Assembly: GCA_014607495.2 (NCBI GenBank)
Contig: CP053159.1
Coordinates: 9,803,501 to 9,867,500 of the forward strand
DNA length: 64,000 bases
Source: Carposina sasakii
Lineage: Eukaryota > Arthropoda > Insecta > Lepidoptera > Carposinidae
Reading direction: 5' to 3'
Under the pieces are notes generated by a model, which did not search any database, had not been told where the DNA came from, and saw nothing but the letters and a program-made list of their open reading frames with translations. The translations under genes and the position numbers were made by a program. Positions 1-64,000 of the stretch are shown in pieces (position 1 is the first letter of the stretch; each line of letters begins with the position of its first letter).

Positions 1-340
1 TACTATACATTTTATCCAAGCATATCCAATGACTCCAAGTTGCATGTCCCGTGTTGCATTCTAAAAGGTCTGAAGGAAAGTCAATATCCCTCAGGCCTTC
101 ATGACATAATTTGTGATACAAATTAACCTGAGATGATTCTCTGTCCCCCCAGATTACAGCGTTGCGTGGCACATCATTGATCATATGCTTATAACTTATG
201 GAGTTAATGTTACAATCAATATATAAGGGCAGATGATCCGATAGAAACACATCCTCCATTATGCCTACATCCACTATTGTTTGCATGGCAGAAACAGATA
301 CCACACAATGAATTTTGAGGCGCCGAAAAGTCTAATGGTG
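1..340 (-). mobile_element. Jockey/CR1-like non-LTR retrotransposon, endonuclease-end fragment (copy 1)
   Basis: Read on the minus strand, this matches the element at 29801-32177 in opposite orientation and runs off the left edge of the window. The frame includes FLSDHLPLYIDCN, the closing SDH motif of an APE-type endonuclease, followed by the linker towards the reverse transcriptase (NDVPRNAVIWGDRES). About 25 further endonuclease residues lie upstream, so this copy extends further 5' than the second one. The frame is open here, whereas the 29.8 kb copy has a 4-bp insertion just after the SDH motif. The boundary near 340 is approximate. The clade within the Jockey/CR1/L2 group cannot be settled by eye. 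Confidence 0.8.
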
Positions 341-2552
341 CATCGAAACTGTTAGTATGACATTAGCACTCTATGTCTACATCTTATTCCTCTATGACCT
401 TATGGACACTTTAACCAGTCAAATAATTGCTTGAACTAAGTATCCCTAAAAATAATGGCACAACGAATCCTTAAAATATCTCCAAGGATGTCTTATTTGA
501 ACAAAGCTTCATCCCATTATGGTAATATCTTTAGACAACCGCAAAATGCGGATTTATTCTGCTGGGACCTGTAAATGTTATTTTTAAATACGGTTGAGCA
601 AACTGAGAGAAACGGCAACTAAATACGAGTAGACCAAGATTTGAGATCGCTCGCGTGAAATAATAGCTTTTTTATCCATGCTTATACTCGTATTAGAACG
701 AGAAATGTCTGTTGCCTACCCAAGGTAGAACGGCAAGATTGATGAGATTTGCTTAGTGATAGCCAACTATAAGAGGAAAATAGAATATACTTAATATAAT
801 ACTGATTCCGATGACAATGATATATTAATAAAATTGCAACTAAATGTATTTCTTAACTGAAAACCCAAGTACTCGTAGCATCTGTTTGCCTTAGGAATTT
901 TCTATGGATGATATAATATATCATCCATAGAAAATTGAAAATATACCTACATATTATGTATATTATCAATTTCCAAAAATATAAGACAAACAGGATAATA
1001 TACATAATAAGAACTAGGGTTTTTATCATCTAAAAACAAAAGTTTGTTATTTAATCTAAGGCCTAAACGTCAACCTTTAACCATTGTCCGTAGTAGGAAA
1101 GGAAAACATTTTTTTTTGTATGCAGTAATACAAAGAATGCGGTCATTCGCATAGTAACGGGCGCCATCTTCCATGGGAGCTATACGGTGAATCGCACTCT
1201 AGTACATATAGTATTTAATATTAATTACGGATCCCACAGTCAAACGGCGCAAGCAGTTTTGTGGGACGATGTACCTAATTTTAAGTTTTAGAATATTTAA
1301 AGAATAATAAATAAATAAATAATAAATGTGTCAGGTTTTCTACAATTAAACGGCACTTTTTAGTATTTGTCATAAATGGTAAGGTTAACGACTAGGGACC
1401 TCAAACTTTGCAGCCATTTAAAGTATATACCAGCGTCAGGTGTGAATCACGATTACCTTAACTCGGTCGCCACCAACTTTTGGGTCCCCTAACGACTTCT
1501 TTGGGCCCCAACTTACAAGGTATAATAAAAACGGATCTCTAAAATATTGTGGTCCTACAGATAACAAATAGCTGTTTTGTCTTTTTTTACTGTTTAGACG
1601 ATATAGTGGATTTATGGACGGTGTAAAACTTTAACAGTTTTACAATCCGAAAATTTTGGCAGTAAAATTTTACTACAGCCTCGGATCGAATTTCTCACTG
1701 TTTTTTTTTGTTTGAGAGCCTTTAAGAGGATTTAATTGATTTGCATTAATCCGGGTATTTAGTTTAATGCTTAGCTACTAACTAATTAAGCCTTACTAAT
1801 CTTCTTCTATATCTACCTATATCTACACATATAAATAAAATTGTATCACATAGATTTCTGTACATGGAAAATATATTGAAAAAATTATAATGGGCGGCCT
1901 TTATACACGCAAGAGAACCCAAAACAATGTTTTCCATTGTGTCTATGTGTTTGTGCACGCTAATCTCAGAAACGTTTTAACCGATTTGGATGCAGTTTTT
2001 AGGAATATATTGTAATAGGCCCCACATAACATTTAGGGTAATTTTGTTTGTTGTTTGCATCGAAAAAGCTCCGATATTACTGAACCGATTTCAAAAAATC
2101 TGTCAACATTACAATCCTATTTGAATCCTAATGGAACGGGATAAATGGGAAATCCAAATATTTAGGAAAACCAATTGACATAGGCTTCTACTAAGGACGG
2201 AGCCCACTTTAAATCACAACCTAGGCATCCACTAAGGAAGGAATTCGATCCCCCATAGGGGGTAAATAAGGGGGTCAAAGTTTGTATGATACTCTTACAT
2301 CATGATTTCCTGGTCCAATCGAATGCCCAACTGCCCAACTCAGCATCATTCGAACTGCATTGTATTTACTGTAAATAAATTCCAAATAATATTATAAATG
2401 CAAGAAGAAAAGCAAAATAGGTAAATGGTGAAAAGTGGTGTGTGATTTGCACACTTCTGCCCACCCTCTTTGGGATGATAATGGGCGTGACTATATGTTT
2501 GTAATATTTAATTAATTATAAATGCGAAAGTAGGTTTTTTTTTTATTTCTAT
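341..2552. other. Unclassified AT-rich repeat-like DNA, no gene seen
   Basis: No convincing coding frame is visible. The part around 1930-2250 contains phrases typical of RTE-type 3' tails in Lepidoptera (for example the stretch around 1950-2000 with 'ctaatctcagaaacg' and 'aaccgatttggatgcag'). It is probably an old retrotransposon remnant. The short open frames are not supported by codon structure or homology. Confidence 0.5.
896..936. repeat. 41-nt near-perfect palindrome
   Basis: The sequence folds on a centre at 916, with arms 896-915 and 917-936 complementary throughout. There is no flanking U-tract or neighbouring gene to suggest a terminator. It is probably a MITE relic or a snap-back artefact of AT-rich DNA. 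Confidence 0.7.
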
Positions 2553-2855
2553 ATTAGTGGACACCCGCGACTCCGTCCGTGGGGACTACAGAAAAAATAA
2601 AATGTCGAAATTATCCGGGATAAAATATTTTCCCGGGATAAAAAGTAGCCTATATGTTAAGTGGGACCTGTCACAATATATTCCTGAAAACTGCATTGAA
2701 ATCGGTTCAGCCGTTTCTGAGCATGTTTTTTTAGCGTGCACAGACAAACAGACAAATAGACAAAAATTCCAAAAGTTATTCTTTTGGGTACTATTGCGTT
2801 GATATTTTTTGTCATATATCTTCCATGTACAGACAGCGATCAGTTACATTTTTAT
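2553..2855 (+). repeat. RTE-type 3' tail repeat (family C), copy 1
   Basis: It starts with 'tagtggacacccgcgactcc' and ends in 'cagcgatcagttacattttt' plus a TATTATA tail. The same 300-bp body recurs at 4542-4840 and 11565-11886. The open frame inside (from 2557) is a by-product of the repeat, not a gene: its translation matches no family and it is shared between copies with disruptions. It is interrupted at its tail by the MITE that follows. Confidence 0.8.
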
Positions 2856-3215
2856 TATACAGGTGATTTTTGGTCGTCAACGTTCCCGAAAACTACGGAA
2901 TCTCCTCATAATCACGATCATTTTTCTCCATGGTAGCATACATGGGAAGGGTCTGGTTTCCAAAATATTAGGGTCGAAAGTTGAGTAAATAGACTGCGTT
3001 TTTCTGCTTAAATGCACGTAGCGGGATTTTTTTCACGAAAAATAATTAATATCTGTCTATAAAAAAACTAACATAAACACAAGACACTATAAATTTCGCA
3101 CAATCAAGGAATAAAAAAATAAAAAACCCAGCATTTTATTGGCATAAACTTACATTATTTGATCTATAGAGTACGTACCCTTCGTTAATGGTGGCCACAA
3201 AAAAACACCCTGTAT
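2856..3215 (+). repeat. MITE family A (about 370 bp, CAGGGTG-type ends), copy 1
   Basis: The element runs from TATACAGG-TGATTTTTGG to AACACCCTGTAT. Characteristic internal phrases are 'cgttcccgaaaactacgg', 'tggtttccaaaatattaggg' and 'acgtacccttcgttaa'. At least seven more copies lie in this window on both strands. The matching CAGGGTG/CACCCTG ends and TA-rich flanks fit a non-autonomous mariner-like element. It sits in the AT tail of the family C repeat. Confidence 0.85.
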
Positions 3216-3415
3216 GTTTATAGATAAATATAGATTATTTTCCTCTTCAAGCTTTATTTACTCAACCAATATTCTGGAAATATTGCATGCATGCAGTTGT
3301 AAGTACGGAGAAGGACATAGAATACATTCTGTAGTTCACGCGTAGGGAGATTATATCGATTATACTATTTAATACATTCATGCTTCCAAATAACTTAATT
3401 TAAAAAATCAAAAAA

Positions 3416-3770
3416 CCCGACTACGCAAAAAAGAACCAAACTATGTAGGTACATAATTTAAGTTTAAATTAAGTCGCCATATTGGACTTTCACTAACGTC
3501 ATGTCTTTCTATAACTGATCTTGAGAGATTTTTTGCATATCTCAGATTTAATCTTCAATTGTTTTCATACAAATTTCAAATTAGGAATAAAAGAATCCGA
3601 GATTCTTTTTAATCTCTCGTATAGAAATTGGTCGTTAGAGGAATCGATTGACGTGTGAATTATAAAAATCGGCCGAGGCGTTTGGTCTGTGTAGTGATTC
3701 AAAGGAACATACATAAATACATACATAGGCTGTCAAACACAATACAACTCCTGTACGTCGCGCAGTCGGG
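3416..3770 (+). repeat. MITE with CCCGACTRCGC / GCGCAGTCGGG terminal inverted repeats
   Basis: The left end CCCGACTACGC (3416-3426) is the inverse of the right end GCGCAGTCGGG (3760-3770). The interior has 'aaatcggccgaggcgtttgg' and an ACATA run before the right end. The same termini bound the 26132-26917 element. There is no transposase frame. Confidence 0.75.
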
Positions 3771-4541
3771 TAAAAAGCCGTGGTCGTGTCGTTGGTCGTG
3801 GTCGTGTCGTCTAGTGGAAAAACGGCTCTGGTATTGATATGTGTTACAATAGAAGAAGTTAGACTATATCACTATAGTCGAGCAATAAGTCATCGTTGCA
3901 AGTCAATGCAATGCAGCATCGAAATAGAAGCTGGCTATGTACGAGATTAGAACAGCGTGCAGTAAAGGTTTTTCCCATTTTTCCACTGGAAATATATTTT
4001 TTAAGCCTTTTTTGGACGAATGAATGATGAAATAAAAAATATGGAGGCTTGTTAAAGGTATAAGCTTTTTTCTAACTAATCTAGGTACGAGTATAGAGCA
4101 CTGGACTTTTATACCTATTCAGAATAATTGAATTCCTATCTTCATATTATTCAGTTATTTACAGATTATTTATTACTGTTCTCATTATTTACATTTTTAA
4201 ATACAACCATTGATAAAAGTTTATTGAAAACCTAACTTCATATTATTATTATTATGGTTTTGAGGCAGCGTGAGCAGAAACAATTTTCATTATTTGCATT
4301 TTATAGCCCATAAGGAAGAGGCTTAGGCATTTTATTGAACGCCAGTTACCCAGTTTCCCTTTAGGACCATAAATTTTTAAGATGCTGCCCCCATTAGCAT
4401 GACGAAATAGGGTAAATAGAATATATATTTTTTTTATTAACTTTATTACATTTTTTGTGGTTTTGTATGCGGATTTTCATAAAGGGTAGGTGGATTTTCA
4501 TGAAGTCATAACAAGGTTTAGGTATAATTTATATTACAGAC
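3771..4541. other. Unclassified repeat-like DNA
   Basis: The start (3775-3835) repeats 'gtggtcgtgtcgt' several times, a motif shared with MITE family H at 10545-10680 and 56627-56802. The rest is AT-rich with no coding signal. Confidence 0.45.
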
Positions 4542-4840
4542 TAGTGGACGCCCGCGACTCCGTCCGCGTGGATTACAGAAAAAACAAAATGTCGAAATTA
4601 TTCGAGATAGAAACATTTTCCCGGGATAAAAAGGAGACTGACAGGTAAACTGCATCGAAATCGGTTTAGCCGTTCCTGAGATAAGCGTGCACAAACGCAC
4701 AGACAAACCGACTAACAGACAAAAATTTCAAAAATCATTCTTTTGGGTACTATTGCGTTGATAAAGTTCTCCTATAGTATTTTTTCTCTTAAATCTTCCA
4801 TGTACAGACAGCGATTCCTTACAATTTTATTATATGTATA
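4542..4840 (+). repeat. Family C repeat, copy 2, split by the LTR element
   Basis: It runs from 'tagtggacgcccgcgactcc' to 'ttattatatgtata', where the LTR retrotransposon begins. The missing end ('tatagatttt') resumes at 9973. The uninterrupted paralogue at 11876-11890 reads 'ttatatgtatagattg', which shows what the site looked like before insertion. Confidence 0.85.
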
Positions 4841-5277
4841 TGACGTAGATGGGTCGAGTGGCGTGCCGTTAGGCGTGTCCGACATCTTCCAAAATCCGAA
4901 ATAAAGAATGCGGCGTGTAGTAAACAAGCTTAATTAGGAATCACAAACACTTTCACTGTATCTACGCACAAGATTACTAGGATTCTAGCGGATAACGTAG
5001 AAACGTGGTAAGTACCAGACAGAGGCTGATTAGCACCCGTGCTTCGCTCGACCGACGCAACAAGCAAGAACAGAATACCCTCCGGCTCCATTCAAACGAC
5101 CCGGTGGTCGTTGTAAATCTACAGTGGCGCCCTCTCAGTACTCTGTCTTGTCTTTACCCAAGTGACAGCTGTCCTCCAGTCAGTGATAGCTGTCGACTTG
5201 ACGTTTCTAACTTCAACGATTGAAAATAGATGGCGTTGGAGATCCGACTGTAGGATATGACATCTTGATCTCCGACA
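4841..5277 (-). repeat. 3' LTR of the Gypsy element
   Basis: This 437-bp direct repeat matches 9536-9972 without any difference that I could find. On the sense (minus) strand it starts TGTCGGAGAT and ends CTACGTCA, so it has the TG...CA ends of an LTR. Outside the pair the sequences diverge at once (g/t on one side, c/t on the other). The small open frame at 5005 appears identically in both LTRs and is not a gene. Confidence 0.92.
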
Positions 5278-5294
5278 CGGCCATTTTGACAACT

Positions 5295-5878
5295 CACGCG
5301 TCCTCGCGTGGGGTTTCTGGAAAGAAAGAGGATTTTGCAAAGTAACATGTATCACGCTCGGTCTTTCTGACCATTTTGACAGACTACCCGTCCTCGGGTA
5401 GAACCGATGAATCTGTGAACAAGATAACTCAAGGAAGTATCTGCGCTCGGCCATTCTGCCTTAACTTAAATTTAAAGACTTCTTATTACAATAGTTCATG
5501 AAATCACAAAAATCGCTCATCGACCGTCAAGTTCCCAAAATCTTTACGTAAAGACATAAAAAATAAAAGATAAGCAGACTCGCACATACGTTTAAATCAG
5601 TCAGACCTTTCCTTCGGTCAACATTACAGTAACAGTTAGTCATATAGCCAGTCCTTCGGCTATCTACTATGGAAACACAGTCCTTCGGTTTCCAACACAC
5701 ACATGTAGCACAGTCCATCGGCTACCTACTACGGAAACACGGTCCTTCGGTTTCCAACACACACATGTAGCACAGTCCATCGGCTACCTACTACGGAAAC
5801 ACGGTCCTTCGGTTTCCCACACACACACATGTAGCACTGTCCATCGGCTACAGCAGAAACTCGGTCCTTCGGTTCTGC
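5295..5878 (-). repeat. Hairpin array 1: variable stems, constant GGA-type loops
   Basis: Eleven stem-loops share a loop core but not a stem. On the + strand: CACGCG/CGCGTG (5295-5310) and CTACCCG/CGGGTAG (5384-5401), both with loop TCCT; GACC/GGTC (5604-5619); ATAGCC/GGCTAT (5644-5663); GGAAAC/GTTTCC at 5671-5693, 5733-5755 and 5795-5817; GTAGC/GCTAC at 5705-5725, 5767-5787 and 5831-5851; GCAGAA/TTCTGC (5853-5878). Loops read GTCC(T/A)TC(G), that is (C)GA(A/T)GGAC in the element's sense RNA. An additional GGTC/GACC hairpin at 5360-5372 has a different loop. The phrase 'ccattttgaca' precedes the first two. The array lies between the RT fragment and the 3' LTR. Confidence 0.85.
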
Positions 5879-6171
5879 CACAAATACATACTACTGTCTG
5901 TCAAGGGTTTGTCAAAGTCACAATTTAAAAAAACCGGTCAGTAACTTGTACATCGCATATGAAAATTCATTCATTTAGACTCTGAGGTCACATTAATTTC
6001 GATATCAAAATTACTAGGAACTTGATGGTCTGGCACCCTACGGACCCGATCGTGCGAATATTTGTAGGTTCGATTTGAAGACAAAGATTTTAGTCGGTAT
6101 CTATCACCATCTAACAATTAAATTTTATACGGTCCTTAAAATTTAGGATCTAGTTTAACTTGATTACGTTT

Positions 6172-6375
6172 TTAATGAAAGAAAAAAGAATGCTTAATGA
6201 ACACATCTAAGACACGTCGTAGACGTTCCAACCCCTGCTCTCCTGTAGAATACAATACCAGCAGGTCATCAATGTAAGAAACAATATAACTATGAGCTAA
6301 TTCACCTAAAGCTTTTGCTATAGCCCGCTGATAAACTGAACTGGCGTTCTTTAAACCAAACGGCATGGCACACAC
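6172..6375 (-). pseudogene. Isolated Gypsy RT palm fragment (YIDD)
   Basis: The 67-residue frame contains MPFGLKNASSVYQRA and IVSYIDDLLVL, the RT motifs around the YxDD catalytic box. It is a second RT piece in the same element and clearly diverged from the first (MPFGLKNAPAVFQRA, VVVYMDDVLVV at about 7560-7690), so it is not a simple tandem duplication. It has no upstream or downstream RT sequence and sits between the two hairpin arrays. It was probably captured by template switching from a related element. Confidence 0.85.
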
Positions 6376-6446
6376 AAGGTAAATAATTCCAAAACAAGGC
6401 TACAGTATACACAATCCATATAGAGTAACGTCAGTCAAGTAAGTCT

Positions 6447-6666
6447 AGTTGCCTCAATCTAGCAACTCTTGGAAACTTCCATCCAGCTTCCGTAAACCAG
6501 TCTAGTCACTTCCATCCAGTGACTCTTAGAAACTTCCATCCAGCTTCCGTATACCAGTCTAGTCACTTCCATCCAGTGACTCTTGAATACCTCTATCCGG
6601 TATCCGTAAACCACTCTCAATCAGTCAACTCAACATTAATTTGAACATGACGGTCCATCCCCGTCA
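6447..6666 (-). repeat. Hairpin array 2: constant TCCATCC heptaloop
   Basis: Six stem-loops carry a TCCATCC-type loop (GGATGGA in sense RNA): GTCACT/AGTGAC at 6505-6523 and 6562-6580, TGACGG/CCGTCA at 6648-6666, GGAAAC/GCTTCC at 6471-6491, a related one at 6529-6547, and GAATACC/GGTATCC with loop TCTATCC at 6585-6605. A neighbouring AGTTGC/GCAACT hairpin (6447-6467) has a different loop. Every stem mismatch is A against C on the + strand, which becomes a G-U wobble in the minus-strand RNA. The last hairpin overlaps the 3' end of the pol frame that stops at 6636. Confidence 0.85.
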
Positions 6667-7344
6667 AGTTCGCACAGATTATCATCACGGTCACATGTCA
6701 GCATGTCATTGGTAATGTCATTCGCAGGCATTCGCCTAAGTCTGTCATGTGCATACTTATAGGTTCTATTGGAATTAAGGGCTTTAAGAACATAACGATT
6801 ACCTTCAAGTACCTCCGATACCCTAAAAGGACCTCTATACTTCGGATCAATTAATCGAATTTCGAGTTCACCTGTAGTTACACGAGTTTTTGGCAAACCT
6901 GTTGTAAAATAACTGGAATATTCACCTAAAATAGTTAAAAGATCTGACTTTTTACAAGAGGGTATATCTGTGTCAACATTACTAAAGTCGTTACTGATAC
7001 TAGAATCGGTTAAAATGTCACAATTTAAAACTGTCAAATTATTTTGTTTTGAAATGCTAAAATTATTTGTTGACAAGTTAATAACGAAGCCTTAACTCAA
7101 TATTTCACGACCTAGCATAATATCACTACGCATATACACATCGGGTAAAACATGTAATAAAAGTTCTAAACAATAATCATTAATTTCAACATTACACAGT
7201 ATTTGCTGGGTGCTGAATACACTGGTTTGACCAATTCCCGTTAGAGAGACAGTTTTAGCAATTCTTTTACCATTGAAACTTGATGCAACGCTTTCTTTTA
7301 TTAGTGAACACTCAGCACCCGAATCATAATGAAAATCATAAAAT
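6636..7344 (-). pseudogene. Second protease + linker fused to integrase C-terminal domain
   Basis: Continuing from the truncated RT, the frame enters a second aspartic protease (FHYDSGAECSLIKES, then LLHVLPDVYMRSDIMLGREIL). It hits an in-frame TAA at 7092-7094, then continues in the same frame with the protease-RT linker (LLTILGEYSSYF...GELEIRLIDP). The linker joins directly to KYRGPFRVSEVLEGNRYVLK, typical of the GPF/Y module at the C-terminus of Gypsy integrases. RT, RNase H and the integrase core that should lie between are missing. The protease differs from the first copy (DSGSEC) at many residues, so two related element lineages contributed. Confidence 0.85.
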
Positions 7345-8422
7345 CTACCTTGATTATTAAGAGCGCCGGTCGGTGGTAAAGCGGTAAGTGCAACTATCTT
7401 TCGTGGATTCAGACGAATTTGACCTCGGCGCACCTCGAAGCCTAGGTACTCTACTTTTTCTTTCAGGAATGAGCACTTTTTAGGATTTAACGAAAATCCC
7501 TTCCCAGAAAGAACTTCTAATACTACCTTTAGTCTATCGAAAGCTTCGTCGATGTTACTGGCCACAACTAGCACGTCATCCATGTACACTACAACGTACT
7601 TGTTCACGAGATCGCCTAGAGCATGTATGAGAGCACGTTGAAACACTGCAGGAGCATTTTTCAAACCGAAGGGCATAGTAAGGTACTCATACTGACCTTC
7701 AGTTGTCACGAATGCTGTGCGCTCTATGGACTCCGACTCGATAGGGATCTGGTGAAATCCCGATGCTAAATCTAAAATTGTAAAAAAATGTCCTCCATGC
7801 AACCTAGCAATCTGTTCAGATATGAGTGGTAAAGGAAAACGGTCAGCAACGGTGTTATCGTTCAACTCCCTATAATCGACACACATTCTATCTGAACCGT
7901 CTTTTTTTTTACCAAAAGTATCGGGCTTGCGAACGGTGAAGAAATAGGTCTAATTACCTTAGCATTAAGCAGCTCGTTGATCTTGCCCCTCACAATCTGA
8001 CGTTCATCTGGGGTCAGCCTGTATGGGCGACGATTTACCGTCTTGTACGGGTCTACGAGCCGTATCTGCATAGGTTCAGTGTCAGCAGGAGAAGTAGGTG
8101 TACCGATAATGAAACTAAGCTTGAACCGTTCTAAAATCTCAATCAACCTAGGTCTGTATTCATTACTAACGTCAGTATCTACCAAGTCAAGGTCTATACC
8201 ATTATTTGCAACTACATCACATGATTCGACTATGTTAATTTTCTCGAAACGTACTTTATCTACCGACATATGTACAGTCAAACCGATAGCTAGAATTTCA
8301 CGTCCGATCATAATGTTGTATCGCAAACAATGGTCAGGTAAAACATGAAGGAGTATCTCAAAGTTAATATTGTCAATGTCAATTGGCGTTAAAATTTGCA
8401 TGGTCGAGGCTATAGAAGTTTG
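7345..8422 (-). pseudogene. Protease C-terminus and reverse transcriptase, frameshifted
   Basis: After the in-frame TGA at 8423-8425 the gag frame continues: protease end (LLHVLPDHCLRYNIMIGREIL), linker, then RT N-terminal motifs (RRPYRLTPDERQIV, VIRPISSPFASPILLVKKK). A run of nine T (nine A in sense) at about 7902-7910 shifts the frame by one. RT then resumes with CVDYRELN, the DLASGFHQIP motif, MPFGLKNAP and the YMDD box, and on through the thumb (EYLGFEVRRG, LNPRKIVAL). It breaks off at about 7350, where the second protease begins. The homopolymer shift could be a sequencing error; the mosaic joint could not. Confidence 0.87.
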
Positions 8423-8425
8423 TCA

Positions 8426-9580
8426 TATACCAGTCATAGAAACATTGTCATAAATTCGCTTACCACTAAATTTCAAAGCAATCGATTCTTTAACTAAGGA
8501 ACACTCTGAACCTGAGTCGTAAGTAAATGGGAATGACTCACCAGAGTGACGCAGAGAACCCGAAGGCGCATTCACAATGCACACGTCTACTCGCTTTTCC
8601 TTAGCTGGACCAGTTCCAGTGCCGCCGCCGGTACCGTTGTTCCCCTCCTTGATTTTCCTCTTCGGGCAGTCGAATGCATAGTGGCCTTGTTCCCGGCAGT
8701 TGAAGCAGGTGATGCGATCGGTTCTCCCTGTAGGTTGGTTGGTCGAGTTATGGTCCCCGTGAAAGGACCTGTGTTTGGACCGGTCATCTTGCTTCTTCGA
8801 ATTGGCTTTGTTGCGACATTGAAGAGATTTGTGGCCTAGTTGTCCATAATTAAAGCACTTGATGGTCACAGCAGATCCATTAGGTCGGTTTCTTTTTAGG
8901 TCGGGTCCATCACGATAAATACTTGATGAATAACTTCTCTTCAGGAACGAGACAGCCTTCAGTTCCTTTTGTAAATGGTTACGCGTCTTGATGTCAGTCG
9001 TTATAGCAATCCTCTGAACACGTGGCTCTTGTTTTGAAATATGAGCTAAGACAGTGGCTATTGCTATCTGTTCTGTAGTCAGTCCATTCCACCTTGCCAT
9101 TAAGGATGTTATGAGGGTAGCGGCGTATGAGGCCAGGCACTCGTTATCTCTCGGTTTCTTGTCGTGCATACTGATGAGAAAGGAAGCAGCAGTTTCAGGA
9201 CAGTCATACCTTGCTACGAAAAGCTCCTTAAAATCGGCCCACGTCATATTAGGAAACGATATTGAAGACAGCCAAGATGATGATCCATGGCGATGTCGAT
9301 CTGTGATACACATGTCCGCGGTCGTTATCCAAGCTCGGGCGTCGATGTCTCTTTTCTCTGGGTCGAAATCAGGAAGGCGAATAGAGTCCGAAGATGCAGG
9401 TAGTTTTATTGCTTGCACCAACGCCAGAAAATTTTGATTTTGTTGCTCGAAGAGAAGACGCCATTTTTCTTCGCTCGAGTCACTATTTGAAGCACGTGTT
9501 TCATGTGGGTGATCCGGGTTGCATCCCACGCCTGATGACGTAGATGGGTCGAGTGGCGTGCCGTTAGGCGTGTCCGACAT
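8426..9580 (-). CDS. gag: Gypsy gag with fused protease N-terminus
   Basis: From the ATG at 9580 the frame encodes 385 residues; an upstream in-frame ATG at 9622 is also possible. It contains a capsid-like region (residues about 60-240), a basic stretch, and two CCHC knuckles. The first reads CFNYGQLGHKSLQC, in which the second zinc-binding Cys is Tyr. The second, CFNCREQGHYAFDC, is intact. A protease starts after it (YDSGSECSLVKES). The frame ends at a TGA (8423-8425) inside the protease, where the second copy in this element has Gly. The start codon lies inside the 5' LTR, so the first 15 codons or so are LTR-encoded. Gag packages RNA and forms the particle; the zinc knuckles bind RNA. Confidence 0.88.
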
Positions 9581-9972
9581 CTTCCAAAATCCGAAATAAA
9601 GAATGCGGCGTGTAGTAAACAAGCTTAATTAGGAATCACAAACACTTTCACTGTATCTACGCACAAGATTACTAGGATTCTAGCGGATAACGTAGAAACG
9701 TGGTAAGTACCAGACAGAGGCTGATTAGCACCCGTGCTTCGCTCGACCGACGCAACAAGCAAGAACAGAATACCCTCCGGCTCCATTCAAACGACCCGGT
9801 GGTCGTTGTAAATCTACAGTGGCGCCCTCTCAGTACTCTGTCTTGTCTTTACCCAAGTGACAGCTGTCCTCCAGTCAGTGATAGCTGTCGACTTGACGTT
9901 TCTAACTTCAACGATTGAAAATAGATGGCGTTGGAGATCCGACTGTAGGATATGACATCTTGATCTCCGACA
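9536..9972 (-). repeat. 5' LTR of the Gypsy element
   Basis: Identical by eye to 4841-5277. In sense orientation it begins TGTCGGAG at 9972 and ends CTACGTCA at 9536, and the TATA duplication follows at 9973-9976. It contains the gag start codon near its 3' end, which is unusual because Gypsy gag normally begins downstream of the LTR and primer-binding site. Confidence 0.92.
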
Positions 9973-9976
9973 TATA

Positions 9977-11099
9977 GATTTTAGACAGATAAAATAATGG
10001 GATATGATGATGATATTTGGATAGTTAAAACATAACTTGTAAAAAAAGCTGAGTCTCACAACTCAGTTTTTCTACCGTAAAATGTTGTGAGATCGATGTA
10101 ATACCAAGTCAGTAAATTTTTGCAGTCCTTACTAAAGGGACTTTCTGTCCTGAGTTTATGACATAATAGCTAAACCCATTAGAATATAACAATGTAAAAC
10201 TTTTAAATAATAAATAAATAAAATAAAAAATTAAAATAAAAAAGACGACAATTAGATTCGTTGGTCAGTCGCTAGATTGGTGCCCGAAACGCGGCGTTAG
10301 GCTAATCTTTATTAACTGGTGAAAACTGTTTGCAAGTTGCATCATATAGTTTAATAAATAGACATTCTACGGTTATGCAGAAATTTTGTGCTGAACATTT
10401 GCAGTCTAATTAATTTCATATTTGATTAAGGAGTATAAATACTCAAACGAGGAGAGGTATGGAGCATAAGAAAGCTAAATATAGGTATATAGTAGAGCTA
10501 AATTTGTACCTGTCGCCCGAGGCTCCGCTAGACTTACCGAATCCTACTAATGCAAAAATGAAAAATAGTATGGCTGGTTTTTTCCAATAGACGACACGAC
10601 AACGAGACGGTCCCCCTATACTATACAATGACGAAAAGCCGTGGTCGTGTCGTCTGGGGAAAAATGCCCAATACCCTTTGACAAAGGATGAAGTTTATTC
10701 TGCCTACGTTTGATGCATTATTATTTCAAAGCGATATTATGACAAAACTATAAGCACATACAAATTTTAATCTCCTGGTGGAACCGATCAATACGGAAAC
10801 AGTGGCGCTGTATACGAAATACAAGATACAATGCAAACCCACCACGCGATGCACCGAGGGGAGATAAAAATAAACATTGTGGCCATTATGCGAAGAACTC
10901 ATTATTTTCCTCTACTTGCAATTCTAGAAAGTACGACGTACTTTTCCTCCCATCGATCTTATTCATCTATCCATTCTGTAACGAAAATCTAAATAAGTGG
11001 GTAATGTACCGTTATTTTTTTAACTAACTGCGCCAAATGGAGGTTTAGTGTTTTGAGTGTGTGTATGTACTATATTTCTTTGGCACGCTCTGCAGGCCT
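9977..11099. other. Unclassified DNA with a MITE family H fragment
   Basis: The resumed end of the family C repeat is followed by AT-rich sequence with no coding signal. Around 10545-10680 are inverted segments, 'cgacacgac' on one side and 'gtggtcgtgtcgtc' on the other, bounded by 'ggttttttcc' and 'ggggaaaaatgccc'. These are shared with the palindromic element at 56627-56802. Confidence 0.5.
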
Positions 11100-11277
11100 A
11101 TTGGCTATCTTTTTTGACAGTTCATAGTGATCATCACTCAATTGAAACTCAACAACTGGAAGTGGCATAATGCCTTATCTGAAGAAAATTTTGGCAACAC
11201 ACACATACATGTCACTTCCAGTTCAATAAGTTTCAATGAGTGATCATGACTGTGAACTGGTAAAAAAGATAGCCAAT
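11100..11277. repeat. Foldback MITE, 65-bp arms
   Basis: The arm 11100-11164 ('attggctatcttttttgaca' onward) is complementary with few mismatches to 11213-11277 (ending 'aaaaaagatagccaat'), leaving a loop of about 48 bp. There is no coding capacity. Confidence 0.8.
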
Positions 11278-11564
11278 ACGAGAGCCGGAGTCTAAACGGC
11301 TTGTCGCTATAGGGTCGATTACAGTTTTTTTATTTGTATTTATATCGAAAGATTATAAAATAAAAGAAACATTTGCGAAAGAAAATCTTCGCTAGCGTAA
11401 AAAACTTTCCGAGACAAAACGATTTCAAAATCAAAATTTTAGATTTGCCGAAAAATGCTTCATACAAACGGCTACCACAACGTGACTCACGTCACTCTTT
11501 AAGCAACTTGTATTGCGATGCAATGCGCGTAAAAGAACTTTTGTTCTACAGCTATATTAAAATA

Positions 11565-11886
11565 CTAGTGGAAGCCCGCGACTCCGTCCGCGTGGACTAC
11601 AGAAAAAACAAAATGTCAAAATTATCCGGGATAAAAACATTTTCCCGGGATAAAAAGTAGCCTATATGTTAAGTGACACCTGTCACAATATATTCTTGAA
11701 CACTGCATCGAAATCGGCTCAGCTGTTTCTGAGATTAGCGTGCACAAACGCACAGACAAACAGACAAAAATTTAAAAAATCATTATTTTGTGAACTCTTG
11801 CGTTAATAAAGGTCGCCTATAATATTTTTTCTAATATATCTTCCATGTACAGACAGCGATCCGTTACATTTTTATTATATGTATAG
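11565..11886 (+). repeat. Family C repeat, copy 3 (uninterrupted)
   Basis: Full-length copy from 'ctagtggaagcccgcgactc' to 'ttattatatgtatag'. It serves as the empty-site reference for the LTR insertion at 4837-9976. The open frame starting at 11373 runs into it and is not supported as a gene. Confidence 0.85.
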
Positions 11887-12262
11887 ATTGCGTTTGTAAA
11901 TATGGTCACAAAACAAAAGTTGCTGTAAATGACGCAGGTGGACATGCGATGTAGTAATTTTTAAATTAATTTTACATTTGAAAAATGGACTTGCCCACTT
12001 AACTTTGAAGGCTTATTACTACCTTATTTGGAAACATACCTAATCAAATTGTAAATTTACAGATAGGTATGATTTTGATTATTTATTCTGATAAGAATAA
12101 AATGTTATTAAGATTCAACCATAGGAAACTACCCCATTGAGTTTGAGAGGGTATTGTTAGAATCGGTTTAGTCCTAAAGAGTCCACTGGGTCATAATATT
12201 TAGGCAGTCGGGTTTTTTTCTTGAAATAAATGAGGTTATTCATGTGTAATGCTTTATTCGCA

Positions 12263-12630
12263 TTATACAGGCTGATTTTTGGTCGCCAACGTTCCCGAAA
12301 ACCACGGAATCTCCTCATCATCACGATCATTTTTCTCCATGGAAGCATACCTGGGAAGTGTCTGGTTTCCAAGATATTAGGGTTCAAAGTTGAGTAAATA
12401 GACTGCGTTTTTCTACATAAATGCACATAGACGTGCGTATCAAGATTTTTCCACGAGAAATAATTAATATATGTCTATAAAAAAACTAGCATTTTCGCCT
12501 GATCAAGTAATTATTTAAAAAAAAAAATCACTTCGTTTCCCAGCATTTTTTTTGGCTTCAACTTACTTTATTTGATGTATACAGTACGTACCCTTCGTTA
12601 AGGGTGGCAACGAAAAACATCCTGCATATA
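12263..12630 (+). repeat. MITE family A, copy 2
   Basis: It begins TATACAGGCTGATTTTTGG, carries the family's internal phrases, and ends GAAAAACATCCTGCATATA. The preceding 375 bp (11887-12262) shows nothing recognisable. Confidence 0.85.
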
Positions 12631-12819
12631 ATGTTAGATAAATCTCATTACGTAAGCAATTTATGTGAATAATTTTTTATAGAGTAGAGCTTTTGTACAG
12701 TCAAGCTCTGTTACTATTAAATAACTTGAATTTAGTCAGTGGTGGATGTGCAGATTATACGAGTATACGAGTACCAAATGCAAGGTGTAATAGAGGGTTT
12801 ATCTTTAATGGTATGAAAA

Positions 12820-13012
12820 TATACCATTATAGAAAATCTATTTCTATAAAATTTCGAAAACACGTGTTTATTCTTCAATATTGTACGAATATTCCTAAAC
12901 TGTTTAGGAATTCTCCATACTATCTGGAAATTTAAACATGTGATAGGTCGTCTATATGTAAGCTTATTTCCAAGCATTTTACTCAATATATTCCTATTGT
13001 TACACTGTATAA
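12820..13012 (+). repeat. Palindromic MITE family B, diverged copy
   Basis: It contains the family's central palindrome ('taggaattctccatactatctgg') and ends 'attgttacactgtata'. The left end is eroded. The antisense open frame over 12732-13151 is a shadow of this repeat. Confidence 0.65.
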
Positions 13013-14275
13013 TTACTTTAGTCTTGCACAGTTCATTCCTAACTAAAATACAAGCGAATTTAACAGTTATAGAGTTAATTACGTTAGATAAGTGATTTTG
13101 TAGAGATAGGTACTTAATAATTGTACACATAATATGCAATCGTATTAACATATTATTATTATTTTACCATATTATAAGTACTTATCTAGAATAGTGCCTA
13201 AATAGCAAAGCTTTTAAATCCAACTTGGCTGATGGCCCACGGGGGGTCTCCGGAATGCGAAGCGTGAAGAAAACTAAATTATGTGCGATCATCGTACCGC
13301 GATGCTATGTAGAAACAATGACATTCATGATAGCAATGCATTGATGAGACAAACCAAACTATTTGCTTTTATATGTAAACTAGGGGCTCAGACAAAGTTT
13401 GCAAGAAAGAGGAAAAGTCTACGACGATTGTGGTGAGCGTTTCGGTATAAAAACAAGAATAAAACAAAGTCGCTTTCCGCTGTCTGTCCCTATGTATGCT
13501 TATATCTTTAAAACTACGCAACGGATTTTGATTCGGTTTTTCCTAATAGATTAAATGATTCAAGAGGAAGATTTATATGTATTACTGACTACCTGCCCAA
13601 GCTTTGCAAGGGTATAGTGCTGATATGAAATTCTTCGTGGCCAGTCGTGGGCGGCCGCTAGTGTATGTATCTCTACTCTATATAATAACATTTTTATTTT
13701 TAATTTTGTCATAGCAACACTGCAAAGTTATAGTTAAAATAACCACTGCAGCATATGAATACGATTAAACGCGGGTTCAACTTATTTTGGCTGTGGCATC
13801 GAGTTTCGAGGAGCCTGCGACGAGACGGCGCCTGCACTGAGTCACTGGAACTCATTGAATAGAGAAACAAAACATCTGTTCAAAGGAAAATTGCTGACTC
13901 ATGGATTTATACAAGAATTCAATTAAGGCATTATTCCATTTGAAAATTAATGAGGTGTGCTAGATTAAAATAGAAATACCTACATATACATAACCTTAAT
14001 CCTATGTCCCTATATAGGGGTAGGAAGAGACAGTCAATCTCTTTTTAGTACGTTTAAACCCCCGTCCACATTAATTACATTCTTCATACATGTTCGTGGA
14101 TTTCGGGTGCTCTTGACTAGATCAATCTTAGAATAATGATTCGCTCCGCGGAGCGAAGACCAATCATTAATCTAAGAAATCAATATTTACCTTAACACAT
14201 CCGTAGTATGGTCTGTTTGCCCAAAGCGAACCATCTCAGCATAAATAAATAAACTTAAATATAAATATACGTACA
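13013..14275. other. Unclassified, no gene seen
   Basis: AT-rich DNA with scattered repeat phrases. The part around 13400-13660 ('gtctgtccctatgtatgctt' followed by 'ggattttgattcggtttttc') resembles eroded RTE-type tails. There is no supported coding frame. Confidence 0.45.
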
Positions 14276-14395
14276 GTCTACCGCTGGACGCAGGCCTCTC
14301 CCAGAGCACGCCACAAGGCTCGATCTCCCGTTTTCGTCATCGGTCCATCTGGCCGGAGGGCATTCAACACTACGCTTACCGAGGCGCGGTTTTAA
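14276..14395 (-). repeat. SINE-like fragment
   Basis: The segment 'cagtctaccgctggacgcag' to 'accgaggcgcggt' is GC-rich against its surroundings and resembles the 3' halves of lepidopteran SINEs with 'gctggacgtaggcctcccc' phrases, but from a different subfamily than the S1 copies listed below. Confidence 0.55.
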
Positions 14396-14779
14396 AAAAA
14401 ATATAAATAGGTTTATGAAAAGCTGAACAAGCTATTGATATAGGAACATCATGAAATGCCAGTGTTCAAACGAACAACCGAAGATGTTTGTCAAATCTGA
14501 ATTATCCAAATTCATATTATTCTCGAATAGAATACCTAATTATTTTAGTCCATTTTAACTAGGTATATCGTTTCATTTGTAGTAATCTCATTGTGAAATC
14601 ATAAATGTTAATTAGTCGGTCCAATTCAATAGAATGCAGCACCGTGTGTATAGGTATTATACAAACCGTTTGAAGTCACTTTTGACCCCCTTAAAACTTA
14701 TTTGTCACTGGTACGAGTAACTTACATATATCCCCACTATGTTAAACGTAGTTGTATGATCTCCTTTATGATTTATGAT

Positions 14780-15107
14780 AGCCCAGTGGTTAAGACGTGC
14801 ACCTTCCAAGCGGTAGGCGTAAGTTGAATCCCAGAATTTATTTAATGTACAGATTTTAATGTTGCAAAATTGTCACTTAGCTCGTGCCCCGGAAAGCATG
14901 TAAAACCGTTGGTCCTACGCCTGATCTCTCTCCGGTCGTGTCGGTTTTCCATCCCATCGGACTATGAGAGTGACAGAATAGAGACTGCATCTGTGTTTGC
15001 GCACACACGTGTGCACTATAATATCTCCTGCGTACCTGGCCAATCTCCGTAGAGATTGGTCGCCTTGGCCGAAATACGGTCGGAGATCATCATCATCATC
15101 ATCATGA
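14780..15107 (+). repeat. tRNA-derived SINE family S2, copy 1
   Basis: The 5' part has a box-A-like run 'cagtggttaagacgtgcacc', a box-B-like region (eroded here: 'gttgaatccca'), a 250-bp body, and an (ATC)n tail. It matches the younger copy at 27187-27548, where box B is intact. The box A/B arrangement indicates RNA polymerase III origin from a tRNA. Confidence 0.8.
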
Positions 15108-15204
15108 TCTCCTTTATAATCCTGCAGATACCCCATTTCGGTAACACAGGCGTGTAATATATGATCTCGTGTGGTACATTATTTAATCTACGGAATATAC
15201 TTTA

Positions 15205-15310
15205 TATTCTTTATTGTACAATATTAACAAAATACGGTAATTATAAAAGAAAATGTACAAAGGCGAGCTTATATCTCTGAAAGAGATTTCTTCCAGCAAA
15301 CCCAAAAACT
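15205..15310 (-). repeat. Non-LTR retrotransposon 3'-UTR hairpin repeat (family I)
   Basis: On the minus strand it reads 'tttgctggaagaaatctctt', then a small hairpin (ATCTCT-loop-AGAGAT), then 'gcctttgtacattttctttt' and a 'gtacaataaag' end. The same unit is at 25850-25975 and 46665-46775. The conserved small hairpin followed by AATAAAG marks the 3' end of a non-LTR family. The clade is not identified. Confidence 0.65.
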
Positions 15311-15555
15311 TATTTATTATTATTATCATATATTTATTATATACAGACAGTAGTAATAACAAAAATAAATTTACAATATGTAACACACACACAAGTAGGC
15401 AACTAGGAAACTAGTTATAACCTAACCTAGGCTAATGTGATAGTTTAAAAATTAAGATAAATTGAGACTATTTCAACAAAGAATTCTACGGAATAGGTAC
15501 ATTCAGGGGTTACCGACTTACCGAGGATACGGTCTAAATATGTAGCTATACAGCA

Positions 15556-15866
15556 TGGGTGGCCAACCGGTCGATCGCGATCGACTGGTCGATCGCGTAT
15601 ATTAGTTCAATCAATCGTGGCAAAGCAAAAAAAATACGTGAAACAGACTGCGCAACCACTGCGCGCTGTGTTGTGAATTTATTTAAAGGTTTTTTTTAAT
15701 AAAAAAATACTATAAAATTATTAATAAAGAAATTGAAAAAAATCCTCACCTATTTGTGTAGGTACTGAATTATGCCGTTTCATTTTTAAGTTTGTAATTG
15801 GTAGATCGCACAGGGTGCCGTCAGTGAACAGTAGATCTTGGGTCTAACCAAGTTGGCCACCCCTGC
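15556..15866 (+). repeat. hAT-type MITE
   Basis: The ends 'gggtggccaaccggtcgatc' and 'ccaagttggccacccctg' are inverted repeats of the CAGGGGTGGCCAAC type found in hAT non-autonomous elements. An internal palindrome of 'gatcgcgatc' lies near the left end. The flanks share CTATA, consistent with part of an 8-bp target duplication, but the right flank is also the start of the next MITE, so this is not certain. Confidence 0.65.
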
Positions 15867-16100
15867 TATACAGGGTGTAACAAAAGGGGTATATTAGGTG
15901 AAATGCTATAAAAATATATAGTTTATTTTTCAGATAGTATGGAGAATTCCTAAACAAATCAGGAATGGTCATACAACCATGAAAAATAAACATGTGATGT
16001 TGAGATTCAAATTTTATGGATAGATTCTTTATACGAGTAGTGGGCTAATTTCATAGCATTTTGCTTAACGTAGAAGTACACTTTTCTTACATCCTGTATA
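15867..16100 (+). repeat. Palindromic MITE family B, copy
   Basis: It runs from TATACAGGGTGTAACAAAAG to CTTACATCCTGTATA and reads nearly the same on both strands, with its centre near the 'ttcctaaacaaatcaggaat' palindrome. The CAGGGTG ends are the same as in family A, which suggests one mariner-like transposase for both. Confidence 0.85.
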
Positions 16101-16617
16101 ATAAAGTAGGTACCTACGATTTCGCAGCAAAGATCAACAAACAGTTTTCTTCGCCCCTAAACTGCGTCCCCTAATATAAACCGATCGTGTAAAACTATTT
16201 CACTTCTTGACGGCGGAGAAATGTAGTAAGTTCCCCCATCTACTACCCCTAGCGCCGCAATGCAGGGTAGCTTCCGAGGGTAAGCCGAGTTATAAATTGT
16301 TTTAATTTAATACAACCCCGCGAATTTTTCCCCTACATACATATTTCTTCATAAGATGACTTCGCTTATCGAATTGAGGGAGATGTCAATGTAAGAACCT
16401 ACTAGACTGTGTACCTATATATTCAAAACTATCTGAAGCACGCAACTACGCCTGCTGATTTATAAACTATACAGAATGATTTTTGGTCGTCAACGTTCCC
16501 GAAAACTGCGGAATCTCCTCATAATCACGATCATTTTTCTCCATGGAAGCATACCTGGGGAGTGTCTGGTTTCCAAAATATTTGGGTCCAAAGTTGAGTA
16601 AATAGACTGGGTTTTTT

Positions 16618-18004
16618 TGGAACGAAATACCTTACGGCAGGCTTGGAGGAGATAGGAATTTTGCTGCGCGACCGAACTGAAAAAGCGGGTGGGGCTGTGT
16701 CGGGGCACACGGCCGTTGGTTTTAACGTGAAACGTCTATGTTAGCGAATCGCTTTTAAAGTAAAAGATTGAAATGAAAACAAGATGGACGCTGTTTTAAG
16801 TATTTTAATAAAAAAAGAACAGGTACGTAATAGAAACATAAAATACATAGCAAATGTTTATATATTTATTGTCACTTTCTGGTTATTTTAAATAGCAGCC
16901 GCCCACGACTTCGTCCGCGTGAGGGGGCGTTGTACCCGTGCGAAGCCGGGCAGGTTGTTGTATAGACTGTAGCCTTCCTTGGTAAATGGGCTATCTAACA
17001 CTGAAAGAATTTTTCAAATCAGACCAGTAGTTCCTGAGATTAGCGCGTTCAAACAAACAAACAAACAAACTTTTCAGCTTTATAATATTAGTATAGATAT
17101 AAATACTGTCCAAATTACACTTATTTTTGTATAAATCAATCGGTTCAAATAAACTTGACAAACACACGAAAGAATCACCACGCTATAAAGTCGGAGTCAC
17201 GAGTTACACTGAAAAGAAACAAGCGTGAGCGCCGGTTTCGCACAGTTATCGCAGTATCCCTCCCCCGCCGCCCCGCTTGACCCCGACACGAACTCAATGT
17301 CATAACAGCGAGCTGACTATATAAGTGAAATATTTACACCACATTTTTGTTTCTAAGACTAATAGTTTTTTAATTATTAAGGTACGATGATATAGACCTT
17401 TTCGTTACGGTCCAGTTTTTAAACCTGGTACCCGTATGTTTCGGCGCGATTTTAAAGACGTTTCACGTCAAAAAATGTGACAGTAAAACCGTAAGAAAAA
17501 GTGCGTGGAATAAAACCGTTAAATGAGACGTGCGCAGGCGCGACAGTCGTATACACAAGCGAGTAGTGTATAATACCTTTCTCTTTCTCCCTCTTTCTTT
17601 TCGTTCTCTCATCCCTTCTCTCTCTATTACTACTCCACCCCGCCAATGCATAGTACATACTCATGAATTCATGGACAAGCACGTGGCGAATACTCACATT
17701 ATAGATACATTTTACTCGTGAGTAGCCAGTAAATTTTATGTTGTCAAACAAAAATAAAGAGACATATTTTGTTATTTAAGTTGATAATTTGAATTACGAT
17801 TTTTTTTTATTTTACGTAATTTATTATTTCCTAAAATACTGAATTTCTTAACTACTTTCCTGTACTTAAATAAAAACGAATCAGCAAAATTTAAGAGAAA
17901 AATCAAGAAAACCTACATAAAATTGAGCACGATTTTTCTTTTGCAAATTGTGTCGATTCTACATTAGCCGAAGGAACTTCGTTCCTACCTGGTGTCCCAC
18001 GACA
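16618..18004. mobile_element. 1.39-kb insertion inside MITE A, unclassified
   Basis: It is defined by the break in the family A copy, with a T5 run on both sides. The left end reads GGAACGAAATACC and near the right end is GGAACTTCGTTCC, which suggests inverted termini. No transposase frame is visible. It contains an RTE-type tail at 16898-17098 and a pyrimidine-rich CT tract around 17575-17640. The minus-strand frames near 17452-17751 come from that low-complexity tract and are not genes. Confidence 0.6.
16898..17098 (+). repeat. RTE-type 3' tail fragment
   Basis: 'gcccacgacttcgtccgcgt' through 'cctgagattagcgcg', an (ACAA)n stretch and 'ttataatattagtatagat' are the standard landmarks of lepidopteran RTE-derived tails, related in plan to family C but distinct in sequence. 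Confidence 0.7.
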
Positions 18005-18195
18005 CCACACAAATTTTTCTGCATAAATGCACATTGACGCGTGTAGCAAGACTTTTTCACGAGAAATAATTATTTATCTGTCTATGAAAAAACTAGCATG
18101 AACACTGGACACTATAAATTTCGCCCGATCAAGTAATAAAAAAAATTACATCTTTTCCCAGCATTTTTTGGCATAAACTTACTTTATTTGATGTA

Positions 18196-18317
18196 TTGGT
18201 CACCAACCCGCCTGCCCAGCGTGGTGACTATGGGCAAATACCCCCCATGGCAGTCTTGTGGCGTGCCCCGGGGGAGGCCTACGTCCAGCAGTGGACTGCA
18301 ATAGGCTGATGATGATG
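18196..18317 (+). repeat. SINE S1 (3' half) with 10-bp target duplication
   Basis: The 122-bp body starts 'ttggtcaccaacccgcctgc' and ends 'aggctgatgatgatg'. ATTTGATGTA occurs on both sides (18186-18195 and 18318-18327). The host MITE A copy reads correctly when one duplicate and the body are removed. The insertion is therefore younger than the MITE. Only the 3' half of S1 is present, a 5' truncation typical of target-primed reverse transcription. Confidence 0.88.
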
Positions 18318-18372
18318 ATTTGATGTATAGAGTAGGTACCCTTCGTTAAGGGTGGCAACGAAAAAACACCCA

Positions 18373-19349
18373 ATCAGTTCAGTAGTTTTCGCGTGAACAA
18401 CTCTCACAAACATTGTTAATAGTAGGATACTTTGTAGATGATTTAACATTAATCGTAGTAGATCTTTGTAGATAACTATTACAGAGGCTGGTTTCGTATT
18501 TACACAATAGAAACACAAAGCCACCAAGCTGCTCGTATACCAGAGAATGCGATTACATTACAGATCCTAAATAAATCTTCCATTGATTTCATATTGTATT
18601 TGAATTTTGGAGTCAAATAATTTAATCGACGAGTTTATAGATACAATATATCGTCGACGGAAAGGCAATTTTACTGAAGCGCCAAAACGGCATTTTTGGG
18701 AAATGAATTTTAAAGTCTTATTTTTCGGAAAAAAATCATATAAAATTTTGTGTTGGGTATATTTTTTTCAAACCAAGACCATTCGAATGTTTGATTTTTT
18801 TGTCATCTTTTAAAGATACAGGGAAGTTGCTAACATGTTTAGTTTAAGAATTAATGGGCGCTTAAGTAAAAGGGACTGATCCTTTTTTAAAATCTAGATA
18901 AGGCAAAATTTTAATTTTTATTTAAAGCAAGCCAAAATTACTTACAAGAAAAAATAAATGAATTTCTGGTAAGGCAAAATTACTAAAGTAAATAACTTAT
19001 TATTTTAGGTGCGCGGCAAAAATTTCTTATTTATCAATTAGGGAATATTCCACTAACGGCATAACTTCTAAATAAGAATAATAATGTATTTCAATAGAGG
19101 GCTAAATTTCTTATGATAAGAACAATGATAAATATAATGTAAGTCACACTTACCTAAGGAGATATCAAACGTAATGTCATGTTAAGAAAAACTACAAATA
19201 AAATATTTTAAGTTAATTGAGAATCTTCAAAATAAAAAAAAATAAAAAAATAAAAGCTTATTTGCCACATTGCGAAATAAAAGAAATATGAAAAAATTCT
19301 AACATGACATTTGACTTTCTTGTCAAAGAGAACATTTTACTAATCTAAT
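18373..19349. other. Unclassified AT-rich DNA
   Basis: No coding frame or repeat boundary could be supported. The frame at 18607-18813 has no recognisable domain. Confidence 0.4.
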
Positions 19350-19700
19350 ACAGAGTGTATTTTCGTTGCCACCCTCAACGAAGGGTACGTACTCTATACA
19401 TCAAATAAAGTAAGTTTATGCCAAAAAAAATACTGGGAAAAGATGTATTTAAAAAATAATACTTTATCGGGCGAAATTTATAATGTCCAGTGTTTATGCC
19501 ACTTTTATCGTAAAAAAAATCTTGCTACGCGCGACTATGTGCATTTTTGTAGAAAAACGCAGTCTATTTACTCAAAATTTGGACCCTAATATCTTGGGAA
19601 CCAGACACTTCCCAGGTATGCTTCCGTGGACAAATAATCGTGATGATGAGGAGATTCCGTAGTTTTCGGGAACGTTGACGACCTAAAATCACCCTGTATA
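19350..19700 (-). repeat. MITE family A, copy 4 (reverse)
   Basis: It reads 'acagagtgtattttcgttgc' to 'aaaatcaccctgtata', the complement of the family A consensus. Confidence 0.85.
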
Positions 19701-20048
19701 TTAAGAGAATAATTTGATAAATTACCATTAAGACTATCTAGTATATAGGTGTAGTTTTCGTGTATACCTATGTTTTTTGTGTTTAAGAATCATGAGCTAG
19801 CTCTATACAGGATGATTGGAAACAGATATCATACCTCCGTAGGCGTAAAAGTGGCCCATTTGCTGCCTTTATTTGTATGGAACACTTGATTTATATTTCT
19901 TTGTGCCCTAGATGGGACAAAAGCCTACACAGATCTTCGTCATCCCGCTCGATTCTGAGCATCGCGTTTTAGTTCACTCCAGGTCTTCCCTACTTTCTTC
20001 GCCTCTGCGATGATTGTACGCCACCAGATCTGCTTAGGATGGTTAAGT

Positions 20049-20594
20049 TTACGTGTTTCTTAGGGGTTCCGATCCAGGACTTGTCTCAGTATGTGGTTCT
20101 CCTCCCTTTGGAGCGTGTAGCTGATCCAGTTCCACTAGCGGCATTTTATCTTCTTGTCTAGTCTCATAGCAGCGCCCCCTTAGCTCTAAGTTCGACATTT
20201 TCTCGGGCCAGTAAATACCTAGAATTTTTCGAAGACAGCGGTTGAATACGACTTGAAGCCGATGGAAGATGTTATTAGAAACCTTCCACGTGTCACACCC
20301 GTACAGCAACACGGTTGTAACATTAGACCGGAATATCTTGAGCTTGACTCTCGTTGTCAGTTTCCGCGATTGCCAAACATGTTGCAACTGTGCGAAGATC
20401 GAAGCGTACACACGTCGGTCCCTCCAATGAACCCACATTCTTTGCGTCAATGTGCAACGATGAGGATCCCATCGGCATAATCTGGGTTTTCCAAGACATG
20501 ATAGTCCCACTCTATACCGTGGTGTAAGTGCTTGTTGTATAGGATGACTCCATCGACTGAAAAATAAAACATACTGGCGCACACCTGCTTGCAC
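20049..20594 (-). pseudogene. C-terminal region of the RTE-type ORF
   Basis: This 181-codon open frame is the longest surviving piece. TRVKLKIFRSNVTTVLLYGC and RLQVVFNRCLRKILGIYWPE are typical of the domain after the RT in RTE-like elements. The first 30 residues or so are out of register with that family. After the stop at 20049 the same region continues in another frame towards 19930. Confidence 0.75.
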
Positions 20595-20871
20595 TGATAT
20601 ATCTTCAGAGACTAGACAATTGAAAATTACTCTGTGGGATTACTTTTTGTAAATTGCTTTTATCATTTTTATTGATTTTCTGGAGTCTTGGTCCGAAACC
20701 AACATGCTCTTTGCGAAGATGAGGTTCGATGGTCCTCGATAATCTATCTAGGATGACCTTGCAGAAAACGTAAAGTAATACCCCTCCAATTGCCACATTC
20801 ACTGAGGTCTCTTTTCTTATAATAATACATAACAATGAGAAGGCATCTAATTCCAATCGTCGGGAGACTCT

Positions 20872-22622
20872 CCCAAGTAGCACAGATAACTGAATAAATA
20901 CTCACTTTTAGATCTACACACAGCTCTGGGCGTATTAAGACTCATATAAGAATACACTCGTGGTCCCTTAGCTGCATAATAGCAGTCAGTGATATTTAAA
21001 CAGCTTAAGGGTAAATAAGAGCTGCATTATGGGTCACAAATATACCCATTAAACGCAAAGAGTTATAGAAAGAGCCAAGAGCAATATAAGAAAGTACTTG
21101 TGAACTGTTATTGAGCTGACTCATTAAAGGAGCACAAGTTCTCATAATATTAAGCCAATAGACGCATAACGGGACACCTGTGGCCCATAATATATCTTAG
21201 CGCTGAACATATTTACCGCTAAGCAGCCTTTATTTATCCATTGACATTGTCTGCATATAGCGGCAGTTTAAACGTTCACAAGATGCCTCATGGATATTTA
21301 GAGGTTCACTAGTATATCAAAATAAGTGACTTTAACTTTAACTCGTGAAACGCTTAACAGCTCTTTAATAAATAATGGTTCACACGTGAAACGCTTAACA
21401 GCTCTGTAATAAGTATGGTTCACGCGTGTAACGCTTAACAGCCCTTTAATAAGTAATGGTTCACATGTGAAACACTAAGCAGTCCTTTGATAAATATAGG
21501 TTCACAAGTGAATCACTAAACAGCCATTTGATAAATAACGGTTCACATAGCTGTTTAACATCAACCAAGGCTGCATACGGAGTTACATTTTCAATTCTAT
21601 TTTGCTCAACTATTTCACAGTACACAGGTGAATCGCTCATCAGCCCTTTAATAAGTAATGGTCCACACGTGAAACGCTTAACAGCTCTTTAATAAATAAT
21701 GGTTCACGCGTGAAACACTTAACAGCCCTTTAATGAGTAATGATTCACATGTGAAACACTAAGCAGTCCTTTGATGAATATAGGTTCACAAGTGAATCAC
21801 TAAACAGCCCTTTGATAAATAACGGTTCACATAGCTGTTTAACATCAACCACCATTTTATTGTGTTTAACCTGGAAATATGATAATTTACTTTACATTTT
21901 TTATATGTTTTGTGCATGAATTACGAACCTATTAAATTAGGTATTACTTCTTATCGTAACAGTCTCTATTTATTTAATAGTTCTGTCCAAACTATTGAAA
22001 ATTGTAGGCCCAAGATTTTAAAACACATAGCTTATTTACATTATTTATTACTATATTATTTAAAAACACAATATTTTCGTAGCGCACCAAAATTTTCTTA
22101 GATAATATACATATATGATATCAGTTAACTTGCATTCCCAAACTTTTTTCTGGCACTAATAAAGAAAACCGTTCCGTTTACATAGGTACAAATAAATATA
22201 TTATGAAACGACACCGCCATTAATATGGCGTTTACGTTTATGTTGTCACAAGTTACTACGGTCACTTTTCAACAATAAGTAAAATGAATATACAAAAATA
22301 TTATTTTCTATAGTCACGCGTCACCAACAGGCCCATTGTGATACATTACTTAGGTATGCAGCTGAATAAAGAGTAACATGGTCTCTCAACCAGTTGATAT
22401 TCAGCTCTTACAACACCTGTTACCCCTTATAACTCTCTTTAATTTCTGATTCTGCGCTCTTAAGCAGCTTATGTGACATTAGAGCTGAATAATTTGTGCC
22501 CATTTAAGTGGTTTAAGGGCTGAATAAGCTCGGAATCAGCTTTTATGCAGCCTTCTTATACCACTTGAAGGGTAATTGTAGTCCAATATTCAGTTGCTAT
22601 ACAGCCTCTTGTGCTACTTGGG
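20872..22622. mobile_element. DNA transposon (non-autonomous, about 1.75 kb) inserted in the RTE element
   Basis: The ends CCCAAGTAGCACA (20872-20884) and TGTGCTACTTGGG (22610-22622) are exact inverted repeats. Both continue into 'aactgaata'-type sequence, with 10 bp extra on the right side. The flanks rejoin as RTE sequence. Subterminal copies of GCTGNATA/TATNCAGC occur at both ends (for example 20970-21040 and 22480-22600). No transposase frame is visible. A 41-bp tandem array lies inside. A target duplication is not evident. Confidence 0.8.
21345..21850. repeat. Two blocks of 41-bp tandem repeats with TTCAC-NN-GTGAA palindromes
   Basis: Block 1 units begin at 21345, 21386, 21426, 21467 and 21508. 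Block 2 units begin at 21628, 21669, 21710, 21751 and 21792. The period is 40-41 bp. Each unit has 'gtgaaacgcttaacagctct'-type sequence and its border with the next forms TTCACACGTGAA, TTCACGCGTGAA, TTCACATGTGAA or TTCACAAGTGAA. The unit order is the same in both blocks, so a five-unit block was duplicated as a whole. Both blocks end 'gctgtttaacatcaacc'. Confidence 0.88.
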
Positions 22623-23765
22623 CTTCCACTGACCAGCTGTTTTTCAAGAGGGATATTAGCGTATTCACAGCGGATACATCAGAATTCAGCATTTACGCCA
22701 TGAGAAGGCCGACTCCTGGCGCTTTGAATTTCTTGATACGTATAGCTTTCACCACTTCCTCACCGGTGGGAAAAGATACATGAGGCATTTTGCGGACAGG
22801 CTACAGTTAGGTCTCGTCATAGCGGGGTAATTTGGGACTCGGAAAATCTCAAAGTGGCTCTCCAGCGTTATAGCTGACTCTGGCCTCCTATGTCTTACAA
22901 GGGCTTCTTCTTCCTTTATTTCCGATTTCTAGTCAAAGTCTTCGTCGCCTTGCATATCTTTGAAATTACCGGAGTCATCGGCGCATTGGGTGTCAACCAC
23001 ACTTTCTGTCCAAGTCCGCTCCTACTAGGGTAGATGTTCCTACGTATCTGCTTGAACTGCACCCGAAGGTCTTCTCGTACGGCTGAATCGACGATTGTCC
23101 GAAGTTGATGCAGTTTGCGCCTTTCTTCAATGAAGTTGCAGGTTCTCAGTGACATCCATCGGGTGAGTTCCCGGTGTATTTATGGTGTTCTTCGTTGACT
23201 AATATAGTACCTCCCATGGTGAGATCGTAGTCCTGACATAAGCCTAAGAATCTCTAGCAATTATTGCTCCGAACTCCTAGCCCATGTCTTCCTATGTGTC
23301 TTTGATAGCCGTCGCTATCTGTGGTAACATTGGCATTAAGGTCACCCAGGATAATCACTATATCAATATATAGTATGTTTTTCAGTATCGGGTTGAGTGT
23401 ACTATGGAAATCGTTTTTATCATCATCTAATGCTTTGCTTTGCTGTTAATTCGAGCTGTTATGATTCGTTCTAGGATAGGTTTCCAGTCTAGGTAGCCCT
23501 TCTTTGCAGCATCAGTAAGAATAAATCCAACCCCATTTTCTTGTAGATCCTCTTCATTCTCTTTTCCAGAGTACATAAATATGTTGTCTCTAACTAGACG
23601 TTCTCAGATCCCCGAATAAGTTTCTGCGCGCTTCCCTGAGGCCGAGTATATGCAGTTTGTATATGAGCAGTTTTACCTCTGCTTGGACTAGTCGGCCATT
23701 AACGCTTAGTTTTTGCACGTTCCAGCAAGCAATTCGTATCAGTTTCATAATCTAATATTTATTTC
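22623..23765 (-). pseudogene. Endonuclease and linker part of the RTE-type ORF
   Basis: On the minus strand, all frames together give an endonuclease N-terminus (IRIACWNVQKLSVNGRLVQAE), the VIILGDLNANVTTDSDGY block with its metal-binding Asp-Leu-Asn, and HIGRHGLGVRSN. A short open piece at 22916-23155 encodes the linker with RTIVDSAVREDLRVQF. The piece ends at the transposon boundary with NSWSVE. Several stops and frame changes make it non-functional. Confidence 0.75.
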
Positions 23766-24534
23766 GGGTATGCGAGTGATTAGCCCACTATATCCTAACC
23801 CACTGGTGGGGTTGTCACCATAGAGGCTGTGAGCGTGCAGGTAGTTTCATGGCATGTTGTAGGTAATGCTAATCTTACGTGCAGCAATACCCACCAAGAT
23901 TCCACCCTGACTTCTCCTCCCAGACAATTTGTCTCAGAACATAATATTTTTAATAGCCGCTAGTTACAAAAAAAAAATACTACGAATAGCTGATGAATGC
24001 ATAAACTATAAAGTGGAAAATATTTTAAATAACATATTTTTTTTACAAACAATGATAGTACATTTTTACTTTAACGGGGATGACTTCAAAATTATTAACA
24101 TAATGTTTTACTTACGACATATTTTTATTCATATTGCAGTAATACAAATTTGCTGTTGAACTGTGAATAAAATCTGTAAGGTATATTTACTGAAACGCCA
24201 GTAGTGTGTAACATTCGTGCAAGGCTAAATTTCCTAACTTCCTCCACTAACAAAAATACAATAAGGCAATGTTACTTAATTGCATTTCACTCTTTTAATC
24301 ACTGGAAAGCAAATTTACTTACAAGAGTTTATTGTCAGAATTATTAGAATGCCAAATTACCTATAATGTTAACATACCTGCATACACTTGAAGTCAAAGC
24401 TACTTATACGTTGTGCGCAATGATTATCTTGGAAGTCAAAATTACTAATAATAAATGTATTTTAAAAATAGAAGGCTCTTTATCGCTTTGAAACCTAGAT
24501 AAATCGACGCAGAAAAAAAATCAGACGAATGGTA
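23766..24534. other. Unclassified AT-rich DNA
   Basis: No supported gene. The frame at 23929-24159 is built from AT-rich low-complexity sequence. Confidence 0.4.
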
Positions 24535-24919
24535 TATACAGGATGATTTTTGGTTGTCAACGTTCCCGAAAACTACGGAATCTCCTCATCACCACGATCA
24601 TTTTTCTCCATGGAAGCATACCTGGGAAGTGTCTGGTTTCCAAAATATTAGGGTCCAAAGTTGAGTAAATAGACTGCGTTTTTCTGCATAAATGCACATA
24701 GACGCGCGTAGCAGGATTTTTTCACGAAAAATAATTAATATCTGTCTATAAAAAAACTAACATAAACACTAGACACTATAAATTTCGCACGACCAAGGAA
24801 TTAAAAAAAAATTAAAAAAAAAAAAAATCCCCGCATTTTTTTTGGCATAAACTTACTTTATTTCATGTATAGAGTACGTACCCTTCGTTAAAGGTGGCCA
24901 CAAAAAAACACTCTGTATA
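24535..24919 (+). repeat. MITE family A, copy 5
   Basis: It runs from TATACAGGATGATTTTTGG to AAACACTCTGTATAA, nearly full length. The following 650 bp (24920-25571) is unclassified; 25005-25085 shares 'ggcagaagtgtgcaaatta' phrases with about 2430-2490. Confidence 0.85.
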
Positions 24920-25571
24920 ACTCATCTTCGACCAATTGGCGCTTAAGTAAATTTGTCTTTCCGTCGACGATATAGTCACGCTCATTATCCCTTCAGAAAG
25001 GTTGGGCAGAAGTGTGCAAATTACACACCCACTTTTTGCCAGTCAGCCCATTAAGTGGTAAGGGGTGATCCTACCGCCGCTTTTCGGGCACAAATACAAC
25101 AATATAGTCACCGGTAACGAATCCAATAGAAAATGTTTCCGTGCTATTGTATTATTACAAGTTATTTAGCGTCAGAGCCTCGTCCGTTAAATAGCAGGGT
25201 GCACGGGCAGGTGAGGTTGACTTTGGGTCCTAAGGTATTAGTCGAACACACTTAGGTACACCCTCGAAACGAACTACAACGGCGAGTTTTCCTTATGCAG
25301 GTTTCACTGACAAGTTCCTAGTTCATCTTGGGAGAACGCCCCTGAGTTCCTTAGTTACGACATGCATGGAAGGAGATGCAGCTTATGTATTCTATATATG
25401 TATATATTCTATATTTTATATGTATTAGCACAGGCTGCGTTTATATATTGTTTGTTTGTCTATCTTGGTGATTCGTTTTTAAATAAATCCATAATTTGAA
25501 CCTTTGCTAAAAACGAACTCTTATACGTGTTGTGTGTACCTATTATACGTGTGCACATTTGATTTTTCTTT

Positions 25572-25839
25572 TATACAGGGTGTAAGAGAAAGGGTATGTT
25601 AAGCGAAAAGGTATGTAAATAGCCCATTATTGAGAACCTATTGCCAAAATTTGAGACTCGAAATCACATGTTTATTTTTCAAGATTGTATGAACATTCCT
25701 GAGTTATTTAGGAATTCTCCATACTATCTGGAAAAATAATCATGCGATTTCGACTCTCAAATTTTGTAGGTAGGTTCCTTTTAGTGGGCTATTTATATAG
25801 CTTTTCGCTTAACATACCCTTTCTGTTACATCCTGTATA
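25572..25839 (+). repeat. Palindromic MITE family B, full copy
   Basis: TATACAGGGTGTAAGAGAAAG to TTACATCCTGTATA. The whole 268 bp is close to self-complementary, with its centre in 'gagttatttaggaattc'. It is the best-preserved copy of the family here. Confidence 0.88.
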
Positions 25840-25849
25840 TTATAAAATT

Positions 25850-25975
25850 TTCTTTGTACATAATGTTTTCCTGGAAGAAATCTCTTTTAGAGATAAGCTC
25901 GCCTTTATACTATTTCTTTTACAACTTACTGTCTATTATAAAAATTTAATTTAAATTTATGTACAATAAATATTA
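25850..25975 (+). repeat. Non-LTR 3'-UTR hairpin repeat (family I)
   Basis: 'cctggaagaaatctctttta' forms the ATCTCT/AGAGAT hairpin and is followed by 'aagctcgcctttatac' and 'tgtacaataaat'. It is homologous to 15205-15310 on the other strand and to 46665-46775. Confidence 0.65.
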
Positions 25976-26112
25976 CTAAGAACTCTTATAGATTCACGTA
26001 CACCAAGTAGGTACGCGCCTTATTTGTACCCTACATTGCACATAACAAAAATATTTCTATAGATAGATATATAATGGCGAGCTTATCTATTCTTAATCTG
26101 TATTTAAAACAT

Positions 26113-26524
26113 AATTTAAAAAATCCAAAAACCCGACTGCTTAAAAAAGAACCAAATAATGTACATAATAAAAAAAAAACTAAAAAGAAAAAAACAAGCA
26201 CTTAGATGTCCGGTGGTCTAGAATTCTATAATATTATTATGGAATGAATACTATTGAAGAACATAAAATATTTTCTAATGATCGTAACATAACAACTGAA
26301 CAGGCAGGGTCCATTGAAATATTAGCTTAGCTGTCGGATAATGGATCCCGACTGTCAGTTGTTATATTACGATCATTAGAAAATATTATATGTCCTTCAA
26401 TAGTATTCATTCCATAATAATATAGAATTCTAGACTAAGTGCTTGTATTTTTCTTTTCAGTTTTTTTTATTATGTACATTATTTGGTTCTTTTTTAAACA
26501 GTCGGGTTTTTGGATTTTTTAAAT
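26113..26524. repeat. Large foldback, about 190-bp arms
   Basis: The arm from 'atttaaaaaatccaaaaacc' (26113) to about 26310 is complementary to about 26330-26524, ending 'ggtttttggattttttaaat'. The centre holds a second partial palindrome ('gggtccattg' and 'taatggatccc'). Differences between the arms are few, so the palindrome is fairly young or maintained by gene conversion. It contains the left CCCGACT terminus of the MITE type seen at 3416, here in both arms. Confidence 0.85.
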
Positions 26525-26917
26525 GATGTTTTTTTATTTTATACTTTTTTGTTATGAGTAGGTACCTAGCTACTAATAGGTACGCTTCAAGAAACATGCT
26601 CAACATGCTCGACAGCAAGAAGTTTTCGTCTTGCTGCTGTCTAAAAACTTATATGTGAGAATGGTTGTTACGCAACTTTCAATCTATTCAACGATACCCC
26701 ACTCGATATAGTTTGTCGACTTTAATTTTTTTCATTTTCACAAAATGGCGTCCAGTAGTCGCCATATTGGATTTTCACTAACATCATGTCTTTAGTGACA
26801 CTCGCCGGACTAAGAGGAATCGATTGACGTATGAACCATCAAAATCGGTCGAGGCGTTTGGTCTGTGTAGTGCTTCAAAGGAACATACAAACATACATAC
26901 ATCGCCGCGCAGCCGGG
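26132..26917 (+). repeat. CCCGACT-type MITE, expanded copy
   Basis: The left end is CCCGACTGC (26132-26140) and the right end GCAGCCGGG (26909-26917), after 'tcggtcgaggcgtttggtct' and ACATA repeats as in the 3416-3770 copy. The foldback occupies its left half. Confidence 0.65.
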
Positions 26918-27059
26918 TAAAAAGAACCGATACACCACTGACTCTCCATTAGCGTCGATCGGTTTCTTAAACTTTTCTGAGCGCAACTTTTTAAAAAATA
27001 ATTTATTGGTTTAAATTTGTTTTTAAGCCATTATCTAAGGGCAAATTAAATAAACTATA

Positions 27060-27780
27060 CTATTTTAAAAAAGCTGTGGTTTTCTCTTCAGAATCATGGT
27101 CTGATGTCAGCATATCAATATTTGCCTGGCTGTCAGATTCAGATTATTTGCATAAATATGGGTACATAATGGTGATAATGTAATTGTAGCGGTGCGGTAG
27201 CAGTGACAGCCCAGTGGTTAAGACGTGCACCTTCCAAGCGGGAGGCGTAAGTTCGATCCCAGTCACGGGCCTGTACCAATGAATTTATTTCATGTACAGA
27301 TTTTAATGTTGCAAAATTGACACTTAGCTCGTGCCTCGGAAAGAACATAAAACCGTTGGTCCTGCGCCTGATCTCTCTCCGGTCGTGTCGGCTTTCTGTC
27401 CCATCGGACTATGAGAGTAACGGAATAGAGAGTGCATCTGTGTTTGCGCACACACTTGTGCACTATAATATCTCCTGTGTACCTGGCCAATCTCCGTAAA
27501 GATTGGTCACCTTGCCCGAAATACGGTCGGAGATCATCATCATCAATTTAATTGAAAAATTTGCTCCTGCATATTTGCCAGTCATTGGCATGAAAATGTT
27601 AGTTATTTTAGTTACACAAAGATAAAGTTTAATAGATAAAGATAAAAGTTATTAATTTGTTAATGTTATAAGTCTAGCTAGCATCACATACAATACAGAT
27701 ACTCTAGCATATAGGTTTTTTTACATTTCTTATAGTAACAAATGTCAAATTAATAATAAAATAGTAATAATAAAATAAAT
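27060..27780 (+). repeat. Dispersed repeat D, interrupted by a SINE
   Basis: Its complement is at about 39745-40020, where the sequence is continuous across the SINE insertion point. Landmarks are 'tttgcctggctgtcagattc', 'gtgataatgtaattg' and 'agtattctgtattg'-like phrases. The left part ('atcaatatttgcctggctgt') also occurs near 58730, 59960 and 60390. Confidence 0.7.
27187..27548 (+). repeat. tRNA-derived SINE S2, copy 2, with target duplication
   Basis: A 362-bp insertion flanked by TAATTG (27181-27186 and 27549-27554). The head has box A 'cagtggttaagacgtgcacc' and box B 'gttcgatcccag', and the tail is (ATC)n. The paralogous empty site near 39938 reads across without the insert. This gives the exact ends of family S2. 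Confidence 0.88.
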
Positions 27781-28321
27781 GTTAACAATTTTACAATTAT
27801 ATAGTTTTTGCCAATTTAGCATTCAAAAATTCCTCAATCGAATAGTAGGCGCCATCAACCAAAAGCTTGTAAAATTTATTTTTAAATATATTAATGTCAT
27901 CAGTCCTGCATAATTATATCACTTGGTAATTTATTTATACTCTAGGAGCCATGCCAAATACGCTTTTATTATAGAAAACTGTTTTGCATAATGGCATACA
28001 AATTTTGTAATCGTTACGTTTTCGTCACCCACACCCTATAGACTTTCCTTGGCCTTACTCTTATTCGCAATATTTCTAGAGTGAAACAAACGTGTGATAA
28101 GGAAGTTCATTCCAAAACCGTCTCTCCGGAACCATACTTGTGAGTTATAAAAGAAATGCGTGCCCTTATGGACTTGGAGCGCGCCTTGTAAAAACTTCAA
28201 TTACTTTTATAGCTCGTTCGCTTGTGTAAAGCTATTTCTTTAATGATGTTCTCTATGTTCAAGTGTAATGCTATTGGCAATAATTCCAGTTTTCCTATAG
28301 TCGTATTTGCCTAGGTATGTC

Positions 28322-28422
28322 ACATCAGCCTGTTGCAGCCCACTGCTGGGCGTAGGCCTCCCCCAAGGCAAGCCGCACGTCTATAAGGGGTTTTACCCAT
28401 AATCACCACGCTGCCTAGATGC
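28322..28422 (-). repeat. SINE S1 fragment
   Basis: The complement of the S1 3' half: 'catcagcctgttgcagccca' to 'aatcaccacgctgcctag'. The flanks (27781-28321 and 28423-29208) show no gene; 28868-28910 has a GT/GGGGG run. Confidence 0.75.
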
Positions 28423-29208
28423 TTATATAGAAATATTAATAGTATTTTCTGAACAAGATGTATCCGAAAATTAAATTATCTTCTAGATATGCTTGTGGTA
28501 TAATCTCTTTTACAATCCTGTTGTTCTGAAAAGGCTCTCTTACACAACCATGTGTGTATGTACAAAATAAAGCCAGAAATAAAACGAACCACGATTACAA
28601 TGGCTGTGATTATACATATAGATAGAATTAAAGGTATGCATCATTCTCTCGATAAATCGCAATATAAAAATCTCCTTCGTTGAATAATTGAATACGTCTT
28701 CTCACCAAGTACGTGTCATTACGACTTTTTTCCGAATAAAAAAGGAAGTGCTCAACTGAACATATAGAAAATCGTAATTGAAAATGAGATTACCGAATAC
28801 ACGGAAATAAATAATATGCACAGTGGACAATTGGATAGATATTGTAGATACATATACACTCGACTTTGTTCCTGTAATGGGGTGTGTGTGGGGGTGGGGG
28901 GGTGGCATTATAAAAGAGATCCTGCCATGTTTAGCGTATCGGGGGAAGATATAAATGATCAGTGGCAAGTTTTTTAGTTGACTCTTACGACATACACAGA
29001 AGGAGATGCAGCAGATGTATTTCAGTGAAGCCCCACATCAAGCCACACAAGTAAATGCTGGCAGAAAATACTTTATGCGTTAGAGGTCGATGAACATAAT
29101 TCCTAAATCAGCCAGGAATTCTACTAGGTACTTCTATTCTAAGAATATCCTATGGTGATGACTCTTCGCTTTTTGCAAATAATATGTATGTACCTACTCG
29201 TACCTATT

Positions 29209-29472
29209 AAGGTGTTTTCAAAATTAGTGATTTGCTTTTGACACGAAACGAGGTAGGTAAAAAGAAACAACTTTCACTATGGGGCCAACTCCGAAATAGT
29301 GAAAAAAAAAATCTGCTATTCTATACATTTCAGTGTAGTAATTATGCAAGATTGTATGGAACAGCTGATTTTTTTTTCAATATTTCGGAGTTTGTCCCAT
29401 GGTGAAAGTTGTTTCTTTATTTACCTACCTAGATTCGTGTCAAAAGGTAATCACTAATTTTCGATAGACCTT
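29209..29472. repeat. Foldback MITE, about 115-bp arms
   Basis: 'aaggtgttttcaaaattagt' on the left is complementary to 'attttcgatagacctt' on the right. The inner arms ('caactttcactatggg' and 'cccatggtgaaagttg') also pair. The loop lies near 29320-29350. Confidence 0.8.
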
Positions 29473-29800
29473 CTACTCAGCTATACAGGCTGATTTTTGA
29501 TCGTCAACATTCCCGAAAACTACGGAATCTCCTCATCATCACGATCATCACATTTCCTTGGAAGCATACCTGGGAAGTGTCTGGTTTCCAAAATATTAGG
29601 TTTCAAAGTTGAGTAAATAGATTGCGTTTTCTGCATAAATGCACATTGACGCGTGTAGCAAGATTATTTCACGAGTAATAATTAATATCTGTCTATGAAA
29701 AAACTAGCATAAACACTGGACACTTTAAATTTCGCCGGATTAAATAATAAAAAAAAATTCAAAAAATTTACATTGTTTCCCTGCATTTTTTTGGCATAAT

Positions 29801-32177
29801 GGAGGCATAATGGATTTTTTTGGCATAATGGAGGATGTGTTTCTATCGGATCATCTGCCCTTATACATATATTGATTGTAACATTAACTCCATAAGTTAT
29901 AAGCATATGATCAATGATGTGCCACGCAACGCTGTAATCTGGGGGGACAGAGAATCATCTCAGGTTAATTTGTATCACAAATTATGTCATGAAGGCCTGA
30001 GGGATATTGACTTTCCTTCAGACCTTTTAGAATGCAGTCACGGGACATGCAACTTGGAGAGTCATTGGATATGCTTGGATAAAATGTATAGTAGGATAGT
30101 GAATATATTGCAGAACGCAGCTGTTAGTACCTCAGTGCCAGTTAGGAGTAAATCTAAGCGCAGAAAAAAGAACTTGTGTGGGTGGAATGATAACGTTAGG
30201 GAAGCTCACCGGGAGGCCAGGCTTAGATTTGAGGTATGGGTCCTACATAAGCGTCCTAAAATAGGACTAATCTATGAGCAGATGGTAGAGTCACGTAAGA
30301 TTTTCAAGAGCCGCATTAAGTGGTGCCAAAATAACCAAGAGCAAATAAAAATGGATAAAATTGCAAACTTAAGAAAGGAGAAAAATTTTGGTAAATTTTG
30401 GAAGTCTACGCGAAAACTTGACACAAGGCCTGGCCTGCCGGTTAGTGTTGACGGTAAAAGCGACTCCATAGAGATAGCAAACATGTTTATGCAACATTTT
30501 AAAGTGCCGTCTTCACTTGGTCTGTCCGAGTGTGGGGTGTCTGGTGCTAGGCGCAGCATGGGGAGGGAGGAACCGTTGGTAAGATTTACATCTAGCCAAG
30601 TGAAAGTAATCATAAAGGAAATGACCAGGGGTAAATCTCCCGGACATGATGGGCTCAGCATCGAGCATCTTAAGCATGCGGGGGTGCATCTTCCAAGGGT
30701 TCTGTCTATGTTCTTTTCCATCTGCATTCGACACTCCTATTTACCACGTGACCTGTTGAGAACTACTGTGGTACCCATAGTTAAGAACAGGACAGGAGAC
30801 ATCTCGGATAGGAGCAACTACCGTCCAATATCGCTCGCGACCATAATTGCCAAAGTGTTGGATAGCTTGCTTGATACTCAATTGCATAAATACTTTAATA
30901 TTCACGATGCCCAGTTTGGCTTTCAGCCAGGTCTATCTACGGAGAGCGCAATTTTGAGTGTCAAGCATACTGTCCAATACTATACGAACCGCAGAACTCC
31001 GGTATACGCCTGTTTTCTTGATCTTTCTAAAGCTTTCGATCTCGTATCATATGATGTGCTCTGGAGAAAGATGGAGGACAGGCGTGTACCGCCCGAAATC
31101 ACTGGCATACTTAGGTTCTGGTATGCAAACCAGATCAATCATGTCAGGTGGTCTAACAGCTTTTCCGATGCTTATGGGCTGGAGTGCGGGGTGAACGTCT
31201 CTTCAACTTATATGTCAACGATCTCGTGGTTGGACTTAGCAGCATGCGTGTGGGATGCAGTATAGGTGGTGTTAGCATGAATAATATCAGCTACGCTGAT
31301 GACATGGTGCTGCTGGCGCCGACTGCGAGAGCGATAGGGGAACTGCTGTTAGTATGCGAGACATACGCTGCTTCACACGGTCTGGTCTACAATGTGAAGA
31401 AAAGTGAGTACATGATCTTTGGGGTCGCCGGTAAGAGGCCCAATCTAAGCCTGCCAATATGCCTGAATGGTGTAAGCCTGAAGAGGGTATATCAATTTAA
31501 ATACCTTGGGCACTTCCTTACCGACGACCTTAAGGATGATGTAGACATTGAGAGGGAGCGCAGAGCGTTGGCGGTTCGAGGTAATATGCTGGCCTGTAGG
31601 TTCGCTCGATGTACGGACTAGGTCAAAATTTCGCCTTTTAAGGCATTTTGCCAAGGTCTTTACACGGGCGGTCTCTGGTTCCGGTATACCAAAAAATCGC
31701 TTGACGCCTTGCGCATCCAATACAATAATATTTTTAGGATGATGTTGGGCCTTCCGCGCTTTTGTAGTGCCTCTGGTATGTTCGCAAAAAACCGAACTGA
31801 TGGCTTTTATGCTGTCATTCGGAAAAAAGTCGCGTCTCTGCTAAGGAGGATGCGGGGAAATCACAACATCATCCTGAAGGTGCTGGCAGATGATCCGCGT
31901 GGACCTCTGAGGAGACACTTCATGCGGTTGATGTTTGGAGTGGATGATGAGCATTGTTCATCTGGATGCCGTCCGCAGGGGGTGCCTCTCAGGTTCATGA
32001 TTTATTAATGTTATGAATTTGGTGTAATAATAATAATAATATTTAGTGAATTAATTTAATTTAATATAATTAGTAATTTTAATGTAATTTAAATCTACTA
32101 ACCATTTTATTTTACTGTAACTTAACTAACCCATGGATCTTAGTTGTCCGAAATAAAGAATTTGAATTTGAATTTGA
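29801..32177 (+). mobile_element. 5'-truncated Jockey/CR1-like non-LTR retrotransposon (copy 2)
   Basis: It begins within the last motif of the endonuclease, carries RT and the C-terminal region, and ends with AATAAAG and a short (GAATTT)n tail (32155-32177). It lies in the 'ggcataa' segment of a MITE A copy; that segment is partly repeated at the left border (29790-29830), which obscures the target duplication. The same element enters the window at 1-340 on the other strand. Confidence 0.88.
29829..32008 (+). pseudogene. Endonuclease end, reverse transcriptase and C-terminus
   Basis: The ORF2 remnant holds: the SDH motif of the endonuclease, broken by a 4-bp insertion; linker with basic stretch; RT motifs NYRPISL, FGFQPGLSTESAI, ACFLDLSKAFD (about 31005-31045) and SYADDMVLL (YADD at 31292-31303); palm/thumb (YNVKKSEYMIF, YQFKYLGHFLTDD); and a tail with ALRIQYNNIFRMMLGLPR (31700-31760) in a third frame. 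Between ECGV and LFNLYVNDL (about 31185-31205) the RQGG-type motif B is missing and the frame changes, consistent with a deletion of about 25 bp. Another frameshift lies near 31620. It cannot encode active RT. Confidence 0.87.
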
Positions 32178-32435
32178 ATAAACTTACTTTATTTGATGTA
32201 TAGAGTACGTACCCTTCGTTAAGGGTGGCAAGAAAAAAACATTCTGTATAGGTAACACTATCGTCACTGTCATATCTCATAGACTTTGCTTGCGAGTCGA
32301 TAGCGTTGCGGCGCGTAACAAAGTTTATGCTCATCCGGCTCACCTGTGTAGCATTTACTAGTTTGTTCGGAAAATGCCTGATAAAAGTGCAAAAACAAAA
32401 TATTGCAACTAAGATAATCTTGATCCTTAAGGCCT

Positions 32436-33224
32436 TTTTTTTTGTTTCGGGGGGATTACGCATACCACCCGGGCGCAGGGGGTACCCGAGTGGTTATGTA
32501 GGACTCCCGTATAGGCTACTGAGACACACTGTATACCCACTAAACCCCCCCCCATCTTCTTCCTCACCGCCTTGTGACGGGGTTACGGGAACGCTTTCGC
32601 ACACATCCGCGACCCCGCCGGCGGCAGCCGCCCGCAAGCGGCTCCATCGCGAAAGCCCGAAGGCCCTCCACAATGGGCGCACCAGATGGTAAGGTGCGCT
32701 TCTCTCCTCGGCCTCCACTAGTACTGTAGCAGACTCCCCCCGAGTCTGCTACTAGGAGGCCATGGGTACCAGATAACTGGTACCCGGTAGCAGATCAGGT
32801 CTGTGGTTCTGCCACCGATCACACCTCGGCCGCAGAGGATAGAGCAAGCGGCGCACCGCAATACCGACATGCCTCTTCCTCTGCGACTCCACCAGTGCCG
32901 TTTCGACGGAACGGCCCCGTCAGCTCGCATGGGGTAGGGAGAGTGGCGCACCGTAATACCAACACGCCTCTCCCCCTGCGATCCCTCCACGGCCGCAGAA
33001 GATAGGGAGAACGGCGCACCGTAATATTGGCACTCCTCTTCTTCTGCGGTCCCACCTCCACGCGTGTCCGCAACGGACTTGTTCAGCCCGCTGGGAGCGC
33101 CCTCCTCGGGCCAACCGGCGGCCCAAACAGACCGGCCCTGGTTGCCTCTTAGCTTCACCGTGGGTGACCAGTCCACACGGTTACTAAGCCCCCCCGCCAC
33201 GACAAGGCGGGCAACCATCGGGGG
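32436..33224 (-). mobile_element. Short R1-clade-like retroelement with 15-bp target duplication
   Basis: TGATCCTTAAGGCCT flanks it at 32421-32435 and 33225-33239. On the minus strand it starts CCCCGATGGTTGCCCGCC and ends 'gtaatccccccgaaac' plus a poly(A) of about 9. The body is GC-rich and holds three imperfect copies of a unit with 'ggcgcaccgyaatacc' and 'gcctctycc' (about 32850-33045). A minus-strand frame of 166 codons (33218-32718) starts at the 5' end but has no recognisable domain. The 3' sequence 'gggtggtatgcgtaatcccc' resembles R1-type 3' UTRs. It is probably a non-autonomous derivative. Confidence 0.75.
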
Positions 33225-33494
33225 TGATCCTTAAGGCCTAACCTAACCTAACGTCAACCTAAAATTGGTACGCTATTGGCTACAATATGAGAATGGGTGT
33301 TGAAAATCACATTTTCAATTAGTAAATTAAGTACCACTACAGAAATGAGGAAAATTAAAAGCTGATCATAATTTTACTCTCAAAAATGCTATAACATTCT
33401 CAGCTTTTCATTGAGTTGCTTTTCTTCATACGCTTATAGGAGGGTGTAGTTACCCCGGTCGTTGCCAGTTTCCACCCCTCTGCACCCCAAGTGT

Positions 33495-33528
33495 TCAGTA
33501 GCAAGCAAGACGTGAGGGTGGCCGGACG
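33495..33528 (+). promoter_or_regulatory. Predicted TATA-less core promoter (Inr + DPE) of the beat gene
   Basis: TCAGT at 33495-33499 fits the arthropod initiator with A+1 at 33497. At exactly +28 to +32 (33524-33528) lies GGACG, which fits the downstream promoter element consensus RGWYV. The spacing is the fixed one required in insects. From +1 to the proposed start codon (33644) there is no ATG, so the first AUG of such a transcript would be the Beat start. Transcript data are needed to prove it; chance matches to both short motifs occur. Confidence 0.45.
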
Positions 33529-33643
33529 CGTTTGCCACCACCGTGTACCTAATAAAGTTTTGGCGCGAGTGAATTTTAGTTTCAAATTATATTTATTGTG
33601 AAAAACATTTATACATACTGTTCGATAAGTGGTGATTATCGAA

Positions 33644-33698
33644 ATGTTGCAAATGAAGTGGTTCAGGATGATAGCTCTACTCGTGTCAGCACTGAGAG
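33644..33698 (+). CDS. beat: beat exon 1, signal peptide
   Basis: ATG at 33644 with 'cgaa' before it and an in-frame TAA at 33626-33628 upstream. It encodes MLQMKWFRMIALLVSALR plus the first base of the next codon. The donor AG|gtcaat is at 33699. One base left over here plus two at exon 2 give Glu19. The signal-like core, open phase and clean donor support it, but it is a short exon 17.4 kb away, so an intervening exon cannot be excluded. Confidence 0.65.
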
Positions 33699-36600
33699 GT
33701 CAATATTTATTTAAGCATCAAATTATAAACGATTTGCCTATTTATAAATTTAAAGATTTTCGAGGTTAGTTCGACGTTGCTTGTTTAGATTTATGCCCAC
33801 ATGCTTTCCACCTTACGTATTCATAAAATACACAACTAACCTATTTTCATAAAGTATAATAAATAATACATCCTTTTTTAATATATAATGTATATATATT
33901 CGCGATCTTATTGACCTTGTATAATATTGTTGTGCGTCTTTTGATATTTAGTAGGTACGTTGGATATTGATATTGGATTTACGATCTTTCATATTTTGAC
34001 ACAAAAAGTTAATGCCATTTACAAGGCCAACTTAACTACCTACATTTACTTAATTAAGAATATAACTATGTACTTATACGAATTATGCCATTTTATTAAG
34101 AGAGTACCAAGGAATAAGCTAGCAACTTGTCACCGATCATTCTTGCTATGCTAAACGTGACTGTGGGATGTCCTTTATGATCCTACAGTTCTGGCTACCC
34201 TGATTGGGAACACAGCTGTTGATATCACCTGGGTAATCATAGTGGAATAGACTATATAGAGGTCGGTATAGTACATGTGGTGCCGGCAGAGAAGAGTTTG
34301 TACCACCCCTGCCTGCCCGTGGGTATCGTACGAGCCGATTAAGGGTTTGCGGGAGGTGGGCAGCAGCGCCTCCCGTACTGACAATATAGTCCGAAAATCA
34401 CACTGCGGTTACCAACTCGCCTGCCCAGCGTGGTGACTATGGGTAAAACCCTCCTGTGGCAGTAGCCTTGTGGCGTGCCCTGGGGGAGGCCTACGTCCAG
34501 CAGTAGACTGCAATAGGCTGAAAAAGAAGATAGTACATGTATACATACATATAATCACGCCTTTATCCCTCAAGGGGTAGGCAGAGCACCGAGGGCCGAT
34601 AGAACCACATGGTGCCACTACTGACCAATAAAATTTTGTGGGTATAGTTGAGTGCATATAGTACATGTATGTATGTACATAATCCTGTCCAGTTCAAAAA
34701 CAAGTACGAGTAGCTCGATGTTGTGGAAGCTGGGATGGTACTCGAGAATGGTAGGACTCACCTGGAGTGTGATAGGTCCCCGTTAAACTGCTGACTAGAT
34801 GCACAGCACATTAGATGTTTGTTTCCGAGTCATGGATGTTTCTATACTTATCTATGTATTTATATACCGTTGCTTAGTACCCACGAAACAAGACCTTAGG
34901 GATCTTAGTGTGATATTTATTTATATTTATTATTACGCCATTCGCTAACCGATGGCGGGGAATTTCGAATACTCGATATTATGTAAATTTGTTTGAATAA
35001 AGCTTCGATGGCCAAAAATATCCGATTTATAAGAGTCAATGGCCAAAGATAGTGTGAACTGTGACGCGCAGCCTTTGTTTTCTTGATTTCTAGATATTTG
35101 CTATTAAGTAAGGATATTTGAAATAACAACACAATATTTGTAGAACGATAGCCAGACGACACTACACTGCCCAAAGAGTAGTGTCTTACTATAGAGCGAC
35201 TGTGAAATTTCAACTTTATTTGTATACACCACATGTAAAGACAGTTAGCCCTCTGAACTCAGGTCCGTCTTAACAGTAATTACCAACAGATTTGCCACAA
35301 AGCTGTCTTGCGATGAAAATGATGATAATTATTAGTAAAACGCTAATGTGGTAATGGTGAATACCTTTGAGGGTCGTGACGCAGTGGTGGTATAATTTTA
35401 AAGCCTTCATGTTGGTTCAGAGTTCCGTACATCAAACAGAAGGAATTAAAGCAAGCCATAAGGATTTCTTTGCTGCCTGTCTGTCTATCAAAACCCTTTT
35501 CCTCGTAGAGTCATCAAGTTGAAATAACGTCAAAAAACAAGTTCTTATCAATATGCCGCAACATATTTAAAGTATATTTTTATGTAGGTTTACCTATAGG
35601 TTATAAAAGTGTACCTTGTGTGTCTACATAGGGTGTAATAAAAGGGGTATGTTAAGCTGAATGCTGTAAAAATAGCCTCCTTTAGCGGAAGGATGTAAGC
35701 CGCCTATACAACATTTTTGCTGACTTATTTTTTGAGCGTACACCAATTTTAAAAAAATAGAAATATAGAGCTTAAGCTCCTCGAGAGCTGGATCCATAGT
35801 ATTCTGCAGTACGACCTGAATTAATAAAGGTATTGCAGCTGCTGCAGATATTTTAGAAAATTATACTGGCCGAATCAGACTTTAATCAAATAAATAATAT
35901 GCAACTTGACGTCAAATCATTTCAAGTCCTACCAAATTATTTATCAATTGAAGGGTGTCGACCAAAGAATATACTTACTCTCTAACCACTATCGCCTCTT
36001 TGTTGCTGAACTGAATGAGAATTCCACATGACATCCGTAATTTCTTCCTTTTGCTACATTTGTTAACTGAATTCCTATGCTGATGATGTAGGGCCTTGTT
36101 CTGTGGTCAATTGCATGTGCATACCCTAAGTCGACTATGTAACTCAGGGGCATACGATCAGGGGCAGGTGATGAGCTAGCAACTTGTCATCGATATTTTA
36201 CATCTAGCCCCGCTATTGTAGATGTGATATTAGGATCACAATAACAAGGTGTACTCAATAAAACTTTAATTATCATAGAAACGAGGTTAATTACCTCATT
36301 CTGCCACGAGCGTGTCGCTCTATTATCACTTGAAGATAAGTAGGTACAAAGAATACCTTATTAATATTATGTATTTCTATTACTTATCTCGAAACTAACA
36401 TATAAAGTAAATGTCTAAATGTAAACGTCATCATCATCATCAGCCTATTGCAGTCCACTGCTGGACGTATGCTTCCACCAGGGCACGGCACAAGACTGCC
36501 ATGGGGGTATTTGCCCATAGTCGCCACGCTGGCTGGGCAGCCAGGTTGGTGACCTGACCGCAGTTTGTATTTTGGACTATGTTGTTAACACGGGAGGCGC

Positions 36601-39600
36601 TGCTGCCCACCTCCCGGAAACCCTTAATCGCCTCGTACGATACCCACGGGCAGACATGGGGTGGTACGAATTCTACTCTGCCGGCACAACGTGTCATTCT
36701 TTAATAGATTCAAAAAATCGATCTCTTAAGCTTTAAAAATCGATTCCTCGATTAATTGATAAAATTTTCTATTTTTTTATCGATCTCAGATAGCCCTCCC
36801 TTACAGGTACATTCATACCCTACATAAAATCTACCTATCTTTTATTTGTATAAAAGGACAACCCATCAATAACCTACTCTGTCAATATACCGGACAAGAG
36901 CTATAATTTGAATACATATTCGTACACGAAAGCAATAGCATGGAATCAGAATAAAAAAGAGTTTTTAATACAGTTGCTCAAAAAGTGGCGTATTGCAGGG
37001 ACTTCGTGCTTTTTCTTTACCTTTTCCGAACTCGTGCGTTCTCTTTCCCAACTTAGGTTAGGTTTCATTTCATTTCATCTCTTTCAATTTCATTTTCATT
37101 TCATATCAATAAAAAAATTCTACTGAAGACTTGGCTGTATGTGCATAGTTCCCTTTGCCTACCCAGAATGGGTGAAGAAAACAAAATCTCTGCTTATATT
37201 GTTCATCGTATTCGGCGGGAAAATCTGAAAGGGTGCAGGATTCGGCGGGAAAATCTGGAAGGGTGCAGGTGTAATTTTCTTGTGAAAATCAAAAATTATT
37301 TGTAAATGGCTTGCATGTGTCCGTAAAGTGATATTTTCTGGTAGATAAGTTATATTTTGATTACTTGTGATGTGAATCTAGTGCGTGTGCATGGTTTTAT
37401 ACGCAGGTAAGCCTAGTAAAATTTTAGCCGGATTACGATCTGTTCATGGGCACATGTAAGTTGTTTATGCAATGATTTTTCATTTTGACTAACTTTACAC
37501 TTGTTCTTGAGGATTTTCTCGACGTTTCCATTCATCATCATCATTATCATCCATCATAAATTCAGAAATCATTTACTAAAAACGATGGCTATATGGGCTT
37601 AGTTCCCCTTGCCTTTCCTTCGGGATAAACTAAACGAGTGAAAGGGTGCAGGTGTAATTTTCTTGTGAAAATAAAAAAATATTTGTAAATGGCTTGCATG
37701 TGTCCGTAAAGTGATGTTTTCTGGTAGATAAATTATATTTTGATTACTTGTGATGTGAATCTAGTGCGTGTGCATGGTTTTATACGCAGGTAAGCTGAGT
37801 AAAACTTTAGCCGGAATACGATCTCTTCATGGGCCCATATAAGTTTACTCTTGTTCTTGAGGATTTCCCCGGCGTTTCCATTCATCATCATTATTATCAT
37901 CCATCATAAATCATTTACTAAAGACAATGGCTGTATGGGCTTAGTTCCCCTTGCCTTTCCTTCGGGATAAACTAAATTGTTTATCATTCAGCTGAGGCTT
38001 ATATATTCTTTTGCGGTTAAGTTTATTGTGTTTTTATTATTTTATTTTATTATTATATTGCTTAATTTTTTCGCAACTGTATTAAAAATAGGTGTTCAGT
38101 ACACGTGCGGAACCGTCATTGCAACTTGTTCCGACTGTCTTAACCTCATATGAACCTCAGATGAATGATACGTCGGAACTCTTTGCAATGACAAGTTTTC
38201 CGCACTCGTAATAAAATATACTATTTTTTGGTAGTATATTTCAGTTTCCTCTTTCAAATTGATTTTTTTATTTACCTGTAATGTATTCGCGATATTGTTA
38301 TGCTAGGATGCTTACAGACATCGGAGTCTAGTAAGTGCTTCAGGAGTTGTTAATGGATACTTCCATACTGAGAGAGTTTACGGGTACCTATTGTAGTCCA
38401 CTGCTGAACGGTAGGCCAGACATGGGGTGGTGCACTACACTACTCGTACTAACGCCTCACGGCGCATCTTACAGACATTAATTTAATTAACAAGGGGAAC
38501 ATTTTATATACCTAAAATTATCATACCTTATTAAATTTCAGAATATGTGCAACGAAAAAGTACGATCATGTATCCCATACCGCACCAAATAAAATGGCTA
38601 AATATCCGTTTCCGCCGTACTGTCAATGACATTTTACAAATCCTCTTTCCCTCCGTATCGACGTCTTGAGACGAACGTCCAACCCTTCGGGTCCTGAGCG
38701 TATAAACTCCTTCTTGGCCAAATAAGCTTCCGCTGGAGATACAAACCTATTACAAAATAAATAAGTACTTAGTGTATATTGTGATTTGTCTTTGTCAGTG
38801 TACAACGGTACGGCCCTAAGTCCAGTAATTGGGTTAGCAGAAAATGCTGCAGTTTGTACAATTTTTTTTTGTGTGTACAATAAAGAATTTTATTATTATT
38901 ATTATTATAAATTTTATAAAAAAAATGGTATAGCTAAAACCAAGCGACAGTGGGGGTCCAGCACTGCAGTTGCTATATGTTCGCCATTTTATTTTTTAGT
39001 TTACATCGGAATTCCGAATAGCTGTATTGGAAATCCAAAACAATTATCACTACGTCCAATAAATGGACGGCCGATTGGTGTAGTTGGTAGTGACCCTGCC
39101 TTCGACGCCATAGGTCCTGAGTTCGAATCCTGGTAGGCACAAACATGACATGATAAAATATCAATTTTTGTTTCTGAATTATGGATGATCCTATACATAT
39201 CTATGTATTTATATACCCTTGCTAAGTACCCACGCTACAAGACCGTAGGGATCTTAGTGTGGGACCAGCTAGGTTAATGCGTTGTGAATGAGGTGTATAA
39301 AATAAAAAAAAAAACAATAGAAGCTCTCGCTTATCCCGTGTATTATAATTCTCAGGTTGTGCAATTAAAACTCCAGAATAATTAAAACTTTCTTATAATA
39401 TTATTAATATCTTCGTATAATATTATTTATTAATACACTTAACAGTAAACACTTTAATAGTCAGGCACGTCTATCCTCAACCGTATCCACCGATAGACTG
39501 CCCGTTTTTACATACGTTTTTGTAACAATTATCCCCCTACCGTCATATTCCGCTTTCAGAATGGTCGGGTATAGTCGGTTGTTGTTCATTCATTCGCAAT

Positions 39601-42600
39601 GTTGCCATTATTTTAAAAACTTTAATAAAGAACAAACGTGTGTCCATCTTTGAATGAATGATCATCAATTATAGCAAAAAAAATATTTACAAAAGGAAAA
39701 AATTTAATGAACGACAAAAATATAATTGTAAAAATAGTTGTAATTTTTTTATTACAACTAATATCAATTTGACATTTGTAAAAAAAACCTATGTGCTAGA
39801 GTATCTGTATTGTGATGAGACTAAAAACATTAACTAATTAATAACTTTTAAATATCTTTGTGTAACTAATATAATTAACATTTGCATGCCAATAACTGGC
39901 AAATATGAAGGACCAAAATTTTCAATTACATTATCACTATCATAAATAATACGTATTATGTTTTAATATTTATGCAAATAAATGATCTGAATCTGACATT
40001 GTCTGAACATCAAGTAGTTTTTAGAATAAAGTTTCACGTATTTTTATGTAAAAATAAAACAAATAAAACAGTATCACTATCGCCAATGTCAGATTCATCA
40101 GTCCTCATATTTTAAACGAAATATACTGGGTATTGTTTATTGCAGTCTACGATTGCAGTAGTATTTTATCTAACCTAAGGAGGGTACTAATTCAAAGGCG
40201 TGAGACCTATGTTATGGTTGTCATGGGTACCGTACATATTCACTAAGTACGAAGAAATATGGTGTAGTGTCGTACTTATAATACGTAAAAGTATAGATTC
40301 CTGTACTGATGTGGGGCTTCACTAGAATACATCAGCTGTAGCTCCTCCCGTGCACGACGTTAGAGTCGATTAAAGAACTCAAGGGCGCATTTTTAGGCGA
40401 TGAGCTAGCAACTTGCCACTGATCTTTTACATTTGGCCCTGCTAAGCTAAACGTGGCTGCAGGACGTCCTTCATGATCTTGCAGTTCCGGTTAGCCCATT
40501 TTGAGCAGCCATGTATTTGTGTAAGCAGCGGTACGCTTACAATCTGGAGAAAAGTGAAGAGGGTGTGTTATTTGCAATGGGTGTTACTTTAATGCAGTGC
40601 AGGTAAGTATAGTATAGGTATTATGTTTTATAGGGCTGTTGCCAGAAAATACCCCTAGAAACTTAATAATAATAATAAAATTCTTTATTGCACATTTAAA
40701 CAGTGTACATGGGCGAACATAATGCTATATAGCATTCTCTACCAGTTAACCACTATTTCTGGCGAGAATGTGTAGGTAGTGCAATGGAGCAAAAACAAAT
40801 AAAAATCATGGATAGGTAAGTACATAAACATAAATATTAAAGTACAAATTTTAGAAAGCAAATGTAAAATAAAAATATCGATACATAAACCGGTTATACG
40901 ATAATCTGGTTCTGGACTCTCATGTAGTGCTCAGTTACTCTCGACTTGAATACCTCCACAGTAGAAGACTCTCGAATCCTTACTGGTAGATTATTCCACA
41001 AGCGAACAGCAGTGGCAGTAAAAGAGTCAGAATACAGTGCACAGTTATAATTCGGAAGTTCAAACATTCACTAAGGGTGCGCCCACCACCGGGCCCTACA
41101 CCCTCCACTGACCCTCGGATCTGATAAGTCATAACTGCGAAAACAAGCACTTGCACTACCTACAATCTCCACGAGAAACCAGACCCGAGCACCTAGCATG
41201 CAAGATAGTACATCGCACTATTTCCGAAATCAAAAATAGATTAATAATCTACATTACGTTTCGCCAACAACCGTGGCATCCTCAGGATTATAGAAATTAG
41301 TAAATTAGTAAACCACTAATTACTATGAAACTCTAAAACCCAACACAGTAATTGATACTTTTCATTTTCCAAAAATAACTTTACTAACAGCAAATGGAGG
41401 GTTTCGCTATAATTGCGTATAAATTAAAGTGGGTAAAGAAAAAAAATACTATTTCTTATTCTATCTTATAGGACCGCAGATTTGCGATTGAGTACATATT
41501 ATAATAATTATATATTATAATAAATAATTATAATATATAATCCGTTAGGATATGGTTGATCGTTTCATATTTAAACATTGTGCTGAGGGATTCAGCTTTG
41601 TTTGCCGAGATTTGGCTAGTGTATAGCTATCGGGATGAAAAATAACGTTGCCAATATGTAATTTAGAAAAGAGATGGTAAAATTCGTCATCCGAGTAATT
41701 GACCCGGTGGCTCAGTGGTGAGAGCGCTGGCACGCGGAATGCAGAGGTCGTGGGTTCGATTCCCACCCGGGTGAGGAATTTTTTCCATTTCTTTATTAAT
41801 AATTTTATAATATATAATATCTTGACTAAGATAAATTTATAAAAACACTTCTCCATTAATATAATCCGTTAGGATATGGTTGATCGTTTCATCTTTAAAC
41901 ATTGTGCTGAGGGATTCAGCTTTGTTTTCCGAGATTTGGCTAGTGTATAGCTATCGGGATGAAAAATTACGTTGCCAATATGTAATTTAGAAAAGAGATG
42001 GTAAAATTCGTCATCCGAGTAATTGACCCGATGGCTTAGTGGTTATAGCGGCTGGCACGGTTTGCAGTGGTCATGGGTTCGATTCCCACTCGGGTGAAGA
42101 ATTTTTTCCATTTTCTTTATTAATAATTTTAGAATATAATTTTTCCTATTCCCGATGAAATAAATATTATCGGCAACAATAATATTGGCAACGTTATTCT
42201 TCATACCGATAGCTATACCTATACACTAGCCAAATCTCGGCAAACAAAGCTGAATCCCTCAGCACAATGTTTAAAGATGAAACGATCAACCATATCCTAA
42301 CGGATTATATTAATGGAGAAGTATTTTCAACCGACTTCAAAAAAAGGAGGTTCTCAATTCGACCCGTATGTTTTTCTATGTTTGTTACGCGATAACTCCG
42401 CCAATTATGAACCGATTTGAACAAATCTTTTTTCGGCGTATAGGTAATACCTCAAGGGTGGTCCCATTTAAATTTAATAATAAAATAATTAACTTTTTTT
42501 AAAAAATAAAACCGACTTCAAATGCGTGAACACAAAAAAAACTAAAAATTAAAAAATAATTCCTAATATCTATTACCTAATACTATAATTTTCCTAAACT

Positions 42601-45600
42601 ATGTCAAAGTAATTAAAGTTAAACCAGCTAAATATCTTACAATAGTTATACTTATATACCTATTGTTTTTTGGAGTCGGTGCCAGTAATAAATGAATATT
42701 AAACCTAATGAAATAAGAAAAAAGTACCCAATGAAACAAAAAATATTAAGAAATAAGTTGTATGTTAAGCCTGGTACAACAAAACCTATACCAACTAAGA
42801 ATAACAAATACAATAGAATACAACAAACAAAAAAGAAAGCAATAATTTGAAAATTTGCGCATCCGAAAATTCAGTATTTTTGACACGAGCGTCAACATAG
42901 TCTGCCCTCAAGCGTCTGCCCTAGACATGGGTAACTCCGGACACAACTATATCCTCGGACATATATCCAGAGGTGGATATGAATCAACTCATTCAATTTA
43001 AAGAAAGTTACCATATCCTATATCCGACCCACTCCGACCTACCGAATAATGCCGAAGATAAGAATAAGTGAGCGAGACGGAATGCGAACGCGCCGGAACG
43101 CGCTGTACTATCGCAGTAGACGCATGAGCGCGAATGTAACGACATTACACGAGTATATACGAATACTCACGAGCGACAGTCATGCCGTTTAGTTCGTTGC
43201 AATGTTTGTTTTGAAATATTTGTTTTCGTAATTATAATTTTCAAAATTTCTATTTATTCCGTTTTATATTTGATCTTAAGTATTTTGTTTTTAATGTAAA
43301 TAAAAGCTGTTTGGATTTGGAATTATTTTTAGGACAATAGTTTTAGTGTACCTATTTAGTGATTTTTAAATACGCCTATCAAATATTCTAATTGTTATTT
43401 GGATAGATCATCCCAATCATATCTCGGTTCGCTTAATCTCTTCATTCCCGGATATGTACGCGGAGTTGGATCTGTTAAAAGGACACCTACAGCAACCTAA
43501 CCAAACCAATCCCAGTCATATCTCGCTCCACTTAATCTCTTCGTTCCCGGACATGCACGCGGAGTTGGATATGTTAAAAGGATATATATCCATAGTCGGA
43601 GTGATTTGCTTCATGTTCAATCCTTTCCCGGATATGATTAGCCCATGCCTAGTCTGCCCGCCTTCGGGTCGCTCACTCGAGCAAGAGCCGCGCGCGCCCC
43701 GCCACGCGCGCCCGCGTCCCCCGCCGCACCGCGCGGCCCCGCCTCGCGCCATGCGTCCCCCGCCACCGCGCCGCACGTCTCTTGTTCGCGGCTAAACTTA
43801 ATACGGCTGGCACCGACTCCAAAAAACAATAGGTATATAAGTATAACTATTGTAAGATATTTATCTGGTTTAACTTTAATTACTTTGACATAGTTTAGGA
43901 AAATTATAGTATTAGGTAATAGATATTAGGAATTATTTTTTAATTTTTAGTTTTTTTTTGTGTTCACGCATTTGAAGTCGGTTTTATTTTTAAAAAAAAG
44001 TTAATTATAAATTTATCTTTGTCAAGATATTATAGGTATATATTATAAAATTATTAATAAAGAAAATGGACAAAAATTCTTCACCCGAGTGGGAATCGAA
44101 TTATATTCAGCAAAATATATGTAAATATGTCTATTTTGATAGTATTATATTTATTCACATCAGTCTAGCTGACTATTTTTTTTATAAATGGTGTGAATAG
44201 AAACTAAGTAGATGATGATGATTTGGTTTAGCCCGAAGGAAAGGCATGGAGGCTAGGCTTCTGAATTTACGATCGATGATAATGATGATGAATGGAAACA
44301 TGGGCATAATCCTCAATATGAAGGAAACTATGCCCAGGTAGCCATTGTCTTTAGTGATAAATGATGATGAGTTAGTTTATGTTGAATGATAATGATGTAA
44401 AATGGAAACCTCGGGAAAATACTCAAAAACAAATGAAAGGAAAAGTAAATATGTCCATGCAACCAATGTCTTTAGTGATATGATTTCTGAGTTTGTGATG
44501 GATGATTGATGATGAATGAAAATGTCGAGGAAATTCCAAGGAAAGGCAAAGAAATATGTCCAGGTATAGAGTCGTTGTCTTTACTTATAATTTTTGAATT
44601 AGTGATGCTGATGATTATGACACACAAAAACACATTCAAAATAAATATACTTACAGAGATCCTTAGTATGAATAGCCTTACTCTTTGATTTGATCGATTT
44701 TTTTAAAATATCTTGTTTGATGAAAGAGTAATGATTAGGCGCATTTAGGCGGGTCAAACAGAGCGAGTAGACTCCCAAGCGACGTGCCTCGGTCGAGGCA
44801 GCGCGAGACCGAGCCATGTCAAAATGTTTGCTTCTTTATTATTTTACAGGTCCTAATAAATTAAACCTGAATAGTTTCTATGAATACATTTAGTATAATG
44901 TTTCAACAAAAACACTTTTCCTATGTTTGAATAAATAAATAAAATACTGACCACCCCCCTGTCTACCCCCTATCTAATAAAATGGAAAAATCGGACTTAA
45001 GTTATAGGATCAGATTTACTCTTTGGGTACGGATGTTCGAGAATTTTCGGTGACTGTACTAAACGGCAATTTACAAAAGTAGGGTCATTTATATAGCGCT
45101 GTGAATGTATATTTGTAGTGTACGACTATTAAAATGACAAATGAGAGATTACAACAGTCATTAGGCAGGTTTGTACTGTCGGATTTCCAAAGCTTATAAC
45201 ACTCAGAAAATAAACGTTATTTTTTTTTTATATTGTGGGTGTAACAAACTTTCTTACTTGTATAAATCATGCATAAAGTATTAGGTTACTACACGCCTGA
45301 AGTACGTAATTTGTATGCATTTATTAACCCCACATTACTTTTTTTACTATGGTTTTACCTCGGTAGTAAAAAAACAATTGACAGTTACTTTCTACGTTGT
45401 CTGTAGCCTAACAGATGCATGCCTAAAGCATATACAGTTATTGAATACTGACAATGTGCAATACTCGTAATGTATATCGGACCAAAAAAATCTCCTATTA
45501 TATTTAAAATTAATAAAAAAAAACAAAATTTTCCACTGCAAAAAGGATGGAATAATTTGAAACAGGCCGCGTGGTGCCGGCAGAGTAGAGTTTGTACCAC

Positions 45601-48600
45601 CCCATGCCTGCCTGTGGCATCGTACGAGGCGATTAAGGGTTTCCGGGAGGTGGGCAGCAGCGCCTCCCGTGATGACAATACATATAGTCCAATAATGAGA
45701 CTGCGGTCACCAACCCGACTGCAATAGGCTGAATAAGAATTTGAAATACTATGGGGAATTCCTAAACAACTCAGGGATCATGAAACTAGTAAGTAAAAGT
45801 AGGCAGATCCGAGGGTCAGCGGAGGGTATAGGGCCCGGTGGCGGGCGATCCCTCAATAGAGATTTGAACTTCCGAATAGTGACGCCTGATACAATTCAAT
45901 ATATCATGAAACTGTTCATACAATCAAAATCAAAATAAAAAAAACATGCGGTTTAGTTTCTCATGGATAGATTTTTTACTTTGGGTTATTGTTGTATGCC
46001 TAACAAACTCTGTTTTGTTCCTACCTTTAGTGACAACAAAATATTACAAAGTTAACATCATTCCACAAAGGTTCATATACACTATGCTGGAGACATGATA
46101 TGCCCTCCAATTATGCCATCGCAAGACCTTGAGGAACTGCTGTGCCACCAGCATATTGTAGAGCACCATCACGATATCACTAGCCTCACCTACTTATGAT
46201 AATAAAATCGTTAGAAATTATAGAGGTAGGTAGTACGAAAGTTTAGCACTGGGTTACATACTCAATAACCACATTATAATGATACCTTTTTCAATGACCT
46301 TGACCAAGTATTGGAAAAAGAAAATGGCAGATATTTGAACAGCTGATACCAACAGCACTTTTCGATGGGTTTCATTCAACCGCCTGCGCTGTAAACTCGC
46401 CGCTCTGTATATAGTGGCCGCCATATCAGGAAAAGATCAGCTGATCACCAACAGCCATTTTGTTATTAGTTATCTGTAAGGACAAATAAATTAAGTGTGT
46501 GCCCTTAGGCTACTAAGCTAGCTAATATTTAGCTCTTTTTTATTTTTTATTTATTTAAAATTATTGATTAGATTAGGGTATCTATTTCTTAAATTCAAAT
46601 TTTATTATACATAGATTCTGTGTACACGCATATCTACCTTTTTATATTTAATTATCACTTTCCCAAATGGTTTGCTGGAAGAAATCTCTTTCAGAGATAA
46701 GCACGCCTTTGTACATTTTCTTTCATAATTTCTGTCTGTATATAATTGTATGTGTACAATAAAGAATAAGAACATTTTAATGAATACATTAATAATACAA
46801 TTTGCCACTCACTTAGTCCTTATTGGTCTGTCTGGAGTGGAGTTTTATAACATGACAGCCAAGAGGACGGTACAAAACGCGCGGTGCGGAGCAATATTTA
46901 CTTACCGCTTGAGTACGAGTAATATGGTATATTTTATCATGCAGCGGTCGCGAGAATGACAGAATAAATTTCTTGTGCTGAAATGTGTCTAATTACACAC
47001 CGTTACCGGAAAGTTATTATTGCTTCTCATCGAGCTTCTACAACGGGCCCGTTTCAGCTTCGTTCCTATTCAAAGTTTTTGCTGACAACACACGATTGTA
47101 AGTGAAGTCACGATTACGCCCGTAGCAATTTACTACGAAACAAGATAAGTAAACGTAGTCGACTACGGTGGCTGCTACGATATGCTCGTAGTAATCAAAT
47201 GGTTTTGGATGTTGGTATAATGGCAATTTTTGTGTGTTTTAAGACACTACTTTTGCTACCACACCATTTTTTTTAAAGCCCTGCTTTGAATTCTAATAAT
47301 TTAATATCTAACAGAAAATCCATTCTAAACGAATAAAAACTATCACGGATTCCAATTTGTATTAGCTTTCAATCATGGAGAAGAAATAAAAGAGGAGTAG
47401 CGGCTAAATATATTTTCATACAAAAATAGTGTGCCGCGAAGCGGGGGTGAAGTGTGAGACGAGGGGAGCATTGAACACTGTAGCCTTGCCCATTTACATA
47501 GAAAACACCTTGTAGTGACTAGTCAAACTACTTGCTCATTATCAATATGGTCCAATATTGTTTTACTAGTGCAATTACACATCGCTAGATGGCAATCGTA
47601 TACTACGTTTTAGTAAAAAAGTACCATGATAAAAGCACTAGTGTCTTTGTAATTTTAATACGGTTACATTTCGGAGCACAAGCGTGTGGTTACTGCGTTA
47701 CACTGGTGCTGAAGCTCCGCCCCTATCATGACGTCATGGCCTTACGATTGCCACACGGCTCACTTCATAGTCCCACCGTCTCTTTTATACCTTCTTCATG
47801 ATTTTAATTATAGTAGTTCGAGCGGTTACCGTTAAAATAATAGATTCAATCCGAATTTATATACGGCTGAATTTAAAAAATGACAATCGACAAATAAGTT
47901 TGTGTATGCTTTCATGTCGAATAAATTATTTTGAATTTGAATTTGTTTTGTGTTCACTGATAAAAAAAAACTAGGTAAAATATTCAGATGCACAACCACG
48001 TTTGACCGTGTTTTAAATACAACGAGGAGTTGTCATAAAAAATATAACATATTATAATATTTGTACGTACATCAAGCGGTTTTTTTTATAAAACTTTGAT
48101 TTCTCGTTTTCCCCGTTCCAATAGGAACTTTGAATACTTTGATAGTCAATATATTTATTAAGTAAATGTAAAATTCTAATGGTGAAAGAATTTTCAAATT
48201 TGGTCTTGTAGTTTAGGAGTTTGTTTGATGTAAGCCTGATGATAATACATAACAAAGACATCTGGATTAAGCCTACTAGAGAAACCGTGTTACTAAACAA
48301 TGCCATTTAATTATTCGAAACTCGTCTTAAAAAAAAAACGAAAATAGGTCTATTTACTCAGGGACAATGCTAAAGGTGACTGTAGGATTTCATTCGCGAA
48401 CTTGCTGGTTTTAGCAACCTCATTTTCAGGAACGCAATCGTGTGTATGTATGTTTGTATAATAATATATCCCTAACCTTAATATAATGTTAGGTTCGTGG
48501 ACATAATTAATTTTCATAAACCGACATCAAAAAAAGCTACACAATCAAATCAACGAAGTAATGTCAGTAGAACCTTAATTCTAAGCAATTTAATATCAAA

Positions 48601-51600
48601 GATAAACGTATTATTATACATAAACTATTTACTCTTTCATGGTTAGTCCGAAATGGGCTTTATATACGTCGGGTCCATGAAGCTAGAGTTTTATGGAGAC
48701 AACACCCAGAAGGGCTATCTATGTCTGTTGAAAGTTGAAAAGAAACAGCCGATTAAATAAAGGCGATCTATCATGCTTTGGTTTTTTATATAGCGGTGTC
48801 CGTGATCTCTGCCTACTCCTACGCGAAAGTGGCGTGATTTTATTTACCTATGTATATCATTTGGCGGACCTGAAAGAAAATTTCTCTTGACAGCAGCGTG
48901 GTATTGCATATACACGGGCGATTTTTGACGGCCGCTACGTTAGGAAAGTTCTTGTATATTTGTGTGTAAATTGTTTCTCCAAAACAACACAAAAAAATTG
49001 TCAAATCGTATTTCGGTGTTAATTTACAAATTGAAATTGATCTTAGTAAGTGCAAATTTGTTAGTTATAACGTTTTCACATAAGCAAATGTCTCTATCAT
49101 CTGAGCAATACTCGGTCACCGACTTACATGAACATGCTATTACATTTTTTTATCATTGTAATTTGTAGATACAAATATCCTACGAAAGATTTCCGCGAGT
49201 TTCAACTCCACATAACCTTAGCTTCACGGTCGAATCTGCAGTGAGGGCCGAGCTTCGCAGCTTTGCATAAAGCCGGCAATATTCCCGCCGGTATAAATCG
49301 GCCCTGAAATAACAAATGAGTCAGATTACTAGCACGCTGGAATCTGGAAGCTTTGCTTAATGTGTAGCTTTTTTCTTAATATGCTGCCAACTATAATATG
49401 GATGGTTAGATTCTGACTATTTATGATCATTATATAAATAAACAGGCAAGCAGTTGGGAAAACTGATTTTACCTGTATCTGATTGTCTTCCTTTTACAAC
49501 TTTCTTTGGTTTTTTGTTATATATATATTTGTGCAGTTTATTTTTGAATTTATTCACACTTGGTGCCGAAACAACGTCTTTATTTTGTTTATGTAGCTAC
49601 CTACTTGAAAGATATTACTCATAATCTCGAATGTTATTTCAGGCGAAGCCAAACTTAAACTTAGACTATCTTAATTATAAAACATTTACGGTATCTAGCC
49701 ACAAGTTCTATTACAATTTCTTGCATAAACCGCGGGCTTGGTTTCCGGGTTTTCCCCCGGTTACACTGTAGGTTATATATACGGAGTCAAGGGACTTCTA
49801 AAAAGAAGAGGCTACAACTTCATCTACGCCATGACAAATGGACTGTAGGCATCATTAAAATTTTCAGAGATAGTAACAAAATAATAACAATGAACTTACT
49901 TGATTATGCAGAATTCTACGGGACCCCAGTGTAAACGGGGTAGACGCGTAGAATCATTTATTTTAATTAAATTTTACTTTGTACTGACATGTTAAGATAG
50001 CTAAACGTAGACCCTTTGTTTGCGATACTAGTTTCTACCGAATATATAAACACAGATTTAATTTTCAATCTCTATTCGGTTCTCTCACAAGATTAATTAT
50101 ATTATTTCCTAACTGGTGCCCGCGACTCTACCGTGTGCGTGGAATAATATGCTAACTATCTTTAACAACTACGAAATATTTTACTTTTGTTTTCACACAC
50201 GTTTTTAAGTTAGACCTCCAACTTTAAAATAGGGGAGACAACATTCATTACTTAGATAATGTAACAATTTTGCGAGCGACAGGAAGTATGCAAAGTTATC
50301 GAATATATCAATAGGATTAAACAAACGTCAAATCCTTGATATAAGTTTCGACCCAATAAATAATTGATGATGCTATCAAATCATCTTCCTATGATGATGA
50401 TAATGACAACAAGCTGTACGCAAAACATCGAAAGAGCTGATGCAGCTCACCCCAAGCAAAACTTGCATTTACGAGAACCTGGAAATGTTACAATACAAAA
50501 TGCCTTCGCGAACTATTCTGTCAGAAACATATTAGTCTAAAGGCAATGAATAACATAGCTTACGTTCTTAAAACCTTTTCCATGTAAGTCCTTTTTCATT
50601 TTCTATGGCAGCATGTCGAAACGTCTAAAGTCACGGTTCCGGTGCTTAATCACCCCTCTAATCCCTGGATGGCCTTAGTCGCCGTACCTACAGTAATGGT
50701 AGTCTGATAACGTAACTTATAACAAAGCCAAGAGAGGTCTTAATCTATTTGAGATCGCAACGAAACGAAATATATATACCTACATAGCCTCATGCCTATA
50801 TGTATATGTATATGTGTCCCATAGTGGTAGGAAGAAACACAGATATCCATTTAGTACGTTCCTAACATACTTTTTTGCTTTGTCCAGAGCCAGAACTCCA
50901 GGATTATAAAAAGGTCTCACCACCTCATTTAGTATAGCAGGAATGAATGTAAATGAACAGTGCTAATTAACTAGTTTATCGGCTGTAAGAATGCCCGATC
51001 CTTAGTTGATTCTTACATGCACGGAAGGCGATGCAGCTGATGTAATCTAGTGAAGCCCCGCATCAGCACAAGTAAGGAACTGATATAAGTGTATTCCTCT
51101 TACAGAAACGCTGTGTCTCAGGAATGTGCATGCAATCATCCCAGAGGCCGTGGAACGAGGGTCTAGAGTCGAGCTGAGATGTCTGTATGACCTGGAGAGT
51201 GAGGAGTTGTACTCCGTGAAGTGGTATCGGGGGGACCGCGAGTTCTGCCGCTACAACCCTCGAGACGTGCCGCCACTCAAGATATTTCAGATACCGGGAA
51301 TCGATCTAGATGTAAGTATTTTCACAGATAGGTATTATTCTTATCTTATATTAAAAATATGCATCATTTTACACGAGATAAATTGTTCGCAATTTCACTC
51401 TCTTGCACTCGGTGATGGCGATGGCGAGAATTCATATAGGCACTACGTATTATCATACAGCAAGTAACCGCTTTTACATAGGTTTTGGTCATGGTTTTAG
51501 TAGAGTAAGTCTCACCATATAGTTCGTTTGGCTGATGGCTATTTTACTATGTGAATGACTACTGTAATAATAATGTATGTCACTGCATACAAATAATGTT

Positions 51601-54600
51601 AGTTCCGAACTCAGATATGAAAGTTATTCTGTGAAACGGAGTCTACATAGCATATGGAGAAACATGCTCGTTGCGAATATCACGTCAGTGTTGCTAATGC
51701 ATTACACCCACTACACCGCGTAACATCGGTTCGTACTGAGCTTGGGTAAATTAATACACCCATACCCCGTTTTTTAACATAGAAATAACAACTGCGAAGA
51801 AGCATTGATAAACCCAAACTACATAATAATATAATAGACTGAACGACCGAAGTACGTAATAATAGTCTGTGTGAGTGATATTTGACGTGGAAATTTTGTA
51901 ATATAAAATGGTGAAATCTGTTGTTTATGTCCGTAATGCGCGGGTAGGTTCACTTTTGTCATGTGAGAATTGATATAGTTTGAAAAGTGAATAAACATAA
52001 TACACACGGCTGTGTTCCTGAAATGGGGTAGCCAGAACTTCAGGATCATAAACAAGATCCCATAGCCTCGTTTAGCGGGTACTAATGGTACTGATCAGTG
52101 ACATGTTGCTAGCTTATCGCCTGAGAGAAAGCACGAGTTTGTCCGTTTATGTATGCATGTAAGTTTATGTAGTTGTCGCTTCAGAGCGAGTGTCTGGGGT
52201 AGACAGATCAAAATCAAACATAAGTTTATTTGCACAAAAATCAGACATTTGTATAGTATACTCGTTTTATAAATGAAAATAGTATTAGGCGTTACAATTC
52301 TGAAATTCAAACATTCACTACGGGTCAGTGGAGGGTGTAGGGCCCGGTGGTAAGCGCACCCACTTCACTATGAAGAGTAAACTCGTTGCCTTCCACGATA
52401 GGATACCCTATGCTGTGGAATTCAGCGTCTTCCTCTTATGCTAATAACAGTTTGTTACATTCATTTGTATACTATACTAACAAGTAAAATTATATCCTTA
52501 TAACAAACATATGAACCAGGTATAGTTAATTGTTGTACTAAATTGTGCAATAGATTTAGATATAAGGTCATAGTTAAAAGACATGATCGATTTCCAGCTA
52601 GGGTCAACGGATGCGGAGCGGGTAACGATAAAATCCGCCGAAGACATCGCCGGTGGGTCGTATACCTGCGAGGTGTCAGCAGACGAGCCGTCCTTCGCCA
52701 CCGCACAGGTGCACTCCAAGATGTATGTTGTAGGTGAGCCATAGAATACTTAGGGCCGATTTTTCCAAACGAGAATTTTAGCCCGAAGAATAAAATTGAT
52801 GCTGTCTCTATCATGAACAAGTTTTAGAGAAAGACAGCAACAACTTTATTCTTCTGATAGGCTATCTGAAATACATATAATGACGCCTTTATCCCTTACG
52901 AGGAAGGCAGAGCACCAAGGGCCGATAGAACCATATGGTGCCACTTCTGACCAATTTTGAGGGTATAGTTGATGTGTACAAGTTCGGTTAGTAGTGACGG
53001 GTAGTCAGCCCATCGCCTAAACACTAAGACCCTCTTGTCCCTCTACTGATTTGTACAGTATGCCCGGGAAGTGTCCGATCAATACCATAAATTTCGTACT
53101 TTCTAAAGCTAGCTAAGCTAAAAAAATTTAGATTATTTTCTGGTAAAATTAAAGCGTGTTACATTGTGATAGCAAGAGGAAAAAGAAAGTGCTAAATGTT
53201 CTTAATATACCATCAAAATCGTTTGTAGTTACGTACTAAATTATATTCTTAGAAAAAACCTTCAAATTTAAAATATTATCAACATTTATTCTATTCTAAA
53301 ACCATCGGTTTAATTTCCTTTTTGTTTTTAATTTTATTGTACACTTAACTTTGCGATCTCCAAGTCGGGAAATTGCGATCTCCAAAGTTGGGAAAACTTT
53401 TTGTAATAATAAAATCGCTGGAGCTCTTTTTTACATGGAGCTTACGAGTATAATTATAATTTTCTTAGAAAAAAAATGTACTTTTTATTTCCACCACAAC
53501 AAGGAAATTCGTGACCTAAATTTAATCCATGTTATTATTACAAAATAATTTGTACATTGTTAAGAGATAAACAATAAATAATATTAAGAAATTTTAAAAA
53601 ATTCACCCGAGTGAGACTTGAAGCTCAGTTGGTTAGAGCACAGCACGGTATGCGAGAGATCGCGAGCTTAAGTCTTATTTCGGTATTTTTTTTTTCATTT
53701 CTTATTGTTATTTATAATATATAGCTGAAGTTTCTCAGAGATTTTCCAATTTGGAAATAGCTACTGTCAAGTTGAGGATTAATTTGGTAGGTGCAAGGTA
53801 ATTTGTGGCATAATTTTTTTTATCTTTGTTATTGCATAAACCAATTTTTTATATTATCGGTCCCTGCGCACCTGATGAATTTGGGACATTAGTAATTTTT
53901 CATCTACCGTAGTTATGTTACTTATCTAAATTAATTTACTACAGGTTCCTATGTGTCCATGTCGTTTTATTGCATCATGTAAATTGTATATTTTTCAATC
54001 CCTTAGACTTACCTAAAGAAGGGCCAAACATAGTCGGTTTGAAGAAGCGCTACCGACCAGGAATGAAGTTATCTGTCGAATGCAACATAGGAAAGTCGCA
54101 GCCCCCAGCCAACATATCATTTTTCATCAACAGTGAGCCGGTAAGCATGACCCACAACCATGAACGTATAAAGAACAATTATTCTTTATACGTTCATGCC
54201 CACAACGAAGAAAATTCGAGTTATAAGTTCCTTGAGTCATTATGAAATAAATTACAATGCTTTTTATAATCTCGACTTACAGCCAATTTCAATAACCGAT
54301 CTCAAGAGTTTTTTACATTTCAAATTAAATGTTCAATTGTTTTCATACAAAATTTCGAATTTGAAAATTCCATTTGAAATTAGCCATTAGGGAGGGCTAG
54401 TGCCAGAGACTTGGTACTAATCATAGAAATGTATACAAGCGGAGATACCAAATCCCTGGTACTAATACTTAGCTAGTGCACAGTGTCATCTGATTACTAC
54501 ATTCCAAAAAGGCGGAAAGCAAGTAATACCGTCATCCTTATTTCGAAGACAGTGAAAGGCATAAAAAAAGTACAAAATGAATTACAGAAAAGCCGTGCAC

Positions 54601-55646
54601 CCAATTTGAGGCCTGTCATGGCTACATATGTAGCAGATACTTGTCTCACGAATTCACGACTTTATTGTTTGTTTAGGCACAGACCGAGCGAGTGTGGCAC
54701 CACGTGGAATCAGGAGATAACGGCCGCATGTGGACCGCCTTCGGTAGTCTAGAGTTTGTTCTGCACAAACACCACTTTATTGGAGGAAAAATCAAGGTAG
54801 GTTCTCGTTTCTGTTACGTGTTAGAGTAGCCGATATTCGAACAATATTACTCATAAACAGATCCTTTTTTCACTTAAACTTTCTTATTCCACGTAAAAGT
54901 TATCCAATGCCTTTTTTATTGATGGCGATACGGAACCCTTAGTACCTACGCGAATCCGATTTGCACTTGGTTAGTTTTTTCTATTTATAGATACTTGAGT
55001 TTTCATTAATTATTACTTTATGTTGGAATCTAATAATTAACGGTTTATATGAAAAAGTTATCGAGGTTTGACGTCATACTAAGTTTAAGATTGTTATGAA
55101 TTTGCATTAAAATTTTAACCGTGTTATTATATAAATTTGAGATGTTTCAGTTAAATGAATAAATTAATATACTACAATAATTTAATAAAAAGTTAAACAG
55201 TCTTATTCTGATATATATATATAAGTATTTTGCTGCCCAATGTCATATTCAACGATGTTTACCTTCAGACGCGTTACTTCTGACCGATTGTATAGGTAAC
55301 TTTACGATCGTTAACTTAGTCAAGACTTCCTGTCCTGTAGTGTAAGCATACCTTTTTACGCGCCGTTACGCTTTCGACTCGCAAGCAAAATGTATGAGAT
55401 ATGACAGTGAGATGCGTTACGGACTATCGAGAGGTTCGTGCTTCCCCCCTGGTTTGTTGCCACCTTTAAATAAATTGTATTGTGTTGTCCCACAGATTAG
55501 GTGTACAGCCATCATCTACTCCATTTACCTTCAGAGCCTGGAGCGGGTGGCGCTGGAAGAGAGATTGAAACCGACCCCGGCCAGCTCTCCCGACGTATAC
55601 GAAACTATCGTACACTCCAAGCATAGGCATAGGCCACTGAAGACTA
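33644..55646 (+). CDS. beat: Beaten path (Beat) family protein, six exons, 3' end not found
   Basis: Joined exons: 33644-33698, 51106-51311, 52598-52733, 54007-54140, 54677-54796, 55496-55646, giving at least 267 residues. Residues 1-18 plus a few form a signal peptide with core MIALLVSAL. Ig domain 1 has Cys44, Trp58 (VKWYRG) and Cys111 (YTCEV), and the family signatures YSVKWYRGDREF and FQIPGIDLD. Ig domain 2 has Cys158 (VECNIG) and Cys220 (IRCTA). Beat proteins are secreted or membrane-anchored ligands of Side-family receptors and guide motor axons. The C-terminal exon(s) are missing, so anchoring is unknown. Which beat paralogue this is cannot be told from sequence alone. All introns obey GT-AG with matching phases (1, 0, 1, 0, 0, 1). 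Confidence 0.9.
34276..34523 (+). repeat. SINE S1, near-complete copy
   Basis: It starts 'tggtgccggcagagaagagt', passes 'gattaagggtttgcgggagg' and 'gtggtgactatgggtaaaac', and ends 'cagtagactgcaataggctg'. The frames called across it on the other strand are shadows. Confidence 0.82.
34545..34670 (-). repeat. Interspersed repeat F ('cacgcctttatccct')
   Basis: 'ataatcacgcctttatccct' to 'gaccaataaaattttgtggg', shared with 52876-53075 and, inverted, with 63205-63415. The longer copies end in 'tgtacagtatgcccgggaag'. No coding content. Confidence 0.7.
34826..34918 (+). repeat. SINE S3, 3' fragment
   Basis: 'ttccgagtcatggatgtttc' to 'agggatcttagtgtgat', matching the 3' half of the fuller copy at 39049-39300. 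Confidence 0.7.
36429..36697 (-). repeat. SINE S1, near-complete reverse copy
   Basis: It begins with the (CATCAT) end of the tail, then 'cagcctattgcagtccactg', and ends 'tctgccggcacaacgtgtca'. The 85-residue minus-strand frame within it is SINE sequence. Confidence 0.82.
37127..37990. repeat. Tandem duplication, 383-bp period, 2.2 copies
   Basis: 'gggtgcaggtgtaattttct' occurs at 37261 and 37644, and 'gcgtgtgcatggttttatac' in each unit. The partial first copy ends at 37190 ('ctttgcctacccagaatggg'). Each unit contains 'tcatcattatcatccatcat'. The same family recurs in opposite orientation as the shorter-period array at 44215-44620. Confidence 0.82.
39049..39300 (+). repeat. tRNA-derived SINE S3
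   Basis: The head has 'ttggtgtagttggtagtgac' (box A) and 'gagttcgaatcctggta' (box B). The body contains 'tatctatgtatttatatacc' and 'gaccgtagggatcttagtgt'. Truncated copies lie at 34826-34918 and 60527-60585. The overlapping minus-strand frames are not genes. Confidence 0.8.
39745..40020 (-). repeat. Dispersed repeat D, copy with empty SINE site
   Basis: The reverse complement of 27060-27780, continuous at the point (near 39938) where the 27-kb copy carries SINE S2. Confidence 0.7.
40667..41130 (-). mobile_element. 3' end of a non-LTR retrotransposon
   Basis: On the minus strand a frame reads FELPNYNCALYSDSFTATAV, then VRLWNNLPVRIRES and VEVFKSRVTEH, then a stop. 'RLWNxLPxxIR...VExFKxxL' is the usual C-terminus of Jockey/CR1-type ORF2. 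It is followed by a UTR with GTGCAATAAAGAATTTTATT and a (TTA)n tail. Upstream pieces of the same family ('agggcccggtgg' block) recur at 45800-45900 and 52285-52365. Confidence 0.8.
41537..42318. repeat. Duplicated tRNA-derived SINE: two direct copies plus an inverted partial copy
   Basis: 'ccgttaggatatggttgatc' begins copies at about 41540 and 41865 (325-bp offset), and its complement ends the inverted part at 42318. Each direct copy contains a tRNA-like unit (41701-41774 and 42026-42099) with ACCCGG/CCGGGT acceptor-like pairing, box A 'ggctcagtggtgagagcg' and box B 'gggttcgattccca'. The anticodon stem does not pair properly, so these are not functional tRNA genes. Another piece of the tail lies at 44027-44105. 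Confidence 0.78.
43410..43605 (+). repeat. Tandem duplication, 99-bp period
   Basis: 'cggagttggat' recurs at 43461 and 43560, with 'taatctcttc' and 'cccggayatg' in each unit. Some substitutions separate the units. The overlapping frame (43454-43795) has no recognisable domain. Confidence 0.78.
43655..43795. other. CpG-rich block
   Basis: About 140 bp of very GC- and CpG-rich sequence (runs of 'cgcgcgcccc' type) within AT-rich DNA. Frames are open on both strands because of composition only; I do not call a gene. Confidence 0.6.
44215..44620. repeat. Minisatellite, about 110-120-bp period, 3 copies
   Basis: 'tgtctttagtgat' and its variants recur near 44348, 44468 and 44577, each followed by 'tgatgataatgatga'-like runs and 'gaatggaaac'. 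It is inverted relative to the homologous 383-bp units at 37127-37990. Confidence 0.75.
45571..45738 (+). repeat. SINE S1, copy with internal deletion
   Basis: 'gtggtgccggcagagtagag' to 'gcggtcaccaacccgactgc' and then straight to 'aataggctgaataa', skipping about 85 bp of the 3' half. Confidence 0.78.
45742..45995 (+). repeat. Palindromic MITE B, interrupted by a non-LTR fragment
   Basis: 'ggaattcctaaacaactcag' and 'aacatgcggtttagtttctc' are the two sides of family B. Between them (about 45800-45900) lies the 'cggagggtatagggcccggt' block of the 41-kb non-LTR family. Confidence 0.65.
46665..46775 (+). repeat. Non-LTR 3'-UTR hairpin repeat (family I)
   Basis: 'gctggaagaaatctctttca' with the ATCTCT/AGAGAT hairpin, then 'gcacgcctttgtacattttc' and 'tgtgtacaataaag'. 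This is the copy closest to an intact 3' end. Confidence 0.68.
50870..51085 (-). repeat. MITE G fragment just upstream of beat exon 2
   Basis: 'ccagagccagaactccagga', 'atttagtatagcaggaatga' and 'cggaaggcgatgcagctgat', shared with 52030-52130 and 63440-63545. It ends about 20 bp before the splice acceptor of exon 2, so it may supply part of the pyrimidine tract or branch site region. Confidence 0.65.
51106..51311 (+). CDS. beat: beat exon 2, Ig domain 1 front half
   Basis: Acceptor 'attcctcttacag' before 51106, donor GAT|gtaagt at 51312. It encodes residues 19-87: TLCLRNVHAIIPEAVERG, RCLYDLES, YSVKWYRGDREFCRYNPRD and IFQIPGIDLD. These are the most conserved segments of Beat proteins. Cys44 and Trp58 are the core residues of the Ig fold. 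Cys22 and Cys66 are extra; position 66 is usually Tyr or Phe in the family as I know it. The frame runs on past the donor to 51467, but that part is intron. Confidence 0.93.
52598..52733 (+). CDS. beat: beat exon 3, Ig domain 1 back half
   Basis: Acceptor 'gatcgatttccag', donor gtag|gtgagc. It encodes residues 88-132, with VTIKSAEDIAGGSYTCEV (the YxC motif of the F strand) and SADEPSFATAQ, which matches the family's EVSxxxPSF signature, ending KMYVV. One base carries over to make Asp133 with exon 4. Confidence 0.92.
52876..53075 (+). repeat. Interspersed repeat F, long copy in beat intron 3
   Basis: 'ataatgacgcctttatccct' to 'tgtacagtatgcccgggaag', the complement of 63205-63415. Confidence 0.72.
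53345..53395 (+). repeat. Short direct repeat
   Basis: 'ttgcgatctccaa' appears twice, 26 bp apart, followed by 'gtcggga' and 'agttggga'. Probably a small slippage duplication. Confidence 0.6.
53600..53690 (+). repeat. Degenerate tRNA-derived SINE head
   Basis: 'gaagctcagttggttagagc' resembles box A of a tRNA, and 'gagcttaagtctta' sits at the box B place but does not match it. It is related in layout to the units at 41701-41774. It is not a functional tRNA gene. Confidence 0.55.
54007..54140 (+). CDS. beat: beat exon 4, Ig domain 2 start
   Basis: Acceptor 'caatcccttag', donor CCG|gtaagc. It encodes residues 133-177: DLPKEGPNIVGLKKRYRPGM, LSVECNIGKSQPPANISFFI and NSEP. P-x-x-G-P-x-I followed by Y-x-x-G and the SxPPAxI/L-x-WxxN pattern is the family's second Ig domain; Cys158 is the B-strand cysteine. 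Confidence 0.92.
54677..54796 (+). CDS. beat: beat exon 5, Ig domain 2 middle
   Basis: Acceptor 'ttattgtttgtttag', donor AAG|gtaggt; 120 bp, phase 0 at both ends. It encodes residues 178-217 (QTERVWHHVESG, MWTAFGSLEFVLHKHHF). It is less conserved than the other exons but the SLEFVLxxxHF segment fits the family. Confidence 0.88.
55496..55646 (+). CDS. beat: beat exon 6, Ig domain 2 end and stalk start
   Basis: Acceptor 'gtgttgtcccacag', donor A|gtaagt at 55647. It encodes residues 218-267: IRCTAIIYSIYLQSLE with Cys220 closing Ig2, then a basic, proline-containing stretch (ERLKPTPASSPDVYETI, KHRHRPLK). One base is left for the next exon, which I could not locate. If the donor were not used, the frame would stop at 55673-55675 after nine further full codons. 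Confidence 0.9.
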
Positions 55647-57188
55647 GTAAGTATTACTTTTATATACATACATAACATACAAATGGCTGAGCTCTTGGCA
55701 ATACACAGATACTTGGATTTATACAGGTGTAACATAAAAGTGGTATGTTAAATTATAGCTACATGTTTACTTTTCAAGATTGTATAAACATTCCTGAGTT
55801 GCTTGGGAATTCTTCATACTATACGAAAAAATTACCATGTGATAGTATGGTTAATTACCTATGGAGAAAAAAAAAACATATAAGTAACAGTAACAGGGCA
55901 GATGTTAATCATCCATCAGTGATTGATAAGTAATCGTCTGAGAAAATGCCCGAGTTCCTTTGTCAATAAAAAGCGACTCTAAAATGAAAAATATTATGTT
56001 TGCAAACACTATGAGAAATAATATTTAATGTAAATTTAATAATCAACAAATTGCTCGTATTTTCTAGCATCAGTAAGTCCTTTCGGTAAAATGCGCCTGA
56101 AAAGTGACGATTTTGCTACATAATATGTGGACGGAGCCAGCTTAAATTGTTGCGTTGGTAGTGGCTTGATATTTATCGTAAATAATAAATTAGAACCAGT
56201 GAATATGTATGAAAACAAGATCTAGCTTAATAAAAGGTTCCTGGTATTTACCCAGATAAAGAAATTAGTTTGCTGAAAAATGTACAGCGAATTATACCTC
56301 GTATATTTGGGTTACCAGGAACGTTTTATTGGAATATGCTTGCATTTTTTAATAAATTAAATTTGTGTTTTCGCAATATTTTTATAACATCAAATCCTGG
56401 AAAGTGTAAAATTATTGATTTCTAAAGGCAACTGCATGCTGTCTAGTCTAGATGGTATATAGGTATTATATTATGTAAAATGTGATGGCTATACTAAAGA
56501 TCGCTTCAAAGTGCACTGGTGCACTCTTGGCAGTAATAATTAGGTTTGCCATCGCCAACATGACTGATTAAATAGTATGTGTGGGTCTGAGACCTATCTG
56601 TGTTCATAGTTAAAGTAACATTGTTCCACAATGGGCGTTTTTTCACCTGACGACGCGGGCACGACACGACCACGGCTTTTTTTGGAGACATAAATGTATT
56701 AAATAGTATGGCTCGTTTTCCACTAGACATCACGATCACAACTCGGCCCACCATACTAGATGACGAAATGTCGTGGTCGTGTCCTAAATACGCCCAATGA
56801 TGTTACTTATCATAAAATATTCTAGAATAGCGGTCAAGTCATCTAACGAACGCCAAAAATTGAAGGCCTTTCTTAGAAGAAATTGTTACGGTGACGAACT
56901 TTTGTCGCCGATAATTTGTCTAAGCTGCTTGCTTAGGCGATAAACACACTGTCACGCACCACGCTGCATGTTGCGTGTCGGCGGACCTAGGCGTGATCTG
57001 CATGAACGCGCGTGGATGCATTTTCTGTGTGTTGGACTGTGCGTGTATTTCTATGCAAACGGAGATAATTACAAGCAACGTTAGTAAACGCATTCACGCG
57101 CTACGCTGCATGGTGTGTGGCAGTGTGATAATCGTCTTAGAGTTGTGATGACACTTGACTAGATATCTATTGTGTTATTACTTACATA
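55647..57188. other. Downstream of the last recognised beat exon: MITEs and unclassified DNA
   Basis: A family B fragment lies at about 55725-55860. 56627-56802 is a palindromic MITE (family H), listed separately. 56940-57130 contains inverted pieces with 'acgctgcatgttgcgtg' and 'acgctgcatggtgtgtgg'. I looked for a phase-1 terminal exon of beat and found no convincing one. Confidence 0.5.
56627..56802. repeat. Palindromic MITE family H
   Basis: The ends 'caatgggcgttttttcacc' and 'ctaaatacgcccaatg' are inverted. Inside, 'acacgaccacggc' faces 'tcgtggtcgtgtc'. Related sequence occurs at 3775-3835 and 10545-10680. Confidence 0.7.
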
Positions 57189-57530
57189 CATACAGGGTGT
57201 ATTTTCGTTGCCACCCTTAACGAAGGTTACGTACTCTATATACATCAAATAAAGTAAATTTATGCCAAAAAAAATTGTGGGAAATATTATGTCCAGTGTT
57301 TATGCAAGTTTTTTCATAGACAGATATTTATTATTTCTTGTGAAAAAATCTTAATACACGCGTCAATTTGCATTTATGCAGAAAAACGCAGTCTATTATC
57401 CAACTTTGGACCCTAATATTTTGGAAACCAGACACTTCCCAGGTATTCTTCCATGGAGAAAAATGATCGTGATGATGAGGAGATTCCGTAGTTTTCGGGA
57501 ACGTTGACGACCAAAAATTACCCTGTATAC
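57189..57530 (-). repeat. MITE family A, copy 7 (reverse)
   Basis: TACAGGGTGTATTTTCGTTG to AAAATTACCCTGTATA, complement of the consensus, with a small internal deletion around 57280. Confidence 0.85.
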
Positions 57531-57701
57531 ACACGACTGTAAAATATCTTCGAACAGTGTATTTTCGAAGGAGGTCCTACAGCCACGCTTAGAAAAGCGG
57601 GGCCAGATCAGGGATTTGGTAATGAGTAATTGCTAGCCAAATCCTTCTTATTTTATTATTATATTATGATTTGAAATGGAACTTTTTTGAAAAAAAAAAA
57701 T

Positions 57702-57784
57702 CTCTTTTTATTGCAAGCAATGTATTCGATTGACAAATGTTAGGTACATTTGTCAATCGAATACATTGCTTGCAATAAAAAGAG
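57702..57784. repeat. Perfect 39-bp-arm palindrome
   Basis: Arms 57702-57740 and 57746-57784 are exactly complementary around the 5-nt spacer 'taggt'. Outer A- and T-runs (57690-57700 and 57785-57794) extend the pairing with one mismatch. The arm starts 'ctctttttattgcaagcaat'. Confidence 0.92.
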
Positions 57785-57864
57785 TTTTTTTTTTCAAAAA
57801 ACTAACATTTTTAAAAATTAATATGGTGTCTTTAAAAAAAATGTTTGTTTAACTATTTAGAGAT

Positions 57865-58032
57865 GGATTTATTGAAAAAAAAAATGCTGATATTCATGTA
57901 ACTTTGGACCTCAATATCTTGGAAACCTGTGGTTTCCCAGGGGTGCTTCCCTTAAAAAAAAAAATGATCGTGATGTTACAAAGAATACGAGGTATTAAAA
58001 GAACAAAGTTGTCTTTTCACACCCAGTATAGA
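57865..58032 (+). repeat. Diverged MITE A-like fragment
   Basis: 'actttggacctcaatatctt', 'ggtttcccaggggtgcttcc' and 'aatgatcgtgatg' parallel family A in order, with many substitutions, and it ends 'ttttcacacccagtata'. Probably an older subfamily. Confidence 0.65.
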
Positions 58033-58462
58033 GAGAGTCATAGCTAAAAGGTTTAACAGTTACTTAACAAATTTTAGAACGCAGAACGCTTATGCTGCTT
58101 GCAGGAGGAGCAAACAGACTGAATTTGTAACGGAATTCCTCGAAACAGTAATTTGTGCTTGGACTTTCCATTACGAGCTAGGCTATCTAGAATTTTAAAA
58201 TACACGGATTTTTTAAAATAATATTGTGTGTAAAGAAACGAACCGAATGAAGGGTCAATCTGATAAAGCCATAGTAAATGTAGGGTGTGTGTAACAGGCA
58301 GGCAAATACTGAAATGCTGAACAAATACCATTGTGCTGATTTAAATGACAGTGTAATTACTCGCAAGAAATACATTTTTCATTTGATTGTCTGCAATGTT
58401 TGCTCTGCGCGCCAAATGTATCGGGCTATCTTGTGACTAGTTAAATGGGTTTATTGGTCGGC

Positions 58463-58688
58463 TTCAGCCTATTGCAGTCCACTGCTGTACGTAGGCCTCC
58501 CCCAAGGCATGTCACAAGGCTACTGCCATAAGAAGATTATGCCCATAGTCACCACGCTTAGCAGGCAGGTTGGTGACCACAGTGTGATTTTCGGACTATG
58601 TTGTCAGCACGAGATGCGCTGGTACCCGCCTCCCTAGGATATCCACGCGCAGGCAGGAGTGGTACAAACTCTAGTCTGCCGGCACCAC
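58463..58688 (-). repeat. SINE S1, reverse copy
   Basis: 'ttcagcctattgcagtccac' to 'ctagtctgccggcaccac', with a small deletion in the middle ('gcctccctaggatatccac'). Confidence 0.8.
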
Positions 58689-58793
58689 GAACTAAAAGAT
58701 AGAATCATGGTCTGAAGTCACCATAGCAATATTTGCCTGGCTGTCATAAACATTCTGTATAATATACCGTGGCAAACCAACCTCTATACAGGA

Positions 58794-59169
58794 TGTTTTC
58801 ATTTGTGGCCACCTTTAACGAAGGGTACGTACTCTATACATCAAATAAAGTAAGTTTATGCCAAAAAAATGCTGGGATTTTTTTTTCAATTTTTTTTTTA
58901 AATTACTTGATCTGGCGAAATTTATAGTATCTAGTGTTTATGTTAGTTTTTTTATAGACAGATATTAATTATTTCTCGTGAAAAAATCTTGCTACGCGCG
59001 TCTATGTGCACTTATGCAGAAAAACGCAGTCTATTTACTCAACTTTGGACCCTAATATTTTGGAAACCAGACACTTCCCAGGTATGCTTTCCATGGAGAA
59101 AAATGATCGTGATGATGAGGAGATTCCGTAGTTTTCGGGAACGTTGACGACCAAAAATCATCCTGTATA
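58794..59169 (-). repeat. MITE family A, copy 8 (reverse)
   Basis: TATACAGGATGTTTTCATTTG to AAAAATCATCCTGTATA, close to the consensus throughout. Confidence 0.87.
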
Positions 59170-61229
59170 GCCTTTACTAAAATGGCCTGAATTCAACTAC
59201 ACCACAAAACCCATTAGTTGTAACAATAGTCTCATTACTGAGTCTCTGCCTATTTGTCTGAAACCGCGGAATTTAACTAAATAATTGTTTAACGCTTTAC
59301 CGAACTAGCTTCCTAAATTCATTGGTTTAACTTATGTAAGTTTCATCCGAATTTTAGCCTTATTTATTTACGTGAACTAAATCGTCTCCTAATCGACGTA
59401 GCTATAAGTAGCTATATTATGTTTTGTGGTGATAGGTATCTGTGGGACCACAAACCAAAGGTAGTTGTATCTTTGTTATGACGACGAATTGGTGAAATTG
59501 GTGTTAGTTACGTCGATTTTTCTCAACTATTACAAAACATAGAAAAATAATATTTGATAATCGAATTCTTCATTATATTACTTTTTGTAGTTGCAGAAAT
59601 GATTCGTTGACTTTTTTACAATAAAAAATTATGTTGAAGATATGTACCTCTTTTAAATCTGATTTGTTCATTTTACAGGTTAACCTGAGCGATTTCTCCT
59701 CAATTTTTGTATCAATAGACTTGTTCTAAATCACTCTAAAACGTGTAGTATAATATTTTTAAAAATGTGTATTTTTCAGTAAAACAAAAATATGTTTTGT
59801 CATTACGCTCTTTTAGTTTAAGTCTAGTCTTCGCTCATATTTGTGTGGAACCCTAAGTGCTTTTAAAATCGACATTGCTTTTAAGAAGTTTTTTATCGAG
59901 TAAAATGTTACATAGCTTGTTTTGGACCAAAAAAATATGTATTACCTATACAGGTGTTTGTAACAGCCAGGAAAATATTGATATGGTGACTTTAGACCAT
60001 GATTCTGAGATGAAAACCAGTGAAATTTTTTGCAGGAAAATTCCAAAATTTTCGACAATTTTTTCCATTTTTTTTCAGAAAACAAAAAAAATTGTGTGGT
60101 TTGTTTAAGTAGGCCTTAAATAATGACTTAAAACAAAATTTTAACCTATGGATGAATTTAAAAAAAAAGTTGCTCTAAAAAAAGTTCAATTTACTGATCA
60201 ACCCAAAAGAGAGTCACAAGTGATCCAAAAAACAGCAATGGTCACACAATAACCTATAAGCCCATTTAACTAATCACAGGATCGCCCGATACAATTGGCG
60301 CGGAAAGCAAACATTGCGTATAATCACATCAAAAATTATAACCTCGTAATAACACTGTCGTATAACTCAAAACAATGGTACTTATTCAGTATCTTAGTAT
60401 TTGCCTGGCTGTCACACACACCCTGTATAATTTTTTCCGATTTTTTTTCTGACATACCAAAATACGGTCGAAGACATTATTGAGTACAAAACATGTACAA
60501 ACACTGGTTTTTGTTACAATAATTATATTAGCTTAGTACCCACGACACAAGACCATAGGGATATTAGTGTGGAACTAGGTTAATGTGATGGAAGTGTGTG
60601 AATATTTATTTGTATTTATTAATAATTTAGGTTTAGGTAAGTTGGGGCTGCTAAAACCATCTTGATTAAGCAGATTAATATCCAGTTTCTTGATATATAG
60701 AACTGCAGGGGGTTTATTATGAAAACAACGATTACATGTAGGTATCTCTATATTGATAGGTACTAGACTTATACATATACTTGGTATATCTTATTTCATC
60801 CCTACGTAGGAAATAGGGGTGGACGCGGAGCATACAGCATCCCCTATTACCTCCTATTCTGTCTTGTTGGTTACGACGCGGGGCATCTATAACCAGCAAG
60901 TGTGGCCTTCAGAGCGGACCGCTGAGCTATCGTACTCTGAAGACACCTAGCTAGAGAATGATCGTCGTCGGCAGTGCGGTCGCTTTTATACCATCGCGCC
61001 GTGCAAGTGTGTGCGTAATGCGTGTGCAGATGTAGACGCGTCTGAGCGTGCGTGCGTTTAGTATGACTTGTTACAGAACTTGATTAAGCAGATTAACATC
61101 CAATTTCAATAACCGATGTCGAGAGATTTTTTGCATATTTTAGATTTATTGATCCATTGTTTCATACAATTTTTTAAAATTTGGAATAGAAAAATCCGAG
61201 ATTCTTTTATCTCTAGTATTAAAATTGGC
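59170..61229. other. Unclassified DNA with repeat D-type and SINE S3 fragments
   Basis: 59945-60010 and 60385-60435 carry the 'tatttgcctggctgtcac' motif of repeat D next to CCTGTATA-type ends, so repeat D may be another CAGGGTG-ended MITE. 60527-60585 is a SINE S3 3' fragment ('cttagtacccacgacacaag'). The GC-richer part at 60880-61060 is unidentified. No gene supported. Confidence 0.5.
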
Positions 61230-62180
61230 CATTAGTAGAGAAAGCACGACCGTCTACTCTAATCCTTGCTTAGTTAATAGAGGCGTACTGCTGGTATCTA
61301 TCCTGCGGCCACTTATGTTCATCACTTATACTGCGGATATAGTAAGGATATAGCGGACTGTATCAAAACCGTCAGTACCAATTGTACGCGGACGACCTTC
61401 AATTATATATACACGTGGATTGTGGGGATGTCGGTACAGCCGTAAGACATATAAATGAGGATCTGGGCCGAATTGCTGTCTGGAATAGTAAAACTGTCTT
61501 GTTTTAAATCCCACTAAAACAAAGTTTTTAGTTACTGGCTCAATAAAACAAATAGAAAGAATTTACGGTTGCAACCCGCAGATTGAGATCATTGGAAATG
61601 CTGTCAAGATTCGTATACTCGAGGCTCGAAATCTTGAGGTTACGATGGAGGGTGGGTTGCTTTTTGGAAAACATGTGCTGGATCTTGTGCGTAACTGTTT
61701 TTAAAGATTGAAGGCCTCTATAGGATCCAAAATTTTATCGGCATGGATTTACGAATATTTCTTTGCGAATCTCTCGTCCTCTCTAAGCTTAACCATTCCA
61801 TTACTGTTTATGATTCCTGTCTTCTAGAGGGAATGCAGAAAACGACTGCGCGCGCTGTTGTTTCGTGATTCCCGCACGGTCTCATGTCACTCCTTTCTCG
61901 AACCAGGCCAGTTTGAAATGGCGACAAAATTTGTTATCTGGCTACACTATTTGAAGTGATACACACAGAGATACCAAATTATTTGTACTGCAAACTTACA
62001 TGGCGAAAGTCTGGTAATAGAAATGCCATGACATCGTGTACACGTCTTTTATCCAACTCTCCCGGTAGGACAGCTGCGTTTCGAGGCAGTTTCAAACACG
62101 CTGCCATAAAGTGCTGGAATAACATTCCTCCACCTATACGGGACAGTGGATCGAGGCTGACTTTTAAGCTAAAATAGGTC
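61230..62180 (+). pseudogene. Non-LTR retrotransposon RT and C-terminal fragment (Jockey-like)
   Basis: In changing + frames: SILRPLMFI (motif B neighbourhood, about 61295-61325), YQLYADDLQLYI with the YADD box (about 61375-61410), NPTKTKFLVTGS (61508-61545), and a C-terminal piece at 61956-62177 with SPGRTAAFRGSFKHAAIKCW and NNIPPPIRDS. The last is the familiar 'AxKxWNxxPxxIR' end of Jockey-type ORF2. Many stops and shifts make it an old copy. Confidence 0.8.
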
Positions 62181-63204
62181 ATCTGCTTGATAATCAAGGG
62201 CGTGAGTGAGTAATGATCTGGTGTCCATTGTTCATTATTATTTATTTATGTTCTAATGTATTATGTGTGTACCCGGTCCCGTAATTTGTTTATCTACCTT
62301 ATTATGTTTGTGTTAATTAAATAGCCACAGTTTTACTCGCAGCATGTAGCTTGTTGCGTGGAAGGGTATAAAAATAGTTTACGACCTATTCACAGACCCA
62401 CTGAATATACGAGTACATGTGGAATTTCATGGAAATTGGTCAAGCCGTTTCTGAGTCGTTTGGTAACAAACACCGCGACACGAGAATTTTATGTACCGAT
62501 ACTTATATGTTTTAATAATCATAGTACGATGTGGTGTGCTCAGCAGAATAGGTACCATGCTTAACATCAGCGTTGCATTGCAAGGCATACGTACTGCAAC
62601 ACTAAACTGAGCTGGGACTATTTTGCTAGCACATAATACACCACATGCTAGTTTTTAACCGACTTACAATAAAGAGCGATGGTTAGTTCAATTCGTCTCG
62701 TATGTTTATTTAATTATGATTTTTTTATTGAGGTTTTCATCTTTGAGATTGTTTTATTGGTATGATGTTTATCCCATGCTCAATGTGATGCTGTGTATAT
62801 TGTTAGTGATATATTATTCAATGTTTATTATCTGATATACGTATATACACCGATAGCTACAGTTGGTTATGCAGTCGATCACAATCTCACTACGGGTGAT
62901 TATATATTTTTCATTTCTAATAAATATACATATATACTAATTTTTGATATCTGTATTTGTACACTTTTGAAGGTTACTACGCTTACGTTATGAACTGTCA
63001 AAAAGTTCGTGCTTGCCCTACTTTATAACCAGCCAACCCCTATGGAAGATAGTCCTAAGAATAATATGTAGGTATACTCGTATGTACGTATTTGCTGAGC
63101 AAGGCGGCGTTCTACATTATCGATGTAATGTTTGTTTTGTTTATATTATTTATATTTATTCTATGCTGCTCTGGGTGTGAAAAAAAGCGTATAATACTAC
63201 AGCT
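62181..63204. other. Unclassified AT-rich DNA
   Basis: 62360-62490 has 'aaattggtcaagccgtttct' phrases of RTE-type tails. Nothing else recognised. Confidence 0.45.
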
Positions 63205-63415
63205 GCTTCTCTTCCCGGGCATACTGTACAAGCCAGTAGAGGGACAAGAGGGTCTTGGTGTTTTGTAGGCGATGGGCTGACCACTTGTCACTACTAACCG
63301 AACTTGTACATCTCAACTATACCCTCAGAAATTGGTCAGAAGTGGCACCATGTGGTTTTATCGGCCCTTGGTGCTCTGCCTCCCCCGTAAGGGATAAAGG
63401 CGTGATTATATGTAT
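63205..63415 (-). repeat. Interspersed repeat F, long reverse copy
   Basis: 'cttcccgggcatactgtaca' to 'taagggataaaggcgtgatt', the complement of 52876-53075. It is followed at 63440-63545 by a MITE G fragment ('ctgatgcggggcttctctag'). Confidence 0.72.
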
Positions 63416-63797
63416 GTATGTATGTATTTATTTATATCTCGTGTTCTGATGCGGGGCTTCTCTAGAATACATCAACTGCATCTTCTATCATATATTTGTA
63501 AAAGTCTTACATCTGATCCCGCTAAACGTGCCTGTAGGATATTATTAACGATTCTACCGTATATTTATTTATTTTACGTGTATATAAACTAAAAATATGG
63601 CATCGTCTTTTCGAATGTTAACCAATTGTTAACTATAGGTACATTACATTATTCAAATTCAAAAATTCAAAATTCATTTATTTCAGGTAATAGACCTATA
63701 GATTCTGTTAACCGTTGATTTAACGTTGTAATGCGGCGCGTTATACAATATGCTATAATATACCTATAAAAATAATACAATACATAATATACAATAT

Positions 63798-64000
63798 ACA
63801 GGGTGTAACAAAAGGGGTATGTTAAGCGAGAAGCTATGTAAATAGCCCACTAAAAGGAACCTACCCACAAAATTCATTATTATAATATACATATACAGGC
63901 TGAAACAATAAGGGTATGTTAAGCGAAAAGCTATGTGAAAAGCCCACTGTAGAGAACCTCTCCTGAAAATTTGAGACGAAGTTTATTTTTCCAGATACGT
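63798..64000 (+). repeat. Two partial MITE B copies in tandem
   Basis: TACAGGGTGTAACAAAAGGG at 63798 and TACAGGCTGAAACAATAAGG at about 63895, both continuing 'gtatgttaagcgaaaagcta'-like. The second runs off the window end. Confidence 0.75.

Follow-up and report, generated by a model that had tools for sequence, protein, structure and literature searches.

The question raised by this locus is what the hairpin arrays beside the 3' LTR of a Gypsy element of Carposina sasakii are for, and whether their structure is under selection. The window analysed here, the whole stretch of 64,000 nucleotides, holds this element at 4841-9972 (Table 1). Its two LTRs are 100% identical over 438 bp in the self-comparison of the window (match segment 4840-5277), which together with the TATA target duplication indicates a young insertion. 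The LTRs run from TG to CA with a target duplication in the 4-6 bp range of Ty3/Gypsy, and homologue comparison added to the RVT_1 match a set of relatives with Gypsy-type RT/RNase H, some of them so named; the element presumably resembles the mdg3/micropia/blastopia lineage. Its gag is shorter than the homologues in one internal stretch, and of the CCHC knuckles ascribed to it in the preliminary description one was found by Pfam while the second is degenerate. The pol region is rearranged into RT fragments, protease-like pieces and a probable integrase tail, and neither RNase H nor an integrase core was found by Pfam in the five ORF pieces of the element. We conclude that it is a young, defective, non-autonomous Ty3/Gypsy copy, which, without the RNase H/integrase core, must be copied by partner proteins. 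Within 7092-7886 the RT ORF extends into a second stretch resembling a protease (Asp_protease_2, below cut-off), an order also seen in those of the examined family copies that cover this part. The window also contains a dispersed repeat, possibly a SINE, in both orientations and 77-94% alike (2856-3215, 12264-12492, 16468-16619, 19348-19704, 24535-24918, 29482-29755, 57188-57529 and 58786-59169).

Table 1. Features of the element and of its 3' region (window coordinates)
Feature	Position	Strand	Remarks
5' LTR	9536..9972	-	TG..CA ends; gag ATG inside; 4-bp target duplication TATA
Putative primer-binding site TCAGGCGTGGGAT	9523..9535	-	abuts LTR, within gag frame
gag ORF	8423..9622	-	399 aa from first listed start
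Partial reverse transcriptase	7382..7886	-	RVT_1 (Pfam)
ORF with pre-RT and probable integrase-tail remnants	6636..7076	-	no Pfam match; pre-RT by comparison with P0024
Array 2	6447..6666	-	7 hairpins; 7-nt loops GGATGGA / GGATAGA / AGATTGA; differing 6-7 bp stems
Second reverse-transcriptase fragment	6187..6366	-	between arrays 2 and 1
Single hairpin TAAATTTTA-AGGACCGTA-TAAAATTTA	6119..6145	-	AGGACC loop
Array 1	5604..5878	-	9 hairpins; loop CGA(A/T)GGAC(C/T)G or close
tRNA-Leu 5'-end-like motif GGCAGAATGGCCGAGCG	5444..5460	-	
AGGA hairpin unit a, CTACCCG-AGGA-CGGGTAG	5384..5401	-	
tRNA-Leu 5'-end-like motif GTCAGAAAGACCGAGCG	5355..5371	-	12/15
Putative 3' splice site	5317..5331	-	pyrimidine tract + CAG; sequence match, without null
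LTR-adjacent hairpin unit b, CACGCG-AGGA-CGCGTG	5295..5310	-	common to several families
GTCAAAATGGCCG directly before 3' LTR	5278..5290	-	11/13 to nt 1-13 of tRNA-Leu(CAA)
3' LTR	4841..5277	-	LTR pair and flank comparison

On the sense (minus) strand of 5278-6670 we found 14 non-overlapping hairpins whose stems are 6 bp or longer with no more than one G.U pair and whose 3-13 nt loops contain GGA; 1000 dinucleotide shuffles of the same region yielded 1.37 on average and never more than 5, so that the listed hairpins with differing but complementary stems are real. The antisense strand of this region has one such hairpin, the remaining internal region (6671-9534) none, and the other 54 kb of the window 35 and 46 on the two strands; the density reaches 6 per 300 bp in 5278-6670 versus at most 3 in those 54 kb. 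Since tandem units of 62 bp and 57 bp underlie many of the repeats of the arrays, fewer than 14 of the hairpins are independent, with 12 distinct 5' arms among them. When shorter or bulged stems were allowed, the count rose to 19 distinct places, all but one within the arrays, in keeping with the "at least 17" stem-loops first described. They fall, however, into three groups rather than two arrays, namely array 2, array 1 and the two AGGA units near the 3' LTR, with one further hairpin at 6119-6145. As to their placing between pol and the 3' LTR, pol is rearranged and its last ORF (6636..7076) terminates within the first array-2 hairpin.

If the stems were neutral, the 5' arms should pair equally well with their own 3' arms and with those of other hairpins. 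Exchange of the arms in array 2 gave an own pairing of 5.93 versus a cross pairing of 2.83 (0/5000 permutations). For array 1 the first anchor, which yielded a non-significant 597/5000, began inside a bulged loop and was therefore changed; the resulting value (own 5.88 versus cross 3.14; 1/10000) is post hoc. Among the arrays of relatives, L094 (78/5000) and L109 (42/5000) reached the 2% level and L101 (481/5000), L095 (707/5000) and L097 (1222/5000) were not significant, while L113 (0/5000) carries the same array as array 2 and is hence not independent. In all, stems covary in 4 of the 7 independent arrays tested in this way. Folding of whole regions against shuffles gave z values of -4.15 (sense) and -3.72 (antisense) for array 2 and -1.18 for the AGGA region; array 1 showed no folding advantage over shuffles in the sense orientation (z -0.48) but did so in the antisense one (z -3.45). 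Local folding over 24 regions hardly differed between the strands (mean z of -2.28 for sense and -2.24 for antisense; below -2 in 12/24 and 15/24, respectively).

Relatives of the element were collected with an RNase H bait from a Pararge protein (150 matches scored of 1371 candidates), and from these 23 loci were hand-picked to spread over the score classes and their 3' pieces (L092-L114) fetched. The CG-AGGN-CG motif CGAGGNCG, with mostly pairing flanks, precedes the inferred 3' LTR start in 22 of the 23 loci; in the remaining one, L111, the piece stops short of the LTR. These 22 loci amount to about 19 families, since L107 and L113 have the LTR type of the window and L114 has the arms of L103. 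The 3' LTR start is proven by paired LTRs in the window and inferred elsewhere from the common border CCG|TG, and comparing L092 with its 5' piece L131 reveals where the LTR of that family ends; from the end of CGAGGNCG to the inferred LTR start there are about 19-24 nt in the rows read. Nine further junctions (L115-L123) came from a search with a pattern of CGAGGNCG and GRCCGTG, which had 474 matches versus 15 for the control; four listed matches resembling chance in GC-rich DNA were omitted, and as the pattern contains CGAGGNCG these nine count for the stems only. The whole set, including the two units of the window, comprised 34 rows with 30 distinct arm pairs. At pairs 3-7, 120 of the 150 cells were paired, compared with a shuffle mean of 94.7 (sd 3.4, maximum 110; kinship ignored); none of 10,000 shuffles reached 120, and slid registers paired 25-80 of the 150 cells. 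Twenty-six cells were changed on both sides and one on one side, and 30 were broken, the outermost pair accounting for 14 of these. Counting the closing CG, 20/30 arm pairs form an unbroken stem of at least 5 bp, and in 7/30 the stem is broken directly after the closing CG. In L099 the LTR-adjacent AGGA motif occurs twice, 15 bp apart (472-510, sense), reading HEDVTHEDV. In many junction rows a small inverted repeat, CCG-TGT/TGA-CGG, spans the LTR border, which is mostly inferred.

Upstream of this shared hairpin the arrays of the relatives differ. The loops of L109 are of the CGCTGGT(C/T)AAGTG type and sit on stems of up to 11 bp, those of L094 are of the TCGATAGAG type, the units are CAGC-GGAG-GCTG in L106 and GGTC-CTAT-GACC in L111, and L101, L095 and L099 have short G(T/C)C stems; GGA loops are not a general feature, as the array loops of several other families lack GGA. 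Two of the loci, L107 and L113, share array 2 and the junction with the window, their LTR start is identical to it over 60 nt, and both have an RNase H match (in L107 with a stop inside the frame); their pieces contain neither array 1 nor the RT fragment nor unit a, and they are likely the partner lineage of the window element.

We also searched the genome (399 Mb, 31 contigs) for copies of the window family itself. Its 3' region had at least 42 matches at 96-100% identity, with the best 40 of 378 candidates scored, and the array-1 double-loop pattern had 818 matches versus 9 for the control. The number of units in the arrays differs among copies, and those examined have their pieces in constant order, with no space for an RNase H/integrase core. 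Sixty own-family stretches were aligned to the window (L046 and L091 being one locus); they were chosen by similarity to the 3' region or by loop pattern and are therefore uninformative on array loss. Identity to the window was at least 99% in 57/60, the others being L076 (98.8%), L074 (97.1%) and L047 (88.5%). Among the fetched copies L047 stands apart, with numerous short deletions and an identity that varies between 72% and 94% from piece to piece; it was considered as the seed of an older subfamily, and this was rejected, as no second such copy was present among the 40 scored candidates. Over the 59 family rows (L091 excluded), private and shared substitutions per 100 sites were 8.8 and 1.7 in stems, 9.4 and 0.6 in loops, 5.9 and 2.5 in the spacers within arrays, and 10.9 and 1.7 outside arrays. 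Within the family, in a 60-row comparison of the window with 59 fetched stretches (one locus counted twice), the stems show no sign of constraint and are not more conserved than the spacers, a comparison of low power for constraint and covariation alike, since with 57/60 stretches at least 99% identical there are too few changes. The selection on structure originally proposed is supported by the arm exchange (in array 1 post hoc) and by the covariation of the LTR-adjacent hairpin, but not by constraint within the family; and on the converse possibility, that the stems mutate without compensation or are plain tandem copies, the evidence is mixed, the stems behaving like spacers in that low-powered comparison while the arm exchange speaks against it.

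The LTR beside the array is of the window type in 41 of the 60 own-family stretches and of the L102 type in 16; three have none, as L047 is decayed and L088 and L090 stop at or before the LTR. L054, L067-L073, L075 and others carry both the junction and the LTR of the L102-type family. Where copies have a 3' end of the L102 type, their alignment to the window query breaks off near the tRNA-Leu-like motif at 5444..5460. These ends probably arose by template switching between RNAs packaged together, and the 16/60 stretches suggest, without proving, that RNAs of the two families were copied in one particle.

The tRNA-Leu-like motifs led to both ends of the element. Searches of the host for tRNA-Leu genes gave 13 matches, 7 of them exact; L125-L127 were called by ARAGORN, and L124, which ARAGORN in its bacterial setting did not call, we take from its sequence to be a tRNA-Leu(CAA) gene with an intron. 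The primer-binding site of the window matches the antisense of L124 at 11/13 positions and resembles, at the level of sequence, the complement of tRNA-Leu(CAA) minus the 3' CACCA; its best 16-nt match, 12, is not above the null maximum of 12. That of L102, TCAGAAGTGGGAT, is a perfect match to tRNA-Leu(CAA) without its last five bases (null maximum 11/16), and that of L103 matches at 14/16 (null maximum 12/16); L096, with 11/16 and an extra GTG, is not above its null of 12, and the L092 piece ends within the motif. In all five (window, L102, L103, L096 and L092) TCAG directly follows ..CA. In the gag frame 9523-9535 reads SEVG, and S(E/D)VG was found in 10 of 17 gag N-termini (the window and P0001-P0016), in a stretch that is otherwise variable.

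At the other end, no polypurine tract was seen before the 3' LTR of the window, GTCAAAATGGCCG standing in its place, and related sequences occupy the polypurine position at the other junctions read, the LTR start being inferred there. Over 28 loci (near-duplicates L107, L113, L114 and L123, and L111, which has no junction, being excluded) the pre-LTR stretch matched nt 1-13 of tRNA-Leu(CAA) at a mean of 9.9/13, against 6.2 in mononucleotide shuffles, with 19/28 loci above the 99% level. Of those picked by a pattern that holds part of the tRNA-like motif (L115-L122) 2/8 passed, as did 17/20 of the others. Among 482 windows, which cover both strands of three tRNA-Leu genes and tRNA-Leu genes only, sense nt 1-13 of tRNA-Leu(CAA) was the best (9.93; next 9.21). 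In several of the misses a single-base indel interrupts the centre of the motif, which argues against strict templating. A second tRNA-like copy upstream of the junction hairpin exceeded the 99% level in 12/28 loci. The arrays, the junction hairpin and the tRNA-like stretch beside the LTR together point to a structured signal in packaging or copying.

The explanation that we tentatively prefer, although we judge it somewhat less likely than not to prove right, is that the arrays are a structure under selection, most likely a multivalent Gag-recognition signal whose putative binding is read from sequence features. Hairpins that are conserved or covary and expose their loops, as in a packaging signal, are seen here in the hairpin excess, the arm exchange and the covariation. 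The arrays would sit in the 3' untranslated region, which may be intronic in some families, of many related Gypsy elements, and their repeated loops would form a multivalent platform to which, most probably, the nucleocapsid portion of Gag would bind, thereby selecting full-length RNA for packaging. That the loops differ between families would be expected if families sharing a cell had to distinguish their own RNAs. The window element carries an array 2 like that of its likely partner and, in addition, array 1, while some of its copies have a 3' end from another family.

It is possible, though somewhat unlikely, that the arrays instead control splicing or export, lying upstream of an acceptor-like site and keeping part of the transcripts unspliced, with the GGA loops as SR-protein-like motifs. 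A pyrimidine-rich YAG occurs upstream of the LTR-adjacent hairpin in 21/23 pieces, a raw count without a null, the best site within 80 nt having a pyrimidine fraction of 0.57-0.93; in L093 this signal is weak, and L111 has none. Donor-like GT sites scoring at least 7 of 9, likewise without a null, lie near the pol end in L099, L101, L104, L106, L110 and L111, and with GGTAAGTT read in L095 a total of 7/23 pieces have a donor-like site; the phases agree in L095, L099, L101, L104 and L106, where the second exon would read ..PEDV, ..HEDV, ..HEDV, ..HEVV and ..HEGV, respectively. In contrast, the window element itself and 17/23 pieces have no donor with such a score at the pol end, and the variation of the loops between families counts against this control.

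Rather unlikely in our judgement is a scheme in which tRNA-Leu(CAA) primes both strands. The 3' part of the tRNA, cut 5 nt from its end, would prime the minus strand at the primer-binding site inside gag; a sense copy of nt 1-13 of the tRNA would replace the polypurine tract immediately ahead of the 3' LTR, allowing minus-strand DNA to anneal the 5' part of the tRNA, and a nick after nt 13 would lead to plus-strand priming exactly at the LTR. The AGGN hairpin would mark this plus-strand start, and the arrays upstream would be family-specific packaging codes.

Decidedly unlikely is that the structures act in DNA, as hairpins of minus-strand cDNA near the plus-strand start during reverse transcription, or as recombination sites. 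Consistent with this are the distance of about 19-24 nt between the end of CGAGGNCG and the inferred LTR start, the better antisense folding of array 1, the match ends of L102-type copies near the tRNA-like motif and, in the LTR-adjacent hairpin, an excess of A.C mismatches over G.U pairs (8 versus 1), as expected if the antisense strand pairs; these counts are small, however, and 4/8 of the A.C cells lie at the weak outermost pair. The arrays lean the other way, to sense RNA, with 10 G.U pairs versus 4 A.C (small counts, L109 left out). Over the 24 regions the two strands fold similarly, and either strand may act at the LTR junction.

That the arrays are functionless tandem repeats of palindromic units, amplified by slippage, we regard as very unlikely: the 62-bp and 57-bp units, the varying unit number between copies and the lack of constraint within the family would fit, but the arm exchange disfavours this reading, under which neither differing stems with the same loop in one array nor a junction motif with compensated stems in 22/23 loci chosen regardless of it would be expected. 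It is highly improbable, too, that the LTR-adjacent hairpin is the mere palindromic coding of a C-terminal ..HEDV tail of spliced pol, since, even if CAC GAG GAC GTG TGA encodes HEDV and stop in several families, the reading continues past the HEDV position in L093, L098, L100 and L103 and meets a different frame in L110, and yet the stems of these five, which are not alike, still pair, apart from a single A.C mismatch in L098.

The multivalent Gag-recognition reading has its nearest parallel in the retroviral psi, in which exposed G-rich loops of hairpins are bound by nucleocapsid knuckles; the purine loop of MMTV is reportedly another retroviral packaging example. The window element shares with psi several hairpins, short G-rich loops and a CCHC Gag. 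Its hairpins and those of its relatives differ from psi in lying at the 3' end, in tandem series of up to nine and with loops that vary between families, and binding by Gag is putative.

Among LTR retrotransposons, the packaging sequences of Ty1 and Ty3 are not precisely defined according to the accessible part of PMC4974528, so that they offer no close precedent for a 3' array. Ty3 has a bipartite primer-binding site whose 3' segments are complementary to tRNA-iMet (PMC4974528, PMC11381356, as far as accessible) and is alike in that the primer tRNA is related to both genome ends; here, in contrast, the 3' motif abutting the LTR resembles the 5' end of tRNA-Leu in sense orientation, and the best of the 482 windows compared was likewise sense rather than complementary to the primer tRNA as in Ty3. 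With Ty1 the element shares a primer-binding site within the gag frame (PMC4974528, same part), but here the gag ATG is in the LTR and the site skips the last 5 nt of the tRNA. For Gypsy elements of Culex, the accessible part of PMC3286476 describes comparable features, namely Mag-lineage primer-binding sites that pair with tRNA-Leu or tRNA-Ser, untranslated regions with tandem repeats and, in one element, a tRNA dimer next to the 5' LTR; that part mentions neither a hairpin array nor a tRNA 5' end before the 3' LTR. Helenus TRIMs are LTR elements that likewise contain tRNA-related sequence, which by the accessible part of PMC10886601 lies in the LTR of an element that has a polypurine tract. 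In the literature searched, mainly open-access and available in part, there was no description of a hairpin array in an insect Gypsy element nor of a tRNA 5' end at a plus-strand start. Collections of viral and prokaryote contigs had no match to the gag, the gag alignment or the hairpin and junction patterns, and phage records and Rfam had no match.

Outside retroviruses the packaging signals of LTR retrotransposons are poorly defined, Ty1 and Ty3 being an example (PMC4974528, accessible part). Were co-resident families indeed to carry loop arrays of their own, the selection of self from non-self RNA would become testable, and family-specific arrays would give a view of how non-autonomous elements parasitise their partners. 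If the LTR border does carry a tRNA 5' end, this would bear on how the second strand may be started without a polypurine tract.
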